From Naegleria lovaniensis (taxonomy: Eukaryota; Heterolobosea; Eutetramitea; Acrasida; Naegleriidae), in NCBI RefSeq assembly GCF_003324165.1, contig NW_025407851.1:482306-525527 (forward strand): 43,222 bases of DNA, written 5' to 3'. This document shows, in pieces, positions 1 to 43,222 of this stretch (position 1 is the stretch's first letter; every line of letters begins with the position of its first letter). The notes under the pieces are model-generated. The model was not told where the DNA came from and made no database searches. It saw only the letters and a list, made by a program, of their open reading frames with translations. A program made the position numbers and the translations under genes.

Positions 1-1909
1 TCATTGGGGTCATCATACCAAGTTGAGGCTGCCAATGCATTTTGAGGATGTAAGGCATAACAACTTGGAGAATTGTCGACAATAATGGTTTGATCCAAAT
101 CTCGTCCCAACTTGGATAAATCCTTAATGTATGTGTCACCGACCTTGGTACAGTGCTCACGGAATAATCTTCCCTCAACTACGCCATGCTTATCCAAAAT
201 GTCAAGCAATGGATTGGCATACAGTGAGAGTGAGGCAGTGAAAATGACAATCTCAAAATATTTGCCCATTTCACGAAGGAATTCATCGACGCCTGGTCTC
301 TTTAAAACATAACATTGATATACTCGGCCGTCCATTTCAATGGGCATGACAAAATCTGCCTGATCAGTATGTACAAAGACAGAGTGCACAAGAGTTTCAT
401 CGAGATCGAGAACAAGAGTCTTTTTTCCTTTCATGTGTGATCGTTGAGGAGGTAATAGGGATTTGATGCCTGGAGTGGTGCTGAATGAAGGGATGTGCTT
501 GTGTGAGGATTTTTGTGAGGCATGTTGTTGTTGTTGAGTGAGTTCAGCATTGATTCCTGATTGAGCGAGAGGCTTCTTTCTCTTCTTCTTTGTGGTGACA
601 GTTGTGGTCGTGGTTTGCAATTCTTCCTCAGTTTCAATTTCAATCTTTTCCAAATTATTGTCACTGGAGCTTGCAGCTTCGTCATTCACACTCTTTCTTC
701 TCAGAGTGGTGGTTGTGGTAGTAGTTGTACGAATAATTTCAGCGTCATCGACTGTTTCACTCTGAGTGGTTGTACTAATGGAATGTGTGGAAGTATTCTT
801 TGGATTTGGAGCTTGAGTGACAATTAAGGATGGGTTAAAGTAGACGGCATCGTTGGTTGGAGCAACTCCGACTTGTTGATCCGCTGGGCGGAAGCTTGCA
901 CCACCGATGACGAGGAAGATTGATTAAGGCCACCGCTACTATTTTGTGCAGCGCTTGTGTTCGTCACTGAGGAAGATGATTGATTCAATGATTTCTTATT
1001 CTTTCGTGATAAATATCCTTTGAGAGATTTGAAGAAATTTCCAAGAATTTGTTTGGAGCTACTTCCTGGAGTTCCCTTGTTCTTTTGCTTCTTTTTAGGT
1101 GTTGTGGATTGAAGAGTGGTATATTCTTCCTCTTGTGATTGCTTTTGAGGAGTGGAAGTGCTGCTAGAACTTGTTTGTTGTTGTTGCTGAGCAGTAGAGA
1201 CTGCTTGATCCATTGCCTTGTCCATCGTTTGTGCACTAAGAGATGAATGACGTTTGACAACCTTCTTAGTGGTGCTTGTCGTTTTCACGGTCGTCATGGT
1301 CGAGATACTCTCTAGCTCTGTATCTACAGTTCGTGGTGTCAAACGAGGAGTGTGGTTCGAGGATTGAGCCGATGCTGCTGACAAGGTGCCTGAAGCAGCT
1401 GGAGAAGTTGAAACAGAAAGTGCTGAACTCGAATAATTATGGTCAGCATTGGACGAATCTGTTAAATTGGCCATGCCAGTATTCTCTGAGAGTATGTCTT
1501 GTTGCTGATGATCCTCATCATGGTTGTTGTTCTGACTTCCACTAAATAATAATTCATCGTCATCGTCCACGACAGCAACATCTCCAACGAGGACTGAACA
1601 TGGTCCATTGACCGATTCATTGGAAGCAATAGTGGCCACAATGGTATTATCGACATTGGTCGTGGTGGTTTCTTCTACAATGATAATCTCTTCATTGTTG
1701 GGATCCATCGTGTGGTGCGATTCGGAAGGTAATGATGATGATTCGATGGAGGTGATGGTTGGATTCGGCACCAAACGAATCTCCTCATAGGTTGAAGTGG
1801 ATTGAGGAAGGATGGCTTGAGTTACAAGCCGAGAAATGTCAAACGGAGGAAGCTTGGAAGCTGAGGAGCTTGCTGTTGTTGTTGTTGTTGGAGGAGGTAA
1901 TGAAGACAT
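1..1909 (-). CDS. CTD small phosphatase-like protein (FCP1/SCP type), partial at the window edge
   Basis: The catalytic part reads on the minus strand from about 430 down to base 1. It starts KGKKTLVLDLDETLVHS, the DxDxT/V signature of the HAD-type FCP1/SCP phosphatases, and continues through VLKRPGVDEFL and IIVDNSPSCYALHPQNA, both typical of the NIF domain. Family members dephosphorylate Ser/Thr residues, for example in the RNA polymerase II tail. The gene runs off the left edge, so the C-terminus is missing. The ATG at 1909 opens a long low-complexity N-terminal region rich in Ser, Thr, Gln and Asn, with a basic patch (PKKKQKNK). The N-terminal frame stops at 824, while the frame leading into the catalytic domain is open from about 925 to 1. 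The overlap near 890-925 implies either one missing base (for example in the GGTGG stretch) or an unseen small intron. The domain call is strong; the join is uncertain. Confidence 0.85.
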
Positions 1910-3085
1910 TTTGTTGATATGAGATGATGATGATGATGAGAATCAATAATGTTATTAAGATGAAAGTTATGGATGGAGAAAGGAGAGCTGTACACAGCGT
2001 TTTATAATACGGAAAGGATATTTAGAGAAAATAATGGGAGTGAAAGAGAGAGAATTCACTTGAATGATAGGAGGGTAGAGTAGGTGATGATGGTGCCAGA
2101 TTGATTCTTTCGTAGTTGTTGCAATTGTTATTGGAAACCAATGAATCAAGTGGTAATAGTAGATGAATCAGTAGTGGTCGAGAGTATACTCACGAGAGAG
2201 AGAATGGACGATGATGTCTTCAAAAGCTGTTGATGGAAGAGCGAGCTCGGATCAAAATTGTTGTTGTTGGATGGCTCTGATGATAGAGAGAGATATGAAA
2301 CAAAAATCCCAGAGCAGAGGATGGTGATGGAGAGATTGAAAACTCAAAAAGCCTTTGATTGAGTTGTTCAGATTCTCTGGAAGAATTCGCTTCTCCGCTG
2401 AGGTAATGATGATGAGAATGTTGTGTGAGAGTGTGTTTGTTGAATAATAGCAAGGAAACAACTCTCACAATGGACGACAACAACAACGCCGAATGAAGAT
2501 AATGATTCGTGAGAGTGTCAGTTTGAACCAGAGCAACACCAAGATGCAAAAGTAGTGTTCTTTTTTTGCGAAATGCTGTTTGTTGTTGACTGTCAGCGTC
2601 GAAAACGGATCTTTTCACAACAAATTCATCAAATGACATGGGACATGTTTTCTTTTGGTGTTGTTTTGAATCATGCATCAGGATTTTATTCAATCCTTAA
2701 AAGAAGGAGAGTCATTTTAATAGTAGGAGCGTCACAGAAAAGTGTCAACGCGTCTAGAACTTTAACGCGTTGATTCGTTGGGGTCCTCAAAGGAGCATGT
2801 TGTGGTTAAAACTAAGGGACTGAAATAAGGTCTTGTCTTTTTCATTGACTTGTCTAATTGATACTGTGTGTGAAAGAACGAGGTGGGTTGTCACAAAAGA
2901 CCAAAAAATGTTCATTGGCTTCATTCACTTCTTTTGAGAGCTTTTCCTTTTCTTTTGTCAAGACATCTACAGTGTTCATTTGAGATTTTAATTGCAGATC
3001 CAACACAGGTTGACTCAGCCGTAGATCAAAACGGGCACGCCGTCAACTATGTGTCATAAACGAAATCCAATTCAAAATATCGTAC
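1910..3085. other. Intergenic region, no supported gene
   Basis: This stretch lies between the start of the phosphatase gene and the tRNA-Leu gene. It contains GAGA and GATGATGATG stretches close to the phosphatase start. The longest open frame (2220-2693, minus) is His/Ser-rich and shows no recognisable domain. The region probably holds the 5' leader and promoter of the phosphatase gene. Confidence 0.5.
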
Positions 3086-3176
3086 GGTGAGATGGTCGAG
3101 CGGTCTAAGACGACACGTTAAGGTATAATTAATACCGTGTTCCGCAAGGGCGTGGGTTCAAATCCCACTCTCATCA
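3086..3176 (+). tRNA. tRNA-Leu (anticodon AAG) with an 11-base intron
   Basis: The acceptor stem pairs GGTGAGA (3086-3092) with TCTCATC (3169-3175), followed by discriminator A at 3176. Box A (TGGTCGAGCGG) and box B (GGTTCAAATCC) match polymerase III internal promoters. The anticodon stem is ACACG (3113-3117) with CGTGT (3136-3140). The loop carries AAG at 3120-3122, and an extra 11 bases (3124-3134) sit after position 37, the usual place for nuclear tRNA introns. A long variable arm (TCCGCAAGGG) fits a class II leucine tRNA. The T arm is GTGGG/CCCAC. Confidence 0.93.
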
Positions 3177-3179
3177 AAA

Positions 3180-3186
3180 TTTTTTT
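3180..3186 (+). terminator. RNA polymerase III oligo-T terminator of tRNA-Leu
   Basis: A run of seven T begins four bases after the discriminator base of the tRNA, as expected for polymerase III termination. Confidence 0.75.
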
Positions 3187-3204
3187 CTTCCTGCAACCGT
3201 TCCC

Positions 3205-3680
3205 TAAAAATCTGAACGCTGCAGGACGTGCTTGACCGACCAGACATGTGTTGAATTTGGATAGTATCAAGTTGATGACAAGCAACCATTCTCAACCAAG
3301 ATTTTCCTTACAATATTTCCTTCAACAATGTTCCGAAATTTTAGGAATTAATGGAATGAAGCCAGACATTGCTTTTACAAACAACATGTATGGAGCTAAG
3401 AATATTGACACGACTAACACAGTTTTCACGAGTGGTTCTGTGGATCCATGGTCAATGTTAGCAATACATTCCCCAATCAAATGTATTCCACATGCAAAGC
3501 TCTGCCCATTGTGCTGACTTGTGTGCCTCCTCTCCAAATGACCTGTCTACATTAACACACACCCGTTCTGAAACTCAAAAGTTGCCAACATGGATAAATG
3601 GTTGGCTTGAACAGATCAAAAAAGTTTTTTCTTCGCTGGTTGTTGAAAGTATTCATTGGCAATTGGCATTTGCTTAAACA
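3205..3680 (+). pseudogene. Decayed C-terminal fragment of a serine carboxypeptidase S28 (PRCP-like)
   Basis: Translated pieces in shifting frames match the C-terminal part of peptidase family S28. In order they are: a TCVEFG piece interrupted by a TAG (about 3223-3245); a segment with QYFLQQCSEILGI and TTNTVFTSGSVDPW, where the Asp before Pro-Trp corresponds to the catalytic Asp (about 3310-3455); then, in another frame, AHCADLCASSPND with the catalytic His (about 3504-3545), followed by a helix like the family C-terminus (WINGWLEQ). At least two frame changes and one stop break it. The N-terminal half with the active-site Ser is absent. It lies directly after a tRNA gene. The homology is from family motifs I know; the exact borders are approximate. 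Confidence 0.75.
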
Positions 3681-3941
3681 AAACTAAACAATCATTTCTT
3701 TATTCAACCTGGACTCATATACAACATTGTTCTTCTGTACTTGTTTCCAATCAACACCATCCTATTCAAAGTTCATCAATCCCAACACACGAACTGATTT
3801 GAACGAAATTCAATGTTCTCTAATACAAATTTCTCTTGCAAAATGTCCAACCCAAAGACTGTCAAAAATCATCCATCAAAAAAAAAATAACAACTACGTT
3901 GAAAGTTCTCATTCCCCTCACTCCCTTCAACAACAACAATA

Positions 3942-4853
3942 ATGGCTGAATATAAATTCGTCGTCTTGGGCAGCGGTGGTGTCGGTAAAAGCGCCTTGAC
4001 CATTCAATTCATTCAAGGAAACTTTGTTGAGAAATATGATCCAACCATTGAAGATTCTTATCGTAAACAAATTGAAGTCGATGGAAAGGCATGTATGTTG
4101 GATATTTTGGATACTGCTGGACAAGAAGGTATGTGAAAATTGTGTGTTGTTCATAATGATGATATATGTTGAATATTATTTTTTAAAAAACGGTTTTTGG
4201 TGTAATGACATGTGTGTCATTACAACATGTTATAAACGGTATTTGTTTTGGTCGACCGGTGCGGTTACACTGATTCACACATTCCTCTCACATTCTCATC
4301 ATCCTATTGTTGTTATTATTCTTTCACAATGATGATGATGACACATGTCATTCCCATATATATACATTTCCCAACAACAACAATAGAATACTCTGCCATG
4401 AGAGATCAATACATGAGAACTGGTCAAGCCTTCATTCTCGTCTATTCCATCACTGACCCTTCTTCCTTCGAAGATTTACTCACCATTCACGAACAATTAT
4501 TACGTTCCAAAGACGCCGATGAAGTTCCAATTGTTCTCGTCGGTAACAAGTGTGACTTGGAAGAAGAACGTGCCGTTTCCAAAGAAGAAGGTAAATCCAT
4601 GGCTGAGAAATTTGGAGATCATTGTAAATTCTTGGAAGCTTCTGCTAAAGAATCGATCAATGTGGAAGAAATTTTCACAAGTTTGGTTCGATTGGTCGAT
4701 AAATTTGAGAATGGAGGAGGAGATGATGATGATGCTGATGAAAAGGATGATGAAAAGGAAGGAAAGAAGAATGAAAAGAAGAAGAAGGATTCTAGTGGAA
4801 AGAAGAAGATTAATATTAATATTAACTTGCCAAAGAAGTGTTTGGTGTTGTAA
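3942..4853 (+). CDS. Ras-family small GTPase (two exons)
   Basis: Exon 1 is 3942-4128 and exon 2 is 4387-4853; the 258-base intron starts GTATGT and ends TAG. The joined protein is 217 residues. It has the P-loop GSGGVGKS (Gly12 present), the Ras effector loop [12 protein letters not shown], the G3 motif DTAGQE with Gln61, NKCD and the SAK motif (ASAKES). The C-terminus is CLVL, a CAAX box ending in Leu, so geranylgeranylation and membrane attachment are expected. The effector loop and Gln61 make this Ras rather than Rap or Rho. Unusually, the hypervariable tail alternates acidic runs (GGGDDDDAD) with Lys-rich blocks. ATG 3942 follows a CAA-rich leader. An AATAAA follows the stop at 4898. Such proteins switch between GTP and GDP states downstream of receptors. 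Confidence 0.95.
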
Positions 4854-4897
4854 AATGTGTTTTCGAATTTGATTTTCCATGTAATACTAGTATTGAC

Positions 4898-4903
4898 AAT
4901 AAA
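4898..4903 (+). promoter_or_regulatory. Candidate polyadenylation signal AATAAA of the Ras gene
   Basis: AATAAA lies 45 bases after the Ras stop codon. The position is right for a poly(A) signal, but the motif is short and the region is AT-rich. Confidence 0.35.
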
Positions 4904-5070
4904 CACGAGATTTACCACTCACATGTGAACAACAACACTATGAAAGACCATTCGATTGGAAGTTCATTCATTGTTGAGCTTGTCCTTTTGAATTTACAAA
5001 ATTTTTGTGGAGCACGAATTGAATGCAAATACCAAACATTAAATAAACATGCATCTCTTTACACAGGTCG

Positions 5071-8000
5071 TTATTTATTCATGTTTTTCGACAAGCATGA
5101 AGTTCCAACAGCTCCAGTTACTAGACAGCAGCTCGAAGATGATGATGTCAAATGTCTCATTGCATCATCCACATGAGCTTTAGTAAATGAATCGTTTTGA
5201 ATCCACAACAATTTGTTAATGGCCATCCAGGTCTTCTTTTTCAAAGCTTCAGCCATTTGTGATTCAAATACTTCTTCCATAATTAAATCAGATAATACTC
5301 CAAAGTAGGCACTCAAATGGACAAGTGGCACTTGTTTACATTCAAAATGTAATTGGCAAAATTCATCCAATTCCTTAATATAGTTAATGACAGAGGGATC
5401 GACTTGATCTTTGGAAGAGGAGCCATTCGAAGAGAGTTCTTGGTCAATCATGAATAATTTTTTGAGGTACATGATTTGAATTTCCTTTTTAAAGATAAAT
5501 TCATTGTTCTCGCTTTTTTGATTACTGACTTTATCTGTGTCCACAATTGATTCAACATTTCCTCTCCATAACTCTCTCGTCACGTCATAATTTGACATTT
5601 TGTTTTCAATGTCCTCGATCAAACGCGGAATGAGTGGATTCAACACCATTTGACCAAACTCTTTGACAAGTGTCAAATCCTCTTTTCCAAATTTAATGAA
5701 TTTTGACAGATAGGAATAACGATAAGTTGGATCAATAAAAAGTTTAGTATCAGAAATGAATTCACACATTGTGTTCAATGAAATTGTCAATCTAGTGTGG
5801 AGTTGTTGTTGGAATGGATCGATTCGTTAACACTTGTCCGAGTGAAAGAATGAAAACTTGCTCCTGTCAAATGCCAACAGAGAGGTATTTTTTTTTAAAG
5901 TTGACAGTTGGTCCTTTGATTTTTCCTAATTGGTGTTTCAGTTTCTTAAAAAACGAGAGATTATGGAGAGAGATCACTGAACGTTCATTGTCTTGAACTT
6001 GTAAATTCGACCACAGTGGTAAGACTTGCAATTTTGATGTGACTCTTTTGATTAGTGACAGCTCCACTTGCTCTCGGTGTAGTAGAATTCGACACTTCCT
6101 GTTCCACCACTACCGGCTGATTAAATTGAAAATTACCCTCTCTTGACATTTTCTCAACCCAATCTCTAAATTCTTTTGTGGTTTTAAATCTCGAAAATAT
6201 TTCTCGAATATTAAACACAACATCGATAAATAATTGTTCAAACAAAATGGTCATGCTTTGTTCCAATTTGTTGGAAGATTTGTGTTGCGTGTTGAGTTGA
6301 TGAGAAAGGATCCATTCGGTGTGTGGTTGTTGATGTTTGTGTTGATTTAGAGAATGAAATTTTAAATCTTCCTTATTTGGTAATTGAGGAATTGGAGAAT
6401 TAGGTGAAGAAGCATATTCAGAGAGTGTGTTGTTCTGAACAGGATTATTTACGTCGATTATTGTCGTGGCTATTGTTGGAGAAGTACTTGTTGAATGATT
6501 GTTTTTTGGAATTTCTTCGGATTGAATGAAAAGTGGTTGACCACTTGAAATTAATGAAAATGAAGGAAAATGAAGTGGTTTTTGAATACTTGCTGTTGCT
6601 GCTACGGTCGTGGTTGGACTCTCTTCATTCGAATTGCCACTTCCTCCACTCTGACTTGCAACAACAACTTGCTTCATCTTTTCCTTCATTTTGTAGAATT
6701 GTGAAATGGTCTTTTTTGGAAGATCCACTTGAAAAATTGCATACTTTTCAATAAACACTCGTTCCAGACGTTCGAACATGGATTGAGAAATTTTAGAACT
6801 TGTCAAAGTTTTGATTTCACTCAATTCCTTAAAAAATAATAAATGTTCCAATGTCAACTCTCCAGTACAATAATCTTTCAATAATTCTTCAAAACATGAA
6901 TATTTCAAAAGTAAATATTCCAATGATTTGACAGAATCAATAATAAAGGCATCTGTTTTTTTCGCAAGTATTAAATTAACAAGTTCAATGGTCATGGTAA
7001 ATCCACCCGAACTCATCATTAAAAAGATACAAATCAACATTCTTAAAAAGGCATTCGTTGCAAAATTGTCACTCACAGGATAGAAGGGAGCATTGAGAGG
7101 TAATAAAATGAGATAAATGATGAGGAGAATCATGAGGAGTTGAAGAGAGAGAAGGTCGATACGAATGTAGAGGGGATCATCGAAGAAGAAAAACCATCGA
7201 ATTCCTTTTGAAGTGTTCATGCCAAATGTCAATTTCACTTAAAAAAAATTCAATGACCAACTTACCCTTTTTGAAAACTTTCTTTCTACAGATCAAAATA
7301 TCAATGACCAAATATAATAATGCCAAGACACATCCAAACAAAGCAATGGTTGCAAACATGATTCGATTGGCTAACACTAATTCTGTAAACAACACCGAGC
7401 TCACAACCGTCGATGGAATGGAAAAGACCAACATGACACTTAATGGAATGGCTGTACACATGAACCAACCCATTCGTTCTGACGCTAGAATTTTGTAAAA
7501 TTTGTAATGCTTTTCCTTGGTCTGGGAAAGATTTTTGGAATTCTCTTGTCTTAAAAATTTGTACAAGATTTTCAAATACAAATTTCTCAATACAATGACA
7601 ACATGGAGTGTAAAAATAAATCCAACAATCAAGATGGAGATGGGAAGCATGACAGATCCACAGGCATTTCTCACTACTGATGACCAACTTGTTTGAAAAA
7701 GTAACAATGCAAATGGAGTGACAAATGGCAGCAACAATCTTCTCTTCATGGAAGGTAATCGATACATTCTAAATCCAAAAAACAATAAATAATATCCACA
7801 CATAAAAATCGAATAGACAATGACAAAGTAATCGGTTCGTTCAATATTTTCTGACACGCACAGAGTGGTTGAACAGTAATGACACGTTGAATTCCATAAC
7901 AAATTTGAAATGGTTGAATGAGAGAGAGTTTCGAGAGATTTTGCTCGATCTGAATCCAAACTACTCCATGCTTCTCGAATGAGTGAATCATCCACTTGAA

Positions 8001-9069
8001 CTTGGAAGTTTAACAATTTTTGAACGAGTTCAATATCGTGTTGTGAAAAATTTAACAATCCATGAAGTCCATCCCAAACATACATGTCATGGAAAGTGCT
8101 TTCAGAGCACGAGCTCATGGATCTTACACGTGTGTGTTTCATGGCTAATTGTAAAAAAGTACATGATGTAGAGTAACTTCCATCCTTGAAAGATTCCTCA
8201 CAAGTTCGAGTACTGTCAAATGTCATGCCACTTGCACCTTGATCCAACACTATAAATTTTGAAGGAATGATTGGAATGGCAATAAAATCACTCGGATTAT
8301 ACATGGACAAAATTGAAGAATTTGCAATTTGCAACTGGACCAATGGGTTGTACCATTCAAAAGGAACTTGCAATGGTCGTTGTCGAGACGAAAAAAGTCC
8401 TTTTTGTGTCACTTGTAAATTCACTCTTACAATCATTGCGAAATCAAAAGGAGTCATTAAAAAAGCATCGCCATATTCTAAAAGAGATCCATATCGACAA
8501 TCTGAAAATAAACTATATCGATGTTCTAAGGCAAAATTAGAAGTGGGATTAGAGACGGAATGAGTCCATGTCAATTGCCATAAATTTTGACATGGATAAT
8601 TTTGTGGACAAATGATTTTGAAAGGCCTGTGAGGAGATTTAAAGTTGGGAAAATTGTTACTATTAGAATTTGTTGAGTGGTTCATATTTTGATTGAAATA
8701 TCTAGTTGTCCAATTAGAATTTGTCATGACTGTTTCAAATAATTGTGGAAATGATTCAATTTTTAATTTTTTCCACACAAACAATGAATAATAATTAAAA
8801 GCTCCAACAATGACATGTGAAGGTTGTAATTCTTGAAGAGAAAGGACTCGGACTGGTAAATTTAAAAGAGAGGATGTGGTTCTATGGTTCGGTGAGAGGG
8901 AAGTTAGAGGATGCGAATTGACAAGTGTCGTTAATGATGTAAAGAAGATGAGAAGGATGAGCAAGAAAGTACAAAGGCTATTGGATAATAGTGAGAGAGT
9001 CATCATTGTGTTGTTGTTACCATGAAAGAATTTTGAAATAATGGATCGGGAATTGCCTTCAAAACTCAT
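5071..9069 (-). CDS. 7TM receptor with extracellular domain fused to an RGS domain
   Basis: The gene encodes a signal peptide (LCTFLLILLIFF near 8960), an extracellular domain of about 380 residues with Cys and N-glycosylation-type sites (down to about 7850), and hydrophobic segments at about 7835-7270 (five) and 7180-6980 (two). A cytoplasmic RGS-like domain follows. Its first half (SVKSLEYLLLKYSCFEELL, about 6930-6690) and second half (LFEQLFIDVVFNIREIFSRF, about 6260-6150) are split by a low-complexity insert of about 140 residues. A 61-base intron (7205-7265, GTAAG...AAAAG) joins the first two parts in frame. A further C-terminal part (5071-5790) has no clear domain. The 5790-6070 stretch changes frame more than once and I could not resolve its splicing. 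Start options are ATG 9069 or the MM pair at 9006. RGS domains speed GTP hydrolysis by G-alpha subunits, so the receptor may regulate its own G protein. Confidence 0.75.
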
Positions 9070-9492
9070 GGTTGTTTTCCTCCTGCCAAATGTCAGTTGT
9101 GCACAGTTTCTAGGAAGGGTGTTGTTATCTGCCAACAACAACAAGTTTCTGGAGAGAAGCATTGTTGCCGTCAACATTTTTTGTTTGTCATTCACAGGTC
9201 TGCATTCGCTTGAATAGTAATGAGCGCAAATCATCAATCGGACGATCAAAAAAAGGAAAGTAAGGATATTCGAAATCAATGAGTGTGATAAAGGTGTCTA
9301 CAGGTTAAGGATTGAGCAAGAAACAACAACCACGCCAACGATCTTTGAATCTTACACTCCCAACAACAACTGCCCTTATGAAATTCCATTTGGTTTGTGG
9401 AATGAAATTAGAAGGTGTGCCATTTGTCGACTGAGAAGAAAATTCAACAAACTCCGAAAAGCAAAAAAAAATTTCAAAATCAATTTCTCAGG
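9070..9492. other. Divergent intergenic region
   Basis: This is the shared upstream region of the 7TM-RGS gene (minus) and the next membrane-protein gene (plus). The receptor frame stays open upstream to about 9279, so its start may lie further out. I see no other feature. Confidence 0.4.
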
Positions 9493-10417
9493 ATGACTCT
9501 TCCAAATACTCCTCCAACCTCGTATGGAACTACTACTGGCTATCCACAACAACCACAACAACCCGTGATGATGACAACTACTGGCTATCAACAACAACAA
9601 ACAGTCATTGTTTCTCAACAAGTCCAACAACCCATGATGATCATTACTACCTCAGCGGCTAACACTCCTCTCTCTGTGGTTCAATTCGCTAATGGTCCAC
9701 TCGTGGAAACACTCTCGGAAAGCCTCTATTTGGATGGTAATTCTGGTTTTGCCTTACCAACACAACTCTCCCATACGTTGAGTTTGTATGGTGTTCAAAA
9801 TTCGGGAGCGTTGGTTGCTGAGATGGAACAAGTAGTCTCTAATTTGAATGGAATGTTGAGAGAACATTATACGGGAGCTTCAAAATATGATATCGGATTT
9901 TGGGTCTCGTTTACAGTGATCATGATTTTGACGGTTTTAACGATGGGATTGGCAGTGGGTAAGTTTTGGAATTTAATTGTTTCAACAAATTATGGATTCA
10001 TATTGTTAATTTCTGGTCTTGATGATTCCATGATGATGATCCATGAAAATGAACGATGAAATGGTATCTCAACATGATGTGATCCGACGATGAATGGCAT
10101 TTGAAAATTATTGTTGGATTACCACCTGATGAATAGGAATACTCTTTATCATGTACATTCCTCTTTACAAAAAGTCAAGATACTTGTTGTCAAATATGAA
10201 CCGTGTGGTGAGACCAAAGATACAACAATACTTGACAGAGTTCAATAGAACAAAACTCATTCCACTCGGATTGGAATTAGTTTTGAGCTTCATTCCTGCT
10301 CCATCTGCATTTTCTGCTACTCAAACCATGTGGATCTATTCTTCCACCTCTACTGAGAGAATTGTGTTAAAGTTGATTCGTGTCTCAAAACCTGTTCCAA
10401 CTGCTGTCATGCAATAG
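9493..10417 (+). CDS. Membrane protein of unknown function, Gln/Thr-rich N-terminus (two exons)
   Basis: Exon 1 is 9493-9958 and exon 2 is 10137-10417. The 178-base intron begins GTAAG and ends ATAG, and the join keeps frame (248 residues). Residues 1-60 are rich in Pro, Gln, Thr and Tyr, with two TTTGY motifs. A soluble segment follows, and then one long hydrophobic stretch of about 27 residues (WVSFTVIMILTVLTMGLAVG continuing into ILFIMYI across the splice site). A basic stretch comes right after it. I do not recognise the family. The splice site falling inside the hydrophobic segment supports the join, because without it the helix would be cut. The product is probably a single-pass membrane protein. 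It converges with the GST gene 200 bases downstream. Confidence 0.7.
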
Positions 10418-10615
10418 ATGGGCTCAAAAGAAGTTCTTGTGATTTCCTCAACTAACATGTAATCATTAATTAATAACTGTAGTCATTATAATCATAAATC
10501 ATTTATGTGAGTCTGGTTTTTACATGATGATTTTTACAATTGGCCATTGGTTTGACTGTTTGACAAATGTCGTTAAGGTCTATAAATCTGTCCATTTTCG
10601 AACCTATCACAATCT

Positions 10616-11281
10616 CTACACAAAAGGTGTCACCTTAAGTCCTCGTTGCACAGCAGGTCTTTGTTCAATTCTGTCAATATATGCCTTAATATTGGGATAG
10701 GAATCGATTGGGATGGCTTGCAATACTGGCTCTGGGAATGTATTCAACAAACGAATCCAAGGAAAGATGGCAATGTCTGCAATTGAATACTGATCTCCCA
10801 ACACGTACTGTTTCGAGCCATCAGCCAAATGTTTTTCCAATACTCCCCACAAACGTTTGGTTTCAGTCAAATATCGTTCCTTTCCAACTGGAACATCCTC
10901 TTTGGAATATTTCCAAAAGAAACCCAATTGACCCATCATGGGACCGAGTCCAGCAACTTGCCAAGTCAACCATTGTAAACATTGCCAATAAGCAGCACTA
11001 CCATGTGGAGGAATGAGCACAACATCATTTCCTAATTGTTGAGCCTTTTCAGCTAAATATTGTAAAATTGCTCCCGATTCAAATAAAGTCAAATTTGACT
11101 GATCCGTATCTACAATGGCTGGAATCTTATTATTAGGAGAGATTTTCAAAAATTCGGGACTGAATTGTTCTCCTTTTCGGATATCAATGGTATGAGCTTG
11201 ATAGGGAAGATTTAATTCTTCGAGTGCGATGGCAATTTTTTGGCCATTAGGAGTAGCGAGAGAGTATAATTCAATTGGCAT
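10616..11281 (-). CDS. Glutathione S-transferase, bacterial YfcG/Ure2-like type
   Basis: This is a single-exon 221-residue protein. The N-terminal thioredoxin-like domain opens LYSLATPNGQKIAIALEEL and contains ISPNNKIPAIVD, with the family cis-Pro, and the FESGAILQYLAEK glutathione-binding motif. The C-terminal helical domain has WQVAGLGPMMGQ and YSIADIAIFPW, the GST N-capping region. The pattern TPNGxKI, SPNNKIPAIVD and GLGPMxGQ is typical of bacterial YfcG-type (nu-class) proteins, which reduce disulfides with glutathione; fungal Ure2 is related. The protein is likely cytosolic, since no targeting signal is seen. The lack of introns fits a bacterial-type origin but does not prove transfer. 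Confidence 0.92.
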   Translation of the reverse strand: MPIELYSLATPNGQKIAIALEELNLPYQAHTIDIRKGEQFSPEFLKISPNNKIPAIVDTDQSNLTLFESGAILQYLAEKAQQLGNDVVLIPPHGSAAYWQCLQWLTWQVAGLGPMMGQLGFFWKYSKEDVPVGKERYLTETKRLWGVLEKHLADGSKQYVLGDQYSIADIAIFPWIRLLNTFPEPVLQAIPIDSYPNIKAYIDRIEQRPAVQRGLKVTPFV

Positions 11282-11590
11282 GATGTGTGTGTGCGATTGA
11301 AAGAGTGTGCAAATTGTTTGGGTGTGATCAATGATTTAAGACAGCAAGATTTTTTTTGTTGTGTTGGAATTGAAAAACATACTTTGGACTGTGTTTAAAA
11401 AGAGGCCAAGCAAGGACTAACAATGTCCTCAGGGTGAACTGATATGCGCATGTACTATCGGGATTTCATGTTTTTGCGACAAAGGCTTAACTTTTAAAGT
11501 GGATTGTTTGTTAAAGCCTCTCAGAAGTAACAAACTGGTTAGCATAATCTTTTACCCTGGTGACAGCCGTCTTACGATAATTACAAGAAC
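11282..11590. other. Intergenic region, no supported gene
   Basis: This stretch lies between the GST start and tRNA-Val. It presumably contains the GST promoter and the tRNA 5' flank. No open frame or repeat stands out. Confidence 0.4.
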
Positions 11591-11663
11591 GTCTTCATAG
11601 ATCAGTGGTTAGATCGCTCGCCTCACACGCGAGAGGTCCCGAGTTCGATCCTCGGTGGGGACA
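11591..11663 (+). tRNA. tRNA-Val (anticodon CAC), no intron
   Basis: The acceptor stem GTCTTCA pairs with TGGGGAC (including G-T pairs), followed by discriminator A at 11663. The anticodon stem CTCGC/GCGAG encloses loop CTCACAC, with CAC at 11624-11626. The T arm is CCGAG TTCGATC CTCGG. Total length is 73 bases. Confidence 0.94.
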
Positions 11664-11666
11664 AAA

Positions 11667-11679
11667 TTTTTTGTTTTTT
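11667..11679 (+). terminator. Oligo-T terminator of tRNA-Val
   Basis: Two runs of six T separated by one G start four bases after the tRNA, consistent with polymerase III termination. Confidence 0.7.
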
Positions 11680-11820
11680 GCTAAACAGCATGAATCAGAG
11701 CAGGTTGTTGACCTCATTCTTTTCAGCATGGTCGTGTTTTCGAATAACTTGGACGATTTGTTGAATACTAGGTTCTAGGATTGGACAGGCTGTTTTTTTT
11801 CAACTTGTTTAACGAAAAAA

Positions 11821-12865
11821 ATGAATTTTCTCTTACTTCCCGATGAGTTAGTCATTGCCATTTTGAAATATTTACTTCCTCATGAACGTTTTCATTGGAT
11901 CAAAACCAGGAATTCAAACATTATTTTCAATGAAATTTCTGTGGCTTGTACGATCATGTCATTAAATTCAGTAGTGATGAAATCCGAAAGGGTGATGGAA
12001 TTTTTGAATGAATTTTGGTGGAACGTCATGATGGAACGATATTGTAGCGATGGTGCGAAAAAGAAACCATTCGTGGATTCCTTGAAAATATTAAAACAGG
12101 AAATGATTAAGAAAAAGTGTATGAAGCGATGTGTGAACTTGTTTGTACATGCCTATAGAAAGTTAAATGAACTACCAACAATGAATAAGATTATTCAACA
12201 AGAGCAAGTAGTGATCTTGGGTGATGGTAGGTGTCTTGTATTTGACAAGATCAGAATATGACATTGATTATACACAGCGGGAGTGGGAAAATCAAGTATT
12301 ATCAATTTATTCGTGAGGGGAGTTTTTCAATCGTGTTTTGATCCCATGATCATTGAGAGTTATTTGAAACATGTTTGCGTTGACGGCAATGTTGGAGATA
12401 TTGGAGGATGTTGCATGGACTGATTCATGTATACGACACGCAAAATCTTTTATTTTGGTTTGTGCTGTGAATAACAAGTTGAATGCCAAGAATCTTGACA
12501 ATATTCTTCAACCTATATTCGAATTGAATGCTGATCCACAGAATTGTACCTTTATTTTCGCAATGAATAAGATTGATTTGGTTCATGAAGCATTTACAGA
12601 CATTGTTTACGATATCAATGAAATTGAGAATATTATATTTGGATTCATTAACAAGTATCAAATTGAACATTGTGCCATAATCGAAACAAGCGCAAAGAAT
12701 AACGTCAATATTTCTCTGGTTTTTGAAGAGTGTGTGAACATGAACCTTTCGAAGAGAAATACCTCTCGAAATATTGAGCTACTGCAAAAAGTTGTAAAGA
12801 TGGACAAGAAGGTTCTTAAACACCTGAGCCAAAATTGTCAAACCAAGCATTGTTTTCTTCAGTAA
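11821..12865 (+). CDS. F-box / Ras-like GTPase fusion, frame broken in the switch II region
   Basis: The N-terminus (LLPDELVIAILKYLLPHERF) looks like an F-box, the motif that docks proteins on Skp1-cullin ubiquitin ligases. A 51-base intron (12227-12277, GTAGGT...ACACAG) joins VVILGD to AGVGKSSIINLFVRG, giving an intact P-loop inside the GTPase domain. An effector-like FDPMIIESYLKHVCVDG follows. Around 12385-12395 the frame must shift by one base to continue as MLEILEDVAW, FILVCAVNNK, FAMNKID (the NKxD motif), ETSAKN (the SAK motif) and a CFLQ CAAX end. The DTAGQE motif is not recognisable and switch II looks about six residues short. As read, the frame would end near 12422. It could be a pseudogene, an assembly indel, or a nucleotide-binding protein without normal hydrolysis. 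Confidence 0.7.
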
Positions 12866-12892
12866 TTGTGTCTTGTTGATTTACTGTACAAC

Positions 12893-13035
12893 TATTCACG
12901 AGAACAATTTGCTAGGGTTAGAGAATTGTATTGTTGAATTGTCCACTGTATTGTTGAATTCCAAAATGATTTACACGATTCACGAGAACAATTTACTAGG
13001 GCTAGAAAGAATGGTATTGTTGAATTCCAAAATCG
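12893..13035. repeat. Two imperfect direct repeats between convergent genes
   Basis: A unit starting ATTCACGAGAACAATTT, then CTAGGG, and ending GTATTGTTGAATT occurs at about 12893-12940 and again at about 12979-13025. A third partial GTATTGTTGAATT lies between them. The repeats sit in the gap between the 3' ends of the F-box/Ras and amidase genes. Confidence 0.7.
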
Positions 13036-13095
13036 TGAGATTTATTGCAACATTCGAAAATTCACAAATTTGGAATGATGAAAAATCTCGTCAAA

Positions 13096-15248
13096 TCACT
13101 CACAACAATTCTTTGACAAGTCAGGAACAAAATCCGTATGACACTGGAATGCATGAGCGACCTTCAACACCAAACGTTCTGCATACTGTGGGCCCACAAC
13201 ATGTAGACCCATAAACTTTCCACACGGAACGGAAGCAGCTGGTAATTTCATCATATTCATTGGATATGTGTATTGACAAAACATCCACCAACGACGCATA
13301 TCAAATTCCTTTTCAAAATATGGAGATTGACATGGAGGTTTTGGTACAGAATGATGATTCTTGTCACTTGTTTCCAAATGAAATCCACATAATTGTTCAA
13401 CAATTTTTTCATCACGACAAGTTTCCAATTCTGCATCAATGGCAGTAATGGGAAGTGTGGGAGTGAGTAAAATGTCATATTTTGTGAAAAATTGTTGATT
13501 CATGAGAGCTGTCATGGTCGTTCGAGTCATTTCAGCACTATTCAAATCGTAAGCAGTGTAGGAACGTCCACGTGAAGCAACTTGTTGTAAATTTTCATCA
13601 ACTAGATGTTGATATTCTGGTTGAATTCGTTTGTTGAGAACGGTGGCTCCTCCCGTACACCACAATACTTTAAAGGATCCAAAAATGTCAAGATTTTCAG
13701 AATCTTTTTGGAAAGGTAGCTCTGGAACTTCCTCAACAATGGCTCCTAATTGTTCGAATACTTTGGCTAACATCATTTCATAAAAAAGTATTGGATTCAA
13801 AATTATATTTTGGTAGTATTATTTGATTCAACATAGGGCAGGAATAATACTATTAAGAATGGAATAATCTTGGAAAAAATTACTTACCTGCTTGTCGAAC
13901 GGCCTTCTCAATATCTGGATCACAATATGAAGAAAGAGAAAAATTCATTCCAATTCTCAAACCACGAATAGATCCTTCCAAATCATCACTGTATTTTCTT
14001 GGAGGTGAATCGTACAAATCGTTCACATTTTTTTGAGAATTCTCATTTCCACCATATGAAGAAGGATGAATTGAAAGCGGATCCCATGGATGAGGTTGAG
14101 CAATTATATCGAGAAAGAGAGCAACGTCTTTGATGGTCATGGCCATGGGTCCAATGTTGGCCATCGTTCCGAATGGAGAAGCAGGAGCGTGAGGAACCAT
14201 GGAAACTGTTGGCTATTATAATGATTGACGTCAATCATTAAAAATCATTTTGAAATGATTAAGGTTTGAGTAAATATTTAAAAAAAAATTATAAACATGT
14301 TTCAGAATTAATGTTCGATCGAGAAAAAAAGAAATGAACTTACCTTAATGGATGAAACCATGCACATCGAAGCTGGAATTCTTACACTACCAGCAGCATC
14401 CGAACCTGTTATTGATCATTCATTTTCGACAATAAAATTTTTCAAATAATATTTTTCACAAAAATTTCTTTTTGTTTTTCAAATTAGATCACTTACCAAT
14501 CGATAATGGTGCCATTCCCAATCCCAACGCAGCTGAGCTTCCTCCAGAACTTCCTCCACTCGATAAATTAAAATCGAATGGATTTCGAGTAATTCCTGTC
14601 ATGGGTGACAAGGTTACTCCTTCCCATCCAAATTCTGGACTTGTCACTTTTCCAATGAAAATACATCCTGCTTTTCTGGCATGTTCCACACTTGGAGAAT
14701 CGACTTGATCGATCAATGCTTGTTCGTTATTTCCAGATAATTCAAGTCGTTGAGTGGTATAAGCTTTGGAACCGAAACAAGTTTTCCAGCCCTTTATAAA
14801 AAAATTGAAAATATAATGTTGTGAAAATATGAAAAGATACGAACCTTGACAGTAAGTAAATCTTTAACACTCACTGGAATTCCATCCAATGGTAATGGAT
14901 TTCCATTCAAATATCTCTCTGTTTTCAGAATTAAATAATATTTTTCATCAAATTTTTGACAAGTGATATGGTTCATCATCATGACAAGAAATTCATCACA
15001 ATAACACTACCTTCCGACTCCTCAGCTTGCTTTAATAATTTTTCCTTCTCCTCTACAAAACAATAGGCATTCACCTTGTCATTCACTTGTTGAATTCTTT
15101 CAAGAATATCCTGAACGACTACTTTTGGAGAAAGTGTTTTGGATCGATACGCTCGGAGAAGCTCATCGGCTGTCCAGAAACAAAAACGACGTGTCAAGGA
15201 AGTGTTGTTGGAAGGGTGCCACATTTTTTTTTGCTTTTTGTAAAACAT
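13096..15248 (-). CDS. Amidase-signature family hydrolase (six exons)
   Basis: Exons on the minus strand are 15248-15011, 14918-14845, 14791-14497, 14405-14344, 14212-13888 and 13766-13096. All introns are GT-AG and 53-131 bases, and the joined frame is 554 residues with no stop. The catalytic Lys lies in GIPVSVKD (exon 2). The Gly/Ser-rich signature NLSSGGSSGGSSAALG (exon 3) carries the two serines of the Lys-Ser-Ser triad. GSDAAGSVRIPASMCMVSSI continues over a splice site into KPT, the usual block after it. Members hydrolyse amides, including glutaminyl-tRNA substrates and fatty-acid amides. The length and divergent C-terminus resemble bacterial and eukaryotic general amidases or FAAH rather than GatA; I cannot name the substrate. 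ATG 15224 is an alternative start. No signal peptide is seen. Confidence 0.93.
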
Positions 15249-15377
15249 GATATAGGCTCATGGTGGTGTGAAAGTTCAGATGTCAAGATTTCGAAAAACT
15301 AATGTTGAAGAGGTTATTGTAAATTTCAAAATGATTCAATATCTAAATGTTTGTTGTGGTACGTGTCAATGCGATTA

Positions 15378-16717
15378 TTATTGAATGTCAATGACAATTT
15401 TTCCAACAGTTCGTTGAGATTCGATTTGTAAATGAGCTTGTCTTAACTGATCCAAACTGAAAAGAGTCAAAGGTATCTTTTCAAACATTCTATTTTCCAA
15501 AATCACATGTCGAATCAGTAAATTCAAATCCACAACATTCTTACCCAACACATTACTTAAATAAAATCTTGGATAATTTGACGAAAAGGATTTCAACTTG
15601 TTCATGGTCACAAATGCTCCAACTTTAAAAATGTTGGACAAGTTGAGTTCTGGTTACGTTGTTGGAGGAGAAATGGTTGTGTACACAGTGAATGGATCGG
15701 CATCTTTGCATGTCAAATGTCTACAAACATCATCGTAATAATAATAACCTCCAACACAATCGAAAACAAAATCCACATAACTTATATCCTTATAGGTCGA
15801 TTTGAGAAGTTGACAAATACTTGGTAATTCTGAAGAGTCCTCATGGATCAAATTCTGGCCATATTTAGAGGATGTTTTTGAGTAATCAATAATTCCATCT
15901 GCTCCCAACGATTTCACAAATTCAGCATTTCTCTCAGAACACACTGCATACACTTTGATGTTGAAATAACGTTGCAAGAAGGATTTTGCAATCAGGACTG
16001 CCATTGAGCCAACTCCTATTCATGACATTACAAATCCATAATAAATTATTTTGGATGTGTTCAATAATTCAAGAAATTATTTCATAACCAGGTTGAGACA
16101 TGTAAAACCCATTCGTATCCATCATAAAACGTCATGACACACATACCTCCTGAAGCTCCAATAATTAACATTCGAATCTCCTTCTTGTTTTCATCACTTT
16201 CTGGAACAGGATCTGAAATTTTTCCAGACTCGAATGCCAATTTCCCCTCTCGATCAATGACTTGTCCAAGAGAAGGATGTTTTCGAAACATTTCCAAAAC
16301 CGTACATCCCACCAATGGAAACGCACAAGCTTGTTGAAAAGTTAACTCGATTGGTTTCAATACAATTTCGTCTTGTTCAAAACAAGTATATTCAGCATAG
16401 GTTCCTGTTCTCTTGCCAGACAAACGTCCTGTCACTTCATCGCCAACCTTAAATCGTGTGACATTTTTCCCAATCTTTTCAACAATGCCACTCCCGTCTT
16501 TTCCTAAAACACATGGAAATTCAAGACTGTATAACATTTTCATGGCTCCTTTTCGTAATTTGTAATCGACAGGATTCACTGAAGAGGCTTTCAATTTAAC
16601 CAAAACTTCATTTTCATTCGGTTCGGGAAGGGTCAAATCATTCCGAAGAATAAAATCCGGTTCTTCACAATAGTTTTCAATAATTTGGGCTTTCATGATG
16701 GCAGTAATAGATGGCAT
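15378..16717 (-). CDS. Zinc-independent MDR oxidoreductase (quinone reductase-like), internal in-frame stop
   Basis: Exon 1 is 16717-16147 and exon 2 is 16015-15378; the 131-base intron starts GTATGT. The N-terminal GroES-like domain has VLVKLKASSVNPVDYKLRKG and FPCVLGKDGSGIV, family hallmarks of quinone oxidoreductase-like MDR enzymes without catalytic zinc. The join restores the nucleotide-binding motif GASGGVGSMAVLIAK. VYAVCSERNAEFVKSLGAD and VDFVFDCVGG follow. A TAA at 15654-15656 lies in frame after ISPPTT, yet the same frame continues with a good family C-terminus (LFSLDQLRQAHLQIESQRTV then GKIVIDI). I found no intron that removes the stop and keeps frame. Either it is a nonsense lesion or assembly error, or the gene is truncated. 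MKAQ at 16696 is an alternative start. Confidence 0.8.
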
Positions 16718-16986
16718 GGTGAATATTCAAATACGTGTGTAGTGTCTTTTTTTTGTTTGAAACGGGAGTGTTGCATGAAATGTTCCTGAAATAGACTCCT
16801 TATTTACGGAGACTTGTTTGTCATGAAGTTAGTACGCTCGCGTCAATACTCGGTTTCCAGGTGCATTCCAACTGAATTATGCTTCCTGATGACAAGTATG
16901 CGCTCTGAGATGTTTAACGAAACACCCTTTGAACTGTTTTGAGGTTCCCTGCATGCAAGAACACATTTACAAAGAACAATAAAAAA

Positions 16987-17969
16987 ATGTCCAAAAGAGC
17001 CATTGATGATGTTATTTCTGGAGATGATGATGATGAAAATGTTTCAGAGAACTCTTCGGAGAAAAACCATTAAACAAGAGAAAATTAAATAACGAGGAAT
17101 CCTGTGAAAGCGATGATGAAGAAGAGGACAGTAATTCTGAGCAAGAATCCCAAGATTCCGATGAAGATAGCCTACAGTTAAAAGAATATCTAACAAATGC
17201 CATTAATAATAATTATATTTATAGAGATGAAGATCCTGTAAAAACAAATCCAAATTTCGTTCCAGGCGGAACATTGAAAACTCTCCTCAATGAACAACCT
17301 GAAGAAGTTATTGAACTCATACTATCGTTTATGCCAATACATAAGTGTGTTGGTTGTTCGAGAGTTTCAAGGAAATTCAGACAAGTTTGGTTGAGAATGC
17401 CTTGTGGAATTGTTGCTACTTGCGAAATGCAATTAGCTAAATACATGAACACACATTCGGATAGAGAAGTTTTATTGAATTCATTTGTTGAAATGAAGGG
17501 ACAAGCCCTTTATATGATAAATAGAGCGTTTGATAAATCGGAAAAGGAACAACGAAAGAAATTGCATCAAAAAGCACTGGAAGCAGGAAAAATAGAAGTT
17601 CTCAAATTAATGGAACGAGCAAAAATTAGTGATCCCGATAGATTTGAAAAAGTGAAACACATTTTCCAAAAGATGCAACAATACGACGTGAGAGATCGTC
17701 ACGATTATCACAGAGACACTCTAATTTGGTATGGAAAAAGTCTTGTTATTAAATTCGAAAAGGGTGGACGTATTGATTATATTCTGAAGCATTATGTAGA
17801 TAGTGGAAGTGGTTACAATGAAAGTGAGGGCGATTGTACAGCTGGATTGTTACAATCGTTGGGAGCTTCAAAAGATGACATTCTTTGGATTTTGAATCTA
17901 ATTTTTGATAAAAAGACAGTTCATTACAGATTGGAAGGATTAATAGACGCTGAAGAGATTTCATGGTAA
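16987..17969 (+). CDS. F-box protein with acidic N-terminus, one-base frame break
   Basis: ATG 16987 opens MSKRAIDDVISGDDDDEN, an acidic start that ends at a TAA after 28 codons. The frame two bases over is open from about 17045 to 17969 and continues the same character (KRKLNNEESCESDDEEEDS). One extra A in the A-run near 17073 (five to six) would join the frames as SSEKKPLNKRKL, so a missing base is likely. An F-box-like motif follows (EQPEEVIELILSFMPIHKCV then SRKFRQVW, about 17290-17390). The remaining 190 residues are helical and charged, with no domain I recognise. Expected role: substrate adaptor of an SCF-type ubiquitin ligase. The alternative is that the long frame starts at an internal Met after the F-box, which I consider unlikely. 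Confidence 0.7.
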
Positions 17970-18127
17970 TATATTATAGTAACTATAATGTTAAGAGTTT
18001 TGCATGCACTAAAATTTAGAAAATATAATTATATGAACAAAGATCGTCTGATGAATGAAGTTATTTATTTACTATTTACAATGGTTTTGGTGAATGTGAA
18101 ACACCTCTTCATTTCCAAGTTTAAGGA

Positions 18128-18472
18128 TTACCAATGAGGCTTTCTCTTGCAACGACAACCAATTTGGCATCCATACTTGTCTTTCAAATATCCATATTTA
18201 CAATATCTCCAACAACGATAGTATTTACATGGTCTTCTCTTGCAACGACAAGTTTTACATCCATAATGGTCATAAACATATCCCCATTTACAATATTTGT
18301 AACAGTGTCTTCTACGGCAACGCCATCTGTGATGATAACTGGAGGCTTGAGCTTTGACGAATGATTCTTCTTGTTGCATGAATGTAATCAAAAGCATGGA
18401 AGCAACGATGGCTAACAGAACGAGACCACCACTGAGGAGACGGATTCTTTTAGTGGTTTGAATAGAAAGCAT
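18128..18472 (-). CDS. Antistasin-like secreted Cys-rich peptide, copy 1
   Basis: This 114-residue protein has an N-terminal hydrophobic signal (GGLVLLAIVASMLLITF) and a mature part with two antistasin-type modules. Module one has the spacing C-x4-C-x3-C-x6-D-x3-C-x2-C-x-C (ending GYVYDHYGCKTCRC). Module two is C-x4-C-x3-C-x6-D-x3-C-x3-C-x-C (CKYGYLKDKYGCQIGCRC). This matches the leech antistasin/hirustasin fold, small disulfide-rich domains that often inhibit serine proteases. The mature peptide is strongly basic (many Arg/Lys) and rich in Tyr and Trp, unlike typical inhibitors. The same length and layout are found at 19572-19916, and a third relative lies between them. A role in inhibition or in binding acidic surfaces is only inference. 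Confidence 0.8.
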   Translation of the reverse strand: MLSIQTTKRIRLLSGGLVLLAIVASMLLITFMQQEESFVKAQASSYHHRWRCRRRHCYKYCKWGYVYDHYGCKTCRCKRRPCKYYRCWRYCKYGYLKDKYGCQIGCRCKRKPHW

Positions 18473-18960
18473 TGTGTTTTGATTTTGTTTTTTTTAATTG
18501 TTGAATACAGAGTTAAAGTGAGATTTGGTGAAATTTATTTAGTTTTGGAAACTGTCGCCATTTCACTGAAATGGTAATTGACTTGATGAGGAAGTTTTTA
18601 ATTTTCCATTTTTGAACAATGAAGTGGAATTATGCAAGGAGATGACAGAAGAGTTCGGTTGCAATGTTCTATAACAGAAATATTCAAGAGCATGAACTTT
18701 GGATATCGATGCATTGATTTCATTGAATATCTGCAAAAGGACACTATTTCATTAAGTAACTTTTCAAATATATTTTCAGTGTATTTGAAATGCAATGGAA
18801 AGAACTTCTTTCTCATGGCTGTTGTATAAATTTCAGAGCTGTTCCTTCAAACACCAACCTTCAAGGATGCTATTCAAACAATACAAGAAGTTTCGTTCAA
18901 TCTTAATATGAATGAGATTCGAATCGAAATTTCACAACATTTATTTTGCATTCATAGGTT
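18473..18960. other. Intergenic region between antistasin-like copies
   Basis: This stretch holds the upstream region of copy 1 and the downstream flank of the middle copy. Small open frames on both strands show no Cys pattern or other domain, so I support no gene here. Confidence 0.4.
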
Positions 18961-19405
18961 TCAAATAGGTCTCACACGACAAGCACATCCAATTTGACAA
19001 CCATTCCCATCTCTTTGATAGCCATATCTGCAATGATTTCTGCAATGGAACATTAGACATCTTCTTCTTCTTCTGCAACGACACGTTCGACGTCCATGAG
19101 CATCGTACTCATAACCATGTCTGCAGTAAATTAAACATGTAACTCTTGGGCATTGGAATATGTGCTGGCAAAGTTTGGATCATTCTTTGTGATTTTACCT
19201 TGCCTTGATCATTTACTGTAAGGAGTAAAGCGAGTAGCAGGATCCCTCCGCTATGTACAAAAGTTCTTCTTGGGAAGTACTGGAATTTATTCCTCTCAGG
19301 TTGGAGTGTTCTTTTTTGAAATTTACACGGGAACTTTGCAAACTGTTTTGCACAACGTTTAAAAGTTGAATATGGAATTTTGTCGTTTTGAGAAGTTTTA
19401 GTCAT
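18961..19405 (-). CDS. Antistasin-like secreted Cys-rich peptide, middle copy, divergent
   Basis: The first part (19405 to about 19199) has a hydrophobic segment (HSGGILLLALLLTV). The second part (19164-18961) has two antistasin modules: CRHGYEYDAHGRRTCRC, in which the central Cys is replaced by Arg, and CRYGYQRDGNGCQIGCACRV. The two parts are in different frames. They join cleanly if 19165-19198 (34 bases, GTAAAA...CCAG) is an intron, giving 136 residues. That would be shorter than any other intron here, so a frame lesion is the alternative. The N-terminus before the hydrophobic segment is longer than in the other copies. The lost Cys also suggests relaxed constraint. Confidence 0.6.
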
Positions 19406-19571
19406 CTTGTTTAAGGATACTCAATGTCAGATCCACCAACACTGAAAAATTTAATATTCAGGCTTTGTGGTTACAGTGATTCTATACCAAAGCACAGTTT
19501 TTGCAACAGAAAGTTAATATGTTGAAGATGGTTTATTCTTTACAACAGAATTTAACCAACGTTTAATCTTT

Positions 19572-19916
19572 CTACCAAGGTCTTCTTTTGCAACGACATC
19601 CTAGTTGGCATCCCCAACGATCTCTAACATAACCATATTTACATGGAACAAAGCAATAATAAACACGACATCTTCTTCTCTTGCATTGACACGTTCGGCA
19701 TCCCCATCGATCATACACATATCCCCATTTACAATATTTTCGACAATAATGTCTTCTTGGGCAAGGCCGTCTGCGATGATAACTTGATTGTGCTTGAACC
19801 AAAGACGAGGAATCCTCGTGGGAGAAGAAGGAAAGGAAGAGAATTACTGAGAGTAATGAAAGGAGAAGTAAACTTCCAGTGAGGAATGATGATCTTCTTG
19901 AATGGAAATGAAACAT
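19572..19916 (-). CDS. Antistasin-like secreted Cys-rich peptide, copy 2
   Basis: ATG 19916 gives 114 residues, exactly the length of the copy at 18128-18472, which supports this start over ATG 19982. The signal segment is SLLLLSLLSVILFLSFF. The two modules are CKWGYVYDRWGCRTCQC and CKYGYVRDRWGCQLGCRC, with the antistasin Cys spacing and the conserved Gly-Tyr and Asp. The mature part is very basic (RRR and RRH runs). Its signal sequence differs from copy 1 while the modules are alike, pointing to duplication followed by divergence of the N-terminus. All three copies are on the same strand within 2 kb, a tandem family. Confidence 0.8.
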   Translation of the reverse strand: MFHFHSRRSSFLTGSLLLLSLLSVILFLSFFSHEDSSSLVQAQSSYHRRRPCPRRHYCRKYCKWGYVYDRWGCRTCQCKRRRCRVYYCFVPCKYGYVRDRWGCQLGCRCKRRPW

Positions 19917-20246
19917 TTTGTTGATTTTTGTTTGAGTGAGATTTGAACGAATGTGAATAGTAATTAAATTCACTTGGCACATTAATATTAAAATGGTAAC
20001 GTTCCATTTTGAATGTGTTGGATATTGATCATGGTTTTGGATGAGATCATGTTCGGTTCAAGAGTTCACAACAACTCGAGAAATGAAATCAACTAGAAAG
20101 GAAATAATGCGAAAAAGATAATACTGTTTCGTTCTGGTGTTTTGCATTCATACAACAAAGTAGTAACCATAGTTCGTCCATACTCAAGTTCTGAACAAAT
20201 CTTGGTTACTAACTGTTGTTTCCTTTCCTCTCCTCTTTGTATAAGG

Positions 20247-21068
20247 TTATTCCTCCATCTTGTCTCCACCTTGACTTGTACCCACACTCGCAACATTGGC
20301 TCCAGTCAAAGGATTGTAAGTCACGTTCTCGCTACCTGCAACAGGAACACTCTTGGAAGGACCCTCTTGCGCCATACTCGTTGTTTCTTGTTTTGCATCT
20401 AATAAGGCGTCCAAATGAGCGGTTAAGGGATGAACAATTTGAGCCATAGGATTGGTCATGACTTCAAACGGATGAGGATGAGTGGGAGCATGTTCTTTGG
20501 CCCATTTCAAACAATCTTCAAGAGTGGACAATTCTTCATCATTCATTCGTTCTCGAAGCAGTGGAAAGACATCATCCTCTTCTTCCTTCATATGCTCTTG
20601 TTCAAGTTGAATGAATTTCCGAACACATTTATCATAGACTTTCCAGTCCAACTCAGTTTTAGGTTCATTCTGTTCTAAAAAACGAAGCATCTCCTTATGG
20701 ATCAAATCATCTAACAAGTTTTTTCGGTAGATCAATTGACCCTCCGTTTGTCCCAACTTTTCCAATAACATGGGATACAAGTATCGTTCCTCTGCACTTG
20801 CATGTTTGCAAACTTGTTGTGTGATTTTTCGGACGAGTTGAAGCTTTGCTTCTTGAGTGTTATCTTTTCCTTGTAAATAATCTTGAAACATGTCCTTTAC
20901 TTCGGTATGATCACGTAGTAAATAACGCAAGCCATCAATGCTCAAGTTGGAGAGGACACTCGGTAATTCAGTTTGAGGAGCATCAATATTGGGATCTGCC
21001 TGAGCGATGGCCACAATCCGATTTAGAGGTTTGTTGTTCTTGGGTTCGAGATATGTCGAATGATACAT
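20247..21068 (-). CDS. Hemerythrin (HHE) domain protein
   Basis: This single-exon gene encodes 273 residues. Metal-ligand-like motifs appear in the expected order: RDHTEVKDMF (His, helix 1), CKHASAEERYLYP (His and Glu, helix 2), LIHKEM (His, helix 3) and EHMKEEEDDVFP (His with acidic residues, helix 4). HAPTHPHP follows. Hemerythrin domains bind a di-iron centre and carry or sense O2, NO or iron. The protein has about 50 residues before the domain and a Ser/Thr/Gly-rich tail, with no signal peptide, so it is probably cytosolic or carries an unrecognised organellar signal. Hemerythrin-type proteins are known in Naegleria relatives. The gene converges with nothing close and has a long 5' gap. 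Confidence 0.88.
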   Translation of the reverse strand: MYHSTYLEPKNNKPLNRIVAIAQADPNIDAPQTELPSVLSNLSIDGLRYLLRDHTEVKDMFQDYLQGKDNTQEAKLQLVRKITQQVCKHASAEERYLYPMLLEKLGQTEGQLIYRKNLLDDLIHKEMLRFLEQNEPKTELDWKVYDKCVRKFIQLEQEHMKEEEDDVFPLLRERMNDEELSTLEDCLKWAKEHAPTHPHPFEVMTNPMAQIVHPLTAHLDALLDAKQETTSMAQEGPSKSVPVAGSENVTYNPLTGANVASVGTSQGGDKMEE

Positions 21069-21878
21069 GTTTCTGGGAAAGGTAATGATGAATAATAATA
21101 TGGGTGTTTGATTGACCTAAAGCAATAAGATGGAATAATGTGGTTGTCGTATTTAATTGAAAGATGATATACACTCAAGAATATTGTAGGTAAAATCAAT
21201 CTTTTGTTTTTTTGAATAATTAGCTCCCTCGGATTTTACTCTCATTAAGCCATAGTTGAAGAATGTCTATTTAAAGTTTATTGACAAAATATTTGGTGAT
21301 ACAAACAAACCAACTCCATATAAGGTATTTACTTGCACTGTTGTGCCTCTTCAAAAAGTGAAAAAGCTCCATGCTTGAATTGTGATCCAAATGATGTTTT
21401 CCATTATTGACCTATTGAGAAAAAAGACAACTCTCAATTATTGGACAATGTTAGTGAGGTTAAGGCATTAGGAGAAACTTTTGGTTGCTGTTATTGAAAA
21501 GGAGAGATAAACAACACCTTAAAGGCAAGACAGCTCTCCACAACCTCGGGTTTTTGCCAGCCCAAGAAATGGATGAACTCAACAAGCGGAGAGAAAAATC
21601 CAATTCGCAGAAAGACATTTGACGCGAGACAAAAAAATAACGAAACGTCACTTTAAAAAACAACATCCGTGTGGAACGGCCATTGCAACTCCATCCCACT
21701 TTAACCGCGGTCACGCTTCATTCTCCTTTGGACATTTTGTGTGATTCAATTTTCATCATCACAATTTCATTCAAATTCTTCTTATCCAACAGCATAACAA
21801 TATTTATCATAATCACCTACACTCGAGTGTCGACCTATTATTCCAAAACTTTTTTTTACCACAACAACAATCATCATC
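21069..21878. other. Divergent intergenic region between hemerythrin and RhoGAP genes
   Basis: This 810-base stretch has no supportable coding frame. The last 100 bases before the RhoGAP ATG are C/A-rich with ACAACAATCATC-type leader sequence, as seen before other genes here (for example Ras). It presumably holds two promoters. Confidence 0.45.
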
Positions 21879-24232
21879 ATGGGAAACAAACAAACCAAGA
21901 ATGGTCTGATGGCCATCTCGCGTGCATCCATTGAAGCACAACCACCTCATGGTATCTATAAAGACTACATGACGACCAATAATAACAATAATACTTCCGT
22001 CAAGTCAACCAATAACAATAACAACACGACAACCACTAACGGTCAAAATAATAATCAAATAACAACAGCTGCTAATGATGAAGTCTCTCAAGCAAGTTCT
22101 AATGCACCAACGGCCGATTATATGGAATCACCAACCATGTTCTCCAATTTACCGACAGCCGTGTTTGGAGTGGATCTTGCAACGGCTGTTCAGAGGAGTT
22201 GTAAATTATTGATAAAGACATATGTTCGTGAGAAGGTATGTTTCCTAATACTAATAATAATGGGAGTTAATATATATTGCTAACATCATCGTTAATGATA
22301 TTCATGATGAAAATGTTAAACAATTGACGGACTCACCAACATCATTTTGAAAATCATAACACACAAAACACTACTATCGCTAATTTTCTCGCCAACAATA
22401 TTTAAATCGTACGACTTGATGACTATGATGATCGTAATCCAATCGTGTGTCAATAATTTTCATCATCATCATTCGTTAATTCCTTTCCATTGGTTCATCA
22501 TGATCAACAACAACAACAACCACATTCAACATAATGATCATCAACCGTTACACATTACCACAACCATATACTCGCAACATTCCCTCCCACCAGAGAACGG
22601 GTACAACAATCGACCATCAACAAGATCCAAACCACTCAACCTCCACCACCACTAATAATCATGACAGCAGTTCCACCAACAATACTCTCACACCACCGGT
22701 TGTTGAAATGGGTTCTCCATCCTCCGTAACAACCACAACTTCAACCACTTCGACTTCAAATACAACGTTTCATCATCATCCAGAGGCTTCACACGATGAA
22801 TTGGAATACATTGAAACAGTCAATCAACATTTAGAAACACTCTATATACCCGATGTGATTAAACAATCACTGCGATTCCTCAACTCGTATGACTCGCTCA
22901 TTGAAAAGGGCATTTACCGTATTCCTGGTGATACGAAACGAGTGAAGGAATATCGAGATTGTTTTGATCGAGGGGAGAGTATTGATTTTCTTGCAGAAAA
23001 TACTGAAATTGATAGGAAGAAACAATTGGATAAAGAGAATGGAAAAACAATGGTCGATGCTTGTCATCATGGTGTAAGTATGATTCAAAACATTTGCATC
23101 CAACTTATCACGAGTGTATGAATGACCTTGAAAAATGAATTATTGAATGAATGAAATGCTGAACTCTTAAATCGGGATCCACCCAACATGGAATTATCAT
23201 CACACAAACATTGAACCATCTTCATTATGGAAAAACTCTGGGGTTGAACTCACACATTCAACTCACAACATCAACAACATTTTGAAATAATAACGTCGCC
23301 AGATAAAACATGATGCACTTGATGTGGCTGGTCTTATAAAACTCTACCTTCGTGAATTGCCAGGAGAAGCCTTGCTCTTCACACCACAAACAGCACAAGA
23401 ATTTACTGTATCATTTCTGAAAAATATAGTGAACGAAGAGGACAAAGTAGCCTCTGTCAAACGTTCCATAGGACGATTACCTAGAGCCAACAAGGAAACG
23501 TTGCAAGCTCTTGCCGAACATTTTAGACTTGTGACGAAATATGAGAAAAAGAACAAGATGTCGATTGATAACTTGATCAAATGGTAAGTTATTTTACACA
23601 ATATAAATTCATAATAATCAATTCCAATATGTGATCATTCATTCGTGAATTGATTCATTTTAATTTACCATTAACTTTTAATATGTCACACATGCTTTGC
23701 AATGGTTATTTTCTGTAGCGTTTGCGGAACATCACCCTTTGTATCATCCATTTACATCATGGTTCAATACTATGATGAAATTTTCAAACCAGAATCAAAC
23801 AAGCCACACGAAGAAGATCCAAACTCTACTAAAAATTTGGAATGGCTCTTAATTGCACAAGAGCGACAAATGAACATGGGAGGAAATAATAATTTATCAA
23901 ATGAAGCTCTTGCTGGAAAAGCCATGAATGCACGAGAGAGTAGAAGAAAATCTTACTACCAGAGACAACAACAACGAGAGGCATCTGAAACTACTCCAAC
24001 CACAGACAATAGTGATTTTCTTGTAAATAGTCCAGTCACAACTGGAGGAATTAGTGGTGAAATGGACTCGATTACACAAGTATTACTTCGAATGAAGAAG
24101 GAAAAATCGGATCAACAATCTCATAATCATGACTCCACCACAACAACCGATGATAGTAACCAAACATCATCACAACACGATGTAAATTCAAATTCCACAG
24201 AACTTTCCTCATCCATTGTGGAATGCCAGTAG
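21879..24232 (+). CDS. RhoGAP domain protein (four exons)
   Basis: Exons are 21879-22235, 22594-23073, 23303-23583 and 23719-24232. Introns are 358, 229 and 135 bases, all GT-AG, and the total frame is 543 residues without a stop. The protein begins MGNKQTK, a Gly-2 context that could be N-myristoylated. Low-complexity Asn/Thr/Ser stretches follow. The RhoGAP domain runs from IPDVIKQSLRFL through EKGIYRIPGD (the position of the arginine finger), DVAGLIKLYLRELPGEALL, LPRANKETLQALAEH and KNKMSIDNLIKCVCGTSP, where the last splice creates the Cys. It would switch off Rho/Rac GTPases and affect actin. The C-terminal 150 residues are Ser/Thr/Gln-rich and unassigned. The ARF/Rac specificity cannot be told from sequence. 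Confidence 0.93.
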
Positions 24233-24409
24233 GAATAAACAACATTGAGGGAATTCAAATAGACTTGTCCTGGCTTTCTAAACATTTTAAGGTGGATCTG
24301 GTTAACCTCAAAGGCAGAGTAATCTGGGAAAGTAGTAGTTCAATAATTGACATATCCATCTTCAACAACAAGATGTTTAAGGTTTGATTTAAGGCTTTAG
24401 TACAAAAAA

Positions 24410-25012
24410 ATGAGCTTACTGTATGCAGCCATTTATCAATTCCCAGGCGATCCCTTGAACGTAGGTAAGGAAACAGGAGCCTTACTGATCGGAGAAGGAC
24501 CACATTCGAGCGAATTGAGTTCGGTCGTTTCTAAAAAACTCCTTCCGTTATGCTTGTATTCCTCATCCTCGGATTTCGGCTCGGATCAGAAAAAAACTAT
24601 TTCACATGGTCCCATCCAGTTTATGTATGTTGTGAGTAGGAAAATCATCTATGTGGTTGCTGCAGAGAAATCCGTGAAACAGCGTATTCTTTCCCAATTC
24701 TTACAAGTATTTGAGGAAAAGTATTCATGTATTTCCGATCGAAAAATTGCGATTCAAAAATTCATCATGGCTTGCCTCAAGCAATACAATGATGATCCTT
24801 CAGGAATGGACAAGATCGCTCAATTGGAAGATAAAGTGGAAACCATCAAAGATTCCATGATGGAAAATATTGACAAGGTGCTGAAAAGGGGAGAACGGCT
24901 TGAAAAGCTTCATGGAGATGCCGACGACTTGGAAGATATCTCTGCTGAATTTAAAAAGGATACAAGAAGTGTCAAACGAAGAACCATTGCCAATAGTTGT
25001 ATTGTACTATAA
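24410..25012 (+). CDS. Longin R-SNARE ending in a CAAX box (Ykt6/VAMP7-like)
   Basis: This 200-residue protein has one exon. The N-terminal part (LLYAAIYQFPGD to about residue 120) fits a longin domain. The SNARE motif (about residues 135-195) begins MDKIAQLEDKVETIKDSMME and contains NIDKVLKRGERLEKL, with an Arg where the zero-layer Arg of R-SNAREs is expected. The C-terminus is CIVL, with no transmembrane helix. VAMP7 normally has a membrane anchor, and Ykt6 normally has a C-terminal Cys pair. Here a single prenylatable Cys ending in Leu suggests geranylgeranylation. The expected role is vesicle fusion in secretory or endosomal transport. The small gap to the next gene (115 bases) suggests compact spacing, not co-transcription. 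Confidence 0.85.
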   Translation: MSLLYAAIYQFPGDPLNVGKETGALLIGEGPHSSELSSVVSKKLLPLCLYSSSSDFGSDQKKTISHGPIQFMYVVSRKIIYVVAAEKSVKQRILSQFLQVFEEKYSCISDRKIAIQKFIMACLKQYNDDPSGMDKIAQLEDKVETIKDSMMENIDKVLKRGERLEKLHGDADDLEDISAEFKKDTRSVKRRTIANSCIVL

Positions 25013-25126
25013 GCATCATCATGGACACTAGTTGCCATTCAAGCAAGATAATGAACCCTCATGGCCAGAAACACGTGTTGTTGAAAGGTGAATTTTCTTT
25101 TTTAAAAAAAAGATATTAAAAAAAAA

Positions 25127-26152
25127 ATGAGTGATCCTACCCAGCAACCAACGACAACCACACCCACTACAACAACAAAATCAAGTACGGCTGGTGCTTT
25201 GATTGCACCTTCCAACGATGGTACATCAGCATCACCCACCATCAACAATAACAATTTATCCATGCCAACCACCTCGAACATGAACAAGAGTCATCACGGA
25301 ATCAAACGAATTTTGAGTGAGGTGAGAGAATTACAAAAAAATCCATCCGATGAATATGAAGCACATCCGTTAGAAGATAATTTATTTGAATGGCATTTTA
25401 CAATTGCTGGGCCAAAGGGAACAGATTTTGAAGGTGGTCTTTATCATGGAAGAATTATTCTTCCTCCAGAATATCCACACAAACCACCAGATATTGTATT
25501 GTTGACCCCAAACGGAAGATTTGAAACCAATACAAAGATTTGTCTCTCACTCACTTCATATCATCCCGAAAGCTGGACTCCACAATGGGGCATTCGTACT
25601 GTATTAATAGCACTTCAAGGATTTTTCCCAACAGAAGCCAAAGGTATTGGAAGTATTGAATATCCATCACATGTTCGGAAAAGATTAGCAATTCAATCAA
25701 GAAAATGGAAATGTGATATTTGTAAAACAATCAATGAGGAGGTTCTTACACAGACGCCTCAAGTTCCTTCTGGTGGCATTGACACCGTGTCGTCTGATTT
25801 AAACGCTGCTCAGACCGAAACAACAAGTACCATGACTGAACACGATATTCATTGTACTTCTGGTGTATGTAACCATATTCATCACCATCATCAACCACAC
25901 GGGGAAGCCGTCATGACAACCTCACAACCACCTTCTTTGGATGTAAATACGGAAAATAATTTATCGTCGCCTGTAAATACAACCACACCAGCAACAACCT
26001 CTACCACAGAATCAAAACAAAAGCTTTCCACAACTAGAGCAGAACCTTCGTCCAACAACAAAAAATCTATTGTCTTCTTGGATGTTCTGATTGCATTGGT
26101 TGCAATTCTTATTGCATATATTATGTATCATAGATTCTCAAATGGAAAATAA
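25127..26152 (+). CDS. UBE2J-like tail-anchored ubiquitin-conjugating enzyme E2
   Basis: This 341-residue protein has one exon. The UBC fold covers about residues 55-200: HPLEDNLFEWHFTIAGPKGT, FEGGLYHGRIILPPEYP, TPNGRFETNTKICLSLTSYH (with the catalytic Cys in KICLS) and PESWTPQWGIRTVL. These match the UBE2J1/UBE2J2/Ubc6 group rather than other E2s. A low-complexity linker ends in a C-terminal hydrophobic helix (SIVFLDVLIALVAILIAYIM) followed by a short lumenal tail, as expected for an ER tail anchor. The family works in ER-associated degradation. A CDIC motif (WKCDICKTI) right after the UBC fold could be half of a zinc site. The long polyThr and His-rich stretches are unusual. Confidence 0.93.
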   Translation: MSDPTQQPTTTTPTTTTKSSTAGALIAPSNDGTSASPTINNNNLSMPTTSNMNKSHHGIKRILSEVRELQKNPSDEYEAHPLEDNLFEWHFTIAGPKGTDFEGGLYHGRIILPPEYPHKPPDIVLLTPNGRFETNTKICLSLTSYHPESWTPQWGIRTVLIALQGFFPTEAKGIGSIEYPSHVRKRLAIQSRKWKCDICKTINEEVLTQTPQVPSGGIDTVSSDLNAAQTETTSTMTEHDIHCTSGVCNHIHHHHQPHGEAVMTTSQPPSLDVNTENNLSSPVNTTTPATTSTTESKQKLSTTRAEPSSNNKKSIVFLDVLIALVAILIAYIMYHRFSNGK

Positions 26153-26376
26153 TTGATAGGAGATGCTGTTTTGTACAATACAAATTTATATTTTGAATGA
26201 ATAACAATGTGCGTGGTCTACCTGTGTTTCAAGGTTGAATCATGCCCGAGTTACCTCATTTACAACTTGTCGCCTGTTGTTGAAATTATTCACCAAATTG
26301 AGTTCCATAAAAAGACACATTACCATTTGATCAAGTAAGCTGATTTATTGTTGTGTCAAATATGAAGTCCAACTTT

Positions 26377-28044
26377 TTACATAGCTCCAACATTCAAAGC
26401 AAGAGAATTGGGTCTCAATCTTGCTCCAGCAATTCCACCTGAAACTGTGTAATATTCAGCAACTCTTTCCAAATTCTCCTTCTTGAAATCTGGATTGGCT
26501 TGTTCAATTTGTGAATAATCTGGTTTGAATGAGTTTCCTGCACCAATTAAAACTGAACCAGCATTGGGTTTAAATGTCATAGGGTCCAAAACAGTCGAAG
26601 GTCCAGTCCACAAGTTACCACCATGTTCACTTGAAGTCTCGGTAACAGCTACTCCCAATTCTCTTCTCTTATGTTGGAAACGAGAATCAATATAGTTATT
26701 ACCTTTCATGGTGACTTTACCGTGACTTGTCAACACTCTCAACTCAACACTACCTTGATGACTAGGTTGATTGGCGAATACATTGTCCCAACAAGCAATA
26801 GTAAATTCAGGAGAACTAGGACTAGCTTCATTTCCAAGTTGGAAAATATCTGTGGAATATCCATTCTTTGCTCTAAACATGTATGTGTTTCCATAAAAGA
26901 ATAAGGTTCCAGCTCGAGATCGTTCCAAAGTGTTATCAAAGCCCCAGTGAATGGCTCTTCCTGAATAACCTGTTGGAGAGTTCTCATCATTCAAAATCAC
27001 ATTTCCATAAACCCATGCATAATTGTAGAGAGGATCCTGTTGTAAATTCTTATAATATTCTTCCTCTGTTTCGACTAAATCCAATGCCCGAGCACTGGCC
27101 TTAATGAAATTGTATCGAATGACAGATCCAGAGCTTCGATCTTTGAGAGAACTTCCACCTTGCGCTTGACCAATATAACATCCTTCAACTAAAACTCTCT
27201 TGGCTTGTGTGTATAAATTATGTTCGTGATCATCATCTGGATAGCCATTCATATCGAGCTTGGATCCTCTCACATACAAGTAGGAGGAATAGTCATTTTC
27301 TGATTGACCTCTGGTGTTGGTAAAGAGACCATTACCATTTTGAGTAATGAAACAATTATCAATCAACAAATGCTTGATACGGACAGCATAAATGGCTCCT
27401 GTAAAGTAATCATAAGGGTGAGAGGCACCATCATATCCAATATATGATTTGCCTTTTCTGCAATCTCTCAATTCCAAATTTCTAAAAGCAAAATATTGAG
27501 GAGTATGTTCTGCTGGATCAGATGAAGATTTCCAAAATATGAAAATTCCAGAACCTGGCAAACCACCACCGCTCCATGTTCCCCACAACGCAGCTTTTGC
27601 ATCATCAGCAGGAAGAGCACCATCTCCAGAAATGACAGGTCTTCGACAACTTGAATCAGTCACTCCATTGATGGTGATTGGATGTGTGGAATTTCCAACA
27701 CTTCTCAAACCAACATAGGTTTTGTAAGGTGTGGAACGATAGAAAATATTGACAACATCACCTGCTTGCAAACTCAACCATGGAACTGTGTTCAATTCAG
27801 TGTAAGTTTGTCCTGGTCCAACATTGAAGGTTTTTCTTCTTCCCACAAGAGGAGTGGTTGAACATCCATTCAATTTGAAAAGAGATGGATTGAAGGCAGG
27901 TGGCCAAACAGATCCATCATCCATGCTTGGTGCATAATTTTGACACTTGGCAGTTTGTATCATCATGGCTAAGACCGTTACACAGAGTAAACACACAAAG
28001 AAAAATGAACGATCCCGCGGTTGGGAAGAGCAGCAAGCTTTCAT
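26377..28044 (-). CDS. Secreted parallel beta-helix protein, intronless copy
   Basis: This 555-residue protein has no intron. A signal peptide (FFFVCLLCVTVLAMMIQTAKC) precedes a mature start at about QNYAPSMDDG. Repeated short beta-strand-like segments (ISGDGALPADD, FAFRNLELRD, LLIDNCFITQNGNGLF, RVLVEGCYIGQAQG, GSVIRYNFI, AWVYGNVIL) and Asn-rich ladders fit a right-handed parallel beta-helix, as in pectate lyases and other polysaccharide-active enzymes. I cannot assign an enzyme class or identify catalytic residues. At both ends it is nearly identical to the gene at 31286-33105, which lies in the opposite orientation. The secreted location suggests a role outside the cell or in food vacuoles. 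Confidence 0.85.
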   Translation of the reverse strand: MKACCSSQPRDRSFFFVCLLCVTVLAMMIQTAKCQNYAPSMDDGSVWPPAFNPSLFKLNGCSTTPLVGRRKTFNVGPGQTYTELNTVPWLSLQAGDVVNIFYRSTPYKTYVGLRSVGNSTHPITINGVTDSSCRRPVISGDGALPADDAKAALWGTWSGGGLPGSGIFIFWKSSSDPAEHTPQYFAFRNLELRDCRKGKSYIGYDGASHPYDYFTGAIYAVRIKHLLIDNCFITQNGNGLFTNTRGQSENDYSSYLYVRGSKLDMNGYPDDDHEHNLYTQAKRVLVEGCYIGQAQGGSSLKDRSSGSVIRYNFIKASARALDLVETEEEYYKNLQQDPLYNYAWVYGNVILNDENSPTGYSGRAIHWGFDNTLERSRAGTLFFYGNTYMFRAKNGYSTDIFQLGNEASPSSPEFTIACWDNVFANQPSHQGSVELRVLTSHGKVTMKGNNYIDSRFQHKRRELGVAVTETSSEHGGNLWTGPSTVLDPMTFKPNAGSVLIGAGNSFKPDYSQIEQANPDFKKENLERVAEYYTVSGGIAGARLRPNSLALNVGAM

Positions 28045-28452
28045 GTTTTTGTTTTTTTGATAATGATGAAATGGATCCGAAGAACCGTAGTGGTGATTTT
28101 AAATGGAGTCATCATGTGGTATATGAGTTCACAGAAATAATACGAGATCTGTTCAATGCCAATGACAAGATCTTGGATCTGTAGGTCTCATACCTGTTTC
28201 GGCCGATGATTGTCCGAGCTTTTCGCTTTTCATCAAGTTGGCAGATCCAAGTCTATCACCGTTGTGGATCTCTTGATCTCGTGTTTTTGATGTGAACCTC
28301 TTTGAAAATATTCCCTCTCATCATGATGATTTTTCATCTTTTAAACCGAAATGCGTGTGAGAGAGATCTCGTGTCGTCATTTTTTGAAATCACGATTTTG
28401 AATGATTTCATCTTTAAAAAAACACAAGCAAACGTACCCTGCCGTTATCCTA
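28045..28452. other. Divergent intergenic region between beta-helix and NHL genes
   Basis: This region serves as upstream sequence for both the intronless beta-helix gene (minus) and the NHL gene (plus). It includes the TTCATCATTATCAAAAAAAC stretch just before the beta-helix start (minus strand), also present before the second beta-helix gene. No coding region is supported. Confidence 0.45.
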
Positions 28453-30822
28453 ATGAAAGTAACATCCATTGCTGGTCAATGTGCACTTTTGTTGTGCATG
28501 GCTTTTATGGTAGCCGCATTGTGCATGTCGACAAATGTGTTGTTGGCCCAACAAATTTACTTGTCTTGTTTGCCAGGAATTCCTGCGAACAACTCTGACT
28601 CCTCTTACTTGAACTTTTTGTCGAATAGGGTTGGTGGTTCGATCAATTCATGGGGAGATGCATACTCTGCCGTTTCCGCCAGTTTAGATCAACCAATTGC
28701 TGTATCGATTTCAAAGAGTAGTGGAGAAATCTTCATCACCGATTACAACCATGGAAAATTGAGAAAAGTGAATCCATCCACCAAGATTATTACTACCTTG
28801 TCAAGCTCTATCAAAGGTCTTTACACTGTTCATGTTGCTGATAATGGGGATGTGTATGCATCGAGTCCAAGCCAAATCTTTAAAATTCATCCAACTAGTG
28901 GTGCTTTGACAGTGATTGCAGGATCAGCCAGCAACAAGGGAGATTCTCCAGATGGAACTATTGCTACAAGCGCTTTGATTAATTTTCCAAAATCCATCCA
29001 TGTCACAAGTGCTGGTGTCTATTTCACAGATTCTGGCAATCACAAAGTCAAGTTGATTGGTACCGATGGTAAGATCAAGACTGTCGCCGGTAATGGTCAG
29101 AAAGGTTTTTCTGGTGATGGTTCTCAAGCTACAAGTGCCTCATTGAACAATCCATATGCAGTGGTCGTCACTTCAACCAATGTCATGTACATTTCAGATT
29201 CAGGCAATGGTCGTGTAAGAAAGATTGATACTAATGGTGTCATTTCGACCTACGTGGCTCCTACCACTGGAGCATCCAACAACATTAAAGTTGGAAATCC
29301 AACAGGTCTTGCATTGAAACCATCCACTGGAGAACTCTTTATCGCAGACAATGCATTTTCGAGAATTTTCAAAGTTGACAATGCTGGTGTGACCACTGTT
29401 TATGCAGGTACTGATTACGGAGATACTGGTGATGGTACTAGCACTGCCAATGCTCAGTTGAATAGTCCTTTTGGTCTTGCATTCTCATCATCAGGAGATT
29501 TATTCTTTTGTGATACGTTCAACAACCGAGTAGCCAAGTTTTCTGCTGCAGATAATTTACTGTACAATGTTGCAGGAAATCAACAGGTTTCATTCTTTGG
29601 AAATGGAGTGAATGCTTTAAATGCCACGTTCAGTTATGACTCCTCCATTTTTGAATATAATAAGGAAATTTATGTGGCTGACACCGCGAACAACTTGCTG
29701 AGAAAAATCTCAACTAGTGGAATGGTGACAACCATTGCTGGAAATCCAATTGGCGGTTTTGGTGATGGAGGACAAGCTATCAATGCCTTATTGAACGGAC
29801 CTAAATCATTATTTGTTAGATCCAATGGGGAAGTATATTTCGTAGAGGTTGCCAATCACAAGATTAGAAAAATTTCAACCAGTGGAGTTATTTCGACTGT
29901 AGCTGGAAATGGTTTGGAAGGGTTCAGTGGAGATGGCTCAGCAGCTACAAGCGCAACTCTTCGCTTCCCTCAAGGTGTATTCTTGAATAGTGCTGGTGAA
30001 GTGTTCATTGCAGACACTGGTAATGCAAGGATTAGAAAGATTTCTACAAGTGGAGTTATTACAACCATTGCAGGAACAGGTGAGAGAGGTTTTAGTGGAG
30101 ACGGTTCTGCAGCAACAAGCGCTCAACTTAACTCTGTCGTATCATTATTCGTGACATCGAATGGCGAAGTGTATTTCCCAGACGGAAATAGAATTAGAAA
30201 AATTTCATCGAGTGGAATCATTTCAACTCTGGCAGGACAGGAAGATGCTGGATTTTCTGGAGATAATGGCCTTGCAACGGCTGCCTACCTCAATAACCCT
30301 CAGAGTGTGGTAGTGACAGGTCAAGGCATCTTTATTGCTGATACAGAAAATAATCGAATTCGTAAAATTGGTTTGGATGGAATCATTCGAAGTGTGGCAG
30401 GAACTGGTACTAGAGATAACAACAAGGCAGACAATATTCTTGCAACATCTACTCCAGTATCGCCTCGTTCATTAGCTTTGACTTCATCTGGATCCATTCT
30501 AGTGGCAGACATTTTTGGCAATATCAAAACATTGGCAAATTGCTCTTGTCCAACAGGATATTATTCTCAATGTGCCTCAGCTCCTCCTGTTCAACCCTCA
30601 CCCAAACCATCTCCTTTACCAAGTATTTCGACCAAGCCAGGTATCTCCACAAAGCCTGTCATTTCTCAAAAACCTGGTGACTCTGTGAAACCAATGAACT
30701 CAACACAACGAGGAGTTGCCTCAAGCGCAACAACTTTCAATGTTGGATCATTCATTGTGAACACTATGAGCTTGTTGGTTTTATTTTGGTATATGGTTGT
30801 AGTAACGATGTTGCAAGCATGA
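28453..30822 (+). CDS. Secreted NHL-repeat beta-propeller protein
   Basis: ATG 28453 (MKVTSIAGQCALLLCMAFMV) gives a clear signal peptide; the upstream ATG 28402 is in frame but gives a worse start. The body of roughly 700 residues is built of about ten NHL-type repeats of some 55 residues. Each ends with a consensus like ADTGNARIRKISTSGVITTI followed by AGTG and a GFSGDGSAATSA linker. Such repeats form beta-propellers used for protein or sugar binding. After the repeats come a Cys-rich SCPTGYYSQC, a Pro/Lys/Ser-rich stalk and a C-terminal hydrophobic stretch (IVNTMSLLVLFWYMVVV), consistent with a GPI- or membrane-anchored surface protein. No introns are seen. The gene lies between the two inverted beta-helix paralogues. 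Confidence 0.9.
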   Translation: MKVTSIAGQCALLLCMAFMVAALCMSTNVLLAQQIYLSCLPGIPANNSDSSYLNFLSNRVGGSINSWGDAYSAVSASLDQPIAVSISKSSGEIFITDYNHGKLRKVNPSTKIITTLSSSIKGLYTVHVADNGDVYASSPSQIFKIHPTSGALTVIAGSASNKGDSPDGTIATSALINFPKSIHVTSAGVYFTDSGNHKVKLIGTDGKIKTVAGNGQKGFSGDGSQATSASLNNPYAVVVTSTNVMYISDSGNGRVRKIDTNGVISTYVAPTTGASNNIKVGNPTGLALKPSTGELFIADNAFSRIFKVDNAGVTTVYAGTDYGDTGDGTSTANAQLNSPFGLAFSSSGDLFFCDTFNNRVAKFSAADNLLYNVAGNQQVSFFGNGVNALNATFSYDSSIFEYNKEIYVADTANNLLRKISTSGMVTTIAGNPIGGFGDGGQAINALLNGPKSLFVRSNGEVYFVEVANHKIRKISTSGVISTVAGNGLEGFSGDGSAATSATLRFPQGVFLNSAGEVFIADTGNARIRKISTSGVITTIAGTGERGFSGDGSAATSAQLNSVVSLFVTSNGEVYFPDGNRIRKISSSGIISTLAGQEDAGFSGDNGLATAAYLNNPQSVVVTGQGIFIADTENNRIRKIGLDGIIRSVAGTGTRDNNKADNILATSTPVSPRSLALTSSGSILVADIFGNIKTLANCSCPTGYYSQCASAPPVQPSPKPSPLPSISTKPGISTKPVISQKPGDSVKPMNSTQRGVASSATTFNVGSFIVNTMSLLVLFWYMVVVTMLQA

Positions 30823-31285
30823 GTGACATGAAATGATTAAAAAGAAATAATAAATCACACTGTACTCAAGTCAGATCCAAGTTTATTTTTTGGTTGTGCA
30901 ACTGTAGAGTCTCATGTTGAGAACTCTTTTCACATTTTGTTGCCTTAGTAAAGGAGTAATCAAGCGTGTGTAGATGCGAATCAAGGGACTCTAAAGACAA
31001 AACATGAGTTTAAGGTTGTTAAAGCTAACATCTTGAACTGTTTCGTTGAAGTATTCGTAGTTCGTTCAATTTTCAAATCAAGTGTGGGGTCGTTAGCAAT
31101 CATCAAAAAAATATCAAAAAATGAGCTGGGATCACGGTATTCCCAATCTCACGCGCTGCTCACCCACTTAAAAATCATGATGGTTCTAAAGAGTGAGATC
31201 TCCGATGTATTAAATAGATCATCATTGGATTTAACAAAAATTCATCATTATCAAAAAAACAAATCAAAATTTATATTCGTTTCCA
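30823..31285. other. Intergenic region between NHL and second beta-helix gene
   Basis: This stretch holds AATAAA-type signals (near 30849) for the NHL gene and the promoter of the beta-helix gene. TTCATCATTATCAAAAAAAC before 31286 repeats the sequence found upstream of the inverted paralogue. I see no gene. Confidence 0.4.
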
Positions 31286-33105
31286 ATGATTCTAAACGTA
31301 AAATACGTGTGGTGTTTGTTGTCCATTGCCACCACTTTGTTCCTTTGCTTTCCTGTAGTCCAATGTCAAAATTATGCACCAAGCATGGATGATGGATCTG
31401 TTTGGCCACCTGCCTTCAACCCATCCCTTTTCAAATTGAATGGATGTTCAACCACTCCTCTTGTGGGAAGAAGAAAAACCTTCAATGTTGGACCAGGACA
31501 AACTTACACTGAATTGAACACAGTTCCATGGTTGAGTTTGCAAGCAGGTGATGTTGTCAATATTTTCTATCGTTCCACACCTTACAAAACCTATGTTGGT
31601 TTGAGAAGTGTTGGAAATTCCACACATCCAATCACCATCAATGGAGTGACTGATTCAAGTTGTCGAAGACCTGTCATTTCTGGAGATGGTGCTCTTCCTG
31701 CTGATGATGCAAAAGCCGCTCGATTTGGAGACTATCCTGGAGGTACCCTTGCTGGATCAGGAATTTTCATGTTCTACAGAAAATCTTCAGATGATTATGA
31801 ACATTCTGCAGCTTTCTTCGCCTTTAAAAATTTAGAATTGAGAGATGCTGTGTATGGAAAGAGCTATGTGACCTACGACGGCACAACTAGAACCTATGAT
31901 TATTTCACTGCTGCAATCTATGCTGTCCGTATCAAGTATTTGCTCGTTGATAACTGTTACATCCATAGCAACGGAATTGGATTATTTACCAACACCAGAG
32001 GTCAGTCAGAGAATGACTATTCTGCTTACACCTTTGTGAGAGGATCCAAATTGGATAGAAATGGGTATTTCAACAGCGAGACTGAACATAACCTTTATAC
32101 ACAAGGAAGGAGGGTATTAGTGGAAGGATGTTATATTGGTCAAGCTCGTGATGGTAGTTCACTTAAAGATAGAAGGTTAGTTCATCATCTATATTTTTTG
32201 ATATGGTAACTATTAATTATTTACTACCATGCCTGTACGGCCCAACAATTTGATAATCAATAGCTCTGGAACAGTTATTAGATACAATTTCGTTCAGGCA
32301 AGTGCTCGTGCCTTGGACTTGGTTGACTCAGAAGAGGAAACCTATACACCTGTAAAATCGGATCCGTTGTACGATTATGCTTGGGTGTATGGCAATGTTA
32401 TTTTAAACGATGAAAATTCAGCATATGGTTATGCAGGTCGACCAATCCACTGGGGGTTCGATAAAATTGTGAGCAATTCACGAAAGTATGTATAGTTATT
32501 ATATGCTAGCATTTGAAATCACAATGACTAATCATGATGTTTATTATTTTTACGTGGTAAACAGAGGAAGTTTGTTCTTCTATGGAAATTCGTTTTTATT
32601 CCGGACTAAAGATGGATATTATACTACAGTTTTCCAAATGGGTCAAGACGGTGAGATTCCAAGTACTTCCAACTTTACAATTTTATGCTGGGATAACGTA
32701 TTCACCAATCAACCAAGTTTCCAAAAACAAACCTATTTAAGGCTTTTAGCAGACTCCGGACGGTTAACCTTGCATGGTATCAATTATATTCATTCTGTGT
32801 TCGACCATTCCAGAAGAGAGAATGCTGCTGGTATTGTGAGCACGTCAAGCGAACAAGGAGCTGGAACGTTATGGACTGGACCTTCGACTGTTTTGGATGC
32901 CATGACATTTAAACCCAATGCTGGATCAGTTTTAATTGGTGCAGGAAACTCATTCAAACCAGATTATTCACAAATTGAACAAGCCAATCCAGATTTCAAG
33001 AAGGAGAATTTGGAAAGAGTTGCTGAATATTACACAGTTTCAGGTGGAATTGCTGGAGCAAGATTGAGACCCAATTCTCTTGCTTTGAATGTTGGAGCTA
33101 AATAA
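31286..33105 (+). CDS. Secreted parallel beta-helix protein, intron-bearing copy
   Basis: Exons are 31286-32175, 32264-32485 and 32565-33105; the introns are 88 bases (GTTAGT...ATAG) and 79 bases (GTATGT...ACAG). The joins reproduce the continuous protein of the inverted paralogue (LKDR-SSGTVIRYNF and SNSRK-GSLFFYG). The signal peptide is YVWCLLSIATTLFLCFPVVQ and differs from the other copy. The first 353 bases after it (31364-31716) and the last 229 (32872-33100) are nearly identical to the intronless copy, including synonymous positions, while the middle (31717-32871) has diverged. It is a beta-helix protein likely active on polysaccharide, by family resemblance only. This is the last gene I can support before the telomere, so it is subtelomeric. 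Confidence 0.85.
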
Positions 33106-33494
33106 TTTTGCTTTTGAATTGGTTTGAACGATTGTATTTCAATAGGCTTGTCCTGTGAACGTTTAAACTTGCATTGTTTATTTTGTTCATGTTTAAACAA
33201 GTTTGAACAAGTTTTTAATTGAGTTTATAAGTTTGTTTGTTCATGTTTGAACTGTTTAAACATTTGTGAACAGAAAACACGAGAATCATAAATAAATTTA
33301 AAAAAATGAAAAACACACAACAACATTGCCACTAACACTTCTGGTGGCGTAGTAATTATGACACGTTGCTCAATGCGCAAAGAAGCATCGGCATGAGATC
33401 TCTATTTTGCCATCTTCTCCCAATAATACATTTCTTGAAACAATAATGATATTCTTTCCCTTTAGCCATAATTATTCCGATTCGTGATAAATGC

Positions 33495-33557
33495 CATGTT
33501 TCTACATTGTAAACAACAACAAGAGTTTGGAATTAATTGGAGGAAAACTAATGGGTT
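33495..33557. repeat. 63-base exact direct repeat, copy A
   Basis: It starts CATGTTTCTACATTGTAAAC and ends AAACTAATGGGTT. It is identical over 63 bases to 34161-34223 in the same orientation, 666 bases away. Confidence 0.9.
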
Positions 33558-33568
33558 TGTAACTCGCC

Positions 33569-33600
33569 AAACATCCATCCTTTGAAAAGGATTGGTGTTT
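33569..33600. repeat. Near-perfect hairpin next to the direct repeat
   Basis: AAACATCCATCCTTT and AAAGGATTGGTGTTT are inverted copies with two mismatches and a two-base gap, giving a 15-base stem directly after the 63-base repeat. Confidence 0.75.
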
Positions 33601-34160
33601 GAGGGATTTTCTGCATAATTTGTCATTAGACTTTATTGAGCAGAGTCCCGAGCATTTGAAAAGGGGTGTAGAAGGTAAAAAACTCCAAAAACCGCTCAGC
33701 GGAAAAAAAGGAGAAAACCAGAGAAACGCAAGGAAGTAAGAAGGAAGTGATGAAGAAGAGATGGATTGTGATCAACTCACATTATCATAAATAAACCAAG
33801 TATCAAAGGTGGTGACAATGTCACATTAATGTAAAATAAATAAATAGTAAAATAAGGTTAAAAAGTAAATGTTCAATTACTTGTCGAAAAGATTCGAACA
33901 AGGCAGTCCCGCACTGTCATAATGTCCTTCCTTACCACAAGAACATTAAGGATCAGCGAAAAAGGAACTTGAAAAGCTTAAGAAAGCATGATAAGGGTGG
34001 GAGTGCGATGGGTGGGAAGTCAGTAAGCAAAGCAAAGGGAGACGAAGTACTAGTATGCAGAAAATTTTTTGAGCATGAAAATTATTTCGAATACTCAACC
34101 CAAACTCTTTTATTGTTTACAATCGAAACATTCCTGCCCTTCACTACGTTCAGAACAAAT

Positions 34161-34223
34161 CATGTTTCTACATTGTAAACAACAACAAGAGTTTGGAATT
34201 AATTGGAGGAAAACTAATGGGTT
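34161..34223. repeat. 63-base exact direct repeat, copy B
   Basis: Identical to 33495-33557. The flanks differ from copy A and no hairpin follows it, so only the core was copied. Confidence 0.9.
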
Positions 34224-34546
34224 AGTTCCGAGTATTGAAAAAAAATATGGAGGTGAAATCGCTCTCTGCAATACAACATCGTCTAGCGCAACTAGGCACA
34301 TATCTGACACCCATCGACCCATAATTTTGTTGACATTAATATTGGTATTCCTTAGAGGAAAATTATTGGTGGATGCACCAAACGCAAGTTATGACCGGAG
34401 ATCTTCAATGTGTTGTCAATTTGTCTATTGTGTTGCAAATTAATTCGGATATTTGAGTTGACGTAAGATATTGACTGTTAGGTGGCTAAGATCCGAATAG
34501 GACAAAAGGTGTTGAAACCTTGACCAGGATTAATCATGGCAAGGTT

Positions 34547-34600
34547 GATCATTAAAGAAAGACCTTGTCGAGTGATCATTAAAGAAAAACCTTGTCGTGT
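34547..34600. repeat. Two tandem 27-base units
   Basis: Two adjacent units each start GATCATTAAAGAAA and continue CCTTGTCG. A third partial copy (GATCACTGAA) follows and a partial one precedes (TTGATCATT). The units differ at two positions. Confidence 0.75.
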
Positions 34601-37600
34601 GATCACTGAAATTAGAATCATTCCAACCTGATTTGGTTTGGGTTTCACCTTTGACCACCTCAATTCACAACGACGAACCAATAAACTTAAATTAATAACT
34701 CAAAAAGCCGAAGCGTGGGAATGTAAAAACGGTCTTCGGGAGATTGTTGTGGATTACGTGTGGTGATCAAATTAAAGATGCGAGAGGAGCTAATGAGGTC
34801 GCTACTTGCTGTATACAAAAGGTCAGATCTTTGTAGAAATTTTAAACTATTCCTCCAAATCAACTTGTTAATTTAGCCACCCTCTTTCCATCTCAGCGAA
34901 AAGAACTGAATGGTTCTGAACAATACGGTTTCTACTAGTCTAGCAAGGTATTTGGATTGAGTCGACCACCATTTGAAACTGAATACCACGACCAATCACG
35001 AGTAGAGATCATAAGATATCGAAATCCCTCTTGCGGGCTGAAGGACGTGGAGAAACAATTACACTTAAAACTGTACAAAGGTGAAGCAGATTGCTTACTT
35101 TGAAGACAATCATCTCCAAATAATCGGAACTAGTTGAATAATTGTGTCTAAGGCTCGCATATAAATAAACTGCTTGGAACACGAATACCAATTACTCTGA
35201 GCCGTATTGAGAACCAGTGAGAGGATGGCTAATCGGGAGGTAGTAATATCCCTCAAGCTTACGACAAAATAATGTCAATTATTGGTTGGGATCAGCTTCA
35301 ATATAAAGACACAATTGCTGATTGAGTTGTTTCTCACATCGTCCGAAACTGCAATGATTGTTCTAATGAACTGTGGAGTGAATTGTGACAGCTGAACCTA
35401 TAGTCGCAAATTTGTTTACCATATGATAATACTAGCAGGACGAGACTGACAGGAAATACTGAGGGACATCCATCTTCAAGGCTAATCAACCAGTCTTCGA
35501 CACTTCGTAGGGGTGGAATATATATAACCTTAAAATTCGATCAATTGTCTCCTGAGTAGGATTGCTCAAATCGCCTACTGTTTGAGTAATTTCGAAGGAG
35601 AATCGAAGTTAAACCTATTCAACACCTTCGCTATTTCCTCCAAATCCAAAATGTCCATCATAATTCATTTTCGTACCAAATCAACATTTCAGATTTTGTA
35701 AACTTGTCGGATCTTTAGCATTCTTTACATCTGTTTGACAGATCAAAGAGTTGAAATTGTAATTAGATGATCAAATATTCCATCATCTGTCCTTAAAGAA
35801 CTGAGTGCTGTGCTGTAATGCCTCGTCTGAACTCGATGTTGGGGTTGTAAAGGTATATCTGTGTTGCGTTGTTGACTGGGAAGAGAAAATCGCAGCTTCT
35901 AACTAATATGAGACCTGTTTCACAGTTATGATTGAATTTGCTGACTAGGACGTTAGGGCTAACATGCATTCCATAAACATTGACGAGAAGTATTTGGGTT
36001 GACGATGATTGGGGCTGGTGTGTCTAAACCGAGAGAGCTTCCAATATTCTCTTGTTCAATTTTCTGGAGAGTTTTGAGATCCCTATTGGCATATCTGTAG
36101 ATCATCATTGATGTGTTTCAATCTTACATATTCATCATTGACAAGTTGTACATCTTAACGGTGTAGGAGTGGTGTAATACCAGAGTTGACCACGTCAAGA
36201 AATCCAGTCTCTATTAAACTTGGCTTCGAAATGGTAACTTAAATTTTCTCGATTTTCTGTTTGACTCTCGATTTAACCGGTTGGGATTCACATTGTTGTA
36301 AAACGAATACGAGAGATGTATTATAGAGTTCTACGGTTTGAGCGGAATGAGGCTGCATTTTTCTAATACAAATGGTCCACCTAGGAAAACATTAAGGAAA
36401 TCCATAATTATAGTCACAATGTGATCCCAAATAGAGAGAAAGCTAACGTCAACACATCAACCATGCAAGTGTAAATGTAAACCAACATTCCAAATTAAAT
36501 TTGTCCTAGAATATACTTGGGAGAGAGACTGGCCTTGGAACGAGACATAATATTAGGAGGAAGCGAAATTCGAACTTCTTTCTTTCTTAAAAAGTTTCAA
36601 GTAGTGAGCAATGTGTCTAATATGAGAGAAAAACTTATATTCCACCATTCGAAAATCCAGGATGAATCGAAATGATGGTCTCGATAAACCCGCATTTGTA
36701 ACGACCATATAGAATGTTCCAGTTGTTACTTTCTACAACTGACTTCTAAAAAATTCATAGAAATCCAGTATTTGACTTTCCAACTGAAAAATGCATCAAT
36801 GGTTTTCATCACCTTTGTTTTGAGTTAGTTGTGTGAAAAATAATGAGTGATGAATAGGGACACTACTAAGCTGTGCTACGATTTTTTGATATTTGAATTG
36901 GTCGAATCGTGAGTCTTAGTGATAACAATTACAAGATTGGATTGTTGGCTATCATCTGGGTGGCTATCAGTAGAGTATGACAAGAAGTCCTCGTTTGACA
37001 TTTAAGGCATCAGTGGCAATTGCAAGAGGAAAAATTATTGTTCAAGGTTGTGTCAAGGACTCATAGTACTATGATGACGCCAAGCTTCTCATTATCAAAA
37101 GCATTAATGATCAATTAGTATTCCCAATTAAGTTCGTCAAATGATAATTGTTGTCACAACGAAACAATTAAACTATAATGAAATCTTGTCTCATCCATAC
37201 AGTCCTTTTTAAACTAGATGCCAAAGAATATTGAAACACTTCAAAATCACTACAACAACTTGTGTCGTGAATAAGGATTACATGTTGACCAATGTTGTGG
37301 ATTACTTGTACACTCTTGTTGCAACTTGATATTGTCCATTGCTCTTCTTATCGTTTTGATATTGTTTCACTCTGAGGAAAAAACTGGAATGGTGTTGACA
37401 TATCGTTAGAAATCCAATCTAATGTAGTTCTTTCCACAAAATTTACGTCTCAAGATCCAGCAAACTAGTTCAATCGTTCAACACTTTCTTCATAATTTCT
37501 GAATAGGATAACGATATTTCTGTGAAGAGATTAGATAATATCATGGCTTGGTCAGTTCACGTTGAGAATGCTATAACGATCGTTCAACCATTCCGAATTA

Positions 37601-38170
37601 ATATTAAAATAAATAAATAAACAGGCAAGTGCTGAGAACGAATGAAGTTGATACTCCAATGGAAGAGTTATTCATCTCGTTGCTAAGATTACGTTAATGC
37701 TGTAGGTACTATAGCTAATGGAGTTCGATGCTAAAGTGTGGAAAACAAACTGAAAGTAATCAAATTCGAATGATGCGAGAACAGTTGTCGTTGGCTCGGG
37801 AGAAAAAAGAGTTCCGTGGTACGTGGAATAATTGATGAATGGAGTTGTCAGACAACAAGAACATGGGTTTGGATTCCTCTCAGTAGGATTTTTAAAAAGA
37901 TTCAATATAACAATATATAAATTGTTTTTAATATCAATTAGTCCCACGCAGAGAGGAAGGAGGTATTAAGCGAAAGATTTCTTGTTGTTATAGTGGATAT
38001 CGAGATAACCCCTATTTTTGTACTAAAAAATCAGGTCCTGTGGTGGTTGACCATCCTCAAAAATTTTCGTTTAATGATCAAAACTTGAATATTTCCATTA
38101 ATTAAGATATAAGGAAGTAAGGCGCTGCTGTTTCGTTCGAGCTGAATGTGAAAATAAGCAAATATTTTGT

Positions 38171-38250
38171 GCGTCCAAGTTGGTGATATGTAACTCTTGA
38201 AGTTGGTCATGATTCAAATATGGACGAGCAAAAGTCGGTATTCCCTCGAA
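38171..38250. repeat. Diverged direct repeat, copy A (about 80 bases)
   Basis: It begins GCGTCCAAGT, contains GGTGATATGTAACTCTTG, then TGGACGAGCAAAA and ATTCCCTC. It matches 38916-39000. CGTCCA and TGGACG within each copy are inverted with respect to each other, about 45 bases apart. Confidence 0.7.
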
Positions 38251-38915
38251 ATTGGATACCGTTAACGTTGATTGAAGAGTCGTTCAGTGATATGTTGGCC
38301 TTGAACAGCTTCCATGATTTATCTCCAAAGTAATTTTTGCTGTGAACCACTCTCAAATCAATCATAATTCAATGATGCTGTTTTCATCCAGGAAGGAACA
38401 TTGAATTATGGTTATTGAGTCCTATCCCGAAACATGGTTATGGAATCTTTATGCGAATGTGTCTTCCTGACGACTGAATCATTGAAATTGAGTTTTTATT
38501 GGTAGTTGTGAGTGGTGAGTTGCTATTGTTCTACATTATCATCGTAAAATGTATACCAGATGAAATGAACATTATTGAATTCTTTTAAGATGATAGAGGG
38601 AGGAGTGTTCTTGTTTAGTTTCATTTAATGAAAAGACTTGTATTGATCATGATGAGATTAGATCTAAACAATGCCTTGAATTCGACAACGCTTCATCAAG
38701 GGTGGTGATTTATTCACTAAATGTCATGAGTACAAACCAGGAATTGAACAGAATCACCTCTGGTTCATGCCTGATTGAAATTTGAACAGTTCCTTTTTCA
38801 TGTATTGATTATTGAGTGACTCCGATTGTTTGGCAGTTGTTGTTATTGTTGAACATTGAGTGCCCTCATCTTAATAGTGGTATGAATAGCCGGTGGACAT
38901 GTCCTGTAATTTTGC

Positions 38916-39000
38916 GCGTCCAAGTAGGTGATGTTAACTCTTGGAGTTTGTTATGATTTTTAAATGGACGAGCAAAAATTCGTTATTACATTCCCTCCAA
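38916..39000. repeat. Diverged direct repeat, copy B (about 85 bases)
   Basis: The same order of motifs as 38171-38250: GCGTCCAAGT, GGTGATGTTAACTCTTG, TGGACGAGCAAAA and ATTCCCTCC. The copies share blocks but differ by small indels. Confidence 0.7.
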
Positions 39001-40077
39001 AACGATTACGGATGAACTATTCACAAACAACAGCAAGTATGGTTCAGTGTAAAACTGTTCAGCAAGTAAGTGATGGAATCATGGTCGATGCAATTTGACA
39101 ATTTAAACTTGTATTCGACCTGGTCTGCAACAATTTTGGATCTTCCATCGAATGAATTCAATGTTTAATGATACATTCATCAGTATGTCATGAGATTTTA
39201 ACTCTGATAGATGTACTTTATCACTGAGTGTTTATTCTTGTGTCATCTGTATCGAGTTGGTGAAGCGCTCTCATCTGTTGTATGATTCATTGCAAGAAGT
39301 GACCTTGTTGTATTTTGCATTTGTTTGCTGTGATTTATTGTTGAAAACAAATGTTCAATATGATGATTTTCATGTTTTGTGCATGTACTCTATGGATTAT
39401 GTTCAAGGTGTGTTCATGTTTGTGGTTGTCATCTCATTTATTGAATTTCGTTCAGCAAGTGATCGTGTCGATAGTTGATGGATTGTATTATTTTGAATAA
39501 ATTATGATGAACTGTATTGATAGTGATCATCTTTATGTGTGTTTCAAGTGTGTTGTTTGATTCATTTGACTAATCTCTACAGACTGTACTGACCATAACA
39601 TTTGGCGGATGAAACATAAGATGAAAATGTGTGTGGTAGATTTCATGTTTTCCAAATTCTGATATTGGTTGGAGTACATGTTGAACATGATGATGTGGGT
39701 TTGGCTCCACCTACTCTTTTTTTTGAGCCATTTTAACGACTTTACTATCAAAAAAAAATTTTGATTTCAATAAGTCCTGTCCACGGTCCGAAGTTAACTG
39801 GTGAGGACGAGATATACTCAAATCCTAGGCTAATTTTCATTTGCTTTCTAATGGTGTTGAAATTTCTAAGAGATGTGAAGTGGTTGTTGAGTTATTTCAC
39901 TCTGAATTTTGAAGGTAAATTGGCCCAAAAAAAAATTTAATGTTGTAAATGAAGAGAGGATGATTATTTATTATCGGACTGGTATTTCAAACTGTAAAAC
40001 CAGAGAGAAGCAATGAAATTGGAACACAAGGTTTTTGAGGACTTGGAAATTTTTTTTGACAATATTTTGGACTCAAC

Positions 40078-40210
40078 AATTCCAAGTTCAAAATGATAGA
40101 GAGGTCCAGCGAAAATATGAAATATAGCTCTTTTTCAATAAATACTGATCAGGTGTATCTCAAATTGATATATGAAGTGTTACTCACCATGTAGAACAGT
40201 AATATTATGG
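40078..40210. repeat. Diverged direct repeat, copy A (about 130 bases)
   Basis: Contains AAGTTCAAAATGATAGA, TCAATAAATACTGAT, a TCTCAAATTGATAT block and GTTACTCACC. The same order is found at 40453-40590. Confidence 0.65.
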
Positions 40211-40452
40211 TTGTGTGCTGATGACTGACTCCTGACGCGGAAATGTGGTACTCCTAACCTCAGAGTGTGTCCGTGAGGGTGATGTTGCTTGGCATGATAT
40301 TCTCCTGATAATTAAACGTAGAGCGTTGTGTGTGTGAGAGATTTGTAGAGTATTTGTATTGTTTGTGACATGAACAGTGATGTACCTGTTGAATGAATCA
40401 GCTCCAGTGTTGGAGAGTCGGTTTTTCGCTGGAGGTGGAATATTTTTATAAA

Positions 40453-40590
40453 ATTTCAAAGTTCAAAATGATAGAAAAGTCAAGCCAAAACTTGAAGTGA
40501 GGCTCAATTTCGATAAATACTGATTGATATCATCTCTAATTTGAATATGTTGTGTAACTCACTGGGTGAAATATTGTTATTAGATTTAAA
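40453..40590. repeat. Diverged direct repeat, copy B (about 138 bases)
   Basis: Contains AAAGTTCAAAATGATAGA, TCGATAAATACTGAT, TCTAATTTGAATATGT and GTAACTCACT in the same order as copy A. Substitutions are frequent, so it is old. Confidence 0.65.
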
Positions 40591-42777
40591 TTGAAGAAAC
40601 AGAAACTGACTTGTGAGAAAGTGCACGTTTCTCTCCAGAGGCTTTTTTCATGATGATCTTTGATTTCTAGGTTACATACTATATATCAACAATTAGGTAT
40701 TGATGTTGTCTAGATGTACGTTTTGAAAATTTTAATATTTGTGAAGTAGTTGTTGAGATATTAAGGATCAAAATGAGCTTTCCCGGTCAGATCACGTCAA
40801 ATGTCCCTCTCCACCAAAATATATAAAATAACGATTCCATTTCTTGGACAGATATTAGGTTTTAATCCATAGAATATTGAGAGAGTTGAATTTTTGGTAG
40901 TTATTAAGTAGTTATTGAATTACACTTTAATACTTCTCACCAGTCCGAAAGTTGTTATAACAAAGTAATCATTACGATTTAAGGATTACTTTTTTCACAT
41001 ATTGATAGAGTCTGACCTTTAGAACGTAATCCACATCTCTGTTGAGGAAACTATGAAGTAAGTTTTTATCATGGTCGAGTTAAATCAGGACAGACGATTT
41101 TGAGGGCTAAAATTTCTTCAATTCAAAAAAATAAAAAAATGCTCAAAACGAACCAGAGAAAATAATCCGATACGACTCTTCTGTTTCTTTGGAGATTGAC
41201 TGATTCAGTTTTTCGATAAACCAGTGATTTCTATGTTGTATAATATATTGTGTAGAGTATTTCTATGACAATTGATGATGGATATGATCATTATTGGTGG
41301 AGTATCATGATGAATGTTGTGGTGGTGTGACACCATGTCCTTCCGAGAGTGAGTGTGTCATGAACACTACATATCAACATGTTCGTCATGATGAGTATGA
41401 TACATCCATGTTGGTTGTACTCACTGAATCATCAATTTATGGAAGTGGTGTCTCACTCTTTCAGTTCATTTTTCTTTGTCACATGATATTACGATACTGA
41501 ATAATTTCAAGAATATCACAGTGACTTTATTTGATTATACACACTAGGATATTGTTATTTTGAAATTTGTGGAATTTATCTATATGAGTTGATTTTGTTA
41601 TGAGACACCTGAGAAGTGTTGAAAATGATTATTAATTAATTTTTGAAGAGTTGTCAGGAGAGTGATGTAGATAGTTTTTTATGGTAGATGAGATGGTGTA
41701 CAACACATTGATATTAATTGTTGTATTTGTTCATGTCTAGAATGTATTGTTGTTGAGCACCTGAGAAGATTTCGTAATGAAGAGCATTATAGTGTGAGAC
41801 ATGGTTTTCTTTATTGAATAGTTGCAATCATCCATGTGTTGATCTTGTTTTATTGTGTTATTATTGATGTTGTGGAGCGTTGTGATGTATTGTGTGATGG
41901 AAGGATTCACTCATGTCACATCTGACACTTTTTCGTGGAGAGCCTGTGTTGATTTATGAAGGCTGCATTGAAAATAAAGAATTAATTCATTGATTTTCAT
42001 GATCAGTGCATGTGAAATGTATGGTGTATGTGGTTGATATGCGTCAATGTTCATGTCATCTTGATTTTGAATTTTGTCTGGTTTTACTGACCCTATACTT
42101 CCGCATTTAGAATTTATCCAAAAAAATACTGTTGTGATTGATCAGTGTTGTTTGGTGTTGTAATGACGGAATTATGATTGAAATCATTTGTAGTGATCGT
42201 AGATGTGTCCTTCAACCGTATTGGATACGTGTATCATGTTCGTTGCTATCACTCAACCGCTGAGCGTTCAAAGTTGTTCATGAAGAGTGATGAGATGAAA
42301 CATGGTTGTTTGAATGTTCATTCAAGTTGATAAACATGCTTGTCATGATGATGTGATCACTTGATAGTGAGTGTGTTGATCCATCAATTGTATGTGTTGA
42401 GCAATGTTTCAATCATTACAATAAAGTTTGATGTTGTGGTGGATGACATCTTTGTTTTGTATATTAAATATTCTTTCATGATCATGAAGTACTCATGTCA
42501 TAGTGTGAGTCCTATCATTTTGAAGTGTTGCTCAATGTTGTGTGCTTGGTGTGATATGAAACTTTAAAAAAATTGTAACATTTTCTTTATATGTTGTGAT
42601 GATGTTCACTACTCTTTGTGAAATTGATATATCATGTTTGCCATGTATATGACAACATATCTATGAAGTGTTATTGAATGTATATTGATACTTGCTGAGA
42701 TAATTGATAAATGTTAACTTTGGAGTGTTTGAAAAATTATGGTCTTAGTCTCTTTACATGGGTTTGATAAAAATTCT

Positions 42778-42816
42778 ACTCTTTGGGTTTACTCTTTGGG
42801 TTTACTCTTTGGGTTT
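42778..42816 (+). repeat. Three 13-base degenerate telomere-proximal units
   Basis: ACTCTTTGGGTTT occurs three times in perfect tandem at 42778, 42791 and 42804, each carrying a TTTGGGTTT core preceded by ACTC. It is the junction between subtelomere and the regular array. Confidence 0.9.
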
Positions 42817-43222
42817 GGGTTTGGTTTGGGTTTGGGTTTGGGTTTGGGTTTGGGTTTGGGTTTGGGTTTGGGTTTGGGTTTGGGTTTGGGTTTGGGTTTG
42901 GGTTTGGGTTTGGGTTTGGGTTTGGGTTTGGGTTTGGTTTGGGTTTGGGTTTGGGTTTGGGTTTGGGTTTGGGTTTGGGTTTGGGTTTGGGTTTGGGTTT
43001 GGGTTTGGGTTTGGGTTTGGGTTTGGGTTTGGGTTTGGGTTTGGGTTTGGGTTTGGGTTTGGGTTTGGGTTTGGGTTTGGGTTTGGGTTTGGGTTTGGGT
43101 TTGGGTTTGGGTTTGGGTTTGGGTTTGGGTTTGGGTTTGGGTTTGGGTTTGGGTTTGGGTTTGGGTTTGGGTTTGGGTTTGGGTTTGGGTTTGGGTTTGG
43201 GTTTGGGTTTGGGTTTGGGTTT
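42811..43222 (+). repeat. Telomere array, TTTGGG repeat
   Basis: About 69 tandem units of the six-base TTTGGG run to the end of the window, with only two TTTGG variants (two G at 42823-42824 and 42936-42937). The G-rich strand reads 5' to 3' towards the end of the sequence, as a chromosome end should. It is not the common TTAGGG or TTTAGGG. The overlap with the 13-base units is because their last TTTGGGTTT merges into the array. Confidence 0.95.

Follow-up and report, generated by a model that had tools for sequence, protein, structure and literature searches.

The telomere of Tetrahymena is made of TTGGGG, and Paramecium mixes TTGGGG with TTTGGG. The Y' elements of yeast, which carry ORFs, have short inner telomeric tracts. 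Tandem Y' elements are found in yeast type I survivors, according to the accessible part of PMC4700185. The available passages of PMC5537684 describe further elements that occupy chromosome ends. In Drosophila, HeT-A, TART and TAHRE form one-direction, head-to-tail arrays with the 3' end towards the centromere and a G-poor strand; in bdelloid rotifers, the endonuclease-deficient Penelope-like Athena elements have a 3' telomeric stretch, 5' truncations and end attachment; and in Giardia, GilM and GilT occupy the space between subtelomere and telomere in arrays of a single direction, with some copies 5' truncated. A further source on such elements is PMC10088271, and TTTGGGTTTG is the repeat proposed for a wasp in the available passages of PMC12134996. 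Within the literature covered, namely titles, starts of abstracts and text passages, with supplements and most subscription papers outside this scope, we found no mention of a telomere repeat for Naegleria, nor anything similar to the blocks described below. In the accessible text of the Naegleria and amoeba genome papers covered, words beginning 'telomer-' were either absent from the main text or confined to the reference list.

We analysed a stretch of 43,222 nucleotides, here called the window, from Naegleria lovaniensis (assembly GCF_003324165.1; single strain, 30.69 Mb, 97 contigs, numbered here with the prefix C). The window corresponds to C30:482306-525527, and as C30 is 525,527 bp long, the TTTGGG array with which it closes is at the physical right end of the contig. 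This array had been recognized in the initial annotation as starting at 42811. It is real and starts at 42808, is 415 bases long with TTT as its last letters, and, as had also been stated, is near-pure with few short variants and has its G-rich strand outward. The features of the window that precede it are listed with it in Table 1. The blocks are entered on the minus strand; if they are read as RNA, transcription would proceed inward from the chromosome end, and the 3' end of F1 would lie at 39697.

Table 1. Features of the terminal part of the window (a slash marks a join)
Feature	Position	Strand	Remarks
Older gene-free subtelomere	33106-37863		No ORF of at least 200 aa
Block F3	37864-39696	-	Starts GGGTTTGG/ATTCCTCTCAGTAGG; ended at 39696 by F1 attachment
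Block F1, 3080 bp	39697-42776	-	Starts GGGTTTGG/CTCCACC
F1 attachment handle GGGTTTGG	39697-39704	+	Joined to truncated F3 at GATGATG/T
13-bp degenerate telomere satellite TTTGGGTTTACTC	42777-42816	+	Distal end of last block
Telomere array	42808-43222	+	67 TTTGGG and 2 TTTGG; reaches the final base of C30

The N. lovaniensis ends are like those of Tetrahymena and Paramecium in having a terminal 6-nt repeat with the G-strand outward and a telomerase reverse transcriptase (TERT), but the arrays are near-homogeneous TTTGGG and belong to a member of Heterolobosea. Counted over 16 ends from the first (TTTGGG)4, 1067 of 1137 units were TTTGGG, 47 were TTTGG and 11 were TTGGG. A homogeneous TTTGGG repeat in Heterolobosea would broaden the range of telomerase products beyond ciliates, and would provide a fixed target for heterolobosean telomerase RNA.

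The blocks share with HeT-A, TART and TAHRE their one-direction arrays and a G-poor centromere-ward strand (12.4-14.0% G in Naegleria). However, Naegleria has telomerase, its blocks lack a long ORF, and they attach at a telomere motif rather than at poly(A). With Athena they have in common a short telomeric stretch, truncations and attachment at ends, but they are non-coding and no reverse transcriptase was found in them. One-direction arrays between subtelomere and telomere, with some copies truncated, are likewise a feature of GilM and GilT, which, unlike the Naegleria blocks, are non-LTR retrotransposons. The start-bearing copies display the geometry of telomere-attached retroelements, with a constant proximal end, variable distal truncation and one orientation. 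An element-coded reverse transcriptase was not among the 41 RVT_1 matches in the genome at an E value of 0.001, none of which overlaps any block match, though an autonomous partner may exist elsewhere. As with Y', separate subtelomeric blocks whose two ends are constant recur across chromosome ends with short telomeric tracts between them, but the Naegleria blocks are attached to many flanks that are unrelated to one another and are frequently truncated, and it is Y' that has ORFs.

The region leading to the array had been described as gene-poor and repeat-rich. Stop-to-stop ORFs of at least 200 aa are absent past 33105, and the region is indeed rich in repeats, though dispersed subtelomeric blocks outweigh local tandem repeats. 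Past 33105 there are 14 ORFs of at least 70 aa, and the eight that were scanned had no Pfam match at 0.001 (best E value 0.045); for the window blocks, five of the seven such ORFs in or across them were scanned and gave no Pfam match. The longest ORFs are 114 aa in F2 (a block family found at other ends), 85 aa in F1 and 94 aa in F3, against a mean of 89 aa in shuffled sequence. No Rfam match was returned up to an E value of 1 for the window subtelomere and six other subtelomeric loci, and z-scores for a hairpin beside the handle were not significant (-1.5 and -0.1 for 49 and 104 nt of F1, -1.6 for the L038 region). On the plus strand, the two blocks have GC skews of 0.19 and 0.24, compared with 0.08 for 33106-37863 and 0.03 for 1-33105, and this strand composition agrees with outward addition at chromosome ends. 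A 66-nt repeat is present in the older subtelomere at 33495 and 34161, and visual inspection shows its sequence in junction pieces from C21, C23, C74 and C97 as well. The 65 bases preceding F3 (37800-37864) match ten places, several of them deep inside contigs, and seem to be a dispersed repeat that was cut by F3.

When F1, which begins with GGGTTTGGCTCCACC at 39697, was used to search the genome, 25 copies with the start were found, including that in the window. Six of these reach the query end, 17 stop at 17 BLAST end points and two are cut by contig starts. The start is missing in 18 of the 45 F1 matches, which begin instead in a core shared with F2 (eight, from 41195 or slightly before), at an inner GGTTTTTG (four), at the start of another block, F5 (three), at query position 616 (two) or at 314 (one). 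F3 begins with GGGTTTGGATTCCTC at 37864; the start is present in 17 of 34 matches, window included, and the ends are scattered. Ten of the 17 start-less F3 matches cover just the 65 bases before F3, and one partial match, in C91, is inverted. The copies of F3 in C15 and C28 run beyond the point at which F1 is attached in the window, without F1. The third family, F2 (GGGTTTGGATAGGTGACC), has its start in 34 of 40 matches, and a match of 62 bp lies in the interior of C30. All start-bearing copies of F1, F2 and F3 are near contig ends and directed toward the nearer end, being on the minus strand at five left ends (C8, C12, C15, C27 and C56) and on the plus strand elsewhere.

F1 (from 41195) and F2 have a distal core of approximately 1.59 kb in common, with 92% identity. 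In a BLAST comparison of 15 other array-bearing ends with the window, the terminal core was present in 13, at 81-93% identity; C4 had no match and C50 merely a 100-bp stretch. At nine ends, the distance from the F2 start to the array is 2768-2976 bp and the flank is different at each. After hand subtraction of the 13-mers, the distance at these nine ends is 2767-2807 bp, and the copy in C10, the single one read whole, is 2769 bp. The 13-bp satellite has two copies in C30, three in C25, five in C40 (TTTATTC form), seven in C3 and C19, nine in C16 and C44 and 16 in C24, and none at the ends of C4, C7, C9, C10, C23 and C50. At the ends of C15 and C28 its place is taken by 8 and 11 copies, respectively, of a 9-bp satellite, TTTATTGGG. 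F1 has an internal 75-nt direct repeat (40075-40149 and 40450-40524, 79% identical) and includes an F5 start at 40619. Given these two features, F1 may have arisen through the fusion of older blocks.

Proximal junctions were tallied for 24 of 25 F1, 34 of 34 F2 and 14 of 17 F3 copies, giving 72. Outside the tally are the F3 copies in C97, C22 and C27, the F1 copy at C11:719716, which carries the motif, and F2 matches at C23:662507 and C44:309396, which have no clean motif. The telomere tract ends in TTTGG at 67 of the 72 junctions (64 scripted, and three mis-parsed rows corrected by eye). Tracts are 7-20 nt, mostly 8-13 nt, and many are exactly GGGTTTGG. The 12-nt flanks preceding the tract are distinct in 70 of the 72 cases, and flanks include other blocks cut part-way and unassigned sequence. 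The five junctions with no TTTGG are all of F3: those in C44, C28 and C91 lack a tract, and those in C78 (one of two) and C11 are telomere-like with other endings. Flanks are shared by C44 and C28 and by the F2 copies in C21 and C3, and therefore some copies spread through ordinary duplication. The 72 junctions predict that the telomere naturally terminates at its 3' end in ...TTTGG.

Distal ends were read for 17 copies, comprising 15 start-bearing F1 copies and two partial ones. Twelve pass directly into a telomere-motif start, which is that of F1, F2, F3, F4 (CGGGCGGC) or F5 (AAGTGCACG), or the GGGTTGGGTTTGGGTTTGGGTTTG tract in C21. Three (C78, C21 and C74) join other sequence without a motif, and two (C23 and C44) switch to F2 at GGTTTTTG, an inner motif of F1 that resembles telomere sequence. 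Longer pieces added distal ends in C25, which leads to GGGTTTGG followed by TTAAGGCGG, and in C50, which leads to telomere; an additional block start, AAAGAGGCATTCC, is found in C19. Seven of the eight start types follow TTTGG, and the eighth (C21) follows TTTG. In C26, C16 and C11, a block that is complete distally is followed by 10-20 nt of telomere sequence and then by the next block. The joins at GGTTTTTG in C23 and C44, the four F1-like starts at the same motif and the F5 start in F1 suggest that short motifs resembling telomere sequence have served as sites of exchange. The end of C50, in which other sequence leads to a 100-bp F1 stub and then to telomere, looks like a healed end. In C4, a short interstitial TTTAGGTTGGGTTTGGGTTTGG tract approximately 125 bp inside the array is followed by approximately 115 bp of other sequence and then by telomere, possibly reflecting two successive healing events.

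The blocks are thus seen to have a constant proximal start, differing flanks, varied distal cuts, outward orientation and nested order. We are highly confident that telomere, telomerase and serial terminal addition of non-coding blocks occur together at these ends; the time direction and copying mechanism of block addition are what we infer from there. A broken or eroded end would first acquire 8-13 nt of telomere, approximately one template copy. From this telomeric handle, the addition of a non-coding block, at most approximately 3 kb long, would follow. The block would either be full length and lead into telomere repeats, or be cut short and become the site of the next addition. The added sequence may derive from RNAs with the 3' end CCAAACCC, reverse transcribed from the telomeric 3' overhang as primer, with the copying enzyme, TERT or another reverse transcriptase of the genome, supplied in trans. 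RNAs with this 3' end would account for the invariant start, the diversity of truncation points and the very short handle. The truncations skew short (KS p=0.03 for 17 F1 copies and 0.07 for 11 F3 copies, that in C26 being cut just by the contig end), which weakly favours RNA copying, while the lack of a block-coded reverse transcriptase counts against it. HeT-A offers a precedent here, being an element that lacks a reverse transcriptase of its own. Judged from sequence, RNA copying is close to an even call, and we placed it below that because of the exchange found at the inner telomere-like motif of F1.

In the most serious alternative, break-induced replication of the Y' kind, a short telomeric tract at a broken end would invade an interstitial GGGTTTGG of a different subtelomere and copy everything distal to it, including the telomere. 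The presence of start-bearing copies only at contig ends, and the way in which F1 and F2 run at full length from motif to telomere with a common distal core, are as expected from such copying, which needs no reverse transcriptase in the blocks and to which the exchange at GGTTTTTG in F1 (two truncations and four starts) and the F5 start within F1 also lend support. However, the junction tracts are 7-20 nt against arrays of 337-608 bp, and a stretch of 8 nt would offer an invading strand little homology. Furthermore, the 17 BLAST truncation points of F1 differ, though those at 388 and 392 share the inner motif, and the lean towards short truncations is again at odds with it. Break-induced replication is a real contender that falls somewhat short of an even chance, and we slightly favour RNA copying.

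If the blocks are copied from RNA, then Naegleria would be telomerase-positive and also owe part of the construction of its chromosome ends to non-coding elements attached there. This would bear on the long-standing question of the relationship between telomerase and retroelements. Telomerase and the non-coding RNAs might even share one end-healing process, in which a broken end receives a template copy, GGGTTTGG, and reverse transcription then switches to, or continues into, a long RNA ending in CCAAACCC, so that RNA-copied blocks would rebuild the ends with no block-coded enzyme. We offer this as a tentative and rather doubtful proposal. In its boldest form, TERT itself would copy the block RNAs.

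TERT was found in a 1250-aa open frame in C15 that includes a Telomerase_RBD match (E=2.8e-36; C15:499881-500309). The first 812 aa of this frame matched RVT_1 in Pfam (2.3e-07), and 16 of their 17 PDB matches were telomerase reverse transcriptases (best 1.7e-29). The frame also shows motifs A (DIKGAYD), B' (QGSIVS) and C (LIDD) in their proper order; motif C keeps its two aspartates, and long low-complexity stretches separate it from motif B'. The genome hence combines an outward G-rich terminal repeat with a TERT that has the RNA-binding domain and motifs A, B' and C, as expected of a telomerase-type system. At a distance of 2-3 kb from the TERT frame there is a further match to reverse transcriptase, interrupted by four stops (C15:496957-497301, minus strand).

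This telomerase would copy a template read as 5'-CCAAACCC-3'. As many tracts are exactly GGGTTTGG, one pass over an 8-nt template, made up of a 6-nt repeat and 2 nt for realignment, fits, and if the constant junction phase marks the point at which telomerase stops, CCAAACCC would be the 5' part of the template. This 8-nt core is too common in the genome to locate the telomerase RNA. The initial annotation had predicted an RNA with an AAACCC-type template; in one rotation, CAAACCCAAA preceded by a base other than C (DCAAACCCAAA), there were 142 genome matches versus 110 for the reversed control. Sequence alone singles out no candidate among them, and a telomerase RNA was not found in the assembly by this pattern. 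Nuclear RNase P had no match in the genome. The four U6 genes form two duplicate pairs (C20, C8 twice and C71), and their upstream regions, used as a guide to Pol III promoters, have one 8-mer common to three of the four genes and no word of 9 nt or more common to three.

It is very improbable that the telomeres are kept mainly via recombination or the blocks, with the TTTGGG array a passive leftover. Although the stacking of blocks at chromosome ends could be read in that way, the TERT frame is open with its motifs intact, the arrays are near-homogeneous, and those of C4 and C50, on non-core DNA and on the 100-bp F1 stub, respectively, resemble de novo healing.

Terminal TTTGGG at other contig ends, by which the assignment of the window to a chromosome end could be checked, is present, C30 included, on at least 19 of the 97 contigs (C3, 4, 7, 9, 10, 15, 16, 19, 23, 24, 25, 28, 30, 40, 44, 50, 74, 78 and 97). 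With the two patterns used, all arrays are near the right end with the G-strand outward. The number is a lower bound, as the patterns mark array starts or inner variants and could miss arrays of other make; the arrays of C74, C78 and C97 were placed through pattern alone. Genome-wide, (TTTGGG)4 has 1118 matches on the plus strand and 0 on the minus strand, and the degenerate (TTWGGG)4 returned the same 1118, so there is no four-unit TTAGGG or mixed TTAGGG/TTTGGG array, TTTAGGG being outside this search. Of 16 array contigs read to the final base, 15 terminate within the array, which in these is 337-608 bp measured from the first (TTTGGG)4, and the exception, C24, continues for 9 nt in subtelomeric 13-mers. 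With the same termini on other contigs and TERT encoded in the genome, the view of the window as a chromosome end with near-homogeneous TTTGGG holds, and on sequence grounds we conclude that its array is a functional telomere, presumably built by a TTTGGG-adding telomerase.

No array was seen in 17 left contig starts sampled (one reads N), in line with the reverse count of 0. The left ends of C8, C12, C15, C27 and C56 have subtelomeric blocks on the minus strand, and for this reason they look like chromosome ends whose tips the assembly lost. The assembler FALCON can leave out the prefix of the first read, and we tentatively put the absence of left-end arrays down to this. According to the accessible text of PMC6125883, the published N. 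lovaniensis assembly was built by FALCON from PacBio data. An interstitial position of the TTTGGG array, or its origin as an artefact of assembly, as its restriction to right contig ends might suggest, is scarcely credible given that the final bases are array in 15 of the 16 contigs read to the end, that the G-strand is outward without exception and that the minus-strand blocks at five left ends fit ends cut before the array. In viral contigs, (TTTGGG)6 occurs in 6 stretches and the F1 start motif in 0.

Eight of the reverse transcriptase hits, in C17, C22, C28 (three), C32, C40 and C46, have the identical score of 52.3 bits and open frames of 676 aa, suggesting that the element was active not long ago. 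In the part of the window that precedes the older subtelomere, two genes at 26377-28098 (minus strand) and 31235-33105 (plus strand), neither with a Pfam match at 0.001, appear by eye to encode related secreted-looking proteins. The second is split over two open frames, and a gene for an NHL-repeat protein (28402-30822) lies between the two.
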